Assembly: GCF_000190315.1 (NCBI RefSeq) | Contig: NC_015151.1 | Location: 124,001 to 188,000, forward strand | DNA: 64,000 nucleotides | Origin: Vulcanisaeta moutnovskia 768-28 | GTDB lineage: Archaea; Thermoproteota; Thermoprotei; Thermoproteales; Thermocladiaceae | Direction of reading: 5' to 3' | Shown: positions 1-64,000 of the stretch, piece by piece | Layout: each line of letters begins with the position of its first letter | How positions within the stretch are numbered: position 1 is the stretch's first letter | Translations under genes and position numbers: made by a program | The notes under the pieces: generated by a model | The model's database searches: none | The model's input: the letters and a program-made list of their open reading frames with translations, nothing else | Told to the model about the DNA's origin: nothing

Positions 1-870
1 CTCATGTATCGAAGCCGTTAATAAACCACTTAGTCCAGTACATCCAGTGTTTGCAAGTTCCAGCATATTATTGAGCATGCGTTCCCTATCGAGTAGTACC
101 TTTATGGCATTATTGATGTTGTTTTCCAGGTATGAATACACAGCCCTCATTATGTAAGTCCAAACATCCCTAAGCTTCTCACTGATTTCACGCCTGCACT
201 GAGTTGCTTGTATCCTCATAAAGGCATTCGATAATCTATCCAACGCATCCGCTGCATGTTCTAGGTTCTTCACGACTATGGTATCGTCGATGGCTCTCTT
301 CGGATCCCTAAAGGATAGCTTCTTTATCGTCCTTAATGCGAGGAAGTACAACTTATCCATCTGATCATCGAGTTCAAGAACCTCCCTTAACAAATCATCC
401 TTATTCGACTCAAGGTAATCAATGAATTTACCAAACATGGAATTTAGAATATTGGCCATACTGCTAATTACCTCGTTGAGATCGACATTCGTTTCGCTAG
501 TCGCCACCTTAATCAATACGCTACCATCACCCTCAAGCATTAATGAACCAGGCAACTTCTTCTCAACACTCGAGAAGGCCCTCCTAATCACGTCCTTCTG
601 TCCAATAACCTCTACATTATCATAACCCTCGATATAACTCGCAATAATTACCCTAGTGGTCTCATCAATTGAACCACCAAGTGATATACTAACCTCATTA
701 GTCTCACCGCCAACCTGTGTAACGGGCTTAACCACAATAACCTTACCAATAAGGCTTATCTCAACGACATCACCAACACCAACACTTAATACATCAAGCC
801 ACCGCTTAGGTAATGTAATTCCAATACTCTTCTCGCCAATCCTAATAACCCTCCTATAGATAGATGACAC
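1..870 (-). CDS. PhoU/AbrB-domain transcriptional regulator (3' end outside window)
   Basis: Translating the minus strand from the GTG at 868-870 gives an open frame that runs off the left edge (290 codons visible). Residues 1-45 look like a SpoVT/AbrB DNA-binding hairpin (GEKSIGITLPKRWLDVL, then VGDVVEI and KVIVVKP). The rest is helical and resembles PhoU, with paired helices such as RAIDDTIVVKNLEHAADAL. The AbrB-PhoU fusion is a common archaeal regulator linked to phosphate uptake, but no Pst genes are visible here. A TATA-like stretch at 891-898 lies about 25 bases before the GTG, suggesting a leaderless mRNA. The role in phosphate control is inferred from family only. Confidence 0.8.
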   Translation of the reverse strand, partial: MSSIYRRVIRIGEKSIGITLPKRWLDVLSVGVGDVVEISLIGKVIVVKPVTQVGGETNEVSISLGGSIDETTRVIIASYIEGYDNVEVIGQKDVIRRAFSSVEKKLPGSLMLEGDGSVLIKVATSETNVDLNEVISSMANILNSMFGKFIDYLESNKDDLLREVLELDDQMDKLYFLALRTIKKLSFRDPKRAIDDTIVVKNLEHAADALDRLSNAFMRIQATQCRREISEKLRDVWTYIMRAVYSYLENNINNAIKVLLDRERMLNNMLELANTGCTGLSGLLTASIHE

Positions 871-1042
871 GCATATAGGGTATAACTGGGTATAAAAATC
901 TAAGTCTCAAGTATTATTTTTCTACCCCATATATATCAATAACCACTAAATATATAGCTAGTGACTAAACAAGTAGTAAGGCATGGCATTAAAGAGAGAG
1001 CTTCAAGATTTATTAAGTACTAATGCATTCATTATTTAATAT

Positions 1043-1513
1043 ATGCAGAGACTCAGGTTCAGGAAGGTTGCCGTCGGTGGAACATTCGATACACTCCATA
1101 CGGGACATACGGCATTGCTATTCACGGCACTTAATTATGGGCGCAAGGTGCTTGTTGGCGTTACGAGCGATGAATTTGCCCAGGCCTATAAGACGTACAA
1201 GGTGAAACCATTAAAGATCAGGTTCCTTAACCTAAGGAGTCTAATTAAGGAGTTGGGCAGTAATGACCGTGATGTGATAATTGACGTTATTAATGATCCA
1301 TACGGCCCAACAATTGTTGATCCAACGATTGATGCAATAGTGGTAAGCCTAGAGACCTTGTCCAGGGCTATTGAGATAAATAACCTTAGGAGAGAGAGGG
1401 GGTTACGACCTCTATACATTATTGCTGTTCCAATAATTAAGGATGGACTTGGGAATAAAGTATCAAGTACACTTATTAGGGATAGGACAGGTACTAAGGA
1501 GCTAGGTGACTAG
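1043..1513 (+). CDS. Archaeal pantetheine-phosphate adenylyltransferase (PPAT)
   Basis: This 156-residue cytosolic enzyme would transfer AMP from ATP to 4'-phosphopantetheine, the fourth step of CoA synthesis. The N-terminus has the nucleotidyltransferase signature GGTFDTLHTGH (HxGH class) at about residues 11-21, and VSSTLIRDR near the C-terminus matches the ISSTxIR motif. Length fits the archaeal COG1019 type. A TATA-like stretch at 1007-1016 lies about 30 bases before the ATG. The last 12 bases overlap the 3' end of the peptidase gene on the other strand. Confidence 0.9.
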   Translation: MQRLRFRKVAVGGTFDTLHTGHTALLFTALNYGRKVLVGVTSDEFAQAYKTYKVKPLKIRFLNLRSLIKELGSNDRDVIIDVINDPYGPTIVDPTIDAIVVSLETLSRAIEINNLRRERGLRPLYIIAVPIIKDGLGNKVSSTLIRDRTGTKELGD

Positions 1514-3013
1514 GTTTATATTCATGTCCTCAGCCAATGACTCTATCACTTGGGATATGTATTGGCTTAGTTGTCTCACGTTTCTTATGGTGCTTGTGTC
1601 CATTATGACCTTTCCGGTACCCATTTCCTCAACCCTGAGCGGTACCTGGCTTATGTCATTAATGTTTATGAACCTCCTCACGTAGGATAATATTGAGTTC
1701 GTGTATATAGTCTTCACTGAACCATCACGCCTATACTCAACCAGGTACTTAGAAAGTAAGTACTTAACAAGCCTGTATGTATCCCAATCCTCCTTAAGCT
1801 CAATACCCAAGCCCACACTTATTATATCCCTATTTAATACGGATATGTATGGGGATGGCGTTAAATCATTAGTTAATAAATAATTAAGTAATTGACCCGC
1901 AGTCTTAAAGGCCGAGTCAATATCCCGTTGACTAGCCTTGTCCTCAGTATCCCTGTCTGTATGATAAACATCCCAGTAATAATCAAGACTTGATAATGTC
2001 ATCGATGGTGTACCATTCATCTCAAAATTCAGTGAGTCAAAATAAGGCTTGGGCAACTCCCATTGAGTACTAATCAATTGACTTAATTGCATTGATAAAT
2101 CCTCACTAGTATGTATTACGTACTGCCTACCAACTACATCCAGATTAAGCACAGCATATACATTATTAAGTAAGCCCCTCCTTTCGAGATACTCAACATA
2201 CCTAGTTGATCCATAGGCCCAATAAAGACTTGCAAACCCTGGATTACCAGCCTCCTCAGCAGTGAAGGAAATGAAGGATAAGCCCCTCTTAATGCTCGAC
2301 CTCTCCTTAATCGCATTAAGTAACATGGTTGTCCCTAAACCAATGCCTAGGCAATTATCTGCGTAGCCCGTCAACCAATGATCGTGGTGTACCGCCAGAA
2401 TTACCGATTCCTCCCTATTGCCTTCAAGGTTAATTATGAGGTTATAACCAGTGCTTAGTTTAGTCTCTACGTCACTCACGAACTCCACCTCCTCACCAAC
2501 ATGCTTGCTTAACTCATCACCAACCTCCCTAGAAACAGTGAGTGCGGGTATCACTGGTGGTGGCGCCCTGTCCCAGGAGTAATCGGGTGTTGCCGTCACC
2601 ACAATCCTCCTAACCACACCAGGGTACCTATCCCTAAAGATCACCGCGAGTGCTCCCTTCTCCATGGCTTTTATGTATATATACTTCGCATCATCCATAT
2701 CCTCGGGATAGTCCATAAGTAATACCTTGCCCTCCGAATCATTAATATCCATCGTTAACTTACCCCTATCGGAACCACCTAGGGTTAGCGGCATACTCAA
2801 TGCCCTAAACTCATTACTACCATGTACAATTCTCGAAAACCTATCCCTCCAGACAAGGACACTGACAGGTTGTAATTCATAGGAGAATAGTGGATTATCT
2901 ATTTGATTCAGAAGCCACTGTATGAAGTCGTATTCGGCAACTGATCCACTTGCCAGATCCATGTATGATGAGCACTTCTTAGCAATGCTAAGCGCCGTTG
3001 TTAATTCAGACAC
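1502..3013 (-). CDS. M28-family metallopeptidase with PA-like insert
   Basis: A protein of about 503 residues with the zinc ligands of M28 aminopeptidases in order: HHDHW, ADNCLG, the catalytic/ligand pair TAEEAGN, NLDVVG, and a distal histidine in VYHTDRD. The region before the first ligand (about residues 60-190) resembles a protease-associated domain. No signal peptide is seen, so it is probably cytoplasmic and hydrolyses peptides or amidated substrates. TTG 3019 or GTG 3013 could start the gene. The TATA-like stretch at 3031-3040 is about 23 bases from GTG 3013, so I prefer that. It converges on and overlaps the PPAT gene. Confidence 0.85.
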   Translation of the reverse strand: MSELTTALSIAKKCSSYMDLASGSVAEYDFIQWLLNQIDNPLFSYELQPVSVLVWRDRFSRIVHGSNEFRALSMPLTLGGSDRGKLTMDINDSEGKVLLMDYPEDMDDAKYIYIKAMEKGALAVIFRDRYPGVVRRIVVTATPDYSWDRAPPPVIPALTVSREVGDELSKHVGEEVEFVSDVETKLSTGYNLIINLEGNREESVILAVHHDHWLTGYADNCLGIGLGTTMLLNAIKERSSIKRGLSFISFTAEEAGNPGFASLYWAYGSTRYVEYLERRGLLNNVYAVLNLDVVGRQYVIHTSEDLSMQLSQLISTQWELPKPYFDSLNFEMNGTPSMTLSSLDYYWDVYHTDRDTEDKASQRDIDSAFKTAGQLLNYLLTNDLTPSPYISVLNRDIISVGLGIELKEDWDTYRLVKYLLSKYLVEYRRDGSVKTIYTNSILSYVRRFININDISQVPLRVEEMGTGKVIMDTSTIRNVRQLSQYISQVIESLAEDMNINLVT

Positions 3014-3067
3014 GACCAAGTTAATACAGAGATAAATATAAGTGTAGCGTAATAATGAGAACCAGGT

Positions 3068-3244
3068 ATGGCAGGCCTAAGGGGTATTACGAGACTTTAT
3101 AAACGCATAAGGACCTTAGTATTGCTCATAGTACTAATTAGTATAATCATTATTAAGGGCCGTAATTTCAACATAGAAAGAATCTACAGAAGATCCGTAG
3201 ATTTTATCGAGAGGACTGTGAAAGATAGGAAATTACGTCATTAA
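3068..3244 (+). CDS. Small single-span membrane protein, 58 aa
   Basis: An ATG-initiated frame encodes 58 residues: a basic N-terminus, one hydrophobic helix (LVLLIVLISIIII, residues about 18-30) and a charged tail. The TATA-like stretch 3031-3040 lies about 32 bases upstream and could serve both this gene and the divergent peptidase. Its 3' end overlaps the end of the convergent gene at 3204. Family not recognised. It could be a chance frame, but the helix and promoter argue for a real small gene. Confidence 0.45.
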   Translation: MAGLRGITRLYKRIRTLVLLIVLISIIIIKGRNFNIERIYRRSVDFIERTVKDRKLRH

Positions 3245-3488
3245 GGAGACCCGAAACATACTCATAATCCCTCCTACGCCTAGCCTTGGCAAACCTCGAC
3301 TTCAGGTTAGGGTATTCCCTAAGGACTTCCCTAGCTATTACCTTCAATAACGTCATTCCCTCACTGTTTAATACACCATCCGAGTAATAAATTGAGTATG
3401 GATTTAATAACTCCTCAATAAACCTCATCACGGCCTTACTAACCATTTTAATTCTAATTACCTTAAGGGACCTATTTATGGCTTCCAC
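3204..3488 (-). CDS. Hypothetical protein, 94 aa
   Basis: A basic, helical 94-residue protein with no recognised domain. It lies downstream of the membrane protein gene on the same strand and overlaps it by 13 bases, so the two are probably cotranscribed and translationally coupled. Function unknown. Confidence 0.6.
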   Translation of the reverse strand: MEAINRSLKVIRIKMVSKAVMRFIEELLNPYSIYYSDGVLNSEGMTLLKVIAREVLREYPNLKSRFAKARRRRDYEYVSGLLNDVISYLSQSSR

Positions 3489-3895
3489 GTCATAGCCAAT
3501 ACTGAACCAATCAGAAGCAGTATAAAACCAATGAAGAAGCCATTTGCAACAAACAAACCTATTATTGCCAGTACAAGAAGGATTACACCTGTACTACGCA
3601 CAGCATTCACATCACTTAATCTGCCCAACCTTAAAGAGAAGTATAGAGCCAGTATGCTTACTATAAGGCCGATAATACCTGTAACAATGAAAAGCACAGG
3701 TGTTAGTGGCATCATTGTCATCATTGGGTAATATCCAAACCTATGAAACACATAGTAACGGGGTAGTAATGTACCAATAAAGGCTGCGAACGCCAGTACC
3801 ATTATTGAGTAAATTACCATTAATATACTACCTATTAATGACAGTATGTATGCGGTATAGGGAATTGTACTTTGTGTTCCTGGTTGTTGACCCAT
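3476..3895 (-). CDS. Four-helix membrane protein
   Basis: The frame could start at 3937, but a TATA box (TTTTTAA) at about 3919-3930 falls inside that extension and sits about 27 bases before ATG 3895 (MGQQPG), so the shorter start is preferred. The protein has about 139 residues and four hydrophobic segments: two at the N-terminus, one after a Met-rich loop, and one near the end. It overlaps the small downstream gene by 13 bases. Similar small four-helix proteins are common in archaea and have no known function. Confidence 0.65.
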   Translation of the reverse strand: MGQQPGTQSTIPYTAYILSLIGSILMVIYSIMVLAFAAFIGTLLPRYYVFHRFGYYPMMTMMPLTPVLFIVTGIIGLIVSILALYFSLRLGRLSDVNAVRSTGVILLVLAIIGLFVANGFFIGFILLLIGSVLAMTWKP

Positions 3896-3950
3896 ATTGA
3901 TGAAAGACCGCACGTTATCCTTAAAAACTATTCTCACACCTGGCTTTAGA

Positions 3951-5168
3951 TTACTCTACCTCTCTTCCTATTAGGTTTCTTGCCACTATTAGTCTCAGTA
4001 TGTTCTGTGCACCCTCAGCACCAACGTAGTAACTTAGGGCACCTAGGAATGCCCTAGTTACTGGTGTTTCCTTGTAATAGCTCATGCCGCCAAACCATTT
4101 CATGACCTCTAGACCTACGTCTACCGCCAACTCCACGGCAAGCATCTTAGCCATAGCTCCAGCATTAGCAATGTCAAGTATTGAAACTGAGGAATCACCC
4201 CTATAAAACTTATCAGCAAGCCAAGCCGCCTTGTAAACCATGAGCCTTGCCGCCTCAAGCCTCGTGCTCAATTCAGCATACTTAAAACTTATTGATTGGT
4301 AGGAGGAAATTGGTTTACCAAAGACAACCCTACTCCTAATCCACTCCCTGCCCTGCTCAAGCATCCAGCGTGCAGTTCCTAGAGCCGCTGCACCAATGAG
4401 AGTTCTCGCAACATCAAAACCCTCCATTGCTATCTTAAACCCATTATTCACCTCGCCAAGCACGAAGTCTGGATCCACAGGAGCACCATTAAGCCTTAAG
4501 TAACCAGTGGGTATTCCCCTCCTACCCCACTCCTCATAATCCCTAGTCTCAAAGCCTGTGTTAACAACACCATTCCTCTTAACCATGAACAGCATTGTTG
4601 TTATAGCCCTATGCTTAGCCTCAATAGGGCCTGTCCTGGTTATAGTTACAAAGCCACCACCATAGGGCAACCTAAGGGCTATTGACACACCAGTAACCAT
4701 GTTCTTCTCGCCCGTGAGCAACCACTTACCATTAACTAGCTTCGCCTCAGTCCTCTCATTACCCACATCACTACCACCCTGAGGCTCGGTCGATGCAATG
4801 CCAATCCAGGCCTCACCCTTGGTTAGTCTCGGTAGGACCTCCTCCTTAGTACTATCCTTTGCATATCGCTGAACAATAAATGGCCAAGCGGTCTCGAGTA
4901 AGAAGTACACAGGCACTGCGAGACTTGGATCCGCATTAGCCAGTTCCTCAGCAGCTATTGCCGCCATTAGGAAGGAACCCTCTGAACCCCCGTACTTAGA
5001 ACTAAGGGTTAAACCTATTAAGCCGTGCTCCGCGAGCCTAGGTATTAATTCAAGGAGTGAGTACTTACCCTCATCAAGGTCTACCCAGTGAGGTTTTATG
5101 TAACGCTCACCAAACTCCCTAACGGAATCCCTAAACAGGGCCTCCTCCCTACTAAGATCGAAATCCAT
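3951..5168 (-). CDS. Acyl-CoA dehydrogenase
   Basis: A 405-residue FAD enzyme of the acyl-CoA dehydrogenase family, oxidising an acyl-CoA to the enoyl-CoA. The N-terminal helical domain begins MDFDLSREE. The middle flavin-binding strand region contains ASTEPQGGSD, the usual AxTExxxGSD motif. The C-terminus has AEGAQNILRLIVARNLIG, where the Glu aligns with the catalytic base of medium-chain enzymes (YEGTSQIQ). ATG 5168 is chosen over 5195 because the TATA element TTTTATG at 5192-5198 lies about 27 bases upstream of it. No other beta-oxidation gene is adjacent. Confidence 0.92.
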   Translation of the reverse strand: MDFDLSREEALFRDSVREFGERYIKPHWVDLDEGKYSLLELIPRLAEHGLIGLTLSSKYGGSEGSFLMAAIAAEELANADPSLAVPVYFLLETAWPFIVQRYAKDSTKEEVLPRLTKGEAWIGIASTEPQGGSDVGNERTEAKLVNGKWLLTGEKNMVTGVSIALRLPYGGGFVTITRTGPIEAKHRAITTMLFMVKRNGVVNTGFETRDYEEWGRRGIPTGYLRLNGAPVDPDFVLGEVNNGFKIAMEGFDVARTLIGAAALGTARWMLEQGREWIRSRVVFGKPISSYQSISFKYAELSTRLEAARLMVYKAAWLADKFYRGDSSVSILDIANAGAMAKMLAVELAVDVGLEVMKWFGGMSYYKETPVTRAFLGALSYYVGAEGAQNILRLIVARNLIGREVE

Positions 5169-5293
5169 TAATAAATCACAAAACCCTAAGTACATAAAAG
5201 CATAACCTTATAGTCCTGGTGAGGGAATGATCGTTACCTTATGTTTCATTGAAAACGAAAGAACTATATATTGCTCATTAAGTTAGTAATTTT

Positions 5294-6454
5294 GTGGGTA
5301 TTTCGGGCGTAGCGGATTTACCGCTTCATGCAGGTCATGTACCACCATGGCTTTATAGTAGGATGGTTAGGCTTAGTGGACTTATTGTCGAGTTATTAAT
5401 TGATGAACGTGGTATTAAGAATACCATTAGATTATTCTCTAACCCGGTGTTTTTCCAAGCGTTTAATAATATAATTGGTATGGATTGGGATTCCTCGGGA
5501 AGCACGACGATAACTACGGCAGCACTTAAGGAAGCATTGTCCAAGAAGGATACTGGTATTAAGGTTATTGGTGGTAAGGGTGTTTATGCACTTAATGCGC
5601 CCATAGAAATTGAGGAGTTAGGTAGAACATGGGATATTGATATTGAAACCCTTAAATTAATGTCAAGGCTTTCAGCTAAGATCGATAATACGGCGCTACA
5701 GGATGGTTATAGGCTCTATCACCATGCAATGATCATAGGCTCTGATGGTACGTGGGCCGTTATTCAGCAGGGATTAAATGAGAAAATAAAATATGCTAGA
5801 AGATACCATATTTGGATGGAGAATGATTTACTGAATGAACCACATACAGGTATTGTTGGCATTAAGGGTAATCATGCACTCAACATGGTTAGTAGAACGA
5901 GTAACGATGCTAGGAAGACTATACTTGATCTTGTACATCAGGAAGCAATTAAAGTAGTTAGGGATTGGGCGATGGTAAAGGCAATGATGAAGGGTAACAC
6001 CACAATATTAACATACTTAGGCAAAGAACCACCTAGGTATTATAATCCATACTTAAGTGGTGCCTTTAAGCCATATACTGCGTCGATAAACGAGGATACT
6101 ATCAAGCAAGCTAGGGATGCTAATGACTTTAAGGATCTATTACTCACCAGAGGTTTGGGCCCAAGCACCATGCTAGCCCTAGCCTTAATAGCTGAGCTCA
6201 TCTATAGAAATCCAATTGATTGGAATGACCCAGCAAATATTGACCCAAGAAGATATGCATTCGCGTTAGGTGGTAAGGATGGATCACCATACCCAGTGAA
6301 TAGGGAGATCTATGATACTGTTATTGACATAATGCAGGCAATAGTAGACATGGCTAGGAAGGATGGCGCATTGACAATATACCTGAAACATTTAGCTAAT
6401 GTAACTAGGCAATTGAATCTACCCGTCGATTTGGTAAGACCAACGCCGCCCTGA
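5294..6454 (+). CDS. DUF763 family protein
   Basis: A 386-residue protein of the DUF763 (COG1415) family, recognisable from the opening GVADLPLHAGHVPPWL and from DGYRLYHHAMIIGSDGTW and QQGLNEKIKYARRYHIW. The function of the family is not established. The conserved His/Asp residues suggest an enzyme. The GTG start at 5294 is 26 bases downstream of a TATA box (CTATATATT, about 5263-5272), so the message is probably leaderless. It ends one base before the convergent gene. Confidence 0.85.
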   Translation: MGISGVADLPLHAGHVPPWLYSRMVRLSGLIVELLIDERGIKNTIRLFSNPVFFQAFNNIIGMDWDSSGSTTITTAALKEALSKKDTGIKVIGGKGVYALNAPIEIEELGRTWDIDIETLKLMSRLSAKIDNTALQDGYRLYHHAMIIGSDGTWAVIQQGLNEKIKYARRYHIWMENDLLNEPHTGIVGIKGNHALNMVSRTSNDARKTILDLVHQEAIKVVRDWAMVKAMMKGNTTILTYLGKEPPRYYNPYLSGAFKPYTASINEDTIKQARDANDFKDLLLTRGLGPSTMLALALIAELIYRNPIDWNDPANIDPRRYAFALGGKDGSPYPVNREIYDTVIDIMQAIVDMARKDGALTIYLKHLANVTRQLNLPVDLVRPTPP

Positions 6455-6901
6455 TCATGAGCGTGCCATCAATACTTGGGATAATTCATCAATGGTTACC
6501 TCATTAATTACAATGTCCATGCTTGCTAATTTACTGATAACTGTATTAATATCAGTATCTGGATGCATTATAATTAATAACCTAGATGTTGCTTGATCAT
6601 ATGATAAACTAACAACGCCGTCAACAACCCTACTTATTATCGACTCCACTTCACTAATGTCTATATTCCTCCTGGTATTCATTACCATGACCACCTTCCT
6701 AAGTACTAATCCAATACCAAGAGAAAGCACTGCCTGGGCAATATCACTGAAACTAATGTTATTTGTTTCGTATGTTATTGCCAAGTCATTATTGAAGATC
6801 TTCATTAGCAATATCCCATTAAGTGTGGATAATGCTCTCAATGCCAGATCCAAGCACTCCCTACAATTCGCCTGTACCTTAACTATCCTTGTTACCTCCA
6901 C
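6455..6901 (-). CDS. HMA-like (ferredoxin-fold) protein
   Basis: A 148-residue protein made of two similar halves, each with the beta-alpha-beta pattern of heavy-metal-associated domains. The first half carries NCRECLDLALRAL near the N-terminus, comparable with the MxCxxC metal site of copper chaperones. The second half lacks the cysteines. The GTG start follows a TATA box at about 6919-6930. A metal-binding or redox role is inferred only from the Cys pair. Confidence 0.55.
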   Translation of the reverse strand: MEVTRIVKVQANCRECLDLALRALSTLNGILLMKIFNNDLAITYETNNISFSDIAQAVLSLGIGLVLRKVVMVMNTRRNIDISEVESIISRVVDGVVSLSYDQATSRLLIIMHPDTDINTVISKLASMDIVINEVTIDELSQVLMARS

Positions 6902-6938
6902 AGTTAAGGTATCGCGATTAATTAAATAACGTTAACTA

Positions 6939-7145
6939 TTAAATGCTAATTAAATAATTCATATGCCTACCTTCAATAAACGCCTCATTAATTAAGTGAT
7001 GCCTCATAAACCTAATCGATTTATACTTACTACCGCATACAGGGCATCTCCTAGACCTTGGAATTTTACCGCATTCACTGCGTAAATGCACATACAATTC
7101 GGCAATCGTGTCAAATGACCTACCGCAAAGTTTACATGTTGGCAT
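6939..7145 (-). CDS. Small double zinc-finger protein, 68 aa
   Basis: Two Cys/His zinc-binding units fill the protein. The first is CKLCGRSF followed by VHLRSEC. The second is CPVCGSKY followed by MRHHL and a later His. The basic linker KIPRSRR suits nucleic-acid binding. The TATA box GCTTTTAATTCC at about 7167-7178 lies 27 bases before the ATG. Such minimal C2H2-like proteins are common in Thermoproteales. DNA or RNA binding is inferred. Confidence 0.75.
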   Translation of the reverse strand: MPTCKLCGRSFDTIAELYVHLRSECGKIPRSRRCPVCGSKYKSIRFMRHHLINEAFIEGRHMNYLISI

Positions 7146-7184
7146 TGACGACCAAGGCTATAGGGGAATTAAAAGCTTTAACCC

Positions 7185-8735
7185 TTATGCACTCACAAGG
7201 TCAGGGTAATACTCACGCAGAACTCTTTTAATGTCTACTCTAGGTACGAAACTAAGTATTGCACTTAGGCTAATTAGGTAGAAACGCTCCTTATCCGAAT
7301 TATATAAATCATAGACTTGAGAGAACTTAGCCTTAAACTCGGTGTATTCCCTTTCATCAATCTCCTTACCCCTTGGATCATTTGCAAAATCTATTAAATC
7401 CCTAATGTCATTACCGAATAACCAACCATTAACGCCGTCTGCAATTAACTCAATGGCTGCACCATCCCGTGAGGCTATACTTGGTACACCATTTATTGCA
7501 GCCTTCATAAAGCTCGTACCACTAGCCTCCCAACCAGGAAATGGTGTAAATAATAATACATCAATGCCCTTTAATACTATCTTGGCCTTATTAACATCAT
7601 AATCATGCATATAAACAACATTCTTATACTTCTTATGCAACTCCCTAAATTTCTTCATGTATATTAGTCCATCCTTATCCATGGGATGCGACTTACCACC
7701 CAGTATGAAAATAACATCATTAAACTCCCCCTCCTCAATTAACCTAGCCACAAAGTGAGGTCTCTTGTACAGCGTCATTCTCCTAACCCACGCAGTCACA
7801 AGCGTATTATTATTTAACTCAATGGACTTATAGGACCTTATTAATCCCTGTAACTCATTTCTTAGCCTAGACTTAATGAGTCCTAGGTTATCCCTCGTTA
7901 ACGAACCCTTCTCGTAAAGCATCCTTATCTCCGGATCCATCCACCTATTTAGGTCAACACCATTTGTTATGAACCTAGCCTTACTAATATATTGGGGTAT
8001 CACCTTCCTCATTATATCGTAATGCTTTGAGGAGACCATAATGACTTCCCATGCCATGGCGGCACCAATGCTTGTCAAGACCACGGGATCTTCAATAAAC
8101 CTATAACCCGTCTCTTCCTCGAACAGTCTATTTGGGAATGATGGGTGGCCCCAAGGACCTGGCGTGTGAATTATTAGTCTATATCTACCTGGTATTTTTA
8201 GTATTATTGGAACCATGGCCGCATAAGCCTCTTGAAGATCTATGTACCTAACATTCTCAAGGCCAATATTCCTCCTAATGAACTCCACAGCGCCTCTTGC
8301 AAGGAATATGTACTTCAGGAACTTATCCTCAACACTGCTCTCTATGTATATCCTATCGGTTAATTTCAAGACCCATTCAGGGCCTCTAGGCTCTAGGAAC
8401 ACGGCATGAGCTGAACCTAAATTATACTCCCATGCATTAACCTCCACATCCTCATTCCTTAACTTGATTGTGAATGTGTCAGTAAGCCTTAGGGATTCAA
8501 GGAAGGACTTGGGTTGAGGCTGAGGCTTCGGTACTGGATTATCCTCCTCATCGAAGTCATAGTCAACATAACCATTCTTATACAGGAGGGTAATTACGTA
8601 ATAATTAAGCCCTAGCGCTGCTGCGCCGTAGAATTTATCACCCTCAAGAACACCAAGTCCACCTGCATATGTATATCCCATGTCGAGAGCTAGGTCGGGT
8701 GTTATACTTATTATGGCATCTGGATCATTACTCAT
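7185..8735 (-). CDS. Short alpha-glucan phosphorylase-like glycosyltransferase
   Basis: A 516-residue enzyme with the motifs of the glycogen/maltodextrin phosphorylase family (GT35). The N-terminal YAGGLGVLEGDKFYGAA matches the usual YAGGLGVLAGD region. C-terminal GWEASGTSFMKAAINGVPS matches the EASGTxxMKxxxNG block that holds the lysine binding pyridoxal phosphate. It is shorter than bacterial and eukaryotic phosphorylases (about 800 aa). It probably releases glucose 1-phosphate from storage glucan in the cytosol. A starch-synthase-type activity cannot be excluded, since both share the GT-B fold. Confidence 0.8.
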   Translation of the reverse strand: MSNDPDAIISITPDLALDMGYTYAGGLGVLEGDKFYGAAALGLNYYVITLLYKNGYVDYDFDEEDNPVPKPQPQPKSFLESLRLTDTFTIKLRNEDVEVNAWEYNLGSAHAVFLEPRGPEWVLKLTDRIYIESSVEDKFLKYIFLARGAVEFIRRNIGLENVRYIDLQEAYAAMVPIILKIPGRYRLIIHTPGPWGHPSFPNRLFEEETGYRFIEDPVVLTSIGAAMAWEVIMVSSKHYDIMRKVIPQYISKARFITNGVDLNRWMDPEIRMLYEKGSLTRDNLGLIKSRLRNELQGLIRSYKSIELNNNTLVTAWVRRMTLYKRPHFVARLIEEGEFNDVIFILGGKSHPMDKDGLIYMKKFRELHKKYKNVVYMHDYDVNKAKIVLKGIDVLLFTPFPGWEASGTSFMKAAINGVPSIASRDGAAIELIADGVNGWLFGNDIRDLIDFANDPRGKEIDEREYTEFKAKFSQVYDLYNSDKERFYLISLSAILSFVPRVDIKRVLREYYPDLVSA

Positions 8736-8803
8736 ACTGAGGATACGATATAAGCATTGGCATATTAAAGCAGTACTGTATTACTGCTTATAATATTAAG
8801 CCA

Positions 8804-9574
8804 TTAGTGAAGGTTAACAATTATTATTGATGCCATTAATACCAGGGTAATTACCCTTGAAATCTCAAGGGTAAAGCCATAAAGGTCACCAACAGCACCT
8901 CCAAAACTTCTTTGTAATGCTATGAATAATAATGTACTTAATGCCATAGATCCTAGGGATATCACTATACCAATGGGGCCTAGTAATAAGTAGGTAATTA
9001 TGAGACCTATGATTATTGCCATTATTATTAAATGAGCTTTCTCCCTACTATACCTTGTTAATTGCCAACCTAATCCCTTATAACTAGGCTCCTTACCAAT
9101 TATGCCGCAAAGGCAACATGTTGATTTAGACATTATTTCAGCAATGAGCAATGATTGCCATAGAATACCTGCCAGGTTTGTTAATGCTGAGATTGCCATT
9201 ATTATTAATAATACAACCATGGCTATCGATGCTGAACCCCTATGCGGATCCTTAAGTATCCTGATCCTATCCTCAATGGATACCCTAACCATTAACGCAT
9301 CAATCACGTCGGCAAAACCATCAATGTGATTAAGCCCAGTGAGTACGAGTAATAATAAGTATGTGATCGACGCAGTAAGTAAATTATTATGTACGAAGAG
9401 ACTCAGGTAATAACCAAGAAGGCCGGGTAATAATCCCGTTATTGGCGGTACGATTATTATTGCCAGCCATGCATTCTTCAATGCCCTTGAAATATCATGA
9501 GAACCACCGATGGGTACTATGGTAAAGAATGTAATTACGGCCCTTAAATCATCAATGAAATCCTCCGCCTCCAC
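8804..9574 (-). CDS. cobS: Adenosylcobinamide-GDP ribazoletransferase CobS
   Basis: A 256-residue integral membrane enzyme joining adenosylcobinamide-GDP to alpha-ribazole, the last ring-completing step of cobalamin synthesis. The signatures NHIDGFADVIDALMVR and KDPHRGSASIAM match CobS (HxDGxADxxDA and DPHxGxxG-type). About seven hydrophobic helices fill the rest. The GTG start is about 24 bases downstream of a TATA box at 9593-9602. No other cobalamin gene is in the window. Confidence 0.92.
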   Translation of the reverse strand: MEAEDFIDDLRAVITFFTIVPIGGSHDISRALKNAWLAIIIVPPITGLLPGLLGYYLSLFVHNNLLTASITYLLLLVLTGLNHIDGFADVIDALMVRVSIEDRIRILKDPHRGSASIAMVVLLIIMAISALTNLAGILWQSLLIAEIMSKSTCCLCGIIGKEPSYKGLGWQLTRYSREKAHLIIMAIIIGLIITYLLLGPIGIVISLGSMALSTLLFIALQRSFGGAVGDLYGFTLEISRVITLVLMASIIIVNLH

Positions 9575-9789
9575 TTAATGCCACCAACTTACCATAAAAT
9601 CAACCCTTTTTAAGTAGGTTCAGTAAGGTTTGCGTTATTATCATTAGATCAAACCTCTCGAGCCTCATCATCAATAATTCGTTATTCAACTTCCTAATTA
9701 ACCTTATCTAATCAAAAATCCCTTTAATTAATACTGAAAACAAAGCTTTTTATTCCTATATTACTGCGAATTGACTCGCTAAATGAGTT

Positions 9790-11067
9790 ATGATGCCCAC
9801 GCGGTTCATAGAGGATGCTGTTATACTAGCGATTACGTATGGCCTAATAGCCCTGAGAGGAATAGGGAGAATTAATGTGCAGCCTTGGGCCGCTATGTTA
9901 CTCGGTGCTGCGCTTACTGTTGTGCTTGGTATATTAACACCTACCCAGGCCTTATCCTCAATAAATCTTAATGTTATTCTATTTCTAATTTCACTATTCA
10001 CAATATCATCCGCACTCGAGGTCAGTGGATTCTTCAGCTACTTAGCATACAGATTATTAATTGGTAGTCGTAACATAGGTAAATTAATACTTAGAATATT
10101 TGGGCTATCTGCCTTATTATCACTTGCACTCTCAAATGACGGCATTGCCGGCGCATTTACACCAGTAATAGTGTCCATGAGGAAACAGGCAAGGATAAAT
10201 ATAAAGCCACTACTATATGCGTTGGCCTTTGGCGTGACCATAGGTAGTGTTGCACTTCCTGTCGGTAATCCACAAAACCTACTCATAGCGCTAGAATCAG
10301 GAATGCCTAAACCCTTCATTATATTCACAGTTTACCTATTACCACCCACGGCAATTAACGCATTAATAATGTACCCATTATTATTACTGTTGTTTCGTGA
10401 TGACAATGACGAGGTTGTAATAGAGGAGACCAGAAGACCTGAGGAATTACTGGTTAATAGGAGACTAGCGTATATCGCTATTACAATATTATTAATACTA
10501 ATACCACTTTATTTCATAACAGATATATTTAACATAAGCCCATACCTAACTCCAGTAACCTTAACATTCACGGGCGCTGCCATAATTTATCTATTGAGTG
10601 GTAATGATAGAAGGAACGTCGCGCATAATGTTGATTGGACAACAATACTATTCTTCATAGGCCTCTTTATAGTAAGTGAAGGCGCACTCGAATCCGGAGT
10701 TCTCAATGCACTGGCTCATTACTTACCACAACCAACAACATTATTAGGCGTCTTCATATCGGGCCTACTCCTTAGCCAAGTCATTAGTAATGTACCTATG
10801 GTGGCGCTCTACATACCACTAATGAGAGAGCTAGGGGTTACATCAAGTAACTCCATTATTTGGATTGGATTGGCAGCGTCAAGCACAATAGCTGGGAACC
10901 TAACATTGATTGGTGCTGCAAGTAATGTAATAATAAGCGAAGCAAGTGAGAAGAGGGGTGGTGAGGGATTCGGATTTTTTGAGTTCATGAAGTACGGTAT
11001 CCCCATAACTATCGTAAACACCATAATTTACTATATATGGTTAAGTTATATACATGTACCGCTCTAG
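9790..11067 (+). CDS. ArsB/NhaD-type (SLC13-like) ion permease
   Basis: A 425-residue membrane protein with about eleven hydrophobic helices. SLALSNDGIAGAFTPVI and the later SQVISNVPMVALYIPL are the repeated ND/NVP half-site motifs of the ion transporter superfamily that includes ArsB, NhaD and citrate carriers. The substrate could be arsenite, Na+/H+ or a dicarboxylate; nothing adjacent decides between them. ATG 9790 or 9793 may start it, about 40 bases after a TATA-like CTTTTTATT at about 9746-9754. A run of six T follows the gene. Confidence 0.82.
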   Translation: MMPTRFIEDAVILAITYGLIALRGIGRINVQPWAAMLLGAALTVVLGILTPTQALSSINLNVILFLISLFTISSALEVSGFFSYLAYRLLIGSRNIGKLILRIFGLSALLSLALSNDGIAGAFTPVIVSMRKQARINIKPLLYALAFGVTIGSVALPVGNPQNLLIALESGMPKPFIIFTVYLLPPTAINALIMYPLLLLLFRDDNDEVVIEETRRPEELLVNRRLAYIAITILLILIPLYFITDIFNISPYLTPVTLTFTGAAIIYLLSGNDRRNVAHNVDWTTILFFIGLFIVSEGALESGVLNALAHYLPQPTTLLGVFISGLLLSQVISNVPMVALYIPLMRELGVTSSNSIIWIGLAASSTIAGNLTLIGAASNVIISEASEKRGGEGFGFFEFMKYGIPITIVNTIIYYIWLSYIHVPL

Positions 11068-11071
11068 CTCT

Positions 11072-11079
11072 GTTTTTTC
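11072..11079 (+). terminator. Oligo-T terminator
   Basis: TGTTTTTTC directly after the stop of the permease gene is a typical archaeal intrinsic termination signal (T-run without a required hairpin). Confidence 0.45.
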
Positions 11080-11126
11080 AATAATTATTGGACAAAATGT
11101 TTTTAAAGCGTAATAATGCCATTGGT

Positions 11127-11528
11127 ATGGGGATTGAAATGCGCATTTATGGCATTGCCATATTCGAGGTTAATAAGGACCTCGACGTTACTATCCTCGA
11201 CCTTGAGAATTCTGGTCTACATAGACTTGAGTATATGGAGATCGACCCAGACCTAGCCGCATACCTTGATATGGCTGAGGAGGAGTTTGGAGATACGCTT
11301 GGTAAGTACAAGACCATTAAGGACCATGTCTTTGAGTATGAGAATGAGAGGCTCGTACTCATTAGGTTCTTCATGCAGGGTAAACGCGTTAGTAAGGCAC
11401 TGCTCGTAAGCCTTAGAGCTGGTACACTTAGGAGTATTGTTAAGAGACTTGAGAATATTGGTTGGAATAGGCTATTCATGTTTGAGATCAAGAGACTAAT
11501 GAGGAGCATTAAGTACACGGACCATTAG
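11127..11528 (+). CDS. Hypothetical protein, 133 aa
   Basis: The frame is open from 11088, but the TATA box TTTTTAAAG at 11100-11108 lies within that extension and 24 bases before ATG 11127, so translation probably begins MGIEMRIYGIAI. The protein has an N-terminal strand-rich part and a basic C-terminal helix. Family not recognised. It overlaps the end of the convergent AK6 gene by 4 bases. Confidence 0.65.
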   Translation: MGIEMRIYGIAIFEVNKDLDVTILDLENSGLHRLEYMEIDPDLAAYLDMAEEEFGDTLGKYKTIKDHVFEYENERLVLIRFFMQGKRVSKALLVSLRAGTLRSIVKRLENIGWNRLFMFEIKRLMRSIKYTDH

Positions 11529-12103
11529 GTTAGGCATTTATCCATTTCCTCACTCAGACTTATCAGTAAATCCGTACTAAGCGTATCAAACCAATCAACA
11601 ACCCCCACATTAGGAACACCACTTGATAAATGATCAACTATGTACTTAACGACCTCGCCAACACCTTTATTTGACGTATCAACCTCAATAATCCTATCTT
11701 TACCAAACGTATCAATGGCCATACTTAATGATGAACCAACGATCTCAGCAAGTACATTCTCAATCACTTTACAACGAGGCCAACCCCTCATTAATAACCT
11801 CTGCATTAATTGAATGGGATTGAGCCTAAGTACAATGCACCAATCAATCAATGACCTATCGATTAAATTCACAGCAATTGTATCAATAATGAATAACTCT
11901 AAATTACTTAATTTCCTCATAATTAGGTCACGCGCCTTTGTCTCATCAATTATGTAATTCGTCTGCAATCGATCATCCCACCTAAGTAAGGGCTTTATGA
12001 CCTCGTCTACATCAATTAATGGTGCATTATATATCTTTGATAATTCTATGGCTATTGTTGTCTTACCAACACCAGGAGAACCGGTTACTAATAAACGAAC
12101 CAT
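11525..12103 (-). CDS. AK6/Fap7-type adenylate kinase
   Basis: A 192-residue P-loop nucleotide kinase of the archaeal AK6/Fap7 family (COG1936), which has adenylate kinase/ATPase activity and in other organisms helps mature the small ribosomal subunit. Walker A is GSPGVGKTT (residues 8-16), followed by the substrate segment IDVDEVIKPL. It lies 21 bases downstream of asnS with a strong ribosome site (AAGGAGGAG) just before its ATG, so the two are an operon serving translation. Confidence 0.82.
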   Translation of the reverse strand: MVRLLVTGSPGVGKTTIAIELSKIYNAPLIDVDEVIKPLLRWDDRLQTNYIIDETKARDLIMRKLSNLELFIIDTIAVNLIDRSLIDWCIVLRLNPIQLMQRLLMRGWPRCKVIENVLAEIVGSSLSMAIDTFGKDRIIEVDTSNKGVGEVVKYIVDHLSSGVPNVGVVDWFDTLSTDLLISLSEEMDKCLT

Positions 12104-12124
12104 TTTAACTCCTCCTTATTAAGG

Positions 12125-13414
12125 TCATGGCTTAACACGCCTTATATCTCTAGGAAACGGCACTGCATCTCTAATGTGATCAAGCCCGCAAACCCACATC
12201 ACGAGCCTGTCAATACCAAGACCAAAACCAGCATGCGGCACAGAACCATACCTCCTTAGGTCTAGGTACCAGTCATAGTCCTCAGGTCTTAATCCAAACT
12301 TCTTAATCTTACCAAGTAACTCCTCGTAATCATAAATACGCTCACCACCACCAACAATCTCTCCATAGCCCTCAGGTGCAAGTACATCTACACTTAAGGT
12401 GGTTTCAGGTCTTTGAGGGTCATTTCTGTGATAAAATGCCTTTACCTGTTCGGGAAAATGATGAAGAAGTATTGGCTTATCAAACTGCATTGTTAATACC
12501 TTCTCCTCATCAGCTCCAATGTCATCACCCCACTTAATCTTCAATCCCTTAGACCGGAGAATCTCAATTGCCTCGTCATAACTAACCCTATAGAACGGTG
12601 GTTTCACATTCTCAAGAACCTTAGTGTCTCTATTTAATAGTTTCAATTCATCCTGCCTCTCCTTAAGAACCTTATCAACAACATACGTTATTAAATCCTC
12701 AAGTAGATTAAGTAAATCATTAAATTGCAACCAAGCCTCCTCAGCCTCAGCATGCCAAAACTCAGTTAAATGTCTCCTTGTCCTTGATGACTCAGCCCTA
12801 AAACTCGGTGCGATTGTATATACCCTCTCAAGGGCATATATTAGGATCTCCAGATAGAACTGTGACGATTGCGTTAGATAAACATCCTCCCTATCAAAGT
12901 ACTTCACTGGGAATAGTGTGGCTCCACCCTCAACAGCCGCCGACACAAACATGGGTCCTTGAACTTCATAATAATCCCTGGACCTGAAGAATTCATGTAT
13001 TGCACCAAATACCGTATGCCTAACCCTGAGAACAGCCCACATTCTCCTACTCCTAACCCATAAATGCCTAACATCAAGCAAGTACTCACTATCGGCCTTA
13101 GCGGCATCCTCATTTATAGGGAATGAATAACCAACATAGTACCAATTAATGCTCTTAACATGTATTTCAGCGCCACCAGGAGCTCTCTGCTCCTTCTTAA
13201 CAACACCCGTTAATACTAATGACGACTCCATATTCAACTTAGACACAATATCCAATAGGTTCGGATCTGACTTACTAATAACTGTCTGTATTATCCCACT
13301 ACCATCCCTCACCACAAGGAATACTTTATCCTTTAACTCCCTCTTCCTGTAAACCCAGCCCCTTATTGTGACCTCAATACCCTCGTTTAGGCTAAAAACA
13401 TCTTTTATACTCAT
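12125..13414 (-). CDS. asnS: Asparaginyl-tRNA synthetase
   Basis: A 429-residue class IIb synthetase charging tRNA-Asn. The N-terminal OB domain (about 1-100) contains IRGWVYRKRELKDKVFLVVRD. The catalytic domain has motif 2 FRAESSRTRRHLTEFWHAEAE and motif 3 GFGLGIDRLVMWVCG. The residues around EFWHAEAE are those of archaeal AsnRS rather than AspRS. Ending RDAVPFPRDIRRVKP is typical. First gene of a likely operon with the AK6 gene. Its presence implies direct asparaginylation. Confidence 0.92.
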   Translation of the reverse strand: MSIKDVFSLNEGIEVTIRGWVYRKRELKDKVFLVVRDGSGIIQTVISKSDPNLLDIVSKLNMESSLVLTGVVKKEQRAPGGAEIHVKSINWYYVGYSFPINEDAAKADSEYLLDVRHLWVRSRRMWAVLRVRHTVFGAIHEFFRSRDYYEVQGPMFVSAAVEGGATLFPVKYFDREDVYLTQSSQFYLEILIYALERVYTIAPSFRAESSRTRRHLTEFWHAEAEEAWLQFNDLLNLLEDLITYVVDKVLKERQDELKLLNRDTKVLENVKPPFYRVSYDEAIEILRSKGLKIKWGDDIGADEEKVLTMQFDKPILLHHFPEQVKAFYHRNDPQRPETTLSVDVLAPEGYGEIVGGGERIYDYEELLGKIKKFGLRPEDYDWYLDLRRYGSVPHAGFGLGIDRLVMWVCGLDHIRDAVPFPRDIRRVKP

Positions 13415-13479
13415 TACCTTATTACTTATTAAAATAGGTCACGGGTTTGGTAATAAAGAACCAGTTATAAAGCTTATCT

Positions 13480-13806
13480 TTATGATGATTGCTCAGCGGG
13501 TCTTGAGGAATATATTGCATGAACAATAAGTCTCTCGTCATCATTGGGGCACTTATCATCGACAACCTTACCAACATAGTCACCTAACCTATATGATATT
13601 GTTTTTGAATAACCGCAACGAGGACACATTAGAACCTCAACCTCACCGCTAATTGCTAGTGGTCCCTTTGATTCAGCCTCCCTAGCCTGCGTAAGTGATT
13701 CTTTAATTACCCTATAGTACCTATTGTTCATTATTAATCCAATTAATAATGCCACTACGAAAATTACTAGACTCATTAAGGTTATGTAGTAATACTCAAA
13801 GCTCAC
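13480..13806 (-). CDS. Membrane-anchored zinc-ribbon protein, 108 aa
   Basis: One N-terminal membrane helix (residues about 9-26) precedes a cytoplasmic part with CPRCG and, some 24 residues later, CPND, an incomplete zinc ribbon. The GTG start at 13806 lies 25 bases after a TATA box (TTTAAATAC, about 13827-13836). Family not recognised. It may be a membrane-tethered nucleic-acid or protein-binding factor. Confidence 0.65.
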   Translation of the reverse strand: MSFEYYYITLMSLVIFVVALLIGLIMNNRYYRVIKESLTQAREAESKGPLAISGEVEVLMCPRCGYSKTISYRLGDYVGKVVDDKCPNDDERLIVHAIYSSRPAEQSS

Positions 13807-13845
13807 TGTAATGTTAGGTTCTGAGTATTTAAATAAATTACTAAC

Positions 13846-15027
13846 TTACTGGGCAACACCGCCAGTATTGCCAACACCTATTAGTATTACCTCCTCACCT
13901 TCCCTAATGCTCTCCCTAATAACCCTCTTAATCCTCTCTACGGCATCATTAACAGCACTCTCAACGTCCTTAGGCATTGCCGATAAAGCCTCGGGTAGGC
14001 TCATCTTAATTAGTATTGCATAAAGTGGTATGTCGTACTTACTGGCTGTTCTCTCAATATTAAACCTCTCAACGCCGATACCACCCATGGCAACACCTAT
14101 ACCCTCAGAAATAGAACCCGTCTTTTCCCCCTCAAGTTTTAAAGCCGCATCCACGGTAATTATTATCTTCGGCTTAACACCAACCCTCTCTATTAGGTAT
14201 GTTATCCCATCATCAAGACTACCAACCGTACCCCCAGGACCTCTAGCCTTAATGACATATACTTTCCTACCCTCAAAATTACAAAGTCCTATGTACGTAT
14301 CCTTAATATTATGCGTAAGCTCGTTAACATCAGAGCAGCTCCTTACGAATCTATAGGCCGTTAAGGGACCCGCAGCATCACCAACCGGTTGCCCCTTAAG
14401 GAACGTAGATATTGCACCATTTAATGCATTAACGTACTCCTTAAGTATTGGCAATAACATATAGACCTGCATCATTAGATAGGGATTCTTGTACTTATTA
14501 CTCAATTTATAGTAATGCATTATTACTTTGTATATGTAGTTTAACTCCCTTAAACCATCAACAGCATCAACAACATTCTGAACCAAGGGCCTATCAACAT
14601 TTGGTAATAATGCCCTTATCGAACTCTCAAGCTTCTCATTATATGCCGTTACCAATAACTTAAGCGTCCTCATTAATCCAGTAGGCTCCGTATTCACGGG
14701 CTCTATAACCACAAATTCCATGAGCTCCTGTATTGTTTTCTCAACCAAACTCTTATTAACGGTTTGGTACGATCCATTTGATTTCAATAGTTGATCAACA
14801 TGACCAATCACTAAATTAACGTTGTTGGTAATTAATTTACTAAGTCCCGTTAGGAAACTACCCACTGTATATGAGTACCTCCATATCATTGCATAGTCCT
14901 GGAAGAAGAATAGCACTAGTAATGCAATCCATACAATATTTGAGATTAGAGCAATCCATACATTACTCTGATTACTTCCAAGCCCGATCTGCAATACCAC
15001 TTGGTGTAATAATGTGAGTATTACCAT
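13846..15027 (-). CDS. DUF1512 family membrane-anchored protein
   Basis: A 393-residue protein matching the archaeal DUF1512 family. One membrane helix lies at residues about 25-45, followed by a helical middle and a C-terminal alpha/beta domain with KARGPGGTVGSLDDGI, IIITVDAALKLEGEKTGS and VILIGVGNTGG. The C-terminal glycine motifs resemble a peptidase or nucleotide-binding fold, but no activity is known for the family. ATG 15027 sits about 27 bases from a TATA box at 15050-15060, which may also serve the divergent radical SAM gene. Confidence 0.82.
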   Translation of the reverse strand: MVILTLLHQVVLQIGLGSNQSNVWIALISNIVWIALLVLFFFQDYAMIWRYSYTVGSFLTGLSKLITNNVNLVIGHVDQLLKSNGSYQTVNKSLVEKTIQELMEFVVIEPVNTEPTGLMRTLKLLVTAYNEKLESSIRALLPNVDRPLVQNVVDAVDGLRELNYIYKVIMHYYKLSNKYKNPYLMMQVYMLLPILKEYVNALNGAISTFLKGQPVGDAAGPLTAYRFVRSCSDVNELTHNIKDTYIGLCNFEGRKVYVIKARGPGGTVGSLDDGITYLIERVGVKPKIIITVDAALKLEGEKTGSISEGIGVAMGGIGVERFNIERTASKYDIPLYAILIKMSLPEALSAMPKDVESAVNDAVERIKRVIRESIREGEEVILIGVGNTGGVAQ

Positions 15028-15049
15028 CAATTAGCAATGACAGACACCA

Positions 15050-15060
15050 GTTTTAAAAAC
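15050..15060. promoter_or_regulatory. Shared TATA element between divergent genes
   Basis: AGTTTTAAAAAC is AT-rich on both strands. On the minus strand it is about 27 bases upstream of ATG 15027 (DUF1512). On the plus strand it is the only TATA-like sequence in front of the radical SAM gene. Confidence 0.4.
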
Positions 15061-15103
15061 ATTCTGAGTATGGCGATTAAGGTTAGCAACCTGGTGTTGG
15101 GTG

Positions 15104-16165
15104 ATGCTGTGGCTCCTCTTCACAACAGGTGCATGCAATTTAAGGTGTTCGTACTGCGGAGGATCATTCGAACCACACGTAGTACCCTGGAGAATAACCT
15201 ACGAAAATAATAAGCTAAAGCAATTAATAGAAAGGGATGAGGATGCCACCGTAATATTCTACGGCGGTGAACCACTGCTTAATCCAGGCTTCATCATATG
15301 GACTATGAATAATGTTAAGGCGAGGAGGTTTGGTATTCAAACTAATGGCACCCTCGTTAGTTTATTGCCTAGGGATTATTGGAGGAGGATGGATGTCGTC
15401 CTGTTATCAATTGATGGCAGGGAAAAGGTGACTGACACCAATAGAGGTAGGGGTGTTTATAGGGCTGTTTTTAATGCATTCAATTACCTAAGGAGTATAG
15501 GCGTTAAGAGGATTATTGCCAGGATGACCGTTACAGAATTAACAGATATATATGAAGACGTAACACACCTACTTAATATTGGCTTTAACTATGTTCATTG
15601 GCAATTAAACGTTGTATGGACAGATAAGTGGAATATTAAGACCTGGGCAGATGGTAATTACCTGCCAGGCATTAGGAAGTTAGTGGATTTATTCTTAAGG
15701 AGGGCTGAGGAAGGTAAGGTATTTGGCATCGTGCCAATACTAGGCATACTAAATGCATATCTATTTAAGCCATATGAGGGGCCACCCTGCGGCGCTGGTT
15801 ATAGGGCAGTCGCCGTATCAACAGACGGTAGAGTACTTGCATGCCCAATAGCCGTTAGGGAAGATTGGTCAGTGCTTGGCCATATTAATACTGGCTTTAA
15901 ACTAATGAATATTCAATTACCAGAAATGTGCATGAAATGCGAGTATAAACCCTACTGCGGCGGTCGGTGCTTATACGCAATAATGGAGGGCGAGAAGTAT
16001 TGGGGTAGGGATGGGGTCTTAGCCGTGGATTACGTAACAAGGGAGACCATAAAGGCCGTGCTCTCCATAGCCCCGAGAATTAAGGAACTGATTAATAATG
16101 GCGTTATTAAAACTGAGGACATTGCTTATGACCCAATACTAGACTCAACAGAGGTTATTCCATAA
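15104..16165 (+). CDS. Radical SAM enzyme with SPASM-like C-terminus
   Basis: A 353-residue radical SAM protein. CNLRCSYCGG near the N-terminus is the CxxxCxxC site for the SAM-binding 4Fe-4S cluster, and FYGGEPLLNP is the GGEP motif. The C-terminus has further cysteines (PPCGAGYRA, VLACPIA, MCMKCEYKPYCGGRCLY), as expected of a SPASM-type domain for auxiliary clusters. Such enzymes commonly modify peptides. The protein resembles the archaeal AF0577-type putative peptide-modifying group, a match made from memory. ATG 15104 is preferred to GTG 15101. A small membrane protein follows 43 bases later. Confidence 0.8.
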   Translation: MLWLLFTTGACNLRCSYCGGSFEPHVVPWRITYENNKLKQLIERDEDATVIFYGGEPLLNPGFIIWTMNNVKARRFGIQTNGTLVSLLPRDYWRRMDVVLLSIDGREKVTDTNRGRGVYRAVFNAFNYLRSIGVKRIIARMTVTELTDIYEDVTHLLNIGFNYVHWQLNVVWTDKWNIKTWADGNYLPGIRKLVDLFLRRAEEGKVFGIVPILGILNAYLFKPYEGPPCGAGYRAVAVSTDGRVLACPIAVREDWSVLGHINTGFKLMNIQLPEMCMKCEYKPYCGGRCLYAIMEGEKYWGRDGVLAVDYVTRETIKAVLSIAPRIKELINNGVIKTEDIAYDPILDSTEVIP

Positions 16166-16208
16166 ATGAGGCAGGGTTTATAAGGATGCTCGCAGGATAA
16201 CACCTGCC

Positions 16209-16691
16209 ATGGTGAATACCACATCTGTGAATAAGTCAAAATTAGAGCCATTATTAAAAGTAACATTGATAGCACTGGGTATTTATGACGTGATAGCGTT
16301 CTTTCAACTGAACCTCCTAAATTACATATACTATGCAGTAATACCCACAGTGACAATACTGATAATAGCATATGTAATATACAGATCATTTCATATAGGT
16401 ACTGCTCACCACAGTCATCACTTTGAAACGTATGCAATAGGTGCCAACGAAGACACAGCCATAAACAGGCTTAAGGATAAAATCAATGAGATAGAAAATA
16501 AGGACCAAGGGAATGAAGAACTGCTACGCCTGAAATTAATCCTGGCAAACCTACTCCTACAAAAGGGCGAGTATCTGGAGGCAAGGAAAATATTAACTGA
16601 AGTAGAGACATTAATGAGAACAATAAAGCCGCTAAGCAAAGACATCACCATAATGTACAATGCATTAAAAAGCAAAATTAATGAACATTAA
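16209..16691 (+). CDS. Two-helix membrane protein with TPR-like tail
   Basis: A 160-residue protein with two hydrophobic segments (about 15-32 and 40-58), a His-rich turn (HHSHHF), then a soluble helical tail with the TPR-like segment LLLQKGEYLEARKIL. It lies 43 bases after the radical SAM gene on the same strand but has its own TATA-like GTTTATAA at about 16175-16182. It could be a scaffold or partner of that enzyme. Family not recognised. Confidence 0.6.
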   Translation: MVNTTSVNKSKLEPLLKVTLIALGIYDVIAFFQLNLLNYIYYAVIPTVTILIIAYVIYRSFHIGTAHHSHHFETYAIGANEDTAINRLKDKINEIENKDQGNEELLRLKLILANLLLQKGEYLEARKILTEVETLMRTIKPLSKDITIMYNALKSKINEH

Positions 16692-16756
16692 TTCCATCAT
16701 TATTTAAACCCAAAGACACCACAAAAGCTTAAAATAACGAGCAAGACAATAATCCG

Positions 16757-16830
16757 ACCTCGGTAGCTCAGCCAGGTAGAGCGGCGGGCTGTTAACTCGT
16801 AGGTTCCGAGTTCGAATCCCGCGGACTCGC
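16757..16830 (+). tRNA. tRNA-Asn(GTT)-like gene, acceptor arm unpaired, possibly a pseudogene
   Basis: D arm GCTC...GAGC (16766-16782), an anticodon stem GCGGG/CTCGT with loop CTGTTAA (anticodon GTT, Asn) and T loop TTCGAAT (16811-16817) are all present at normal spacing with no intron. However, the 5' acceptor ACCTCGG (16757-16763) does not pair with GGACTCG (16823-16829) at any position, and the T stem CCGAG/CCCGC has two mismatches. A TATA-like GCTTAAAATA at about 16727-16736 and a T-rich tail at 16841-16850 are both in place. The gene is therefore promoter-equipped but appears altered over its 3' third. Confidence 0.5.
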
Positions 16831-16893
16831 AATCCTTCGTGTTTTTCTTTGTAATTTGAGTAAGGAAAGAGAAAGAGGAAAAGAGGTTTTGTT

Positions 16894-16910
16894 GGCCCGT
16901 GGGTTTGGGT
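16894..16910. repeat. 17-bp flank shared by PaRep2b copies
   Basis: GGCCCGTGGGTTTGGGT just past the 3' end of the full PaRep2b gene recurs exactly at 43257-43273 beside the dead copy, showing that the duplicated unit extends beyond the coding sequence. Confidence 0.7.
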
Positions 16911-16914
16911 GGGG

Positions 16915-18366
16915 TTAGGTATCATCGAAGCACTTTAGGTTTTGCATTGCTTTTGCTATCCTTTCCTTCCTCTCATCCTTCGTTTCGTTAAGCCACTCAC
17001 CCAGCTTTCTGCAGACTATCGGCTTTAGTGGGCTGTCCCTCACGTTTGCGTGGGTTATTGAGATTATGTAGTTTCCACGACTAACGTACATAGATGGTTT
17101 ATAGCCAGCCTTCCTGAGCTCCTCGATCAATTTCAAAGCCTCGTTATTGTCCTTTCTATGTGTCCTAAGCTCAACCCTACAATCACCATTCACATCAATG
17201 CTCATGCTTATGTTCGTCCCTAGTATTAAAATCGATCTGCTGCCCAACTCCTTAATCTCCATGTTGGCAAGCTCGATTATCCTCCTAAGCTTCTCACCAC
17301 CGGACAGAGAGGCACCAAGCTCAATCAACTCCCTAATGTCTGGCATCGCCAACCAATCCCTGGCTAGCTTGACGGCTTTACTCGAATTAATCCCAACCTC
17401 GGCCTTGTAATCCCTCACTTTTATCGTGAAGCCTAGCTCGTTTATCAACCTCTCGATAATTCCAAGCCACAAATCGTACTTAGCTAAGCCCATTATCAAC
17501 CTCACGTACCTCTCACCAACATTAACCTCACCATCACCCCAAATTGCCGAAGCCAGAAAGATCTTGATCCTCTCCTCGTCAAAGTTCTTGACTTCCTTAG
17601 CAGCCTCCTCTTTCGACCTCGCCTCATGGTCCTTAGCGACTAAGTACCACTTAACTGAGACATCATTCTCATTAATGTTTATGCCGTATATGAGCACGTG
17701 GATTTTGCCTGGGTAGCACAGTGTCCATAGGATCGCTTGCCAAGGCTGGTTCGTGCCCATGGCTGGGTGGTCATTTATAACGCTTCCATCAGTCATTTCC
17801 CAGCCGTGTTGGATGGCCTTTAGTAACTCCTCATCGCTGAACATATTGGCTACCCTAACGTCGTCACCCTCGAGCTCAGATAGTACTAGGTGCATTGTGA
17901 TACCCCCGTTTTTAGCAACCCTAGTCACCTTGACAGTCACGTCCGTACTGTATATGTGAACCACGAGCGATTTTTCATTGCCTTTGCCAGTCACTACTAT
18001 GTCTATTGCATTCCTCTCGAGCAGCTCCACCAACTCGAGCAATTGTCTCCAGTACACCTTAACCCACTTCTCCCTGAGCTCCTCGAGGAGCTCAACCATC
18101 TTCCTAACGATCTTCCTGGCTTCCTTCACCTTCTTACCCTTGTCCTCCTTATGCTCCTCAAGCCACTGCTCGAGTAAATCAATGAGCTCGTCTATGAAGG
18201 CTGCCGTCTCGAGCTTGCCCCTATGTTTCTCAACCCTTCTCTTCAGCTCTTCAACCAACTCCAGAACCTCCTTAATTGTCTCCTCATCCGTCACCAGCTC
18301 CTTGCAAACGAGCCTCCTACCGCGTTTAACACCCCAACAAATCCTCGGCTTATCTGCTTGAGCCAT
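16915..18366 (-). CDS. PaRep2b-family protein, full-length copy
   Basis: A 483-residue protein of the PaRep2b family, a repeated gene family first described in Pyrobaculum aerophilum. It begins with a short basic segment containing ICWGVKRGRRLVCKE, followed by a charged, coiled-coil-like region (about 25-115), then a globular half. The segment ASAIWGDGEV (around residue 285) resembles a LAGLIDADG-type motif, though no endonuclease activity is proven for the family. ATG 18366 is chosen over TTG 18372. A TATA-like CTTTAAAAAAC lies at 18396-18406. Fragments of the same family occur at 31742 and 43277. Confidence 0.8.
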   Translation of the reverse strand: MAQADKPRICWGVKRGRRLVCKELVTDEETIKEVLELVEELKRRVEKHRGKLETAAFIDELIDLLEQWLEEHKEDKGKKVKEARKIVRKMVELLEELREKWVKVYWRQLLELVELLERNAIDIVVTGKGNEKSLVVHIYSTDVTVKVTRVAKNGGITMHLVLSELEGDDVRVANMFSDEELLKAIQHGWEMTDGSVINDHPAMGTNQPWQAILWTLCYPGKIHVLIYGININENDVSVKWYLVAKDHEARSKEEAAKEVKNFDEERIKIFLASAIWGDGEVNVGERYVRLIMGLAKYDLWLGIIERLINELGFTIKVRDYKAEVGINSSKAVKLARDWLAMPDIRELIELGASLSGGEKLRRIIELANMEIKELGSRSILILGTNISMSIDVNGDCRVELRTHRKDNNEALKLIEELRKAGYKPSMYVSRGNYIISITHANVRDSPLKPIVCRKLGEWLNETKDERKERIAKAMQNLKCFDDT

Positions 18367-18372
18367 AGCCAA

Positions 18373-18920
18373 TTAAACGAATTAATGCATGAGTTCTTTA
18401 AAAAACTTTCTAAGTATGATGGGGAGAATAAGTAGAGAGTTCGGCGAAAGTTTCGGCTTGCCCTCTTACTGGCAAATAATCGATTGTGTAATTGAGGCTC
18501 TCATTCGCATGATTGTTGGTTGGCTGGTTGTGGATACGACAATTGGTGACCCTACGGAGATGCCGTCCGTAGATTACGTGAAGAGCATCAGGAGACTACC
18601 TTGCAAATTGGGTAGGTAGACCCACGATCAGTGAAGTTGAATAGCCCCACACAATACCCCACACAACCCAAACGCCCAAACCCCTGGACAGCTCACACCG
18701 TTAAGGTGAACGTCCCCCTTTTAACTCCTTCGTTAACTCCACCTTAATAGGGCAATACCACGCTAGACCTGTGACTGCGCACAGGCCACAGAGCAAGCAC
18801 AGCCGAAGCTAAGCGAGAAGTAAGTAAAGAAACATAAACACCAAAACACCAAGAAACCAAAAAACAAAAGGCCCAAAACACGAACTAAAAACCTAAATAC
18901 ACGAGTGAAGGAATAAAACA
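18373..18920. other. Gene-free stretch with two inverted repeats
   Basis: No convincing gene. A 76-codon plus frame (18389-18619) has no recognisable motif. TTAAGGTG at 18701-18708 is matched by CACCTTAA at 18740-18747, and CCTGTG at 18768-18773 by CACAGG at 18780-18785. The segment from about 18640 to 18800 is C-rich on the plus strand, unlike normal intergenic DNA here, and might encode a structured RNA. The 100 bases before the tRNA-Arg are A-rich. Confidence 0.35.
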
Positions 18921-18997
18921 GGCCCCGTAGCTCAGCCAGGAAGAGCGGCGGCCTTCGGAGCCGTAGGTCGTGGGTTCGAATCCCACCGGGGCCGCCA
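18921..18997 (+). tRNA. tRNA-Arg (TCG), CCA encoded
   Basis: Complete cloverleaf without intron. Acceptor GGCCCCG/CGGGGCC pairs fully, the D arm is GCTC/GAGC, and the anticodon stem GCGGC/GCCGT closes loop CTTCGGA (anticodon TCG). The T arm is GTGGG/CCCAC with TTCGAAT. Discriminator G at 18994 is followed by an encoded CCA (18995-18997). Confidence 0.95.
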
Positions 18998-19129
18998 AAT
19001 TTATGTTCTATCCCTAAATATACCGTGGCCGAGCCGTTTACATTAACAACACTGGACCGAAAACCTGGAATAAATCCTCTATTTTATTAAAACTGCGAAG
19101 ACTCTGCCCTGTGGTTTGTTCATGGTTTT

Positions 19130-19468
19130 TAGTGTAAATGGTTTAAGGAATATAACCTGCTTAAAACCAGAGTCTAACGCCTTATCGATAAAGGATCTCG
19201 TCCTTGGTAGTAAAAGGGCGTCCCGGGACCTAACGATTACCTTCAGCATATTTCAGAGGTGCATAGAATACTTAAGAATGATGGTCTGTATATAGTAGAC
19301 CTTGTCTTAGAAGAACCTCCCTGTATAGGCATGTGTGATGAATGGAATACCAGGTATCGTGACATGGAGTGCATGGCTAGACACATAGTTGAGTCCGTTC
19401 AAGATAATCAATTCATTGAAGTGCTCGAATTAATGTGTGAAATGAGCCAAATCGTCGAGAGAGCTTAA
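19130..19468 (+). pseudogene. Class I SAM methyltransferase remnant
   Basis: The in-frame C-terminal piece (from GTG 19259) reads HRILKNDGLYIVDLV, matching motif post-III of SAM methyltransferases (xRvLKpgG). Upstream, the same frame continues NDYLQHISE back to a stop at 19211-19213. A different frame gives SIKDLVLGSK just before it, resembling the DLVxS segment that should precede it directly. Homology is thus split by a frameshift and a stop, and the N-terminal SAM-binding half is gone. Confidence 0.55.
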
Positions 19469-19726
19469 ATGGTTTATTGTTGCTAGCAAGTTAAATTCCT
19501 GGTCTCATTTGATCGTTCATAATCAACATGCCTTATGCAACCTTAAAAACTAATTTTGCCTTTCTTCTTATTTTATTTAGTTTAGTTAATTATGAATAAT
19601 TGAATTAGTAGAAATAAACCATAACAAAATCTCGCATAACCATGTCCTGCATATGGCTAATAACTGAGGGATTCAAGGTTGAATTTTAGAAAATCTCACA
19701 CTTTAATTTTATAATTTTATTGAAAG

Positions 19727-21112
19727 TCATGCCCTATTTATTGCTGTTTGTACTAGTTTATAGCCGTAATCTACCGCTCTTTTCCATGTGCTTTCTCTAA
19801 TGAATACTAGGTAGCCTGCTAGGAATAGTACCATAAAGAATACGGCGCTTGTGAAGCCTACGAATGGTCCGTATTTAATGAAGAGGTATCCTATTATTAT
19901 TGAGTTGAATGCGCCCATTAAATTCAGTATTCCGTTATATATACCATACACCGTAGCCGTGACACCGGGTGGTGCTATATCAAAGCCATTAACGGCATAA
20001 GAGCCCACGGTTAAGTTCATTAATCCCGCTGCCGTCGCAAGCAATAACGCCGTTGGCAATAATTCATGGGCAGTCCCCGTAAAGTATGATAATGCAACCG
20101 CTGCTATCATTAACGACATGGGCACTATCGAACCGAGCCTCCTACCCATTACTTTACCATAACGAGAAACCAACCAATCATTAAATGGACCAGATGCTAT
20201 GAAACCAATAAAGAGCGCCATATCTATCGCCGCTGAGTAATAACCTGATGCGGTCACTGAGTGAGCGAATTCACCATACATTAACGGGGGTAACCAATAT
20301 AGGAATGTATAAAGTATATATCCAAATGATATAAATGTTAATAGGACACCAATGCCTGCCTGCGTCGTAAATACTATACGGAGTGCTATTTTCCATGTAT
20401 CACTGGATCTAAGCGTTGGTTCTGTAGCCATGGCCTTACCCTCCCTAATGTAATCAAGCTCAGCTTTATTGACCCAAGGATGCTCCTCAGGCTTATCCCT
20501 AGAAAGTGCATACCAAGCAATTGCTAATAATATACCTAGTATACCGAAGAATAGAAACACGCCTCTCCAACCCCATAATGCATATAACGCTGCACCACCC
20601 GCTAAGCCGATTATAGGCCCTAATGCCTGCCCTGACCCAGCCCATGTAAAGGCCTTTGATGGGTCTCTTATACTGGCCCAGTTTTTACTAACCTTGGAAT
20701 TTATTGGCCATACAGGCCCCTCCGATGCACCCATTAAGCCTCTCACCACCGCCATTGAAATGAAGTTGAAGGTTGATGCTGTGAGGGCGGTAAATGCTGA
20801 CCATAGGCCGAAGAAAGTTGCCATGGCCTTCCTTATGCCTAACTTATCTGTAATCCAACCACCAGGGAAATTGAAGATTGCGTATGCCAAGGACCATATA
20901 AATAGTATCAAGCTTATATTCATCAATGCATAATGAGATAACGGAGCGCCTGACTTTGACCAACCGAAGGATACCGAGAAAGCAGGCTCGGTTAAAACCC
21001 ATATCTCTCTATCGGCATAATTAAACGTTATTGCAATAAACATCAAAGCCACGAGAAGCCATCTAACATTGCTCCTCTTAATCGCTTGCTTCTGTTCCTT
21101 AGATTCCGTCAT
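19727..21112 (-). CDS. MFS transporter, anion:cation symporter type
   Basis: A 461-residue carrier with about twelve hydrophobic helices. ITDKLGIRKAMATFFGLWS between helices 2 and 3 is the MFS motif, and the early NYADREIW resembles the organic-anion (ACS) group that includes hexuronate and galactonate carriers. The substrate is probably a carboxylate or sugar acid. It stands alone with a TATA-like GTTAAAAATA at about 21136-21145, 28 bases before the ATG. Confidence 0.85.
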   Translation of the reverse strand: MTESKEQKQAIKRSNVRWLLVALMFIAITFNYADREIWVLTEPAFSVSFGWSKSGAPLSHYALMNISLILFIWSLAYAIFNFPGGWITDKLGIRKAMATFFGLWSAFTALTASTFNFISMAVVRGLMGASEGPVWPINSKVSKNWASIRDPSKAFTWAGSGQALGPIIGLAGGAALYALWGWRGVFLFFGILGILLAIAWYALSRDKPEEHPWVNKAELDYIREGKAMATEPTLRSSDTWKIALRIVFTTQAGIGVLLTFISFGYILYTFLYWLPPLMYGEFAHSVTASGYYSAAIDMALFIGFIASGPFNDWLVSRYGKVMGRRLGSIVPMSLMIAAVALSYFTGTAHELLPTALLLATAAGLMNLTVGSYAVNGFDIAPPGVTATVYGIYNGILNLMGAFNSIIIGYLFIKYGPFVGFTSAVFFMVLFLAGYLVFIRESTWKRAVDYGYKLVQTAINRA

Positions 21113-21173
21113 AAGAATACGTCTTCAATTTCTTTATTTTTAACTTTTATCATCATTTCTATATTCAATTTAA

Positions 21174-21503
21174 TTAATACATCGCACATAAACTTTGATC
21201 TATGTTTATTACGGTGATTACAGGATTCATAGACCTTATAACCCTCATAACCTTGTTCATATTATATTCATTAAGAGCACTGCAATTCTTTAAATAAATA
21301 TATACCCTTGATGTATTATTAATTTGAGAAGTCTTGATTTTATTAACCGTAGCTATACAGCATGGTATTACTATCTCCTCATCAATAATTATTACGTTAT
21401 CATTCTCTGCAATACCAGGGTTTGAACTTAATGCTAATGGATGCTCACTTAAACAATTGCATGGCCTTGAGCAATCCCTGACGAAAACTAACCAGCAATC
21501 CAT
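21174..21503 (-). CDS. Cysteine-containing hypothetical protein, 109 aa
   Basis: A 109-residue frame whose N-terminus has four Cys in the first 17 residues (including RDCSRPCNC), followed by a strand-like NVIIIDEEIVIPCC and two further Cys. A TATA-like TTTATTT at about 21523-21533 lies close to 26 bases before the ATG, which favours a real gene. Family not recognised. A metal- or thiol-binding role is only a guess. Confidence 0.45.
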   Translation of the reverse strand: MDCWLVFVRDCSRPCNCLSEHPLALSSNPGIAENDNVIIIDEEIVIPCCIATVNKIKTSQINNTSRVYIYLKNCSALNEYNMNKVMRVIRSMNPVITVINIDQSLCAMY

Positions 21504-21580
21504 AATATTAATATGGCAGAAATAAAAGAAAAGACGTTAATTTTAAATTTTTAAGAGCCGTAGCATGCAAAACTGTATGC

Positions 21581-21772
21581 TTAGGTTATTATGTTTCCTT
21601 GTTCGTCTACCTTGGCTATGACTTTTCTTACTGTCTTGCCATCGGGCGTCTTGAACAGTGCCATTACGAAGCCCTTCCTACCCTTAGGCTGCACCTTCCA
21701 AACCTTACTAGGCTTCAACCTCCTACCCTCAACCTCATACTCCTTCCTCGCCAGATCCTCTAGAGATACCAT
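21581..21772 (-). CDS. creN7: Chromatin protein Cren7, copy 1
   Basis: A 63-residue DNA-binding protein of the Cren7 family. [19 protein letters not shown] followed by ALFKTPDGK matches the SH3-like barrel of Cren7, with the family's VWxxxPKGRKG core. Cren7 binds the minor groove and bends DNA in crenarchaea. The start is ATG 21772; the frame runs further upstream but a TATA box (TTTTTAAATACTC, about 21796-21812) lies only 28 bases before this ATG. All 63 codons are identical in DNA to the copy at 52523, while the stop codon (TAA here, TAG there) and both flanks differ. Confidence 0.88.
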
Positions 21773-22031
21773 ATTGGTCAATGAGTTCACTGATTCGGGA
21801 GTATTTAAAAACATCGCTTGGAAATGCAACGGACGAATATATCGGCCTCAATACGCTAAATCTAACATAGTTTCTTTACTAATATCAAATATTATGATAA
21901 TTATGACAAGTCGAAATTAAACAATATCAAGCTAGAGGCGTATTAATAATACGTGAAGAAATACGATTATTCTTATATATTCAATTGCATAATAAATCAC
22001 TCACTTCACATTAACCTTAATAATAATTTCC

Positions 22032-22718
22032 TTAGGTCTCGTTGATAATCCCACGTTTCTTAGCCTCATTAATTATTTCATCACCACTTACGAGCACTGT
22101 ATTGAACGCATTTGCTATCTTAAGAGCCGTGTCCTTACTTAATGCACCACCATCATCACTAAGCATCTCAACAATCACTAATGCCGGTAGTGTATTAGCC
22201 ATTTTTGATAACATTAAAGATAATTCCGTATGTCCAAATCTACGTCCAACTCTACCGAGTAGTATTGGTACATGCCCCGGCGCATAAAACTCCCCATAAA
22301 ATACCTTACGAGCATCAGCAACTCTACCTTCTTCAATCATTTTAATGACATCAGCAAGTCTCGCAATTGTTAATGCCCTGTCCCTATCCCTAATACCCGT
22401 CACCGTCTCCACATGGTTCACATATATTGAGAAGGCTGGGTCATCACCATAACCAGGCCTTTTTACTAAACCATCAAAGCCTATTTTGCGAAGAACATCA
22501 CTCATGAAATCAAGGCCTAATTGCTTACCTACCGAGTCTTCAGTTACAAAGCATATTAAACCACCTGCATTCTTTCTCATCCAGGTAATTACTGATGGCG
22601 TAATATAATCAGCCCTTATTACTGCATCGACCTCATTCTCCCTATTGTCCGAATCATGTATGAATATTATTTTACCTTGCCTAAACAATTCCAAGGCTTT
22701 CTCGATCATACGCTCCAT
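22032..22718 (-). CDS. ribB: 3,4-dihydroxy-2-butanone 4-phosphate synthase
   Basis: A 228-residue single-domain RibB, converting ribulose 5-phosphate to the four-carbon precursor of riboflavin. DSDNRENEVD near residue 22 is the metal/substrate acidic loop, and APGHVPILLGR with RRFGHTELSLML supply the conserved His and Glu. No GTP cyclohydrolase domain is fused. The ATG follows a TATA box (AAATTTATTAAC, about 22738-22748) by 25 bases. An unrelated nucleotidyltransferase gene is divergent. Confidence 0.92.
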   Translation of the reverse strand: MERMIEKALELFRQGKIIFIHDSDNRENEVDAVIRADYITPSVITWMRKNAGGLICFVTEDSVGKQLGLDFMSDVLRKIGFDGLVKRPGYGDDPAFSIYVNHVETVTGIRDRDRALTIARLADVIKMIEEGRVADARKVFYGEFYAPGHVPILLGRVGRRFGHTELSLMLSKMANTLPALVIVEMLSDDGGALSKDTALKIANAFNTVLVSGDEIINEAKKRGIINET

Positions 22719-22806
22719 AAACCTAGAGTTTAAGTTAATAAATTTAACTTTAATTCCGGGTTTATGGCACTTAATGCATTAATAGGGTTACCTGGCAATT
22801 CAATTG

Positions 22807-23496
22807 ATGGTTAGGGCATTAATCTTGGCCGGAGGCTTTGGTAAAAGGCTTCAACCTCTAACGTTGGATAGACCTAAACCCTTAATTGAGATTGGTGGTA
22901 AGCCAATACTTCAATGGCAGATTGAGTGGCTTAGTAGACAGGGAATTAAGGATGTAGTCCTTGCCGTTGGCTACCTGAGAACTAAGGTCTTTGAGGTAAT
23001 GGGTGATGGATCAAAGTATAGTGTCAGACTCTTTTATAGTGTTGAGGAGGAACCATTAGGCACGGGTGGCGCCATTAAGAATGCAATGAAGTTCCTTGAA
23101 GATGAGACATTTATAGTGCTTAATGGTGACATAATAACGAATCTCTCAATCAGGCCCTTAATAGAGCAGTTAAATGGTAATATTATTTCAACAATAGCCC
23201 TAGTACCAATGAGAAGCCCCTACGGCATTGTCCACGTTGATCATGAGGGATTCATAACAGAGTTTAGAGAGAAGCCACTACTTGATTATTTAATCAATGC
23301 TGGTGTTTATGCCTTCACTAAGGACATATTTAAGTACTTGCCTGATAAGGGCGATATTGAGGTAACGGCATTCCCAAAATTAGCGGGCGAAAAGAGGATT
23401 AGGGGAGTTATTTATAGGGATGTTTATTGGAAGTCCGTTGATACTGTTAAGGACGTGGAGGAGGTTGAGAAGATAATAACGGAGGTTTATGCCTAA
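22807..23496 (+). CDS. NDP-sugar pyrophosphorylase family nucleotidyltransferase
   Basis: A 229-residue enzyme of the mannose-1-phosphate guanylyl-/glucose-1-phosphate thymidylyltransferase family. LILAGGFGKRLQPLTLDRPK is the nucleotide-binding signature, LGTGGAIKNA and VLNGDII the sugar-phosphate and metal sites, and TEFREKP the conserved EKP motif. It lacks the C-terminal beta-helix of longer members. It probably makes a nucleotide sugar for glycosylation or trehalose/inositol-type solutes. ATG 22807 is preferred to TTG 22804. Confidence 0.85.
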   Translation: MVRALILAGGFGKRLQPLTLDRPKPLIEIGGKPILQWQIEWLSRQGIKDVVLAVGYLRTKVFEVMGDGSKYSVRLFYSVEEEPLGTGGAIKNAMKFLEDETFIVLNGDIITNLSIRPLIEQLNGNIISTIALVPMRSPYGIVHVDHEGFITEFREKPLLDYLINAGVYAFTKDIFKYLPDKGDIEVTAFPKLAGEKRIRGVIYRDVYWKSVDTVKDVEEVEKIITEVYA

Positions 23497-24476
23497 ACAG
23501 CAGGTGTCTTTAGTGCCTTTAGTACCTTAATCTCCTTAATCATTGTGTATGGGTATTGACCATTTTCATCCTTCTCATATTTCTTAATCATATCCCAGAT
23601 AGTCAATAAGCCCACGCCAACGGCGAATACGGCCTCCATGGCAGAGCCTGTGTTTGATACATTACGTGTATCGACGGAAACCTCAGCACCATCCTCAACA
23701 ACCTTAACATCAGCATTAACATAAGTTATGTAATTAAGGTGCACGAGGGGTAGTATCTCCCAGGCCTTTTTAGTGGCCATTATTGACGCTGCCTTGGCAA
23801 CAGTTATTACATCACCCTTCTCCACCCTACCCTGCCTGATAAGCTCCACAGTGCTATCTCTAAGTCTTATGAAGCCCTTGGCCGATGCTTCACCGTAATA
23901 GGTCGGTTCAGTAGTTACATCGAACATGGTAACTACTGGTTCGCCACCTGTATTATCTTCGAAGTCGCTTAGTGATAGATTTACACCCTCTTCAGACTTT
24001 ACCTTACTAACAACTCTAATGTCGAACATACCATCAACACGACTAGAACCACAAGTCTGTACTTGCTTACCCATGAAATTCGTGACCCACTCAGGTGTGC
24101 AGGTCCTGCTGCATCCCTTAATGGTATTCCACGCGGCGAGTAAGCCCGTGAATAAGCCAAACAATGCATCCATCTCAACGCCTGTTTGTGCCCTAGTCCT
24201 GGCTAGTACAGCCATTCTAATGCCGTTCTTCTCATAATGCACCCTGGTCTCTATATAGGTAATAGGAACTGGGTGAAGAAGGGGTATGTACTTCCAAGCG
24301 GTCTTCGTAGCATTAATAGCCGTTACCTTAGCTATAGCTGCTGCGTTACCAAGGCCGCTAATCCCAACCTTCATCAAATCGCTCATGGTATCCTCATCAA
24401 CCCTTAGAAAACCCGTGGCAATGGCCTCCCTATAAACAGGTTCCTTACTTGTGATGTCAATCATCCTAACAGTCAT
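23493..24476 (-). CDS. moaC: Tandem MoaC-MoaC fusion (cyclic pyranopterin phosphate synthase)
   Basis: A 327-residue protein made of two MoaC-like halves (about 1-160 and 182-327), double the usual length. MoaC makes cyclic pyranopterin monophosphate for molybdenum/tungsten cofactor. The N half keeps LLHP (66-69) and TGVEMDAL (98-105) but lacks KGDV and has Asn117 where MoaC has Asp in the DMxK site. The C half keeps KGDV (220-223) and WDMIKK (294-299) but has TGSAMEAV in place of TGVEMEAL. The halves are joined by a linker with four Cys (122-142). The TATA box TATTTAAATA (24499-24508) is 27 bases before the ATG. The function is probably retained by pairing the halves. Confidence 0.85.
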   Translation of the reverse strand: MTVRMIDITSKEPVYREAIATGFLRVDEDTMSDLMKVGISGLGNAAAIAKVTAINATKTAWKYIPLLHPVPITYIETRVHYEKNGIRMAVLARTRAQTGVEMDALFGLFTGLLAAWNTIKGCSRTCTPEWVTNFMGKQVQTCGSSRVDGMFDIRVVSKVKSEEGVNLSLSDFEDNTGGEPVVTMFDVTTEPTYYGEASAKGFIRLRDSTVELIRQGRVEKGDVITVAKAASIMATKKAWEILPLVHLNYITYVNADVKVVEDGAEVSVDTRNVSNTGSAMEAVFAVGVGLLTIWDMIKKYEKDENGQYPYTMIKEIKVLKALKTPAV

Positions 24477-24504
24477 AACAAGGCTTTACTGCATTTACGC
24501 CTAT

Positions 24505-25104
24505 TTAAATAACCCTCCTCAATGCATCAATTATTAATTCATAAATATCATTAACAATGGACTCCAGGTCTCTATCAGCGTTAATGACTGGGTAATTATT
24601 TGTAGACGCTCGCCTTAGGAGGAATTCCCTAACCTTACTGAGGAATTCCTTATTAACCTCAAAAACCTCAAGCTCACGCCTATTACTCAACCTACCTATT
24701 ACGGTCTCAATGGGCGCGTCGAGGATTATTGTTAAGTCGGGCCTAGGTACGAACCTGTGAAGCTCCATCAACCACTCCTGCGGTAGCCCCATTGCACCTT
24801 GGTAGGCTAGTGTGGATTCCATGTAGCGCTCAGTAATGACTAAATAACCACTATCAAGCTTTGGCTTCACCTCACCATAGTAATGCTGAACCCTATCAGC
24901 CGTGAAGAGTAGGGCGAAGATTGATGGATGAGCCGCATTTGAACTTGGCTTAAGGAGCCAATCCCTTATTAACCTGCCAATGGGTGATTGACTGGGCTCA
25001 GCCGTAGTATATACCCTATACCCATTGCTTTCCAGTTTTTTCCTTAGCATGGAGATCACTGTTGATTTTCCAACGCCGTCTATCCCCTCAACAGCTACGA
25101 ACAT
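24505..25104 (-). CDS. tmk: Thymidylate kinase
   Basis: A 199-residue dTMP kinase. The P-loop GIDGVGKST lies at the N-terminus, TAEPSQSPIGRLIRDWL is the substrate loop, and DRVQHY with ITERYMESTLAYQGAMG hold the DR and lid-associated residues. ATG 25104 is preferred to TTG 25116 because the TATA-like ATTATTTAAGT (25133-25143) would place the transcript start between them. Divergent from a membrane protein gene that may share this AT-rich element. Confidence 0.9.
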   Translation of the reverse strand: MFVAVEGIDGVGKSTVISMLRKKLESNGYRVYTTAEPSQSPIGRLIRDWLLKPSSNAAHPSIFALLFTADRVQHYYGEVKPKLDSGYLVITERYMESTLAYQGAMGLPQEWLMELHRFVPRPDLTIILDAPIETVIGRLSNRRELEVFEVNKEFLSKVREFLLRRASTNNYPVINADRDLESIVNDIYELIIDALRRVI

Positions 25105-25167
25105 TACTAACGCCAAGAACCATTAGAGTGAGAATTACTTAAATAATTCATCTAAGTTGTGAAGTTA

Positions 25168-25656
25168 ATGAGGAAGGGATTATTAATAACGGGTGCCGTA
25201 ATCATCATACTTGGGGTAGTGATATTCTTCATAGGCATTTACCTAAGTTCGGGCATAACAAGTGGTATTGCGTCCCTGGTTACTGGGATTCATAATGAAA
25301 CCATGATTTCACCTGGTTCATCAATAGTAGTGAATACTAATGAGACTGGCGCTGCAGTAACGGTTGTTTATAATGATACTTTAGGAAAGCCATTACAGGT
25401 AATTACCTCAGGGCCCGGACAACTGGAGGTTGAGAGTGTTGAGGGTCAGTACGTGGTTATTTATGTGCCGGAGGCAAGCCCTAGTACATTATCATTAGTG
25501 AATAATTATAGTGAGAATGCCATGGTTTATTACACGTATGGTGCCATTAACATCAATACACTGATGCCCCTTGCCCTATCCACAATTATTAGTATAGGCC
25601 TTATCATTGTTGGTATAATTCTCTTGATATTGGGTGCAGTATTAAAGAGTAAGTAA
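25168..25656 (+). CDS. Two-helix extracytoplasmic membrane protein
   Basis: A 162-residue protein with a hydrophobic helix at each end and an external, Asn/Thr/Ser-rich beta-type domain between (several NxT/NxS sites, for example NET and NDT). The topology suggests a small exposed domain held by both ends. ATG 25168 lies about 28 bases from the TATA element at 25136-25143. Family not recognised. Confidence 0.65.
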   Translation: MRKGLLITGAVIIILGVVIFFIGIYLSSGITSGIASLVTGIHNETMISPGSSIVVNTNETGAAVTVVYNDTLGKPLQVITSGPGQLEVESVEGQYVVIYVPEASPSTLSLVNNYSENAMVYYTYGAININTLMPLALSTIISIGLIIVGIILLILGAVLKSK

Positions 25657-25703
25657 TTGATCGGGAGAAACCTTTATTAATAGCTGTTAATATTACGTGA
25701 GCA

Positions 25704-26768
25704 ATGAAATCTAATATCAACGTCGCAATAGCCGGTGTGGGCAATACGGCCTCAGCCTTCGTTCAAGGACTTAAGTATTGCGAGGTGGAGGTAGAACCCG
25801 TGGGGCTTGCGTTTTCACGCATTGGGCCATATGAACCAAGAGACATAAAGGTTGTTGCGGCCTTTGACGTCGACTCACGTAAAGTCGGTAAGGACCTCGG
25901 TGAGGCCATATTCGCGGAGCCAAATAATGCACTTAAGGTCATTGAGGTTGGTAAGTTAGGTGTGATTGTTAGAGCTGGTCCATTACTTGATGGCATTGCT
26001 GAGCAATTAAGGAATTCCTTCATACCGATTACGGAGGGTTCCATTGAAGATATTATTAGAGAGTTAGAAAGTACCAATGCCCATGTTCTCATTAACTACT
26101 TACCCACTGGTGCCCAAAGAGCCAGTGAGGCCTATGCGGAGGCGGCCCTAAGGAGTAGAACCGCATTTGTGAATGCAATGCCCTCCGTAATAGCAACGTC
26201 TAGAGATTGGCAGGAAAAATTCGAAAAGGCTAAACTACCACTTGCTGGTGATGATGTTCAGAATCAGGTAGGTGCTACGGTGCTTCATAAGACCATAATT
26301 AGACTACTTGCATTGAGAGGTGTTAGGATTGAGGGTACGTATCAATTGAACGTTGGTGGTACACCAGACTTCCTGAATTTAATGTATAGGAAAGGCCAGA
26401 AGGAGAAGACTAAGACGGAGGCTGTAAAGAGAATGGCTGAGGGTGAAGACTTCGATGCGTATATATCGCCAGTGGCCTACATAAAGTTCCTTGGTAGTAG
26501 GAAAATAGCGCATATGTTCATTGAAGCCCGTGGGTTTGCCAATGTACCAATCAGGATAAGAGTTGATCTGGAAGTTTACGACCCATTCAACAATGCAGGT
26601 GTCATGATTGATATTGTTAGGACCGTGAAGGTAGCAATGGATAGAGAAGTAGGTGGGCCATTAATTAGCCTATCAGCCTGGGCCTTCAAGAACCCGCCAG
26701 TTCATGCGCCACCAGACGTTGCTTATCAATGGCTCGTGGAGTTTCTCGAAGGTAAGCGTAATAGATAA
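25704..26768 (+). CDS. Inositol-1-phosphate synthase
   Basis: A 354-residue NAD-dependent enzyme converting glucose 6-phosphate to inositol 1-phosphate, the precursor of archaeal phosphatidylinositol-type lipids. The Rossmann motif is AIAGVGNTASAFVQG, followed by NYLPTGAQRASEAYAEA and the conserved DDVQNQVGATVLHKTI. Length matches archaeal and actinobacterial enzymes rather than the longer eukaryotic ones. The ATG is 28 bases after a TATA box at 25670-25683. Confidence 0.9.
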   Translation: MKSNINVAIAGVGNTASAFVQGLKYCEVEVEPVGLAFSRIGPYEPRDIKVVAAFDVDSRKVGKDLGEAIFAEPNNALKVIEVGKLGVIVRAGPLLDGIAEQLRNSFIPITEGSIEDIIRELESTNAHVLINYLPTGAQRASEAYAEAALRSRTAFVNAMPSVIATSRDWQEKFEKAKLPLAGDDVQNQVGATVLHKTIIRLLALRGVRIEGTYQLNVGGTPDFLNLMYRKGQKEKTKTEAVKRMAEGEDFDAYISPVAYIKFLGSRKIAHMFIEARGFANVPIRIRVDLEVYDPFNNAGVMIDIVRTVKVAMDREVGGPLISLSAWAFKNPPVHAPPDVAYQWLVEFLEGKRNR

Positions 26769-26794
26769 AAATCAAATACCGACTAAAACCCCTA

Positions 26795-27559
26795 TTAAAT
26801 CATTAATGCGTAAAATGGTATATGAACATCCTTGAGTGGGCCCTTGACGATAACACCCACCTTTGGTTGTATATCAACTTCGAGTATTGTTGGTTGCACT
26901 GCCTGCCACCTCATCTTCCTAATGAATAGGTACCTCTTGAAATCACCCTCTGTTGTTTGAGCCAATCCCATTACAAACACACCAGCCGCCAGGAATTCCT
27001 CAACTCCATACCTAGAAATAACCCTAGCTCCCGTGGGTATTTCCGTGGTTATTATCGTCGTAACGCCAACCTCTCTCTCAATACCCATAACCAAGGCCCT
27101 AATGTACTCCCTAAGTACCTGGACATCCTTCTCAAGGGTAACCAATGGAGCTATTGGGTCAATAACAAGTCTCTGGGCATCAAGGGATTTTGCATAATCA
27201 GCTATTGTGTAGACAAGGGACTTAGCAATCGTTATTGGGTCCTTCTCCCTAATCTTCTCAATGATGTCCATCTCGGGTATCAAGACCTCTAGGTAACCCT
27301 GTTCCCTAAGTGCCTCAAGATCCCAACCGAACCTCTTAACGCCGTTCATTAACTGATCGTAAGTCTCATCAACGGAGACATAAATACCAGGTTCACCATA
27401 CTTATAAATGCCATCGATTAGGAAGGACAGTGACAATAGAGTCTTGCCAGTACCCGTCTCACCACTTATTAAGTACGTCCTACCTCTAATCAATCCACCG
27501 CCAAGTGCTTCATCAAGCCCTGGAATTCCTGTTGGAATTAAATCATAATATAATGACAT
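26795..27559 (-). CDS. KaiC-like RecA-superfamily ATPase
   Basis: A 254-residue single KaiC-domain ATPase. Walker A is SGETGTGKT and Walker B RLVIDPIA. The start IPTGIPGLDEALGGGL is typical of this family. The frame is open from GTG 27601, but the TATA box CTTTATAAC at about 27583-27590 is 28 bases before ATG 27559, so that start is chosen. Archaeal single-domain KaiC proteins are linked to signalling and regulation of motility or repair. The role here is unknown. Confidence 0.82.
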   Translation of the reverse strand: MSLYYDLIPTGIPGLDEALGGGLIRGRTYLISGETGTGKTLLSLSFLIDGIYKYGEPGIYVSVDETYDQLMNGVKRFGWDLEALREQGYLEVLIPEMDIIEKIREKDPITIAKSLVYTIADYAKSLDAQRLVIDPIAPLVTLEKDVQVLREYIRALVMGIEREVGVTTIITTEIPTGARVISRYGVEEFLAAGVFVMGLAQTTEGDFKRYLFIRKMRWQAVQPTILEVDIQPKVGVIVKGPLKDVHIPFYALMI

Positions 27560-27634
27560 TGGGTCAATAACATTGTCCAGAGTTATAAAGATTGCGGACA
27601 CTATTTTAAATTCACATTAAAATTGACACCTCCA

Positions 27635-30464
<2,830 letters not shown>

Positions 30465-30742
30465 ATTGTATCACCCACTATGCACGCCATACTTATCAAG
30501 AGCTCGTCAATACCTAGTATAAAAAGAATCCTTTAATTATCAGTTAGAATAGATTTGTTAATTATTAATTATTTTAAATTGACATAGATAATTTAAAAAT
30601 AATTAATAAAAATATCCGCTATTTAATGAATAATATTCTTTTAAATTAGGTAATAATACTAAATATCTTATGGAGAAATTCTGTAAATATTGAAAAATTT
30701 CTTAATAAAAGCTTAAACACTTCTTTACTTTGTAAATAATTA

Positions 30743-31033
30743 ATGGGCGAGAGCGAGGAGTTCATACCCCACGCTATTCACACGTGGTTTGGTTACTTTA
30801 AGGATCACATAGTCACGAAGGATGATGGGGCTAAGTATAGTCATTTCTCAAAGGATGCCGAGCATCGGCTAAAGGAGACACTATCAACATTTGGCTGGGT
30901 TTACTGCATAGACTGTAAACACCCAATCTTTGACCTAAATGAGGCGCTTGAACATTTAAGAAAGGGTCACGTATTAACTAATAGATTCATGCCTGACGAA
31001 GTCGCACCCGAGGAAACGCCAATGGTTAGTTAG
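30743..31033 (+). CDS. Small zinc-finger-like protein, 96 aa
   Basis: A 96-residue protein whose second half contains YCIDCKHPIF followed by EALEHLRKGH, a Cys2His2-type arrangement, in a mostly acidic chain. An AGCTTAAAC element at about 30709-30717 lies about 28 bases before the ATG. The 278 bases in front (30465-30742) are extremely AT-rich and hold the promoters of this gene and of the divergent oxidoreductase operon. Family not recognised. Confidence 0.65.
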   Translation: MGESEEFIPHAIHTWFGYFKDHIVTKDDGAKYSHFSKDAEHRLKETLSTFGWVYCIDCKHPIFDLNEALEHLRKGHVLTNRFMPDEVAPEETPMVS

Positions 31034-31089
31034 GAAGGATTCTGTATTAAAATTCAATTAAAAATCAATCCTGAGAAACCTTACACACG

Positions 31090-31185
31090 TTACTTAACTC
31101 CTGTCTCAGTATCAACCAAGGCCCTAACCTCAACAACCCTACTCAAATCAACACTGTCAATCCTGGCATTAATCCATACGTGATT
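31090..31185 (-). pseudogene. Aspartyl-protease-like fragment
   Basis: The minus strand reads SVDLSRVVEVRALVDTETG before a stop at 31090-31092. The VxALVDT core recalls clan AA (retropepsin-like) aspartyl proteases of archaea, in which VDTGA is the active site. Here the Gly-Ala is lost and no start is visible. A weak, short match. Confidence 0.25.
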
Positions 31186-31229
31186 TATCAATAAGGTAAT
31201 ACATCATGAGATTAATAACCCTTAAGGCC

Positions 31230-31403
31230 TTAAAAACAGGGGCCAAGCCACGGAACCTTATCACCATACCCCTTCTCAGCATAGTTTCTCACCCATTCAT
31301 CCTCAAACTCCCTCGGAACTTTTGGTTTTTTAACGATATCGTAATAATCATACGGCTTAATATCGATTACGGGAGTGCCAGTCCACGCATAATAGCTGTC
31401 AGC
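31230..31403 (-). pseudogene. C-terminal fragment of TrmO (TsaA)-like tRNA methyltransferase
   Basis: The minus frame contains TGTPVIDIKPYDYYDIVKK, the strongly conserved C-terminal block (DGTPVLDIKPY) of TrmO, which N6-methylates t6A37 of tRNA. Only the last 57 or so residues are present. The sequence in front (31404-31466) is unrelated and includes an inverted repeat around CAGCTG. The N-terminal methyltransferase part is missing. Confidence 0.6.
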
Positions 31404-31741
31404 TGTGCGTAATCTACGGCAGCTGTGGATTACGTGGGTGGTGATGCTATGGAGTGGTCTTCTCATGCTTAATGGCTGTGGTTTATATGGAGACCGCTTG
31501 GCGGTGGTTAACCCTATTCACTATGTAGTCCATATCCCTAAATAAATAATTTTTATTTTTAACATTATTTAACTATCCTAACAGCGTAATGCCGCTTTGG
31601 ATTTATTACCTGGATAAGTTTAGGTTGCTTACCCTGACCGTGGCTTGCCGGTTCTCCTTTCAATTGCTTGCTTAAGTCCGTTCAGTACTTCTCTGGCAGT
31701 GATTTATTAGTCTTGTTGTGTATTAATTCAATGGATGCTTC

Positions 31742-32002
31742 ATGGCTCTAGGGATTTGCTGGGGTGTTAAGGTTAGGGGCTCGGCGAGGCTTAGGTGTGG
31801 TGAGTCTGTTGATGATCTAAGGGTTGTTGATGAGGTTAATAGGCTAATCAATGAGTTCATTAGCAGGGTCGAGAAGCACAAAGCCACATTACTCAGTGAT
31901 TCAGCTGCCGCACTGCTAAGGTCTAAGTATGGCAATGATGTGGTACTACTGACAGAGTTGGCGCTTGATATTCATGAAATTTCAATACAACGGATTAGAT
32001 AG
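31742..32002 (+). pseudogene. N-terminal fragment of a PaRep2b gene
   Basis: The frame starts MALGICWGVKVRGSARLRCG and continues with SRVEKHKATL, closely matching the beginning of the full PaRep2b protein at 16915 (RICWGVKRGRRLVCKE and RRVEKHRGKL). It stops after 86 codons, and the sequence that follows does not resemble the rest of the family. A truncated copy on the opposite strand from the other two. Confidence 0.65.
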
Positions 32003-32328
32003 GGAGGGCATTCTCAGCCGTTATTTAGACCTCGACATGGTTAGGCAGGACATAACGGCGATTATTGAGGGAGGCAGGAAATTGCTAAGCTTAATATATG
32101 GCTCAAGACCTGGGTCGCCTTCACCGCCGCCCTAATAAGCTCCGACCTATTAAGGGCTAACTTAAAACCAATGACGAAGGGGAATTTGGGCCGTTGGTTA
32201 ATTTTAGGTAAACCTCATGCCCCCTGGCTATTAGTGAGTCTGTATACTGCCATTGGTTTTGTGCTTGGTCGGTGCTGCAGGCTTGATGGCGTGATTGTGT
32301 ATGGCTTATCGATGATTAGCTCACCATC
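32003..32328. other. Non-coding or decayed DNA between gene fragments
   Basis: No intact gene. Plus-strand frames read LDLDMVRQDITAIIEGG and then, in another frame, TWVAFTAALISSDLLRANL without a stop between. These look like protein coding that has lost its frame, but I cannot name the family. It may have been the N-terminal part of the ParA-like gene that follows. Confidence 0.3.
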
Positions 32329-32583
32329 TTGTTGCCTCGGCATTACTTAGCGGTTCAAGGGACTGGGAAGAGCGCCTTGGCGGCTAACTTAGCCATAGCA
32401 ATGAGTCAGTCGTTCAAGTTAAACCTACTCCTAATAGACTTGGGGGTCTGCCATACTGCGGAGACCATGGCTTTATCATTGATGGTGCGAGCTTATACGC
32501 ACCCTGGCTTACTACACACTCATCGAGGCTTCATCATAGTAATGAAAATTAGGAAGAAAAAGGTGGAGAGGTTTAATTTTTGA
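32329..32583 (+). pseudogene. ParA/MinD-like ATPase remnant
   Basis: The frame reads QGTGKSALAANLAIAMSQ and LNLLLIDLGV, the P-loop and following strand of ParA-family ATPases (KGGxGKSTxAxNLAxA...LLIDxD). The chain ends within 85 codons, has no proper start and is followed by unrelated residues. ParA genes often belong to plasmids or integrated elements, so this may mark a lost element. Confidence 0.55.
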
Positions 32584-32616
32584 TTAAGCGCGAAGTGCCA
32601 TCAAACGGTTTTGGCA

Positions 32617-34200
32617 CTACCACGTTGGCGTACAGTATTGATATATGTAGAAGCCATTGTTTGTGGAGCTCCAGCCGGGTTGGTTCGGGTTATAGCCTGG
32701 CGGCGTCATTACCACAGCACCCGAGCTTGAACGCAGCGGACCAACGTTGTTAATAACCTCCCAGGCTATGTCGTAAATCACATGCTCATACTCATTACCA
32801 GGAACAGGAATAGGATAAGCCGGGCATCCGCTGTTGGGCTCCTCAACGAGGGCGGAGACGCCAGCGGGTATGTAGTAGTAAGTTGGTGCAGGCTCATTGG
32901 CAGGGCCCATGTATGCCGCGCCCCAGCTATCTGTGGCTAGGGTGTTTTTTACCGTGGCCGCCGTTTGTGAGGTAGGCTCCATGATCCAGGTATTGTTTAT
33001 TGCCGCACCTATCTGGGTGCTGGTAGCCGCGGTCCCACTTGGGTCTAGGATTATTTGGTCCCCTAGGCACGTGATCGTCATTGAGAGTCCGCCCGTTGCA
33101 ATGCCTACGGTTATTCCTATGCTGTAGCTCGTGGTGCACGGTTGAGACCCAGGCTCTTGACCATAACTATCCGTCCAGTAGCCTGGCTGGGCGTTTATTA
33201 TTGGGATCCAGTTCTCGCCCTGGCTTATGTAGTACTTATACGTCTCGTATGACGTGTAGGCGTCCTGGAAGGACTTGAGGTAATTAATCTCGACACCGGA
33301 GCCCGGCGCATATGTTATGTAGTTGTAGAGCTCAGCCCAACTGACGGCTGCACCATTCACATTCTCATCGATGGTTGTGGACCAGGTCAGGCAGAAGTCA
33401 ACGTTTGTAGTGCCGAAGGAATCGCTATAGCTTTGTTGCCCGTACACTATTGCGTAGGCCGTGCTGGTTATCTGCGTGGGCGTGTTTGGAGGAACACTAT
33501 ACTCTGACGCTAGTGTTTCGCATGGATCCTCTGGATTTATTGGCTGTTTCGTTATTATCGGTATCCATAGGTTGCTCGCTGTTTCTAGGGCTGAGGTTAT
33601 TGTGTGCGGTCCTATGATTAGGACTCTGCTGTTGCCGAATGCGATAACGTAATTCAAGCCGTTTAGGTATTTCGGTATTGGTGTGGCTATTATGCTGGTG
33701 TTGTATGCCCTAGACCATGCCAGGGCTAGGGCACGCTCAATAAGCAAGACATCACTGGCGTTTCCGTGGATTATCAGGAAATCACCACGCTCAATCAACA
33801 ACACAATCAAACCAAACACCGTCGAGTTGGTATTGACAAAAACACCACCGCTCTTATTAACAACGAGACTCGGACCAAGAACAGACCAATCAATGATTAC
33901 TAAGCTATTGCTTGGTAGACTCGGTAATTCATTGATTGTTACTGGCTTGATTAGTGATTGGTTTATGCCGGCGTTGATGAGTTTCTGAACAAGCGTTGCC
34001 AGTCCGACTACGTAGATCGGCACGTCTATGCTGGTCAGAGTTAGGTTATTACCCATGGTTGTCGTTATTCTTTGATTAATGGATCTCTCAATAGTGCTTG
34101 GGATGGGGATTCTTGGTAATACCAGCATTACCGTTAATACGATTAAAAACGTTAATGAGATTATAATCGTCACCTTCGATTTCTTCACCATGCTGGTCAC
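32617..34200 (-). CDS. Large membrane-anchored extracytoplasmic protein, 527 aa
   Basis: One N-terminal hydrophobic helix (about residues 10-29) after a basic start is followed by about 500 residues rich in Thr, Ser, Asn, Tyr and Pro, typical of surface or secreted archaeal proteins. Four or more Cys outside could form disulfides. No family was recognised; the middle (IVYGQQSYSDSFGTTNVDF and around) is beta-like. The GTG start overlaps the stop of the upstream gene (GTGA), so it is translationally coupled to its partner. Confidence 0.75.
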   Translation of the reverse strand: MTSMVKKSKVTIIISLTFLIVLTVMLVLPRIPIPSTIERSINQRITTTMGNNLTLTSIDVPIYVVGLATLVQKLINAGINQSLIKPVTINELPSLPSNSLVIIDWSVLGPSLVVNKSGGVFVNTNSTVFGLIVLLIERGDFLIIHGNASDVLLIERALALAWSRAYNTSIIATPIPKYLNGLNYVIAFGNSRVLIIGPHTITSALETASNLWIPIITKQPINPEDPCETLASEYSVPPNTPTQITSTAYAIVYGQQSYSDSFGTTNVDFCLTWSTTIDENVNGAAVSWAELYNYITYAPGSGVEINYLKSFQDAYTSYETYKYYISQGENWIPIINAQPGYWTDSYGQEPGSQPCTTSYSIGITVGIATGGLSMTITCLGDQIILDPSGTAATSTQIGAAINNTWIMEPTSQTAATVKNTLATDSWGAAYMGPANEPAPTYYYIPAGVSALVEEPNSGCPAYPIPVPGNEYEHVIYDIAWEVINNVGPLRSSSGAVVMTPPGYNPNQPGWSSTNNGFYIYQYCTPTW

Positions 34201-35072
34201 CAGTAGCGTGCTATTACGTAGTCTGGTGCTGTGTTTTTCATGAATATTGTTAGGTTGTTCATGCCTATGACCCTGGGTAGCCCCTGGGCAGTGGCTATGT
34301 AGATTATGGGCTCCTCAGTTATGTACGTACCCTCTATGTAAAGCTGCATCGTGGTTGGTGTTGCGTTTGGGTAGTGGGGTATGAATCCAATCCAGTCATT
34401 ACTAACCATTAACTGGACCTCCTCAGCCTCGCTACTCACGTTGCATGATGGTAGGATGTAGGGTATTGAGGAATATATGGCAACGGCTATCACGTCATCC
34501 GGCGTCGCATTGATTGGCGGGAACTCGGCGACAAAGCCTGTGTGTATTACTGACCAATTCGCCGCCCTTGCATACTGCCAGAAGGATACCGTCTTATTGC
34601 CAAGTGGGTATGTGGTGTTTACGATTGTGGCTATTGCCGTTGTTGGTGAGGCTATGCTTGTGGCTATTAATGTGCCGTTTAGGTAAACGCCCATGCCCAT
34701 AACCATACCCGGCTGTGATGGGCCTGGCAGTGAGTAGTTAATTACCGTGAGCGGCACATCAATGGATATGCTCACGTAATTGATAAGCGTGGTTCCATGA
34801 ACATGATAAACAAGCACTATGAGGGAGTTACCTGGGATAACAACACCACCATTACATGCTAAACTCCCATAATAAATGAATTGCGGAACGGGAAGCGGAG
34901 GTAAATGCCTCGAGGAATTACCACCCACACCAACAACCACCTCATGACCACGCTTAATAAAGGCAAACTTAATAATAAACAAGGAAACAACCACCACCGC
35001 AGCAATAACCGAAACAACCAAAATTAACCACCTCACCTTTAAGCCCATAACCATCGGTTTTACATAATTCAC
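34197..35072 (-). CDS. Membrane-anchored extracytoplasmic protein, 291 aa
   Basis: An N-terminal membrane helix (about residues 13-35) is followed by a beta-rich, Pro/Thr/Asn-rich external domain with two Cys (YGSLACNGG and LPSCNVSS) that may form a disulfide. No recognised family. It is the first gene of a two-gene operon with the 527-residue surface protein. The GTG start at 35072 is preceded by CTGGTGA on the minus strand, a possible ribosome site; ATG 35054 or 35048 are alternatives. Confidence 0.72.
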   Translation of the reverse strand: MNYVKPMVMGLKVRWLILVVSVIAAVVVVSLFIIKFAFIKRGHEVVVGVGGNSSRHLPPLPVPQFIYYGSLACNGGVVIPGNSLIVLVYHVHGTTLINYVSISIDVPLTVINYSLPGPSQPGMVMGMGVYLNGTLIATSIASPTTAIATIVNTTYPLGNKTVSFWQYARAANWSVIHTGFVAEFPPINATPDDVIAVAIYSSIPYILPSCNVSSEAEEVQLMVSNDWIGFIPHYPNATPTTMQLYIEGTYITEEPIIYIATAQGLPRVIGMNNLTIFMKNTAPDYVIARYW

Positions 35073-35128
35073 CAGATTTTTTTACTTCGCCTATTCATAA
35101 AAAGTGAATCGAGCAGGGTTGAAGATGC

Positions 35129-35305
35129 CTAGGCCGTGCCTATCGAACCCGTCAGTAGGGCTTTTACCTGCCTTGTTAACGCATTGGTCATAGCCTCGAT
35201 TGCCTTCTTGAAGCTTGTGAGTGAGCCTTTTGGTTCGAATAGGATTGCCGGCTTCATCGTGGCCGTTAAGTATTGGGCTATTGGGCTCATTGGGACCGTG
35301 AACAC
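35129..35305 (-). CDS. Small ORF or gene remnant, 58 aa
   Basis: A minus-strand frame, GTG at 35303-35305 to TAG at 35129-35131, reads with protein-like composition: TVPMSPIAQYLTATMKPAIL then KKAIEAMTNALTRQVKALL. No TATA element was found close upstream and an in-frame stop lies just beyond. It may be the C-terminal remnant of a larger gene rather than a working small gene. Family not recognised. Confidence 0.35.
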   Translation of the reverse strand: MFTVPMSPIAQYLTATMKPAILFEPKGSLTSFKKAIEAMTNALTRQVKALLTGSIGTA

Positions 35306-35807
35306 ATCCCATTGTGTGCGAAACCCTTAACCCCCAGCCTCAACACCATCCAACCCAGGCAATGCCTTGTTAAGGACAACATTAATGATTTTTCTGTACT
35401 TTAATTGCGTAATCATTATAATTTCATAACCATTTAAGCGCTTGATCTATAAATGAAGCATTGAACAGGGAAGACCCTCTAACATGAAAACACTATTGGT
35501 AATGTAATAACTATTGCTAGGAGCGTTACGTCAGTCTCTCCTTTATCTTCATCAAAATTAAATTTATACGAGATCACGAATCGGCTTTGTTGACCTATTA
35601 TTAAGGCTTGGGCTCAACTCCTCTATCATTGCAAGGCATTAAGATCATCAAGGTCCATGAATATCCTTGTTGAAGTACTTCTATTATTTTCTAATCTCTA
35701 ACTTCCATCTTAAACTCGTAGGTTTTACGTAGAGTTACCCAATGATTAATAAGTAATTAAGGGCTAGTTAAGAGGTCAGGCAATCATCTAGTGCTGAAGT
35801 CGAACCA
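35306..35807. other. Gene-free stretch
   Basis: About 500 bases with stops in all frames and no RNA gene, repeat or recognisable fragment. It separates the surface-protein operon and its remnant from the DUF2250 regulator. Confidence 0.5.
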
Positions 35808-36104
35808 TCACGCGTTATTGCTTCTCTTAATGCTCCTAACGAGTAATTCTCCACGCCTTGAGAGCCTGTAATAAACGTGGTGCTTACGAACCTCATTACT
35901 GAGCTTAAAACGGGCAACACTCCTCTTCAGTGTCTTACCTCCCCTGACCCTCTCAATAAGGCCCATAGCCTCAAGCCTATCCAGTATCTGCAGAACCTCC
36001 TCGAGCGGGATGCCCGTGTTTATGGCTATTGACTTACCGTAATCCACATTGGCCCTCTTCAGGTGCATGAGTACGGCAATGTCCTTATTCGTGAGTCCAT
36101 CCAT
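35808..36104 (-). CDS. Winged-helix regulator, DUF2250-like
   Basis: A 98-residue winged helix-turn-helix protein. DIAVLMHLKRANVDYGKSIA and PLEEVLQILDRLEAMGLIER form the DNA-binding helices, with the charged segment RGGKTLKRSVARFK and VYYRLSRRGELLV as the wing and last strand. It resembles the archaeal DUF2250/MarR-like group. No target is evident. It stands among decayed genes. Confidence 0.72.
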   Translation of the reverse strand: MDGLTNKDIAVLMHLKRANVDYGKSIAINTGIPLEEVLQILDRLEAMGLIERVRGGKTLKRSVARFKLSNEVRKHHVYYRLSRRGELLVRSIKRSNNA

Positions 36105-36594
36105 AGGGTATGGATTAATATCATAGGGTACATTAATTAAATTGACTCTGTCAAAATTTGGAGTAACTAAGTGAAACTGTTAGTATTTAAAGCAAGGAAT
36201 GTAATTTAACATAATATTTAACGGGTACTTTTGGCTTTTAAAATCGAAGTAAACCGTCATGTGCCGCTTGACTTATAATGAGATTTTTTAGGGTCGTGGC
36301 TAAGAAGATCGTTATTAGGCTAAACCATTTCAATAAGTATGTACAGGGATGTTAGCTTGACGGGGCAGAACGTGCTTGAGATGTATAGGTTATTGGCCAT
36401 TGCATTTAATTTCAAGAGATAATTAGGCAACTCTCTCATATTCTTTAGTGTTCCTTTCAGGGTCTATCATAGGTTAGGTAAGTAGGGTTGATGCATATGA
36501 TTGACTCATTCATTAATAACAAACTGGTGGTTGGGAAAAATGTATTACCAATAATGGAGTAATGTTTATAGGTAGGAATTTATAATGTAGTAAC
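36105..36594. other. Gene-free stretch with short frame remnants
   Basis: About 490 bases without an intact gene. Plus-strand pieces near 36281-36420 read VVAKKIVIRLNHFNKY and, after a frame change, SLTGQNVLEMYRLLAIAFN, suggesting a small decayed gene of unknown family. ATTTGGAGTA at 36156-36165 also occurs at 42413-42422 in front of the AAA ATPase gene. The VapBC promoter lies at the right end. Confidence 0.35.
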
Positions 36595-36837
36595 GTGAGT
36601 AATTGGGTTACAGTATCAACTAAGGTCAGGAGAGAGGTTCTTGAGAAGGCTAGGAGGTATGGTATTAACGTTTCCGAGGTTTTACGTAAAGCTCTCGAGG
36701 AGGAAGTAATGCGTAGGGAAAATGAGGAACTAATTAAATTACTTAAGGAGGCTTCTAAGGAGCTTAGGAAAATTAGTGAGATTTATGGTGATGACTTCGT
36801 CGTAAGAAGCATACGCACAGACCGTGACTCAAGATGA
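36595..36837 (+). CDS. vapB: VapB-type antitoxin (ribbon-helix-helix)
   Basis: An 80-residue protein: WVTVSTKVRREVLEKARRYG then NVSEVLRKALEEEV is a ribbon-helix-helix (CopG-like) DNA-binding domain. The charged C-terminal helix would wrap the toxin. The GTG start is 26 bases from a TATA-like TGTTTATAGG at 36562-36571. Its stop overlaps the ATG of the PIN-domain gene (ATGA). Such antitoxins normally repress their own promoter. Confidence 0.82.
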   Translation: MSNWVTVSTKVRREVLEKARRYGINVSEVLRKALEEEVMRRENEELIKLLKEASKELRKISEIYGDDFVVRSIRTDRDSR

Positions 36838-37214
36838 GCCTAGTGTTTGATGCAAGCGCCATTATAAGGTTGGTAGAGCTTAAACCAGATAAGGCAGTTA
36901 ATGCCTTAAGGAATCAATATACTGTTGACCTAGCATACCATGAGATTGGTAATTACTTATGGAAAATTAGTAAATTAACATCCATAAATATAGAATCTTT
37001 ACTTAAGGCATTTAATAGCGTCATCAGCCTGATGAACGTCATATCAATAGGCCTAAACAGTGATGCCATTAATTTAGCTAGGAGAATGAATATAACGTAT
37101 TATGATGCAACCTACGTGTATCTAACGTTAAAACTCAATGCAAAACTGGTAACCGAGGATAAAGAATTAATGACTAAGTTTCCAAATATAACAATAAGTA
37201 TTGAAGAATTATAA
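36834..37214 (+). CDS. vapC: VapC toxin, PIN-domain ribonuclease
   Basis: A 126-residue PIN domain with the acidic metal-binding set in place: Asp in VFDASAII, Glu in YHEIGNYLWK, Asp in YYDATYVYL and Asp in VTEDKEL. It would cleave RNA (often tRNA or rRNA) when free of VapB. Overlap of ATG with the antitoxin stop secures coupled translation. Found in a decayed accessory region, as is usual for such modules. Confidence 0.85.
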   Translation: MSLVFDASAIIRLVELKPDKAVNALRNQYTVDLAYHEIGNYLWKISKLTSINIESLLKAFNSVISLMNVISIGLNSDAINLARRMNITYYDATYVYLTLKLNAKLVTEDKELMTKFPNITISIEEL

Positions 37215-37248
37215 ATAATACTCATTAATTATAATGAAGAATTCATTG

Positions 37249-38082
37249 TTAAAGAACCACTAAAATTATTGCCACCACTATTATTAATGCGCCCAAGAAC
37301 TTAACAACGCTAAATTTCTCCCTACCCATGGCACTTGACATCAACTGGGCTATTAATGGCATGGTGCCCGTCAATATCACGGTAAGCCCAAGACCTATTA
37401 AATCCATTGAGAAGGCGAATAGGGCAACACCGAGACCCAGGTCGAGTACGGCAATAATGGGCAGGTAACTACGTACCGTCCCTTTAATGGCTCCTGCAAT
37501 GTTGTTTCCCATGAAATAACTAATCACAAACAGTACAACACCCGCGGCGGCGACCCTCGTAAAAGCTATGGAGACTGGGTTAAGCCCTGCAACATCGGCT
37601 ACCTTAATCATTGATTGACCAGCAGCCCATGCAAGGGCTGCACCAAGACCAAAGAACAGACCCTTAATCTCCCTCCTTGAGCTACCGCTACGGGATAGCA
37701 GGTAAACGCCGGGTATCAGTAGTATGCTCGCAAGTAGCTTCGTGATAGTCAGTGATTCCCCCAGGAACACTGCGAATAACACCGTCAGTGGTATGTAGGT
37801 GTAGGACACGGGGGCTGCGATTGAGACCCCTGAGTAATTGATTGAGAATAGGTATAGTGAGTCACCAATGACTAAGGATAATAAACCACTCAGGGAGCCC
37901 CATATGACTCCGTAATTAAGCCCTAAAACTATTGCTGGGATTAGGAGTATTACTGAGGCGTAGAACATCCTGAGGAAGTTTACGACCAACGGATGCATTC
38001 TCTTCATGAAGTCACCATACATGATTGACGCCCAGGCCCAGATAATGGCCGTTGATATGGCTGGTAAGTCCTCAATAATCAT
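37249..38082 (-). CDS. EamA/DMT-superfamily permease
   Basis: A 277-residue membrane protein with ten hydrophobic helices arranged as two five-helix EamA repeats; the second begins GLFFGLGAALAWAAGQSMIK. Members export amino acids, nucleotides or other metabolites. The substrate is unknown. It stands between the VapBC pair and the sulfite reductase gene. Confidence 0.82.
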   Translation of the reverse strand: MIIEDLPAISTAIIWAWASIMYGDFMKRMHPLVVNFLRMFYASVILLIPAIVLGLNYGVIWGSLSGLLSLVIGDSLYLFSINYSGVSIAAPVSYTYIPLTVLFAVFLGESLTITKLLASILLIPGVYLLSRSGSSRREIKGLFFGLGAALAWAAGQSMIKVADVAGLNPVSIAFTRVAAAGVVLFVISYFMGNNIAGAIKGTVRSYLPIIAVLDLGLGVALFAFSMDLIGLGLTVILTGTMPLIAQLMSSAMGREKFSVVKFLGALIIVVAIILVVL

Positions 38083-38134
38083 AAGGCCAGGGTAACTAGG
38101 TAATATCGCGCTTTAAAGATTATTCCCTCTCAAG

Positions 38135-39580
38135 TCAGTCGGGCCCAAAGACTATGTTTATGTCCTTATCCGGCGACCTGAACGAGGACACAAGCCTAGT
38201 TAACTCACTCCTTATGGCATCAACACCGACCTTGACCACGAAATTCCTAACCCCACGAACACCAGACCTCCTATACATGTCAAGAAGTACTTGTACTGCG
38301 AGCTCTGCATCGCCTGGATCGACAGTGCCGATGACGAAGCCCAACGCGGTCGGTGAACCACCCATCGTTATTAATATCCTCGTCTTTGAACCGAATGGTT
38401 CAAGGCCTATATCCGCGATCCACGACATACCGCAGTCGTGGGTACAACCGCTAATTCCAACCCTAATTGGCTCATTCAACTTACTTAAGTGAATATGTAT
38501 TTTGTGGCCGAGCCCGGTGGTGTCTATTAGGCCTGGTGGGCATAATTCATTACCTAGGCATGCAACTGTTGTTGGTCCATCAGGGTACATGGGCCCTGGA
38601 TCCCTGACCTCGTAATTGCTCAATTCCTCAATCCTATCAACCTCCTCACGGATTGGTATGTATATGCTTTGATTATTGAATAGCAATACATAGCCAAACC
38701 CATACCTATCAGCCACATTGGCCAACCTAATTAATTCATCGGCGGCAACCCAGCCGGTTGGGTATGGAATCTTTACAATCCTTGATTTAATGAACCTGGG
38801 CGTTGGATCAGGTGGCTTGGGTAGTTTAGGCTTTACCTCCCTGGCTATTGCCAATACCTCCTCCTTAGCCTTATCAAGACCACGCAACTTAACAACCCAC
38901 TTAAACCCCCTCCTCTCGCCAGACCTCCTAAAGACCTCGGCGACGCCCATGCAGATTGGAAGTAAATCCTCAGCATCGACGTCAGTAAAAGCCAACTTGG
39001 CACTGAATGCATGCTCACCAATACCACCACCCAGGTAAATGTCGAACTTACCATTGGACTTAGCCACAATACCAATATCCTGAGCCACGGGCACCGCGCA
39101 CGCCCTCTCGCATGCTGATATTGATATCTTAATCCTGTGCGGAAGCGATGGTTGCTCATACTCACTTTTATACCTAAAGTAATCACCTATGAATGTCGAC
39201 AAAACCTCAGCATTAACATGAGCATATGGGCAGAACTGCGACGTGCATGGTATTGGATTCCTAACAGAGTTACCGCAGGAATCCCTGGGATCGAGACCAG
39301 CCTCCTTAAGCCTAGTCACAACCTCATCAAAGAGCCTAAAGTCGACCTTGAAAATCTCAATATCACCCCTCGTTCCAAGCATCGCCCTACCATCACTATA
39401 CGCCTTGCTAACCTCAGCAACAACCCTTAATTGGTTTGAAAACCACTTACTTGGGTCACGACCAACACCCTGCCTAATCCTTATCGAGACCCAGGGATTA
39501 TCACCACGGTTCTTATAAATACCCTCATGCCTCCTCGGATAAACCACTTTATAGATATCGGAATACTTAAACGAAGACAC
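38135..39580 (-). CDS. Siroheme sulfite/nitrite reductase-like hemoprotein
   Basis: A 481-residue protein of the assimilatory sulfite/nitrite reductase family with two homologous halves. The C-terminal half has an intact cluster-siroheme site: CLGNELC (Cx5C) and SGCTHDCGMSWIADIGL (Cx3C). The N-terminal half has CTSQFC (Cx4C) and SACERACAVPVAQDIG (Cx3C), a less regular set. It probably reduces sulfite (or nitrite) with ferredoxin. The GTG start is about 29 bases after a TATA box (CTTAAATAG, 39605-39613). No siroheme or sulfate-assimilation gene is next to it. Confidence 0.85.
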   Translation of the reverse strand: MSSFKYSDIYKVVYPRRHEGIYKNRGDNPWVSIRIRQGVGRDPSKWFSNQLRVVAEVSKAYSDGRAMLGTRGDIEIFKVDFRLFDEVVTRLKEAGLDPRDSCGNSVRNPIPCTSQFCPYAHVNAEVLSTFIGDYFRYKSEYEQPSLPHRIKISISACERACAVPVAQDIGIVAKSNGKFDIYLGGGIGEHAFSAKLAFTDVDAEDLLPICMGVAEVFRRSGERRGFKWVVKLRGLDKAKEEVLAIAREVKPKLPKPPDPTPRFIKSRIVKIPYPTGWVAADELIRLANVADRYGFGYVLLFNNQSIYIPIREEVDRIEELSNYEVRDPGPMYPDGPTTVACLGNELCPPGLIDTTGLGHKIHIHLSKLNEPIRVGISGCTHDCGMSWIADIGLEPFGSKTRILITMGGSPTALGFVIGTVDPGDAELAVQVLLDMYRRSGVRGVRNFVVKVGVDAIRSELTRLVSSFRSPDKDINIVFGPD

Positions 39581-39708
39581 ACCAATTCAACGGCCAGTAA
39601 CTATTTAAGTCTTCAATATTGAACATGTTACAACAAAAACACGCACCACTGCACCAAGGTTGGCGCTCACTCCACCAAATTCATAATCCTCAATCGTAAA
39701 TTACGCAG

Positions 39709-40077
39709 ATGGGCAAACTCGTCCTCTACGACTACGACATTGAGGCCTCTTGAAATGCCAATGGAACTCACATGGTCTCGGGCAGGGTTTATTACTATTA
39801 TGACTTCGAAGTCCTCGCACCAAACGGGACCAGGATAGGCGTAATCCACGTGTACGTCTGCACAACCAATGACGTGGCAACAATGCACATAGAATTAATG
39901 CCAAGAAACGAGGTAAACGAGATCAACAACATAAGACCTGCCTAATATACGGCGCAAATATAACAATCAGTATTTGGCCGACTGAATAATTATGCCGACC
40001 CAACATTCATCCTAAACAATTCAATCACGCTAGACACGGCATTAGATAAACTCATGGCATCAAATAGTACTAAATGA
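39709..40077 (+). pseudogene. Decayed secreted-protein gene
   Basis: From ATG 39709 the frame reads GKLVLYDYDIEAS, meets a TGA at 39751-39753, then continues NANGTHMVSGRVYYYYDFEV and IGVIHVYVCTTNDVATMHI to a TAA at 39943. Protein-like sequence resumes in other frames (YGANITISIWPTE, then NNSITLDTALDKLMA) until 40077. The Asn/Thr-rich, beta-type composition resembles extracytoplasmic archaeal proteins. Family not recognised. Confidence 0.5.
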
Positions 40078-40115
40078 TCATTAATAGATTTGCACATAGT
40101 AAACCTTCACCTCAA

Positions 40116-41270
40116 TTAGTCATAATCGCCGCACGCACTAGTAGACGCACAATGAGGCCTTGAGCGACCCTTGATAATTACCTCACGCCTAAGCAGCTCC
40201 CTAAGTAATGCCTCAACCCTACGTCCATCACCACTATCGAGCCTAACAACAATCCTCCTATCACCCAATTGCTCAACACTACCTGAATAACCAAGGTACT
40301 TCAGGAACTCATTAACATCTCTAGCATCAACATTAGGTAACTTACTTAAATCACCACACGGACCCCACCTACAGGCCCAACAACCAAGGCCAGCAGCCTC
40401 GATATTAGCCCCACAAGCCGCCTCGTAAACCCTAAACCCCATTTCACGGGCTTTCCCGGCTATCCAATCCTTAAGATCCCTAGCCCTTATCGGAACCTGC
40501 TCCCTACCCAACCTACTCGTTGGCAGCCTATCATCGAGATTAATGCCGATGCTCCTAAGCCTAGTGTATATATTTTTAGTGATCCTTAAAGTACCTAGTA
40601 CCACAGTCTTAACACCAACCTCCCTCGCTAACTCAAGGATCTCCTTAGCGTCCCTATCAGTAATCCCAGGTATTATAGGCCTCATAAATAGGCCCACGTT
40701 AATACCAGCCTTGACGAGCCTACCCATGAATTCAAGCCTGTTCATTGGGTCTGGAGCCAGTGGCTCTATCTTCCTGCAATCCCTTATGCACACCACGGTC
40801 TCGAGGAAGCTGATGTGCGGTGCGTACTCCTTAATCTTGGTTATATACTCATCATTAAGTACGGACTTGCTACTAACCTGCAGCGGATTACCGAGTGAAC
40901 CGAGAACCTCGATATACTCGAGAGCCCTATCCCTAGTCTCGGGTAGGAAAGGCTCGGTTACCGAACCCATGGCAAACATTGTACCGCCAGGTCCAAGAAC
41001 CACGTACGGATTAAGCGTCAATGCATAGAGCAGCTCTTTGCCACTTAGTGGGTATGGCTGTGCTTTATGTGGAAATCCCATATTGTAGATATAACAATAG
41101 GTACATGAGTATGCGCATCCAATCCCCGTGTGTATCGTCATACCGCACGGCCTCGGGTATCTCCTCGCATGTGGATCCTTCCTAGCCCTCTCGATTGATT
41201 CAGGGCTTAATTCGTTCTCTAGTTTATTCCTTAGTTTTTCCTTAAATTCCAGGCGCTTAATTAGGTCCAT
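40116..41270 (-). CDS. SPL-like radical SAM protein
   Basis: A 384-residue protein with the radical SAM site CAYSCTYCY (CxxxCxxC) and a layout like spore photoproduct lyase-type archaeal proteins (MTIHTGIGCAYSCTYCYIYN then KELLYALTLNPYV and FAMGSVTEPFLP). The C-terminus adds Cys-rich segments (LGCWACRWGPC and HCASTSACGDYD) that could hold an extra cluster. Substrate unknown; DNA lesion repair is possible from homology but unproven for this group. Confidence 0.78.
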   Translation of the reverse strand: MDLIKRLEFKEKLRNKLENELSPESIERARKDPHARRYPRPCGMTIHTGIGCAYSCTYCYIYNMGFPHKAQPYPLSGKELLYALTLNPYVVLGPGGTMFAMGSVTEPFLPETRDRALEYIEVLGSLGNPLQVSSKSVLNDEYITKIKEYAPHISFLETVVCIRDCRKIEPLAPDPMNRLEFMGRLVKAGINVGLFMRPIIPGITDRDAKEILELAREVGVKTVVLGTLRITKNIYTRLRSIGINLDDRLPTSRLGREQVPIRARDLKDWIAGKAREMGFRVYEAACGANIEAAGLGCWACRWGPCGDLSKLPNVDARDVNEFLKYLGYSGSVEQLGDRRIVVRLDSGDGRRVEALLRELLRREVIIKGRSRPHCASTSACGDYD

Positions 41271-41309
41271 TTACGGCCGGGTACCAATCATAATCTCTGT
41301 ATTAAATCC

Positions 41310-42395
41310 TTACAGGTACTCGGCAGCGAGTCTGTATACTGGGTCGGAAATCCTGTAGTAATCATCCACCTTCTCAATAATGCCTAGGTTCACTAGGTTG
41401 TTTAGCAATTCGGAGATCGTTGCAGCATTTATTTCTTTACCCTCATAATCCTCAAGCCTACGCTTAATCAATCTCCATGGCATCGACTCCCTAGCCAGTG
41501 CCCTTAGTATTACCGAGTACCTACTACTCCTGAGTAAGGTTACTAAGTTCCGTAACTCACTTAGCGCCAGTTGAACAGCGTCCTTCATTATCTCGTCAAA
41601 GTCTGCAGAGCCTCTCATTGCGTATGTGTAGCCGAAATACGTTAACCAGCCGATAATCCCATCAAACGTTTCCACAGCCCTCTCTAAGGCATCCTTAGGA
41701 CAGTTGATGCCTAATTGGTTGAAACCGCGTTCGAGGAAGTCCATCGACTCATCCGGACTTAATTTTCTCGTCTTAACCTCCATGTAGGCCCTACCAAAAA
41801 GTGGTGCCTTAGGGTCGTGAAGCCCGAGAAAGCTATAAAGAAGACCGACCTGCGAACCTGATAGGACGAGCCTTATATTCGTTAGGTTGTCGAAGACGTA
41901 GGCAAACAGCCTATCGAACCTAAGCCAATTAACCTTCCTCAACTCCTGCGCCTCGTCAACCGCGATTACCACGAGCTCACCAACATCATTTAGCCTAGTG
42001 AGCAGATCGGTAATACTAACTCGCGGCTTACCTCTAAATTTGACGGCTATTTCAGGCGGATTAAGGGATATCTTCAAACCCTCAATGCCCTTAAGGGCAT
42101 TGATTATCTTATCAATAATTGAGGATTCCCTACGTAGAAGATCGTTAAGGGCCTTCACGAATAGGTCAAGCACGTCACGATAGCTCGTATACACACTAAA
42201 CCTAACATCAAGGTATATGTAGTCAATATCAGCCTCATTAAGCGCAACCCTCATCAACGAGGTCTTACCGGTCCTCCTAAGGCCCGTGACTAGCGTTAAT
42301 CTTGATCCTCTCAGGAATTTTACGAGCACCTCTAATTCATGATTAAAATCATAGAGATCCTCCCTTCTACTTTTAGGCTCAATGCTAAACAACAT
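41310..42395 (-). CDS. Archaeal AAA ATPase with C-terminal winged helix
   Basis: A 361-residue ATPase of the archaeal ATPase_2/STAND-like group. Walker A is GLRRTGKTSL, Walker B VVIAVDEAQEL, and sensor-like VLSGSQVGLL follows. The C-terminal part (about 290-361: NAATISELLNNLVNLGIIEK) is a winged helix. These genes are patchily distributed in archaea and often linked to mobile DNA. Two palindromes overlap its start and likely transcription start, suggesting autoregulation. Confidence 0.82.
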   Translation of the reverse strand: MLFSIEPKSRREDLYDFNHELEVLVKFLRGSRLTLVTGLRRTGKTSLMRVALNEADIDYIYLDVRFSVYTSYRDVLDLFVKALNDLLRRESSIIDKIINALKGIEGLKISLNPPEIAVKFRGKPRVSITDLLTRLNDVGELVVIAVDEAQELRKVNWLRFDRLFAYVFDNLTNIRLVLSGSQVGLLYSFLGLHDPKAPLFGRAYMEVKTRKLSPDESMDFLERGFNQLGINCPKDALERAVETFDGIIGWLTYFGYTYAMRGSADFDEIMKDAVQLALSELRNLVTLLRSSRYSVILRALARESMPWRLIKRRLEDYEGKEINAATISELLNNLVNLGIIEKVDDYYRISDPVYRLAAEYL

Positions 42396-42418
42396 TTGGG
42401 GAACCCCAAATAATTTGG
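42395..42418. promoter_or_regulatory. Overlapping palindromes at the ATPase start (possible operator)
   Basis: TTTGGGG-AA-CCCCAAA (42395-42410) and CCAAAT-A-ATTTGG (42406-42418) overlap. The first touches the start codon, and a TATA-like AATTTATTA lies at about 42426-42434 on the gene's upstream side, so a bound protein would cover the transcription start. Confidence 0.5.
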
Positions 42419-42625
42419 AGTACTGCTAATAAATTTATTTTCAGCAATTCCTGGGGTATCAAAATTAGCGAATGAGTAACGACGACATTATATTAAGACA
42501 AGATGGTAATATTAAGTGGTCGTGAACTGTGACCAGGAGGATCCCTATATCGTCTTTCTTAACCTACCAGCAGTTTTCTTTTTAACTTGAACCTATTGCT
42601 TTGTTACCCTGAAGAATATATAATC

Positions 42626-42874
42626 CTACCTCTGTTCTCTGATTGAGGATATTAATAGCCATAGGAAGAATAGGGCGGTTATTAGGAAGAGTGCCATACC
42701 AGCCACGTCCCTATGGAGTGATAGGTTTATTGACCTAATGAACCTTATGAATGCCATGAACCCTATCGTCACTATTAAACCAACTATTGCGGTTACCGCA
42801 TCATTATTTAGCTTGATGCCCAACTTACGTAACCCTAACCTATACGTATCTAGCGTTTCCAGGACCACGATCAA
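42626..42874 (-). CDS. Two-helix membrane protein, 82 aa (possible 3' remnant)
   Basis: A TTG-initiated 82-residue frame with two hydrophobic helices (about 26-45 and 58-76). The frame stays open upstream of the TTG as FLGCEEGIKAVRDGHLIVVL, reaching the end of the truncated DUF58-like gene, so it may be the C-terminal part of a longer gene that lost its middle rather than a separate gene. No own TATA element or ribosome site is evident. Confidence 0.45.
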   Translation of the reverse strand: MIVVLETLDTYRLGLRKLGIKLNNDAVTAIVGLIVTIGFMAFIRFIRSINLSLHRDVAGMALFLITALFFLWLLISSIREQR

Positions 42875-42912
42875 ATGACCATCACGGACAGCTTTAATTC
42901 CTTCCTCACAGC

Positions 42913-43149
42913 CTAAGAACGCTTCTTGAGTTTTATGTTCAATTCATCACCAACATACATAACATCATTATCTAAACTCAGTGTTATATTTATGGTGGGT
43001 TTACCGCTTAGGGCTAAGGCAATTACTATTATTATTAATGGGAATAGTATTGATAACACGTACCACCTTGATGCCGTTAATACTGCCACGAGCGCCATGA
43101 ATATAGGTAATACCGTGAGGACTACAATCACCCTAGAGAATTCCCTCAT
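42913..43149 (-). CDS. Truncated DUF58-like N-terminus, 78 aa
   Basis: From ATG 43149 the protein has two hydrophobic helices (about 8-24 and 28-46) and then TINITLSLDNDVMYVGDEL, the strand region that follows the two helices in DUF58 proteins. It stops at residue 78, where DUF58 proteins normally run for some 300 residues more. A TATA-like GCTATACTAT at about 43172-43181 lies 27 bases before the ATG. Probably a deletion product, perhaps still transcribed. Confidence 0.5.
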   Translation of the reverse strand: MREFSRVIVVLTVLPIFMALVAVLTASRWYVLSILFPLIIIVIALALSGKPTINITLSLDNDVMYVGDELNIKLKKRS

Positions 43150-43153
43150 TAAT

Positions 43154-43169
43154 ATCACTTTATAGTGAT
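43154..43169. promoter_or_regulatory. Inverted repeat next to the DUF58-like start
   Basis: ATCACT-TTAT-AGTGAT lies between the TATA-like element (about 43172-43181) and ATG 43149 and could be an operator. A stronger hairpin, CGCTCC-GGA-GGAGCG, lies at 43206-43220. Confidence 0.35.
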
Positions 43170-43256
43170 GATAGTATAGCAGTAATAAAAATAATAAGAT
43201 GTGGCCGCTCCGGAGGAGCGATTGAATGTTGAAAAGCTGGTTAAAAAGGTGATTAA

Positions 43257-43273
43257 GGCCCGTGGGTTTGGGT
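43257..43273. repeat. 17-bp flank shared by PaRep2b copies
   Basis: Exact repeat of GGCCCGTGGGTTTGGGT at 16894-16910, at the same place relative to the end of the PaRep2b coding sequence. Confidence 0.7.
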
Positions 43274-43276
43274 AGG

Positions 43277-43763
43277 TTATGCATCGCATGGGTATTCTGG
43301 ACACTTTAGGTTCTGTATTGCCTTTGCTATCCTCTTTTTCTTTCTCTCATCCTTCGTTTCGTTAAGCTACCCGCTCAGTTTTTGGCATATCACTGGCTTG
43401 AGTGGGCTGTCCCTCACGTTGGTGTGGGTTATCGAGACTACGTGTCTTTTGCCACAAACGCATATTGATGGGCGGAGACCGACTTTATTAAGCACCTCGA
43501 TTAGTCTCAAAGTCTCATCCTTATCCTTTCTATACGCCCTAAGCTCAACCCTGCCATCATACCTAATATGTACGGTCATGCTTATGTTCGTCCCAGGGAT
43601 ATTGATTGACCTACTGCCCTTTTCCCTAACCTCTATGTTAGCTAACTCAATTATTCGCTTAAGCTTCTCGCTGCCTGGCAAAAAAGCGCCAAGCTCGATT
43701 AACTCCTTGATGTCCGGCATCGCCAGCCAGTCCCTGGCGAGCCTAACGGCCTTGCTCGAATCC
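43277..43763 (-). pseudogene. C-terminal PaRep2b copy with nonsense mutation
   Basis: The minus strand matches the last third of the full PaRep2b protein from SSKAVRLARDWLAMPDI through NVRDSPLKPVICQKL. A TAG at 43367-43369 stands where the full copy has Trp (KLGEWLNETKDE). After it the match resumes (LNETKDERKKKRIAKAIQNL) to a TAA at 43277. The first two thirds of the gene are absent beyond about 43763. Confidence 0.75.
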
Positions 43764-43890
43764 TCCCTCCGCCTCTTTAATAATTCATGCCTTAATTAAC
43801 CTTACTCAACTCACTCTAATTTAACCATGATGCGATGTCCACATGTCTTTCCTGGAATTCTTTATAAATCATTAACCTGGACTATTCTTG

Positions 43891-44778
43891 ATGATTGCGT
43901 TAATTACTGGTGTTAGTTCGTCACCGGGTTATAAGACTGCCATTAGCCTAGTCAATAAGTATGAGGTTGTTGGTACTTATAATGAGCATTCAATTAATGT
44001 ACCTGGCATCACCATGGTTAAGGCGGACCTAACGAGAGATTCTGTGAGGGTAATTAATGATTATAAACCTGACGTGGTTATCCACATGGCTGCAATAGGC
44101 AATGTTGATCAGTGCGAGGAACAATTGGAACTTTGCTACAGAGTTAATGTGGCGGCAAGTAGGGAATTGCTCACGGCTGCCTATAGGGTTGGCGCCGCCA
44201 TTTATTACCTATCCACGGACTACGTATTCGATGGTGAGAGGGGCATGTACTCGGAGGATGATGCGCCAAGGCCCGTTAATTACTACGGATTAACGAAGCT
44301 CCTCGCGGAGGAAATCACGAGAGCCCTAGGCGGCTCCATAGTCAGGGTTGCCTGGATCTACGGCACTGGGCCTGGAAGGCCGAACTTCGGCAAGACCGTA
44401 GTTGAGAAGTTAATGAGAGGTGAGGTGGTCACGGCAATAACTGATCAATGGTCATCACCCACATTGAATACGATAATTGGTGAGGCCTTCGCAAAGCTGC
44501 TTGATATTAAATTCAATGGTGTGATACACGTGGTTGGGCCAAGACTGAGCAGGTACGAATTCGCAAGAGCCATAGCTAGGTACTTTGGGTTTAGTGAGGA
44601 ATTGATAAAGCCAATAAGGCTCATTGACGTAAATTACAGGGCTAGAAGACCCAGAGACAGTAGCCTAAACAACAGGAAAGCGGTTGAGTTGTTAGGAATA
44701 CCACTTAACGACATAAACTACGCATTATCAATATTCAAGAAGGAACTGGAGTCTGAAAAAGCTATAGTGAAGCCGTGA
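43891..44778 (+). CDS. RmlD-like NAD(P)-dependent sugar epimerase/reductase
   Basis: A 295-residue extended SDR. The N-terminal dinucleotide region is ITGVSSSPGYK, the active-site Tyr-Lys pair is YYGLTKLLAEE, and STDYVFDGERGMYSEDDAPRPVNYYG is typical of dTDP-4-dehydrorhamnose reductases and of archaeal MAT2B-like relatives. It probably acts in sugar-nucleotide synthesis. ATG 43891 is 26 bases from the TATA box TTTATAAA (43861-43868). Confidence 0.85.
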   Translation: MIALITGVSSSPGYKTAISLVNKYEVVGTYNEHSINVPGITMVKADLTRDSVRVINDYKPDVVIHMAAIGNVDQCEEQLELCYRVNVAASRELLTAAYRVGAAIYYLSTDYVFDGERGMYSEDDAPRPVNYYGLTKLLAEEITRALGGSIVRVAWIYGTGPGRPNFGKTVVEKLMRGEVVTAITDQWSSPTLNTIIGEAFAKLLDIKFNGVIHVVGPRLSRYEFARAIARYFGFSEELIKPIRLIDVNYRARRPRDSSLNNRKAVELLGIPLNDINYALSIFKKELESEKAIVKP

Positions 44779-44823
44779 TCCATGAAGAAAAGCTTTAAAT
44801 CGCAGTTAATGGCTTACTGACCC

Positions 44824-44934
44824 GCCGGGGTGGCCGAGCCAGGTCCAAGGCGCAGGTCCGTGGATTCCGCGGTGCGAAACTTGAGATCCTGTCCCCGCAA
44901 GGGGGCCCGGGTTCAAATCCCGGCCCCGGCACCA
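44824..44934 (+). tRNA. tRNA-Leu (GAG) with intron, CCA encoded
   Basis: Acceptor GCCGGGG/CCCCGGC pairs fully, discriminator A at 44931 is followed by CCA (44932-44934), and a long variable arm CCCC-GCAA-GGGG shows a class II tRNA. An anticodon stem GCAGG/CCTGT needs removal of about 21-22 bases lying before the anticodon (hairpin CCGTGG-ATT-CCGCGG), leaving loop TTGAGAT with anticodon GAG. The intron therefore sits 5' of the anticodon, not at the usual 37/38 site. Its exact ends are uncertain. Confidence 0.88.
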
Positions 44935-45072
44935 AGGCATTTTAGTAACAATGGCTCATTAGGGTATTCATCATTAATTGGTGGATTACATGATTGATTG
45001 CAATGGTATCACGTGGTGGTTTCACGGTTGGTTGCACGGAGAGTTTTTATGCAGGAAACTGGTTGGTGCTTC

Positions 45073-45900
45073 GTGATTGGTATGGGTAAGACCTGGATTT
45101 GGGTTGTGGTTGGTGTTGTGATTGGCTTAGTGGTTAGTTTGGGTTTGGTCTATGCGGTGATGCCTTATTATTATTACTACTATAATTACTATTATGGTAA
45201 TTATCCCAGCACCTCACCTATCGGCCCTGGTGTGGGTAATTACTATGTTGGTTATGCCTATAGTACATACTCAATAAGTAAGGTCATTAAGGAGATTATG
45301 GAAGTACCGAGTTATGCTCACGTTTACCCTGGTAACAATACCATAGTATTTACCAGTAAGGATGTTAATCTATTGGTTGTGGCTATGATGGGTGATGATG
45401 CGGAGAAAATGTTTAATGCAACATCTCCACCCTACGTGCATGGTGATGTCTTCGTTATTTACGGACTAATAAACCCAACACTAGTTATACCTGCTGGTGC
45501 TGTTGTTCATGTCACTTTTATAAATCTTGATGATGATATGTACCACAATTTCGTAGTAACCAGGGTACCACCGCCATACCCATACTACGTGATGCACTAT
45601 ATAGGCATGAGTGGTGGTATGGGTCCGCAGATGATGCTTTATATGGAGTGGTTGCCGCCGGCCAATTACAATGCTGGTTATGCCTATGGTTATGAATATG
45701 CATTCACCATCACTGAACCAGGCACGTACTGGTACCTATGCACATATCCAGGCCATGCTGAGGAGGGCATGTATGGTGAAATAATTATAATGGGTAATAG
45801 CGTGAGCACTACTGCACCGGCACCTACATACCCAGTTACTCAATATCCAGGTTCGTATTACGGACCTAGTTGGATGGGTGGTATGATGGGGTGGTGGTAA
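45073..45900 (+). CDS. Membrane-anchored cupredoxin, sulfocyanin-like
   Basis: A protein of about 275 residues with one N-terminal membrane helix (WIWVVVGVVIGLVVSLGL), a Tyr-rich linker and an external blue-copper domain. The type 1 copper ligands are visible: His in MYHNFVV, then Cys, His and Met in YLCTYPGHAEEGMYG, the sulfocyanin-like order. It probably carries electrons to a terminal oxidase. GTG 45073 fits the TATA element TTTTTATG (about 45043-45050) better than ATG 45082. The next gene starts within its stop codon. Confidence 0.85.
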   Translation: MIGMGKTWIWVVVGVVIGLVVSLGLVYAVMPYYYYYYNYYYGNYPSTSPIGPGVGNYYVGYAYSTYSISKVIKEIMEVPSYAHVYPGNNTIVFTSKDVNLLVVAMMGDDAEKMFNATSPPYVHGDVFVIYGLINPTLVIPAGAVVHVTFINLDDDMYHNFVVTRVPPPYPYYVMHYIGMSGGMGPQMMLYMEWLPPANYNAGYAYGYEYAFTITEPGTYWYLCTYPGHAEEGMYGEIIIMGNSVSTTAPAPTYPVTQYPGSYYGPSWMGGMMGWW

Positions 45901-46109
45901 TGCCCTGTCCATGCATGTGGGGTTGGGGTTTTGGTCCGTGGTTCAGCTTTGGATGGTTTGGCTGGATAATTGGCGCCATAATAGCTCTCTTGTTCCTGAT
46001 ACTCATAGTACTTGTGATAGTTTGGGTTGTTAGAAGCTTAATGAGGATCTCGGGTGATTATCATCAGCACCAGGGCATGAGCATGGTTCGTGCAGTAGCT
46101 AATCAATAA
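45900..46109 (+). CDS. Small CPC/His membrane protein, 69 aa
   Basis: Its ATG shares a base with the stop of the cupredoxin gene (TAATG), so the two are translationally coupled. The protein starts MPCPCMWGWGFGPW, has one long hydrophobic helix (about 23-50) and ends with a hydrophilic tail containing YHQHQGMSM. The CxC pair and the HxH...M tail are metal-ligand-like. Role unknown; copper delivery or assembly of the cupredoxin is an inference from coupling. Confidence 0.7.
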   Translation: MPCPCMWGWGFGPWFSFGWFGWIIGAIIALLFLILIVLVIVWVVRSLMRISGDYHQHQGMSMVRAVANQ

Positions 46110-46117
46110 GACTTTAC

Positions 46118-46666
46118 CTAGTTGGTTTTATTAAAATCTTTCAATCTTACTATATTTCTACCCTTAACCTTAACAACCTCGAGCAGGCCCTTCTCCTCAA
46201 GCCTATGAACGATCCTCCATGCCTGAACCTTTGATAGCCCTAAATCTCTCATTATTTGGTATTGAAAGATCTCACCGCCTGACCTAATCACGTACTCAAG
46301 GACCTCACGCTCAGCCTTAGGCAGTAATTTTAGAACTCTACCATAGTAATCATCAGAATTGCCGGTCATGGAACCACTTTCCACAGCATCTCTCTGCCCT
46401 ATCTCATAACTTAATCCCTGGGAAAACCCATCGGGTTTTATTAGTATGATTGGCGTTATTATCATCATCACACCCACCGTTAATAATGCCACAGGTAGGA
46501 ATAACGGGTAGTACATCATCATTCCACACATCATACCCATGCAGTGGTAATAGGCCATATAATTAACCATGATAATTGCGCCATAAAGCAGGTACGCGCT
46601 TACCCCCAATATTATAATACCTATTATAATCAATACATTACGCAATAAACTACGTTCATTACTCAT
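46118..46666 (-). CDS. Membrane-bound winged-helix regulator with Met/Cys-rich loop
   Basis: Two N-terminal membrane helices (about 8-32 and 53-76) enclose a short outer loop (about 33-54) with eight Met, two Cys and one His (for example HCMGMMCGMMM). A cytoplasmic winged helix follows (LLPKAEREVLEYVIRSGGEI; QYQIMRDLGLSKVQAWRIVH). The layout is a one-component membrane sensor. The loop composition and the convergent cupredoxin genes suggest copper as the signal. The TATA-like ATTTATTAAATAA (46689-46700) is 28 bases before the ATG. Confidence 0.72.
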   Translation of the reverse strand: MSNERSLLRNVLIIIGIIILGVSAYLLYGAIIMVNYMAYYHCMGMMCGMMMYYPLFLPVALLTVGVMMIITPIILIKPDGFSQGLSYEIGQRDAVESGSMTGNSDDYYGRVLKLLPKAEREVLEYVIRSGGEIFQYQIMRDLGLSKVQAWRIVHRLEEKGLLEVVKVKGRNIVRLKDFNKTN

Positions 46667-46711
46667 TATTAATCATTTAACGTCGTTATTTAATAAATCC
46701 TTCTAGGCAAT

Positions 46712-47620
46712 TCACTCCTCAATGACTGTGTTTCTTAGGGTGCCTACTTTCTCGATTTCCGCCTCAACAATATCACCATTCTTTAGGAATTTCCCCTTCG
46801 GGAAGCCCACGCCTGATGGTGTTCCCGTGCTTATGTAATCGCCAGGCTTTAGCGTTACTCCCTGGGATGCCCAATGGATCAACTCGGGTATCTTGAATAT
46901 TAGGTTCCTCGTATTATCGTCCTGCTCCACATTGCCGTTAACTCTAAGCGTAAGCCTGAGGTTGTGTGGGTCTGGTATCTCGTCCTTAGTCACGATATAT
47001 GGACCCACCGGTGTTGATGAGTCCATGCTCTTACCGTATATCCAGTCCATCCCGTAGGGTTCCTTACTTGGGAATTGCCAGTCACGCATTGACACATCAT
47101 TAAGGATTAGGTAGCCGAAGACATAGTCAAATGCCTTATTAATGTCTATGTACTTACCTCTCCTGCTAATGATCAGGGCTAGCTCGGCCTCCCAATCAAC
47201 TTGTTTCGAGACTCTCGGCTTGAGTATTGGTTGATTATGACCAACGAGTGCGTTGGGGAATTTTGGAAAGAAGTACGGTCTATCGAGGGGTTTAGCGCTG
47301 CTTTCTTCACCATGAGCCCTGTAATTAACAGCAACGCACAGAATCTTCTCAGGGTTAATCACCGGCGGTAACCAGGTAATTGTATTAGGATCTCTGAATA
47401 GGTCCGTATCTCCACTCCTTAACGACTTATCCAATAAGTCCTTGATAATGTTTAGGGCAGGTTCACCCCCACTTATTAATGCCTTCATGTCATAGAGAAA
47501 GCTCGGCGCTTCGGCTGCTTCATAAATACTCACGTAGGCACTTGGGAGATCCAAAATACCCTTGTCTGTGTATACGCCAACCCTGACAGTGCCATTCCAC
47601 AGAAAGGAAAGGAGCTTCAC
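46712..47620 (-). CDS. Fumarylacetoacetate hydrolase-family enzyme
   Basis: A 302-residue FAH-family protein. The metal-binding acidic set is present (VDWEAELALII with ExE, LNDVSMRDWQ), plus GKSMDSSTPVGP and ISTGTPSGVG. Such enzymes hydrolyse, decarboxylate or dehydrate 2-keto acids in aromatic or sugar-acid breakdown. The frame is open to 47656, but the TATA box ATATTTAAATTA (about 47643-47653) falls there and is 27 bases before GTG 47620, the preferred start. Confidence 0.85.
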   Translation of the reverse strand: MKLLSFLWNGTVRVGVYTDKGILDLPSAYVSIYEAAEAPSFLYDMKALISGGEPALNIIKDLLDKSLRSGDTDLFRDPNTITWLPPVINPEKILCVAVNYRAHGEESSAKPLDRPYFFPKFPNALVGHNQPILKPRVSKQVDWEAELALIISRRGKYIDINKAFDYVFGYLILNDVSMRDWQFPSKEPYGMDWIYGKSMDSSTPVGPYIVTKDEIPDPHNLRLTLRVNGNVEQDDNTRNLIFKIPELIHWASQGVTLKPGDYISTGTPSGVGFPKGKFLKNGDIVEAEIEKVGTLRNTVIEE

Positions 47621-47668
47621 GATTATTGCGTACTTAATCAATAATTTAAATATCACTATTAACTAGTT

Positions 47669-48733
47669 TTATTTTTCTCTCCACCCGCCTTTTAGCAAGT
47701 ATTCCTCAATTGCCATTGCTGCATCAATGCCGTTCTTCAGTGCCTTACCTATTAGGCTTGGTCCTGTGGCTACGTCACCGGCTGCGAATACACCCTTCCT
47801 CGTTGTTCTATGCTTCTGGTCAATATCTATTGTATTATGTGGTGTTACCTTGATGCCGCAGCAACCATCCTTAAATGGTGGTGTTGGTACTTCACCAACG
47901 GCGGCTATTACTGTGTCCACGTCCATGGTGTACTCACTACCTGGTACTGGTTCTGGTGCTGGTCTACCACTCCTATCGGGTTTACCAAGCCTCATTTTGA
48001 TTAGCTTAACAGCTTCAACGTGTTCCTTACCCAGTACCTCCATTATGCCAACGAGTTCCACGAAATTTATCCCCCTCTTTATCAACCCCTGGATCTCCGC
48101 CTTGCCGGCTGGTGCTTCATTTATTGTCCTTCTATAGAGCACATAAACCTCCTTAGCACCCTGTCTCTGAGCCTCTATTGCAGCGTCAACAGCCGTTAAG
48201 CCAGCACCAATAACAGCTACTTTATCACCAGTTGGGTAAATCACGGACTTAGGTAAGTAACCCAATTCACTCGTGTATATTCTGTAAAGGTAATCAAGGG
48301 CTAGGTAAACACCCTTTAGGTTCTCACCAGGTACTCCAAGGTTTCTTGATCTCCATGTCCCAGTAGCTATCAATACGGCATTATAATTATTAATAAGCTG
48401 CTCAAAGTGAACCTTATTCTCTGCGAACTCATCTCCATCAGCATGCTCCTCCTCATCAGCAACAATCTTAGTCCTCAATATGAAGTTAACGCCTAACTCA
48501 ATCAACTCCTTAACACCAGCCCTCACATTCTTCTTGGGAACCCTGTACTCGGGTATTCCAAATATCATTAATCCACCAGGCTCTGGCAACTTATCATAAA
48601 CATCAACCTGAAAACCCTTACATATTAAGTAACCAGCAGCGCCAAGACCCGCTGGACCAGCGCCAATTATGGCAATCCTCTCACTACGCCTCTCAATCTT
48701 CTGTCCTGGAGAACACTTAAGTGCGAACTTCAC
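47669..48733 (-). CDS. GltD-like FAD/NAD(P)-binding oxidoreductase
   Basis: A 354-residue flavoprotein with two dinucleotide folds: IIGAGPAGLGAAGYLICKG (FAD) and AVIGAGLTAVDAAIEAQRQG (NADPH), plus EPGGLMIFGIPEYRVPKK and AAGDVATGPSLIGKAL. It matches the small subunit of glutamate synthase and related sulfide dehydrogenases but lacks their N-terminal iron-sulfur domain. The partner is not in view. The GTG start follows the TATA box CTTATATAAAG (48754-48764) by 26 bases. Confidence 0.82.
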   Translation of the reverse strand: MKFALKCSPGQKIERRSERIAIIGAGPAGLGAAGYLICKGFQVDVYDKLPEPGGLMIFGIPEYRVPKKNVRAGVKELIELGVNFILRTKIVADEEEHADGDEFAENKVHFEQLINNYNAVLIATGTWRSRNLGVPGENLKGVYLALDYLYRIYTSELGYLPKSVIYPTGDKVAVIGAGLTAVDAAIEAQRQGAKEVYVLYRRTINEAPAGKAEIQGLIKRGINFVELVGIMEVLGKEHVEAVKLIKMRLGKPDRSGRPAPEPVPGSEYTMDVDTVIAAVGEVPTPPFKDGCCGIKVTPHNTIDIDQKHRTTRKGVFAAGDVATGPSLIGKALKNGIDAAMAIEEYLLKGGWREK

Positions 48734-48945
48734 GAAAGCCTGAAGGAGACCCTTTATATAAGCCTTTCCTAATGCTTAATTCAACCGTAATTTTACTATA
48801 AATCGATTTAAAATATATAGTAATTATGAAAATATTATGATAATTAATATGAAGATCTTTTTCAATATTATCATTATAAAAGAATAATCTATAAATATAT
48901 AGTATATGATAATAGATCTATAGTTACATATTAGTCATGAAGGAC

Positions 48946-49785
48946 CTATTTATCATCCCGTAGATAAACGACAGGGCTATTCTTAGGAACCTTAAGCAAT
49001 CTAATCATCGGTCCGCACTTAGCCCTAAGCAGGAATAAGACCCTCAGTTTCAGTTCACTCTCTAGGTAAGCCTCGAAATTACCAACACCCTTAGAAATAA
49101 TTAAATCATGAGCACCTAAGTCATGCCATAAACCCCTATTGTAAAATACTGGGTATCTATTACCCGTGGATACAACCCTCACCCTATCCCCTAATACCTT
49201 ACTCACGTAATCCGCGGTTACATCAACCTCGTAGGGCAGTCCCCTGGCATAAACCGTAACCCTAACACCCATATCCAATAACCTTCTAATCAATAGTGCA
49301 TCTACCTGAAACTCCCCAGAATTATCAACAACATAACCAACATCCCTTAAGCCACTTAATAACTCCCTTAACACATCCTTAGAGGTATTTATCCATACGG
49401 CTTCCTCGAGAATTTTATTTACAAAATCATCAATATCAAATTGGTAATCCCTCATCGGTACATCAACAGAATTTGCAGCGGCAGCAACCTCAAGGTACCT
49501 TACTATATCATTACCAACATCATTAATTATCCTAGGGAGTATTAGCGATGCCGTATCCTCAAGCTCCTTCTTTTCATCAGCATGTGGATCATCATTATTC
49601 AGAATTCTCGTTATTAACTCGAAGGACTCTATAAAGAGTGGAGTTCTACCCCTTGGTATCAGGCTTGATGTGTGTACCGTTATGTGCGTGTACGTATTTA
49701 AATCATTAACTCCGTATTTCTTTGCCTCCTGTATCCTAGATTCCAGGGCACAAAGTATGCATTCGGGAGTTTCTATATATAGCAT
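48946..49785 (-). CDS. DUF89 (ARMT1-like) metal-dependent phosphatase family
   Basis: A 279-residue protein of the DUF89 family. CILCALESR at the N-terminus, VVDNSGEFQVDALLI, SKGVGNFEAY and FLLRAKCGPM are the family blocks (DNAGE, KGxGNxE and KC). Studied relatives are metal-dependent phosphatases thought to remove damaged sugar phosphates. Divergent from the eIF2B-like gene. The TATA-like CTTATTAATC (about 49807-49816) lies 27 bases before the ATG. Confidence 0.82.
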   Translation of the reverse strand: MLYIETPECILCALESRIQEAKKYGVNDLNTYTHITVHTSSLIPRGRTPLFIESFELITRILNNDDPHADEKKELEDTASLILPRIINDVGNDIVRYLEVAAAANSVDVPMRDYQFDIDDFVNKILEEAVWINTSKDVLRELLSGLRDVGYVVDNSGEFQVDALLIRRLLDMGVRVTVYARGLPYEVDVTADYVSKVLGDRVRVVSTGNRYPVFYNRGLWHDLGAHDLIISKGVGNFEAYLESELKLRVLFLLRAKCGPMIRLLKVPKNSPVVYLRDDK

Positions 49786-49915
49786 CGATATCTAGTAAGT
49801 ATTGGATTAATAAGTGTTTGTTTAGTAATTATTTTATATTCTTAATCAATAATGCATTTAATGGCATAGGGACACAGTTTTTAATTCCAGGTCTATGCTA
49901 ATTAGAGCTGGGGGT

Positions 49916-50770
49916 ATGAGCATCAATGAGCTATTGAGAGAGTTAAGGGAGGATAAGATCCATGGGGCGTCTTGGTACTTCCTTGAGGGTATTGATATCG
50001 TTAGGACCGCATTAGAGAATGGGCTTAGTACTAATGACATTAGGGTATTGCTTAATGAGTTGAGGATCGTTAGACCTGGCATGGCTTCTATACTAAATCT
50101 TGCTGATATTATTGAGCATGCACTGAACACTGGTTTAGACCTAGGTAATGTCATTAGTAAATTAAGGACTTGGTATGACTCCACCCTTGAACGCTTGAAA
50201 AAGCAGCTGGACAAGTTCCCCGTCATGTGTGGGTCAAGGGCCATAACCATTAGTTATAGCTCTGCAGTTAGGACAGCCCTCTCTAGGTGGGGTAAGTGCT
50301 TCGAGATCCTGTATGTAATGGAGTCTAAACCTGGTGATGAGGTTTCCCAGGCCGTTAAGGATTACTCAAGCCACGTAGGTAATGTAATACCAATACCTGA
50401 CTCAGCAATTGCATTTTTTATGAGGAATGCTAATTACGTTATTTCAGGAGCAGATGGACTATACAGTGACGGTTACTTCCTTAATAAGATTGGTACGGAA
50501 ACCCTATTTATCATTGCGCATAGGTTTGATGTGAATACGGTAGTTATTTCTGAGTCATATAAAGCCGCTGCTGGTGGCGTTGGTGATGTGTACTCGATAG
50601 ACGTTAATATTGCTGGTTTGAGTACACGTACTCCATTATTTGATAAGGTACCTCTTGATTTAATTGATTATTTAGTAACGGATTATGGTATTATTAAGAA
50701 ACCGAAGCCTGAGGATATTGAGAATTTGAGAGAGCTTTTTATTAATAATATTCTTAATCCAAGTGAGTGA
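49916..50770 (+). CDS. eIF2B alpha/beta/delta-like protein
   Basis: A 284-residue member of the eIF2B/ribose-1,5-bisphosphate isomerase superfamily: ITISYSSAVRTAL, VMESKPGDE, GADGLYSDGYFLNKIGT and FDKVPLDLIDYLVTDYG are in the expected order. The HCN/HCS segment with the catalytic Cys of ribose-1,5-bisphosphate isomerases is replaced by ISYSS, so isomerase activity is doubtful. ATG 49916 is preferred to 49895 by its distance from the TATA-like TTTTTAATT (about 49873-49881). The CxxCxxCC gene follows at once. Confidence 0.78.
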   Translation: MSINELLRELREDKIHGASWYFLEGIDIVRTALENGLSTNDIRVLLNELRIVRPGMASILNLADIIEHALNTGLDLGNVISKLRTWYDSTLERLKKQLDKFPVMCGSRAITISYSSAVRTALSRWGKCFEILYVMESKPGDEVSQAVKDYSSHVGNVIPIPDSAIAFFMRNANYVISGADGLYSDGYFLNKIGTETLFIIAHRFDVNTVVISESYKAAAGGVGDVYSIDVNIAGLSTRTPLFDKVPLDLIDYLVTDYGIIKKPKPEDIENLRELFINNILNPSE

Positions 50771-50771
50771 G

Positions 50772-51212
50772 ATGCGGGTTTTCCAATGTCTTAGGTGTGA
50801 TGATTGTTGTTATTTTGATAATGAGGAGAGAGGACCCATATTATTTGAGGATGAATTAGTTAGAATAAAGGCCTTGGCTGGGGCTAGGGGCTTCGATATT
50901 AAGTATCGTGAGTTATTAATTAATGGTGTAAAGGTATATAGGTGGTTAATAAGGGGTTATTGCCCGTTCTATGATAGGGAGAATAAGGCATGTACGATAC
51001 ACCTGATGAAACCTCTTGTCTGTAAGATGTATCCATTACTGTATAATCCAAGTACAGGTGAGGTATTAATATCGAAGGAGTGCAGGTGGGTTAGTGATGC
51101 GATGAATTCTGATGAAAGTATTGGGCTTGATAGCTTTCCTGAGGAAACAAAGGCACTTGAGGAAGCATTATCAAGATTATATAAGATTAAGGTTAGGATC
51201 CATGGGCAGTAA
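50772..51212 (+). CDS. CxxCxxCC (YkgJ-like) metal-binding protein
   Basis: A 146-residue protein of the YkgJ/CxxCxxCC family. CLRCDDCCYF at the N-terminus, then GYCPFYDRENKACTIH and KPLVCKMYPL, conserve the eight-Cys pattern thought to bind zinc or an iron-sulfur cluster. It begins one base after the stop of the eIF2B-like gene, so the two are an operon. Molecular role unknown. Confidence 0.82.
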   Translation: MRVFQCLRCDDCCYFDNEERGPILFEDELVRIKALAGARGFDIKYRELLINGVKVYRWLIRGYCPFYDRENKACTIHLMKPLVCKMYPLLYNPSTGEVLISKECRWVSDAMNSDESIGLDSFPEETKALEEALSRLYKIKVRIHGQ

Positions 51213-51247
51213 ATGTTTATATTAGCTTAGGTCTTGCTTTTCATTAA

Positions 51248-52468
51248 ATGAGTGATTTACCTGCAATTGAAGGTGGAAAACCAACCAGGCTCACACCTCT
51301 TCGTTTTAAACCCTGGATAACGGATGAGGATATTAATCTTGTTATTGATGTACTTAGGTCAGGTCAATTATCCGCTATAGGTGGTAAATGGAACACATTG
51401 CTTGAGCAGGAATTGACTAAGTACCTTGGTACTAAGTATGCTGCAACGGTTTCTAATGGTACAGCGGCACTTCACGTTGCTCTTAAAGCAATAGGTATTG
51501 GTCCGGGTGACGAGGTAATCACAACACCATTTACATTTGCTGCATCAGCAACAACAATCCTACATTCAAATGCAATACCAACATTTGCTGATATTGATAG
51601 AGAAACACTAAACATAGACCCAGCATCCATAGAGAGGGCCATTACTGACAGGACTAAGGCAATTGTTGTTGTTCATCTCGCTGGATATCCTGCTGAAATG
51701 GATGAAATTATGAAGATAGCACGAGAAAGGGGATTATACGTTATTGAAGACACGGCTCAAGCCCTAGGCGCGATCTATAGGGGTAAAATGGTTGGCTCAA
51801 TAGGCCATGTTGGTACATTGAGTTTTTATCCTACGAAGACCATAACGACAGGTGAAGGTGGTGCGGTGGTTACAAGTGATGATGAAATTGCCAGTAAAGC
51901 CCGGTTAATAAGAAGTCATGGTGAAACGGGAAAGTATTACTATGAGTTGCTGGGTTATAACTATAGGATGACTGAGTTCCAAGCCGCACTTGGTTATTCG
52001 CAATTAAGGAGGATTGAGGAGATTATTAAGCGTAAGGAGAACTTTGCGAAGGTTCTTATGGAGGAACTGCAGGACATTGAGAATGACATTATTCAATTTC
52101 CACACCCAAGACCATACATTAGACATGCATGGCACTTATTCCAGGTGCTGTTAAGCCTTGAAAGACTCAGGGCTAATAGGGATAGGATTGTTGAGGCATT
52201 AAGGGCTGAGGGTATTGAAGCAACCACCGTAGCATATCCAATACCTCTTCATAAGGAACCAGTAATAATTAATATGATGGGTCATGGAAAGGGCTGCCCT
52301 TGGACTTGCCCATTCTACGGTAGGAAGGTAACCTATAATCCATTACCTAATGCTGAGTGGGCGGCTGAGCGTGTGGTGACGATCCTTATTGGACCGTTGT
52401 ATACAGCAGAGGATGCTGTTGATACTGCAAGAGCGATAAAGCGTGTTCTTAATTATTATAGGAAATGA
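51248..52468 (+). CDS. DegT/DnrJ/EryC1-family aminotransferase
   Basis: A 406-residue PLP enzyme. The Schiff-base lysine is in SFYPTKTITTGEGGAVV; NGTAALHVALKAIGIGPGDE binds cofactor phosphate and VIEDTAQALGA supplies the ring-stacking Asp. The family transfers an amino group to a keto-sugar nucleotide, usually for surface glycans. The ATG follows a TATA box (TGTTTATATT, 51213-51222) by 29 bases. No glycan cluster is adjacent. Confidence 0.88.
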   Translation: MSDLPAIEGGKPTRLTPLRFKPWITDEDINLVIDVLRSGQLSAIGGKWNTLLEQELTKYLGTKYAATVSNGTAALHVALKAIGIGPGDEVITTPFTFAASATTILHSNAIPTFADIDRETLNIDPASIERAITDRTKAIVVVHLAGYPAEMDEIMKIARERGLYVIEDTAQALGAIYRGKMVGSIGHVGTLSFYPTKTITTGEGGAVVTSDDEIASKARLIRSHGETGKYYYELLGYNYRMTEFQAALGYSQLRRIEEIIKRKENFAKVLMEELQDIENDIIQFPHPRPYIRHAWHLFQVLLSLERLRANRDRIVEALRAEGIEATTVAYPIPLHKEPVIINMMGHGKGCPWTCPFYGRKVTYNPLPNAEWAAERVVTILIGPLYTAEDAVDTARAIKRVLNYYRK

Positions 52469-52522
52469 AAGAAATTGAAAAATAAAAAGAAGTTTTATTT
52501 TAATTTATGAGAAGTTATTCCG

Positions 52523-52714
52523 CTAGGTTATTATGTTTCCTTGTTCGTCTACCTTGGCTATGACTTTTCTTACTGTCTTGCCATCGGGCGTCTTGAACAG
52601 TGCCATTACGAAGCCCTTCCTACCCTTAGGCTGCACCTTCCAAACCTTACTAGGCTTCAACCTCCTACCCTCAACCTCATACTCCTTCCTCGCCAGATCC
52701 TCTAGAGATACCAT
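52523..52714 (-). CDS. creN7: Chromatin protein Cren7, copy 2
   Basis: The same 63-residue Cren7 protein as at 21581, with every codon identical at DNA level. The stop is TAG instead of TAA, and identity ends within two bases of the coding sequence on each side. It has its own TATA box (TTTATAAACC, about 52738-52747), different from that of copy 1. Both copies should be expressed. Confidence 0.88.
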
Positions 52715-52968
52715 ACGTTGTCTAGTCTGTAACGCGGGTTTATAAATATATCGCTTTAGAAAGAATCATAAGAATAAAACGAAAAAGAAACGAAAAACAA
52801 AAACAAGAGTATATATTAAAAGTAAATGATGCGTTTATGTTTGCAAGGTATGTGTTTATCACTACTTACTTAGTATCTTTACTGTTTCAAAATCACTGTA
52901 ATACTTATTCGAATACGTGGGCTTTACCGAATAATACCTATTTATATTGAGACCTACTCATCCTAGCG

Positions 52969-53628
52969 ATGGTATTTAAATTCTTTAGTTCGACAAAGAC
53001 TGTAGAGAAAAAATTTAGGAAGTATGTTGGTAGGCCTGTAGTTACTGGTGATGGTAAGGTAATTGGCACTGTTGTGAGTATAAAATTGAATAAGGGTGAT
53101 TTAAAGCCCATCTCTATCACCGTTAAAATGAATGATGGAAGCACTAGGGAATTTGATATTAATGACGTTAATGCTGTGTTTACTACGGATAAGGTGGTCT
53201 TTCAGAAGCTGAATGATGAATATACGGGTTTAGTTAATACTTTTAGGAATGAAGTGAATAGTATTAAGGAGAGGCTTAGGGATATCATGGATAAATTGAA
53301 TAAACTCAGCGACCTACTTCTTCAGGGTGGTATTAAGGAGGACTTGTATAGGGATATTAGAGATAGGCTTGAGAAGGAGAGGGTTAAGTGGATTAGGCAG
53401 TGTAATGATAAGATTAGTGCAATAAATGATACATTATCTGAAATAGATAGGAAAATAAGTGATGCAGAGAAGAGGAAGAGCGAGTTAATGATTAAACAGG
53501 TCGTTGGTGATTTAGGTGATGATGAGAAGAATGAGTTAACAGGTCTCGATGAATTACTTAACCAGTTAAGGAAGACCAGGTCTGAATTGCTTTCATTAAG
53601 GATGGACCTTGAGAAAGAGTGCTATTAA
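52969..53628 (+). CDS. PRC-barrel plus coiled-coil protein (CdvA-like)
   Basis: A 219-residue protein. Residues about 12-80 form a PRC-barrel-like domain (KYVGRPVVTGDGKVIGTVVS). Residues about 85-215 are heptad-rich coiled coil (VNSIKERLRDIMDKLNKLSD and similar). This is the layout of CdvA, the membrane-recruiting protein of crenarchaeal ESCRT-type division, but CdvB/CdvC genes are not in view and Thermoproteales are generally thought to divide without them. The ATG is 25 bases from the TATA box CTATTTATATTG (52938-52949). Confidence 0.68.
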   Translation: MVFKFFSSTKTVEKKFRKYVGRPVVTGDGKVIGTVVSIKLNKGDLKPISITVKMNDGSTREFDINDVNAVFTTDKVVFQKLNDEYTGLVNTFRNEVNSIKERLRDIMDKLNKLSDLLLQGGIKEDLYRDIRDRLEKERVKWIRQCNDKISAINDTLSEIDRKISDAEKRKSELMIKQVVGDLGDDEKNELTGLDELLNQLRKTRSELLSLRMDLEKECY

Positions 53629-53637
53629 GGTCTTTAT

Positions 53638-53850
53638 TCACAGTGATTTATACTTAAATGATAATGCTTTCTCGAAAGGTATGAATTCATTTGTGTCATC
53701 ATCGTAATAACCAAGAACCGTATGCTCAGTATTTCTTCTACACTTCTCGCAGTACATGTATAGTTTGCCCCCTAGATTCGTTAGATCATAACCAGCATTA
53801 AATATTGATTCCGTGCCACATCTATCACATTTAATTAACCACCTGGTCAT
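53638..53850 (-). CDS. Small zinc-ribbon protein, 70 aa
   Basis: Two Cys pairs, CDRCG near the N-terminus and CEKCRRNTEH about 25 residues later, form a zinc ribbon of the ribosomal/transcription-factor kind. The rest is short and acidic. It converges on the CdvA-like gene with 9 bases between stops. Family not recognised; nucleic-acid binding is inferred. Confidence 0.68.
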   Translation of the reverse strand: MTRWLIKCDRCGTESIFNAGYDLTNLGGKLYMYCEKCRRNTEHTVLGYYDDDTNEFIPFEKALSFKYKSL

Positions 53851-53908
53851 AAGGCTCTACGAAAATTGTTTAATTAGTGAAGAAATAAACCTTATGCAGA
53901 ATAACGCA

Positions 53909-54802
53909 TTAAGCCTTTAATCTCCTTAACATAGAGAGCACAAGGGCCTTTGCCGGATTTTTACCAGTAACTGCTGTTAGTTCTGCCCAATCAGGTGAAC
54001 CATTAACCTCAAAGATTACATAACCATCCTTACCCTCGCCGATATCGACACCGCCATAAATCAGGTCAAGAACCTCCACAGACTTTATTGCTAGTTCCAT
54101 AATCGTTTTATCAGTATTAATGCATGGCTTGCCAATAGCTCCCTGGGCAACATTTGTTTTCCATTGACCAATTGGGGCAACCCTAATCATGCAACCAAAG
54201 ACCTCCCCATCAATTACCATAACCCTAATATCACGGTTAGGCTTTTCTACATATTTTTGTAGATATATCGGTTTCTTAAACGTAAGCAGGGTCTTCATAA
54301 TCTGAAATGCTATATCCGCATCACTAATCTTTACAGCCCCATAGCCTCTTGATCCTTGTAACGGCTTTATTACAACGTCCTTCATACTTTTAGCCATTTC
54401 GTATGCATATAATATGTCCTCAGTACCTATTGTATCAGGTACGGGTAAACCCTTACTCTTTAGTATGACTGTTGTTTCAAGTTTATTTCTGGTTCTTATT
54501 AATCCATCAAGTGGATTAATAACCACAGTGCCACTCTCCTCAATTAGCTTCATCGTTATAATCCTTCTAAGGAAGGTTTCCACATCAATAAGTACGCCAA
54601 GGCTTCTTAGGAAAACACCATCAACTTTAAATGGTCTATCCCTAATGACCGTAAGAGGACCGTCCTTATCAACCTTAACTGATATTCTTGAAATAGGTAC
54701 ATAAGTGGCATTTAGACCTGAATCCCTTGCATAAATAACTAAGTCCCTGCTTGGTCTATCTGGTATTGGCGAATCGCCTATTATAACGACCGAATTAGGC
54801 AT
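53909..54802 (-). CDS. RimK/LysX-type ATP-grasp ligase
   Basis: A 297-residue ATP-grasp enzyme. DVVIKPLQGSRGYGAVKI is the ATP-binding loop, YLQKYVEKPNRDIRVMVI the RimK-type EyI...RDIRV segment, and YVIFEVNGSPDWAEL the metal-binding ExN end. It would add an amino acid such as glutamate to a carboxylate of a cofactor, carrier protein or ribosomal protein. No LysW carrier or lysine genes are adjacent, so the substrate is open. Confidence 0.82.
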   Translation of the reverse strand: MPNSVVIIGDSPIPDRPSRDLVIYARDSGLNATYVPISRISVKVDKDGPLTVIRDRPFKVDGVFLRSLGVLIDVETFLRRIITMKLIEESGTVVINPLDGLIRTRNKLETTVILKSKGLPVPDTIGTEDILYAYEMAKSMKDVVIKPLQGSRGYGAVKISDADIAFQIMKTLLTFKKPIYLQKYVEKPNRDIRVMVIDGEVFGCMIRVAPIGQWKTNVAQGAIGKPCINTDKTIMELAIKSVEVLDLIYGGVDIGEGKDGYVIFEVNGSPDWAELTAVTGKNPAKALVLSMLRRLKA

Positions 54803-54886
54803 ACACCGTGCCCAATTTAAATTAATTTATAAATCTTTTAACATAAAATATGTACGAAGAATTTTACTAAACTACATTTTACATAG

Positions 54887-55447
54887 CTAAACTTGATGTG
54901 AAGGAGGCGGTGGAGGTTGACGCTTCCTTACTCTACGTGGTGAATACCTTCTCCTTAATTCATTAATCATCATAAGAGATAAAAATGTAAGTACGATTGA
55001 GATCGCTAGGAGTATTATTGATATTATTAATGATAATGTGCCAGGGAATAAAGGACCAATCATGCCAGTAAACCCGACATAGTATTGATAAATAATGTAT
55101 ATGCCAATCGCCGATACTAATGCTATTAAGAGCAGAGCTAGACTTGTCGTGATTATGGATGGCAATCCTAGAAACTCTCTCCTATTCAAGCTAGACCTAG
55201 CCATATATACCATGAAACCACCAATTACAGCCATTACTGAGGATAATGCTATAAGACCTGACGCTGCATTTAAGCCAGGAAACGTAAGCACTTGGAAATA
55301 CTTCACTGCTATTGATGGTGGTAACTCATTAGATAAAAAATCAGCCGCTATGACGACCATTATGACTGAAAGTAATGATGCGATTGCCGAGACGAACATG
55401 AAGACCGACGACCTCTCAATTAACCTCTGTATTTCATCTGAATACAT
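54887..55447 (-). CDS. Four-helix membrane protein with Pro-rich tail
   Basis: A 186-residue protein with four hydrophobic helices and a basic, proline-rich C-terminus (SPRRVRKRQPPPPPSHQV). It lies 16 bases downstream of the small zinc-binding protein gene on the same strand, so they may be cotranscribed. Family not recognised. Confidence 0.65.
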   Translation of the reverse strand: MYSDEIQRLIERSSVFMFVSAIASLLSVIMVVIAADFLSNELPPSIAVKYFQVLTFPGLNAASGLIALSSVMAVIGGFMVYMARSSLNRREFLGLPSIITTSLALLLIALVSAIGIYIIYQYYVGFTGMIGPLFPGTLSLIISIILLAISIVLTFLSLMMINELRRRYSPRRVRKRQPPPPPSHQV

Positions 55448-55463
55448 GGCTTAAACACCCTAA

Positions 55464-55679
55464 TTATTGGAGGTATATATATTGCCTTATCTTGACCTTG
55501 CAATTGGGGCATGTGAGCGACCTTTCAATTAATTTAACCCTATGCCTATTATCCTCCCTGGCCCATTCACCATCAACAATCATTATAAATCCACAACTTG
55601 GGCATTTATTTACGTAAGGATTTAGACTGTAATATGGTACTGATGATAACATACTCTTGATATCCTTTTGCGGTATCAT
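55464..55679 (-). CDS. Small zinc-binding protein, 71 aa
   Basis: CPSCGFIM and, about 30 residues later, CPNCKVKIR form a compact zinc ribbon. Basic residues lie between them. It precedes the four-helix membrane protein gene on the same strand. Family not recognised. Confidence 0.65.
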   Translation of the reverse strand: MIPQKDIKSMLSSVPYYSLNPYVNKCPSCGFIMIVDGEWAREDNRHRVKLIERSLTCPNCKVKIRQYIYLQ

Positions 55680-55785
55680 TCAGGTCGTTTTATCAATAAA
55701 TAACTAATTAATAAATGTTTAACAATTAATAAGATCAAGCGATAAGCGAAGCACTAAAATATTCCTTAGTAATCCAGGTAAATTA

Positions 55786-56001
55786 ATGAGTAATAACGCG
55801 AAATTACCTGAAATACCGGCCGAGTTAAGACCCTTGCTGGAAATTGTGTATGAAGGTAATGCACCACATATAAGGTGTAAGTACAGGGGAAGGGATGGCA
55901 AAGAATGCGGAGCCTTATTTTTCAACTTAGGTGATGCAATAAGGCATTTGATTACGCATGATGGTAAGTATAGGAGGTTTTTATCTTACATTAATACGTA
56001 A
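55786..56001 (+). CDS. Small C2H2 zinc-finger protein, 71 aa
   Basis: CKYRGRDGKECGALF followed by DAIRHLITHDGKYRRF is a Cys2His2-type finger, the latter part close to that of eukaryotic-like archaeal fingers. The C-terminus is basic. It stands directly before the 56038 gene (36 bases), which has its own TATA-like element. Nucleic-acid binding is inferred. Confidence 0.68.
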   Translation: MSNNAKLPEIPAELRPLLEIVYEGNAPHIRCKYRGRDGKECGALFFNLGDAIRHLITHDGKYRRFLSYINT

Positions 56002-56037
56002 TGCATTTAAATTCCCTATACCTTATCAAGGTAAAAT

Positions 56038-56469
56038 ATGGCAAGGCAGGTATCACTGGATGAATTAGTAAGTATTGTTAATAGTGCTGAAAACTTTGAG
56101 GTCATTGATTATCAAGGCAACTCTATAGTTATTGATGATGTTAAGGGGATTGTTAAGATAAAGGATGAGGAAGCGAAGAAGGAATTCAGTGAGTTACGGA
56201 AAAGAAGTCCGAGAGGTAAACCAACGCCTAAGCAAGTATCAGTAACAGCGGATGCTGTGAGAAGACTTGCAGAGAATAAGGTGAAGTTTAAGGTGGTTTT
56301 TGGACCTAAGGAGGTCATTATCAGGTTCGACCTTGATCATTACGTTAGACTAAGTGATAAGGACGTAAGAGTGGTGGGTTTCTCAAGCAAAAGCGAGGGC
56401 GTATTAGGCTTAATAGCAGGTATTCTTGAGAAGTACGGACCATTAGTCTTCCTTAAGAGAGTTAAGTAA
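56038..56469 (+). CDS. Conserved-looking hypothetical protein, 143 aa
   Basis: A 143-residue basic alpha/beta protein with no recognised domain. It starts QVSLDELVSIVNSAENFEVI and has a central basic linker (RKRSPRGKPTPKQ). Predicted strands (KFKVVFGPKEVIIRFD) follow. The ATG lies 30 bases from a TATA-like CATTTAAATTCC (56003-56014). It heads a run of three plus-strand genes ending in the PfkB kinase. Confidence 0.62.
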   Translation: MARQVSLDELVSIVNSAENFEVIDYQGNSIVIDDVKGIVKIKDEEAKKEFSELRKRSPRGKPTPKQVSVTADAVRRLAENKVKFKVVFGPKEVIIRFDLDHYVRLSDKDVRVVGFSSKSEGVLGLIAGILEKYGPLVFLKRVK

Positions 56470-56521
56470 TATCGTTAAAATTGAGTTTTAGGCTATTAAA
56501 TACCGTTGGCGGTAAATAATC

Positions 56522-57247
56522 GTGTTGCCTAAGTTTTTAATCACGAGGAAGCACCCCATATTACCACTGAGATTAAGTAATGATACTTTATGTATTGCAC
56601 ATAGGGATAAGTACCTTGATTTCATCACATCATGTAATGAAGCTGGTAATTATATAATGATTATACCTTATCAAGGCTCCTACGTAAATAGTAAGCCTAT
56701 AGAACCCATTACTTGGAGTGATTTATCAGGCATTGAGGTCTACACCCTATTAAGAGATGAGTTAGCGCTTTATGAGTTAAGTATTAAGGATGGTAAGGCG
56801 TCATACGTTAGATATCGCATTAATGAGGAATTCCTGAGAGGCATTAGTTTCTTAGGTAATGCCATGAACGAACTATTAAGTGTTACCGATGCTATACTGA
56901 TGAACTACATAAAGTCCAGCTTTATGATATACACGGCTTACCTAAGACTAATAACGAATAGCAGCATTAAGTTCCCTGGTTATAAAGAATACATTAGAGG
57001 TAAGGTTAGGATCTATAGTAATGATGGATTAATAATAGTAAAGGAGAGCAGCGGTAATGAGGTTAGGGTATCATTAGTGTCCACAATAGAAGGAATTAAT
57101 AAATTCACAAACGTTATAATGACGTTAATAAAGTCCTCTAGGGTAATAAATGATGTTAGATTGGGTAGGATTGGTCATTCTGTTAAGATGATACTCGATG
57201 TCTTCATTCCTAATAATTTATTAACTCCAGTTAATAGGAGCACGTAA
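56522..57247 (+). CDS. Hypothetical protein coupled to PfkB kinase, 241 aa
   Basis: A 241-residue protein of unknown family. The first 60 residues look beta-rich, the middle is helical with partly hydrophobic helices (VTDAILMNYIKSSFMIYTAY), and the end is alpha/beta. The GTG start is 24 bases from a TATA-like TATTAAATACC (56492-56502). Its stop overlaps the ATG of the kinase gene (TAATG), so the two products are made together and may act on the same substrate. Confidence 0.62.
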   Translation: MLPKFLITRKHPILPLRLSNDTLCIAHRDKYLDFITSCNEAGNYIMIIPYQGSYVNSKPIEPITWSDLSGIEVYTLLRDELALYELSIKDGKASYVRYRINEEFLRGISFLGNAMNELLSVTDAILMNYIKSSFMIYTAYLRLITNSSIKFPGYKEYIRGKVRIYSNDGLIIVKESSGNEVRVSLVSTIEGINKFTNVIMTLIKSSRVINDVRLGRIGHSVKMILDVFIPNNLLTPVNRST

Positions 57248-58119
57248 TGTTCGGAGTCCTCGGCCATGCTGCCATTGACATAATAAGAAGAGGATCAATA
57301 AGCAAAAAATCACCAGGTGGCGCACCAACATACTGCTCATTCTACCTAAAGCAGATAGGCATTGATTTAATACCAATTACATTAGTTGGTAGGGATTTCA
57401 ATGAATACATAATTGATTATAAAATAAGGAATATACCCATAGAGAGGATTTGTGTCTTGGATAGTTGTAATAGTACATCGTATGAAATAACTTATTATGA
57501 TGATACAAGGAGATTAAGGTTATTGTCGAAATGTAGGGACTTTTCTATAGATGACCTTCATGACTTACCTGATGTAGTTGTGGTAAATCCAATAGCTAGA
57601 GAGATAAGTCTAGATCTTCTTCAGTACATAAGAAGCCAGGTTGGCTTTGTTGGTGTTGACTTGCAGGGATTCTCCAGGGTATTTGACAAAAATAATTATG
57701 TGAATTCGATGATTAATGTTGATGATATAGTAAGAATAATTGAAAGTGCTGACCTAGTTAAGGTCAGTATTGATGATGCGCCAATGAACGTATTTGACAA
57801 CATAGTTAATAAGTATCCAAGCAAGGTTATAGTACTGACAATGGGCGCTCATGGATCAGTACTATTGCGTAATAATCATAAATTCCGTATCTTAACAAAC
57901 GGCATTGTTAATGTTAAGGATCCTACCGGGGCGGGTGATGTATTAACGTGCACATTGACTTACATGCTCAGTAGAGGTGAGGATCTTGAGTGGTCATTCA
58001 TTTTCTCAAATGCAGTTGCCGTTGCCAAAACAATGGGTGAGGGACCGTATGGTCTCATAAGTAGTGAGATCGTTAGGAAAATTGCTAGCGAATTATCAAT
58101 GCGACTTATTAGAACCTAG
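57247..58119 (+). CDS. PfkB-family carbohydrate/nucleoside kinase
   Basis: A 290-residue ribokinase-fold enzyme. The catalytic, anion-hole motif VKDPTGAGDVLTC is intact, and the N-terminal glycine pair (SPGGAPTYCSFYLKQIG) matches PfkB signature 1. Substrate not determined: ribose, nucleoside or a keto sugar are possible. It is translationally coupled to the unknown 241-aa protein and overlaps the convergent regulator gene by 24 bases. Confidence 0.85.
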   Translation: MFGVLGHAAIDIIRRGSISKKSPGGAPTYCSFYLKQIGIDLIPITLVGRDFNEYIIDYKIRNIPIERICVLDSCNSTSYEITYYDDTRRLRLLSKCRDFSIDDLHDLPDVVVVNPIAREISLDLLQYIRSQVGFVGVDLQGFSRVFDKNNYVNSMINVDDIVRIIESADLVKVSIDDAPMNVFDNIVNKYPSKVIVLTMGAHGSVLLRNNHKFRILTNGIVNVKDPTGAGDVLTCTLTYMLSRGEDLEWSFIFSNAVAVAKTMGEGPYGLISSEIVRKIASELSMRLIRT

Positions 58120-58572
58120 TTTACTGATTATGTCGCTTACATAATCAATATCCGTTACCTGTACATAACTGAACCTACCAACTCTTCTAACCGTTATTAA
58201 CCCCTTATCATGTAGTCTTCTGATTATTCTAGAAACAGTGCTCTTGGGTAATTCCAATTCCCTGGCTATTTCGGCTTGATAGGCATCACCGCCCTTATTT
58301 AATAGAAAGGATAAAACCTTTACTTCATCTTCATTTATATTATTAATTAACTCGGTGATACCCACAGTGCCCTGCTTATTCCTATTTACTGTATCAAATT
58401 CTAACTGACTTATCGTAGAGGATGATTTATTAATCCTAGAATTGTCCGATTCCTTATCTATTGGCTTTTTTGATTCCTTGAATACTTGATAGATGAGTGA
58501 TGATAGTACTGCAAATTGAATGAGAGCTATGGAAATAATAAGGTAATAATTGTATATGCTCATTAATGTCAT
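58096..58572 (-). CDS. Membrane-anchored winged-helix regulator
   Basis: One hydrophobic N-terminal helix (YLIISIALIQFAVLSSLIY), a charged flexible linker, then a winged helix: EDEVKVLSFLLNKGGDAY, QAEIARELELPKSTVSRIIR and LHDKGLITVRRVGR. A membrane-tethered regulator of the same general design as the one at 46118, with one helix and no metal-like loop. The start is uncertain among ATGs 58593, 58581 and 58572. The TATA box at about 58598-58608 favours 58572. Confidence 0.7.
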   Translation of the reverse strand: MTLMSIYNYYLIISIALIQFAVLSSLIYQVFKESKKPIDKESDNSRINKSSSTISQLEFDTVNRNKQGTVGITELINNINEDEVKVLSFLLNKGGDAYQAEIARELELPKSTVSRIIRRLHDKGLITVRRVGRFSYVQVTDIDYVSDIISKLGSNKSH

Positions 58573-58670
58573 ACAAAGCATAAGAAATATCATACTTATT
58601 TATAAATTACTCTGGTTCCTAATAAGCCATATAAATAAAATAGAAAATAATAACATCGATTAAGGGAGAG

Positions 58671-59381
58671 TTATGAACATGTTTTTTCGGTTTCATTAAT
58701 CATATCATCAATCTTCGAAGCTACCAATGTCAGTATTCCAAGGCTGGGAAACTCACCAACTAAATGTGCTATACCTAAATCCTCATAAACTATTTGCGCA
58801 TTGAATCCCTTATTAACTAGGGTATCAACTACGCACTTCAACGCGGTTATTGCCCTGGCCAATACATCAACCCTTATCCTACCTAGTTCAAGTTGCCGAT
58901 GCTCGAGTTCGACCGATACCCTGATTATACCGACCTTCGTATCATAGACCTTAAACATACTAATTAAGGTATCGCTTAGATCAAGTATCCAACCCTTTGA
59001 CACTAGTTCATAATTTATCTCAGACCTTAACAGGGGATTGCTTGAATAACTTAATAATTCAATTATTAATGTGATTAGTGAATCAACGTAAGTACTCACT
59101 GTTTGTAGATCATCATATAACTCAACCTCTGGACTTGGATATAGCATTGCAACCTTATTATCCTGAACGTAATCTATTGAGAACTTAAAATGAGGTGTTA
59201 ATATTGTGAGTAGGGATACTTCAATTTCGTTTGCTGGCTTTACCGAGATAAATCTCAGTTTATACTTATTAATTGCCTTATCAAATACTACCCTGATTTC
59301 TATTGTCTTACCAAGCACTGAGTATCTACGTACATACGTAGCCATTAATGCATCCTCAGACTCTATACTCCAGCTAATCAT
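58671..59381 (-). CDS. Hypothetical protein, 236 aa
   Basis: A soluble 236-residue protein with alternating strands and helices and no recognised motif. It starts MISWSIESEDALMATYVRRY and ends in a possible zinc/Cys-poor helical tail. The TATA-like TTTTTAAATT at about 59405-59414 lies about 28 bases before the ATG. It is divergent from the M24 peptidase gene, possibly sharing that element. Confidence 0.6.
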   Translation of the reverse strand: MISWSIESEDALMATYVRRYSVLGKTIEIRVVFDKAINKYKLRFISVKPANEIEVSLLTILTPHFKFSIDYVQDNKVAMLYPSPEVELYDDLQTVSTYVDSLITLIIELLSYSSNPLLRSEINYELVSKGWILDLSDTLISMFKVYDTKVGIIRVSVELEHRQLELGRIRVDVLARAITALKCVVDTLVNKGFNAQIVYEDLGIAHLVGEFPSLGILTLVASKIDDMINETEKTCS

Positions 59382-59434
59382 TAATATTGAATAGAGAGAA
59401 GTAATTTAAAAATGTATAACTTTTTAATCACAGC

Positions 59435-60544
59435 GTGAGTATAATTAAGAATCGCATTAAGAAAGTATCAAATCTTTTTGACGAATTAAGCCTGGACGTA
59501 ATTGTTATAGTCAATGAACCAAACCTTGAGTATTTTACAGGTATTGATAGTGGTTTAATGTTTATTATTAATAGATCAATGGATACCACATTAATAGTTC
59601 CAAGGCTGGATTTCCATAGGATACGGGACTTGGTTAACGGTGATACAACACTCATTGGATACTCCACGGTTGAGGTACCACAACGAACACCTGAAGAAAG
59701 ATTATTTGTATCTAAAAACCTGGGTGATTACTTACTTAGGGAGGTCGGTCTTAAGCCTAGTAATATTATTGGCATTGATAATACAGACTCCTCCATAGCT
59801 AAGGAGCTTAATTCCGTGGGTGTGAGGGTAATAAACATTAATGACTCCATACTAAGGATTAGAGAGGTTAAGGATGATTATGAAGTCAAAATGATTGAGG
59901 AGGCTACGAGAATAACTGAAGAAGCCCTTGACGATGCCCTAAAAAGCGGACTTGAGGGTAAGAGGGAGAGGGATGTAGCTGCAATGCTGTATCAAGGAAT
60001 GATTAGTAGGGGGGCTGAGGATGTTGCGTTTAAGCCCATTGTTGCCTCTGGATCGAATGGCGCATACCCTCATCATGTATTTACAGATAGGGTAATAAAA
60101 AGAGGCGATTTGGTGACGATAGATATTGGTGCTAGATATAATCTCTATTGTACTGATATGACAAGGACTGTTGCTATTGGATCAGTAAGCGGTAGACTGA
60201 AGGACGCTGCATTAGCAGTACTTGAAGCCTTTAGGAAGGCATCTAACTCCGTTAAACCAGGCATAAAAGCTATGGATATTGACCTAGTTGCAAGAAACGT
60301 ACTTTCTGAGTACGGTTTTGACACATACTACATACATAGTACAGGGCATGGTGTTGGTATTGAAGTCCATGAGAAGCCTGCAATAAGTCCCTTAAGTGAT
60401 GAGGAACTAAGATCTAACGAGGTTATAACAGTGGAACCGGGCGTTTACATTAAGGGCGTCGGCGGTATTAGGATTGAAGATACAATATTAATTACGGAAA
60501 CGGGCGCAAGACCAATAAGTAAATATCCCATAAATCTATTTTGA
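59435..60544 (+). CDS. Xaa-Pro dipeptidase-like M24 metallopeptidase
   Basis: A 369-residue creatinase/prolidase-type enzyme with an N-terminal non-catalytic domain (about 1-130) and the pita-bread catalytic domain. Metal ligands are present: Asp in VTIDIGARYNLYCTDMTRT (two), His in STGHGVGIEVHE, Glu in VEPGVYI and Glu in IRIEDTILIT. It would cut dipeptides with C-terminal proline in the cytosol. The GTG start is 24 bases from a TATA-like ATTTAAAAAT at about 59406-59415. Confidence 0.9.
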   Translation: MSIIKNRIKKVSNLFDELSLDVIVIVNEPNLEYFTGIDSGLMFIINRSMDTTLIVPRLDFHRIRDLVNGDTTLIGYSTVEVPQRTPEERLFVSKNLGDYLLREVGLKPSNIIGIDNTDSSIAKELNSVGVRVININDSILRIREVKDDYEVKMIEEATRITEEALDDALKSGLEGKRERDVAAMLYQGMISRGAEDVAFKPIVASGSNGAYPHHVFTDRVIKRGDLVTIDIGARYNLYCTDMTRTVAIGSVSGRLKDAALAVLEAFRKASNSVKPGIKAMDIDLVARNVLSEYGFDTYYIHSTGHGVGIEVHEKPAISPLSDEELRSNEVITVEPGVYIKGVGGIRIEDTILITETGARPISKYPINLF

Positions 60545-60626
60545 TATATTGAAAATCAAAAGTTTTAACATACACAGAAGTAATGTTTTAATCATTAGCT
60601 TAATAAGTAAGCTAATCGTTATTTTG

Positions 60627-60905
60627 ATGATGAACTCGCAAGGTATGCCAATATTAGTTCTTAAGCTGATACTTATGAAAGAGCTCCATAAATTAGGAGG
60701 TATAAACATTGAGGAATTCCCGAACTTTATTTCTAAAATAACTCAGTACTTAAATAGTGTGGGATACTCCATTGATCCTAATGATGTAATTTATTTGTTT
60801 GATATCATAAAGATCAATGAAGGTAAAGTAGCATTAAGTGACGAAGGAATTCATTATTTAAAGATCCTTGAGATACTTACTAATAGCACTACCGAAGTCT
60901 CTTAA
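60627..60905 (+). CDS. Hypothetical protein, about 92 aa
   Basis: The frame is open from 60549, but TATA-like GTTTTAAC/GTTTTAATC elements at 60562-60592 fall inside the extension, so a start at ATG 60627 or 60630 is likely. The protein is helical (KLILMKELHKLGGINIEEFP; ITQYLNSVGYSIDPNDVIYL). Its last 48 bases overlap the end of the convergent HD gene. Family not recognised. Confidence 0.5.
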   Translation: MMNSQGMPILVLKLILMKELHKLGGINIEEFPNFISKITQYLNSVGYSIDPNDVIYLFDIIKINEGKVALSDEGIHYLKILEILTNSTTEVS

Positions 60906-62561
60906 CACGTTATACATAGCCTTTATGACCAAGCTCTTAAGGTAATCCATCATACTATTTACGTCAATACCCCAACAAGCACTACTTAACTTTGCAATAT
61001 CTACAAAAACAAACACATGCGGTGACCTCTTCCATGCATCTGTCACTGATACTACCAATGGAGATAAATCATTAATATTAGCTAGGGTATTTCCATGAAT
61101 TATATTGAGCCTTGTCTCAGGCTCAAATACCCTAAATCCTATTATTATTGATGACTCTAGATCATCATCGGCTAATTTACTTAAGCAGGTAATTGACGAG
61201 CCACGAAGCTCTCCTCTTAACCTTCCATAAAATGTTCGCAACACTTCACTCCTAATCTCACCCTTACTTAGTAGGTATGGGAATGAATCATTTATTAGTG
61301 CTAGGTCAATACCTTGTTTGTTAATAAGATCTAGGAACTCGAAATCCCTCTTCCATAATGCCTTATACGCAGTGCTCCTTGTTATAAGTGGATCTAAGTA
61401 CTTAGAAATACCATGGATCCTATCCAATAAATACTGCCTATTTCTCAATAATACAGATAGTAAATAATCATCTATTATGTACATAATATCATAACCCTTC
61501 AGATACCCAATTGAGAAACGGTATAAACGACACAGATAATCCTTAATGTCCTCATTAAGCTCATCATAATGCCTTAACAACTCACTTAATAGATTCTTTG
61601 CTAATGTATTGAATAAAACAACTTTATGATGAAGATAAACCAGCTTGTAGATATTGAAACGCGCAATTACGAAACCCTCTAAATTAGCCCTAGCCTTCTC
61701 ATCAAATGCCAACACATAGTTCTTATCGTTTTTAACAATCTTCATATTATCAAGAATCCTCTCAATATCACCAATACTGATCGTAGAGCCAATACTCGCC
61801 CCTGTTAGGTAGGAATCCCTAAGTACGTACTCCACCCTATCAGCATCAAGATCTCCTGATATTAAGTTCCTCAAAAGGTTGAAGAAATTCAATTCCTCAC
61901 CAAGTGAATCAAGGAACTTCCTATCTTCATAGTCAATAATGTCTGCGTGCTGTGGTGACAATTCTATAATCTTACCTATTATATCACTATGTAACAGCGC
62001 CTTTATTATGCGTAGATCAATACCTGGCAACGTCTCTTTAAGCACGCCTTTGAATTCATCATTATTTGTAAGTATGAAGTACGTTATTAACTCATGCTCC
62101 TTAAAAGACCCCTTAAAGACCCTACCTATTATTTCCTCATTAACGTCCTTACTGCAATTTCTTATTAATGGATCAATACTCTGACCGAAAACTCCCTCAA
62201 ATACATGAGAAAACGGCAAATGACCTAGGTCATGCAATAATGCCGCTACTCTCATGTGCATTATTAATTCATCTTCTGTATCAAGACCTATGGATCTCCC
62301 AAGACTCAGCAATAGATCTTTAATGTCATTTAATCTAAGTATTCTCTCAAGCATTAAGGTCACTATTTGAAGCATACCCAAGGAATGCTCAAACCTACTA
62401 TGACGAGCTGAGGGATAAACCATGTATGTTAAGCCGAGTTGACGTATATGTCGTAACCTTTGCACGTACTTACAGGAATCAATAAACCTCGCTTCCTCAT
62501 TCGTAAGTCTAATCCAACCAAGTGCTGGATCAGCAATAACCTTAGTAAAGCTTAGCACCAT
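60858..62561 (-). CDS. HD-superfamily phosphohydrolase (dGTPase-like)
   Basis: A 567-residue HD-domain protein. The metal site is built by HSRFEHSLG, HDLGHLPFSHVFEGVFG and, later, LDADRVEYVLRDSYLTG, as in archaeal SAMHD1/dGTPase relatives. It probably hydrolyses a (deoxy)nucleoside triphosphate or related phosphoester. Members around 500-570 aa are usual in crenarchaea. The ATG is 27 bases from the TATA element at 62582-62594. Confidence 0.87.
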   Translation of the reverse strand: MVLSFTKVIADPALGWIRLTNEEARFIDSCKYVQRLRHIRQLGLTYMVYPSARHSRFEHSLGMLQIVTLMLERILRLNDIKDLLLSLGRSIGLDTEDELIMHMRVAALLHDLGHLPFSHVFEGVFGQSIDPLIRNCSKDVNEEIIGRVFKGSFKEHELITYFILTNNDEFKGVLKETLPGIDLRIIKALLHSDIIGKIIELSPQHADIIDYEDRKFLDSLGEELNFFNLLRNLISGDLDADRVEYVLRDSYLTGASIGSTISIGDIERILDNMKIVKNDKNYVLAFDEKARANLEGFVIARFNIYKLVYLHHKVVLFNTLAKNLLSELLRHYDELNEDIKDYLCRLYRFSIGYLKGYDIMYIIDDYLLSVLLRNRQYLLDRIHGISKYLDPLITRSTAYKALWKRDFEFLDLINKQGIDLALINDSFPYLLSKGEIRSEVLRTFYGRLRGELRGSSITCLSKLADDDLESSIIIGFRVFEPETRLNIIHGNTLANINDLSPLVVSVTDAWKRSPHVFVFVDIAKLSSACWGIDVNSMMDYLKSLVIKAMYNVLRDFGSAISKYLKDL

Positions 62562-62581
62562 TTAATATGAAGAGACTAAAA

Positions 62582-62594
62582 CATATATTAAATT
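62582..62594. promoter_or_regulatory. Shared TATA element of divergent HD and reductase genes
   Basis: CATATATTAAATTG reads as a TATA box on both strands: about 27 bases before ATG 62561 on the minus strand and about 33 before ATG 62621 on the plus strand. The only such element in the 59-base gap. Confidence 0.5.
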
Positions 62595-62620
62595 GTTAAT
62601 TCCTCCATAGAACACTTAGA

Positions 62621-63799
62621 ATGAGCAAAAGCGATATTATAGTGATTGGAGCAGGACCAAGTGGGCTTTACTTAGCCCGTGAATTAAGTAAGGTAATGAA
62701 TGTAAGGATAGTTGAGGAAGATAAAGTGCTTGGTGTGCCACCTCACTGCACTGGACTTGTTAATCTTGATTCATTGAAGGCACTTAACGTTGCATCGCCG
62801 ATCGTGAATACGTACCGTTATATAAGGTTAATAGACCTAAGTGGCAATAGCATAACCTTTGATTTCAAAAGAAGAGCAATAGCAATGCTTGATAGACCAG
62901 GTCTTGAGCATTACCTTGCCGATGGATTAGGTAGTGCAACGTTAATATTGGGCGAGAGAGTTACCGAGTTGAGTAATGACTTTATTAGAACCAGGTCGAG
63001 AGAGGAGACGTTTAATTTAGCTGTGATTGCCGAGGGCGCTAATATGGCATTAACAAAGGAGATTATTCCTTGGAAGCCTACCTATGTTTACGGCGTACAG
63101 ACGGATACTAAATCATTTATTTCGAGCGAGTTAATGCCTAGGGGTGATGATGAGATAGTGGTTATATTTGATAGAAAACTAAGTGAGCATTATTTTGCCT
63201 GGATAGTACCGAGGGATTTTCATGAATTCAGGGTTGGGTTAGCTGATGATATCAACACGTGGACAAAATTTACTGAATTGCTAAAAATAATAAAGGCTGA
63301 ATATTTAAAGCCGTTCGGAGGCAAAGTAATAATTGGTGGATCACCTGATCATGTAGTTGCGGGCAATACTGCGGTAATAGGTGATGCCGCGGGTTTCGTT
63401 AAACCAATGACAGGTGGTGGGATTATAATGGGAATGCTTAGTGCAAAGATTCTGGCCGAAAGCATACATAATGTGATCAAGGAGGGCTTATCTATAAATG
63501 ATGCATTGGTAATATACGATACATTATTCAGAAAATACATTAGGGGAAAAATAAAGGCATTAGGTTCAGCATCACGTATCCTTCATATGATGATAAACAA
63601 TAGCCTAGATGATGCTATGCGCTTAATGAATAATGTGAATGTTGATGTTTATGATTACGATAATCATATTGACGCAATATTAAGGGCTGCTTCAAAAAGA
63701 CCTTGGTCATTCATTAGGGCGATTTTTACTGTTATGAACGAACTATCGCTAATAGAACCTGGTACAATTAGCGAATTAATTAAGGAAAATATGGAATAG
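62621..63799 (+). CDS. Geranylgeranyl reductase-family flavoprotein
   Basis: A 392-residue FAD enzyme. The dinucleotide-binding start is IIVIGAGPSGLYLARELS, followed by PPHCTGL, the conserved PxxCxG-type motif, and GDAAGFVKPMTGGGIIMGM, the second FAD block. In archaea such enzymes saturate the geranylgeranyl chains of membrane ether lipids, or the chain of a quinone. It acts at the membrane surface with a low-potential electron donor. Full-length for the family. Confidence 0.88.
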   Translation: MSKSDIIVIGAGPSGLYLARELSKVMNVRIVEEDKVLGVPPHCTGLVNLDSLKALNVASPIVNTYRYIRLIDLSGNSITFDFKRRAIAMLDRPGLEHYLADGLGSATLILGERVTELSNDFIRTRSREETFNLAVIAEGANMALTKEIIPWKPTYVYGVQTDTKSFISSELMPRGDDEIVVIFDRKLSEHYFAWIVPRDFHEFRVGLADDINTWTKFTELLKIIKAEYLKPFGGKVIIGGSPDHVVAGNTAVIGDAAGFVKPMTGGGIIMGMLSAKILAESIHNVIKEGLSINDALVIYDTLFRKYIRGKIKALGSASRILHMMINNSLDDAMRLMNNVNVDVYDYDNHIDAILRAASKRPWSFIRAIFTVMNELSLIEPGTISELIKENME

Positions 63800-63801
63800 C
63801 T

Positions 63802-64000
63802 TTACCTAGTTATCTTCATTATATTGCCCATTTCTTCTATTAAGTGAGCCCCCTGACCCTCCTGGAACCACCTAATTATTGGCTCTAGGCGCTCAATAAC
63901 TTCATCAGCAACAGCATTCTTCAAATCCAGCGGATGTATCTTACCCTCAGTATATGCCTTAGTTAATTCATTAAAGGACCAAAACTCTAGTTGTCCACCA
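63802..64000 (-). CDS. tyrS: Tyrosyl-tRNA synthetase, C-terminal end (5' part outside window)
   Basis: Translating the minus strand from the right edge gives 65 codons to a TAA at 63802-63804. YTEGKIHPLDLKNAVADEV followed by IERLEPIIRWF matches the end of archaeal TyrRS, where HPxDLKxAxA is conserved in the C-terminal helical domain. The catalytic part lies beyond the window. Confidence 0.8.
   Translation of the reverse strand, partial: GGQLEFWSFNELTKAYTEGKIHPLDLKNAVADEVIERLEPIIRWFQEGQGAHLIEEMGNIMKITR

Follow-up and report, generated by a model that had tools for sequence, protein, structure and literature searches.

The regulator locus and its genes

The DNA analysed here, referred to as the window, is a stretch of 64,000 nucleotides from a complete archaeal genome of 2,298,983 bp, that of Vulcanisaeta moutnovskia 768-28. 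Between positions 45082 and 46666, three genes are found, all of them present as open reading frames (ORFs): an anchored cupredoxin, a 69-aa protein with a single transmembrane (TM) helix and a convergent regulator of 182 aa. The cupredoxin gene (45082..45900, plus strand) encodes a rusticyanin-like protein of 272 aa with an N-terminal TM anchor. An in-frame GTG lies upstream at 45073, but the ATG at 45082 is more likely to be the start codon because this GTG is absent from several relatives in which the ATG is retained. The TAA stop codon (45898-45900) overlaps the ATG of the 69-aa gene (45900..46109, plus strand) in a TAATG sequence. The regulator gene (46118..46666, minus strand) converges on the latter with a gap of 8 nt, and its product is predicted to comprise, in order, TM1, an outer Met/Cys/His loop, TM2, a linker and a winged helix (DUF7343/MarR_2). 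The three genes are thus as an earlier note had described them, including the TAATG coupling, the MPCPCMW and YHQHQGMSM ends of the 69-aa protein and the loop with its eight Met, two Cys and one His.

Upstream of the cupredoxin operon, two direct copies of a candidate operator half-site (45018..45043, plus strand), namely GGTTTCAC at 45018-45025 and GGTTGCAC at 45030-45037, abut a TATA element, TTTTTA (45044..45049, plus strand), whose position is kept in relatives. Past the TATA box, an inverted half-site-like element, GGAAAC (45054..45059, plus strand), is kept in most relatives. The 44.9-45.1 kb region, which the note had put forward as the target of the winged helix, does contain this candidate box (45018-45059). 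The regulator gene has its own TATA-like element, TTTATTAA (46690..46697, minus strand), located by alignment of regulator upstream regions. No tRNA was found upstream of the cupredoxin operon in a search at bacterial settings.

The transmembrane regulator

Residues 33-54 of the regulator (MVNYMAYYHCMGMMCGMMMYYP; codons 46505..46570, minus strand) include eight Met, two Cys and one His among 22 positions. When all 16,351 segments of 22 residues from the 62 ORFs of the 64 kb were compared, this loop was the top Met+Cys+His stretch with 11 of 22, the runner-up having 7. In the AlphaFold model, two helices (2-41 and 47-75) flank the Met/Cys turn, and a disordered linker leads to a winged helix spanning 104-175 (pLDDT about 85-90); the MarR_2/DUF7343 domain scores above its cut-off. 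The loop should lie outside the cell membrane because the DNA-binding domain must be cytoplasmic and comes after TM2. Its Met/Cys/His character is kept in orthologs though the sequence changes; the Cys and His residues are not strictly conserved, the Cys pair being missing in a Caldivirga genome (G012) and in Thermocladium.

By sequence, the regulator only recovers weak winged-helix matches from the PDB. Foldseek retrieves generic MarR/ArsR-type winged helices, the best being AntR, an antimony-responsive repressor (E 6.5e-4), a match used here solely as support for the fold. The membrane-bound one-component regulator of an unfamiliar type that had been suggested is therefore upheld by prediction, with two TM helices and a winged helix in a single chain. 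In one genome (G010), the regulator gene is interrupted by a transposase-like ORF (L099:10229-12263), with the Met/Cys loop still readable and the cupredoxin operon intact.

Conservation of the linkage

A profile search of 81 Thermoprotei genomes, in which 80 bits or more defined a strong ortholog, identified such regulators in 26 of them; these genomes are related to each other, so that this count and those that follow are not independent. Sixteen belong to the Vulcanisaeta/Caldivirga/Thermocladium family, eight to the Thermoproteaceae (Pyrobaculum, Thermoproteus and relatives) and two are Thermofilaceae-related. Distant matches in G045, G064 and G078 were set aside as they have neither a Met/Cys loop nor copper neighbours. 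In the family of the window genome, the cupredoxin adjoins the regulator in 15 of the 16 genomes, the sixteenth being cut by a contig end. Conserved linkage in relatives, on which the earlier proposal was to stand or fall, is thus observed. The small protein is recognisable between the two in most of these genomes and is much diverged in the two Thermocladium genomes.

The Thermoproteaceae display another arrangement. There, the cupredoxin is not found at the regulator locus; the regulator converges on a homolog of the small protein and is divergent from a Met-rich PepSY-type gene. Its further neighbours are a YHS protein, the copper-export gene CopA, which encodes a Cu-ATPase, and, often, DUF411 together with a membrane protein of the thioredoxin fold. 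At the chosen threshold, each genome yields a single CopA match, which is 0.8-4.3 kb away from the regulator in seven of the eight genomes and about 23 kb away in the eighth. In Pyrobaculum oguniense, a single cluster holds the regulator, the small protein, PepSY, DUF411 and CopA. With these CopA, DUF411, PepSY and YHS neighbours and a common promoter box, the copper context is stronger than could be known from the window.

The canonical archaeal copper regulator, which combines a helix-turn-helix with a TRASH domain (HTH+TRASH), was not detected in any Thermoproteaceae genome searched. Five of them (G028, G033, G037, G040 and G041) carry CopA with neither kind of regulator; thus, replacement by the membrane regulator is not universal, and the regulator is not essential there. 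In G025, PepSY is fused to the small-protein start (L194:4463-4822), the regulator is gone and CopA retains the box, an arrangement that looks like a recent deletion that took out the regulator.

The small membrane protein

The 69-aa protein starts with MPCPCMW, is rich in Trp and Gly, has one TM helix and carries YHQHQGMSM near its C end. In both archaeal families, its homologs are linked to the regulator gene; those of the Thermoproteaceae have a signal-peptide-like start, CPMCGGWW, a TM helix and a short His tail. Other relatives share the CPxC/Trp-rich N end and the TM helix but bear a SHOCT or SHOCT-like tail in place of the short His/Met tail. Thus, L113 (genome G069) has a SHOCT domain (E 8e-8), and L186 (G070; 2660-2965) combines CPCGWGWG, a single TM helix and a SHOCT-like tail and directly adjoins CopA, whereas a Pfam search found no SHOCT domain (PF09851) in the 69-aa protein. 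Since the relatives include SHOCT-tailed proteins, one of them beside CopA, these sequence likenesses point to a role in copper handling. The more specific role of assembly factor is a guess.

The G070 protein hints that small membrane proteins linked to copper form a broader family. In Thermoproteaceae, a convergent overlap of about 70-100 nt between the genes of the small protein and the regulator (L109:8351-8449, L110:8974-9045 and L111:8530-8631) makes their 3' ends mutually antisense.

Identity and role of the cupredoxin

The cupredoxin had been called sulfocyanin-like, which is not supported at the family level. It matches the rusticyanin model TIGR03095 at 7e-31 (107.3 bits, below the equivalog cut-off of 146.7) and the sulfocyanin model TIGR03094 at only 2e-4 (20.8 bits, below the cut-off of 168.4), and its best PDB match is a rusticyanin (1e-16). 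SoxE (PF06525) is above its cut-off, with 27.4 bits against 21, as is Pfam Copper-bind; a sulfocyanin identity was nevertheless rejected because the rusticyanin model scores far better. The copper ligands H155, C220, H225 and M230, numbered from the ATG at 45082, form the type 1 set H, C, H, M and are invariant in 12 relatives. This site is common to rusticyanin, sulfocyanin and the window protein, the latter differing from both by scores under the two equivalog cut-offs, its N-terminal TM anchor, its linkage to a regulator and the lack of an adjacent respiratory complex. The AlphaFold model of the cupredoxin was discarded as too poor (pLDDT 48).

Electron transfer was the second half of the original proposal. 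According to this explanation, the cupredoxin is a respiratory carrier that follows copper supply, as cyanobacterial plastocyanin does, and the small protein aids its assembly. The type 1 site is indeed complete, the core is extremely conserved and rusticyanin, the nearest solved relative, is an electron carrier. However, no haem-copper oxidase subunit I (COX1) was detected at E 1e-20 in the complete window genome, nor was one found in several relatives carrying the same locus, and the oxidases that are found are bd quinol oxidases, two subunits of which pass E 1e-20 in the window genome. Diverged cupredoxins do adjoin COX2, COX1, Rieske and cytochrome b genes in Caldivirga, Thermocladium and the more distant G047, as annotated by eye together with the COX1 search; by sequence, these oxidase-linked proteins are paralogs, and the cupredoxin of the window type is the regulator-linked one. 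Homologs of the regulator and of the small protein elsewhere accompany copper export genes. The description as an electron-transfer module is thus unsupported, because no haem-copper oxidase was found and the oxidase-linked cupredoxins are different paralogs. The role of donor to such an oxidase was rejected for V. moutnovskia, a respiratory role in general is judged unlikely, and a copper-homeostasis operon is the likelier description.

In Thermocladium, a further small gene separates that of the cupredoxin from that of the small membrane protein (L105:13439-13612 and L106:5509-5700); its product is rich in His and Met (MCMMHGMNHASDDHEHDD... in L105) and is possibly another copper binder of the operon.

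A promoter box common to copper genes

Ten aligned cupredoxin promoters display GGTTWCAC or a near variant, six nucleotides and a T-rich TATA element (mostly TTTTTA), followed in most by GGAAAC or GAAACC. The core arrangement, GTTWCAC, about 6 nt and TATA, is common to these promoters and to those of copper genes in other lineages. In Thermoproteaceae, the succession GTTTCAC, about 6 nt and TATATA is found between the divergent regulator and PepSY genes as well as upstream of the small protein and of DUF411. A clear box before CopA is limited to G038 (GTTTCGCATCAGGTATATA) and G025. The same arrangement is also found in two Thermofilaceae-related loci.

A matrix built from the ten cupredoxin promoters gave a mean of 9.9 for 22 foreign copper-gene promoters, a target list made after the box had been seen, versus 1.2 for 168 other promoters of the same loci (Mann-Whitney p=5e-13; 17 of the 22 exceed the background 95th percentile). 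In the reverse direction, a matrix from copper promoters of other lineages, including Thermoproteaceae, whose sites were picked by eye, ranked the window cupredoxin promoter first in the 64 kb (16.9, the next being 12.8). In the loci of nine relatives, it placed the cupredoxin promoter first in eight and third in the ninth. The 18-bp dyad GTTTCA-N6-TGAAAC, with at most one mismatch, occurs nine times in nine regulator loci, always in copper intergenic regions, versus 0.10 expected, the dyad having been derived from these very loci. Across the window genome, GGTTNCACNGAGRGTTTTTA has one exact match, at 45030-45049, and the next best has three mismatches. A wider regulon in that genome was sought with the loose pattern GTTNCACN{5,8}TWTWTA and rejected, as it yields six matches versus five for the reversed control. 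Of its three plus-strand matches, those that were read, one is in the cupredoxin promoter, another coincides with the beginning of a divergent ORF and the last is internal to an ORF; the other three matches are on the minus strand.

The simplest account is that the membrane regulator binds this box, because it is the sole regulator gene seen in the immediate neighbourhood in both lineages, it carries a metal-type loop and its neighbours are copper genes. Alternatively, an unlinked regulator recognises the box and the targets of the membrane protein lie elsewhere. The tie between box and regulator rests on sequence, and alignment of upstream regions reveals no GTTWCAC box in the regulator's own promoter in the Vulcanisaeta/Caldivirga/Thermocladium family. 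Against an unlinked regulator, besides the sole-gene neighbourhood, the box does lie within the regulator's own divergent promoter region in Thermoproteaceae and Thermofilaceae-related genomes. Moreover, among the CopA promoters of the five Thermoproteaceae that have no regulator, four score at background level and in the fifth the box is missing from its usual position. Binding by an unlinked regulator is thus considered quite improbable.

The membrane regulator is not proposed to govern CopA in the window genome. There, CopA (C1:389207) is far from the regulator locus and has a divergent HTH+TRASH-type (CopT-like) gene of its own, so called from a CDYCGGPI motif read by eye, and the GTTWCAC box was not found at that locus; this candidate role was rejected on these three grounds.

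Proposed mechanism

Taken together, the copper-type loop, the DNA-binding end, the copper-gene neighbours and the common promoter signal suggest that the membrane regulator probably represents a type of copper sensor that had not been described before. The reading regarded as reasonably probable is that this transmembrane one-component protein senses copper and controls the operon of the cupredoxin and the small protein; in it, we infer copper as the ligand, binding to the box, the direction of control and the buffering role. The regulator would sense copper, probably Cu(I), outside the cytoplasm, its two N-terminal TM helices presenting the Met/Cys/His turn on the outer face. Metal bound at the turn would shift the helix hairpin, probably within a dimer, and thereby alter how the winged helix engages the GTTWCAC half-sites, which directly precede the BRE/TATA of target promoters. 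Such a position of the boxes is compatible with activation and repression alike. In the window genome, the target would be the cupredoxin/small-protein operon, through the boxes at 45018-45043.

The anchored rusticyanin-like protein and the CPxC/Trp-rich small protein may then buffer extracytoplasmic copper or hand it on, instead of serving a haem-copper oxidase. As an external copper buffer or carrier, they would have a role comparable to that of CopI, a cupredoxin-like copper-tolerance protein (PMC13308877). The analogy with the window cupredoxin lies in an extracytoplasmic cupredoxin in a copper-handling context; CopI is bacterial and has a His-rich N-terminal region and internal His/Met metal regions, and the two are compared here by description. 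Cytoplasmic copper would be handled separately by CopA and its own HTH+TRASH regulator. In Pyrobaculum and Thermoproteus, the same regulator would act on a fuller copper regulon, with PepSY, DUF411, the small protein and, clearly in one case, CopA. A more far-reaching version is possible but held with rather less than even confidence. It posits a new class of membrane, kinase-free, one-component sensors that read Cu(I) through a Met/Cys/His hairpin and replace CopR/CopT at the copper-export locus of Thermoproteaceae, with the CPxC/Trp-rich small protein loading or unloading the sensor.

Met/Cys-rich sites are able to respond to oxidants. The loop might thus sense oxidation, or another soft metal such as silver, instead of copper, since its Met/Cys/His composition suits oxidants, Ag(I) and Cu(I) alike, and a protoglobin, with its possible gas or redox link, is encoded upstream of the cupredoxin in several Vulcanisaeta genomes; the protoglobin is nevertheless missing at the window locus and the neighbours in two archaeal families are copper genes (CopA, YHS, DUF411 and cupredoxin), which makes this alternative highly doubtful. 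Five Vulcanisaeta genomes carry the protoglobin gene (PF11563) immediately before that of the cupredoxin (L098:7602-8189, L099:8477-9064 and L100:7963-8550, plus G002 in L118 and G003 in L121).

Relation to known regulators

Transmembrane transcription regulators (TTRs) carry a DNA-binding domain and a predicted TM region in one chain (PMC10269533), and archaeal membrane regulators include ArnR and ArnR1 of Sulfolobus (PMC6396743). Both elements are found in the regulator (MarR_2/DUF7343; AlphaFold), which by prediction fits the TTR definition and, like TTRs, would act from the membrane. ArnR, which controls archaella, places the HTH first, followed by a HAMP domain, a sensor and two C-terminal TM helices (PMC6396743), whereas the window regulator has N-terminal TM helices, a C-terminal winged helix, a short Met/Cys/His loop, no HAMP match and copper genes nearby.

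CopR/CopT (PMC7830388) resemble the regulator in adjoining genes for CopA and copper-binding proteins. However, they are soluble, with an Lrp-type HTH and a C-terminal TRASH domain, whereas the window regulator has TM helices and, in a Pfam search, no TRASH domain. The bacterial CusRS/CopRS systems (PMC7763554) read extracytoplasmic copper across the membrane, as is proposed here, but consist of a kinase and a response regulator, where the window protein would unite loop and winged helix in one chain. Among titles and abstracts of open-licence articles, none was recognised as describing a transmembrane one-component regulator that senses copper, or copper regulation in Thermoproteales.

With archaeal CopR/CopT-type regulators being soluble and the cited bacterial periplasmic sensors two-part, a single-chain membrane sensor would, if true, represent a minimal design. 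This reading would help to explain those Thermoproteaceae in which CopR/CopT went undetected and hints at what a rusticyanin-like protein might do in an archaeon where no haem-copper oxidase is detected. It also provides a defined DNA box together with predicted targets and small proteins amenable to in vitro work. Elsewhere in the window, a 165-aa ORF (58096-58593, minus strand) whose N-terminal end is hydrophobic carries a related winged helix but no Met/Cys loop, and is possibly a further membrane-bound regulator.
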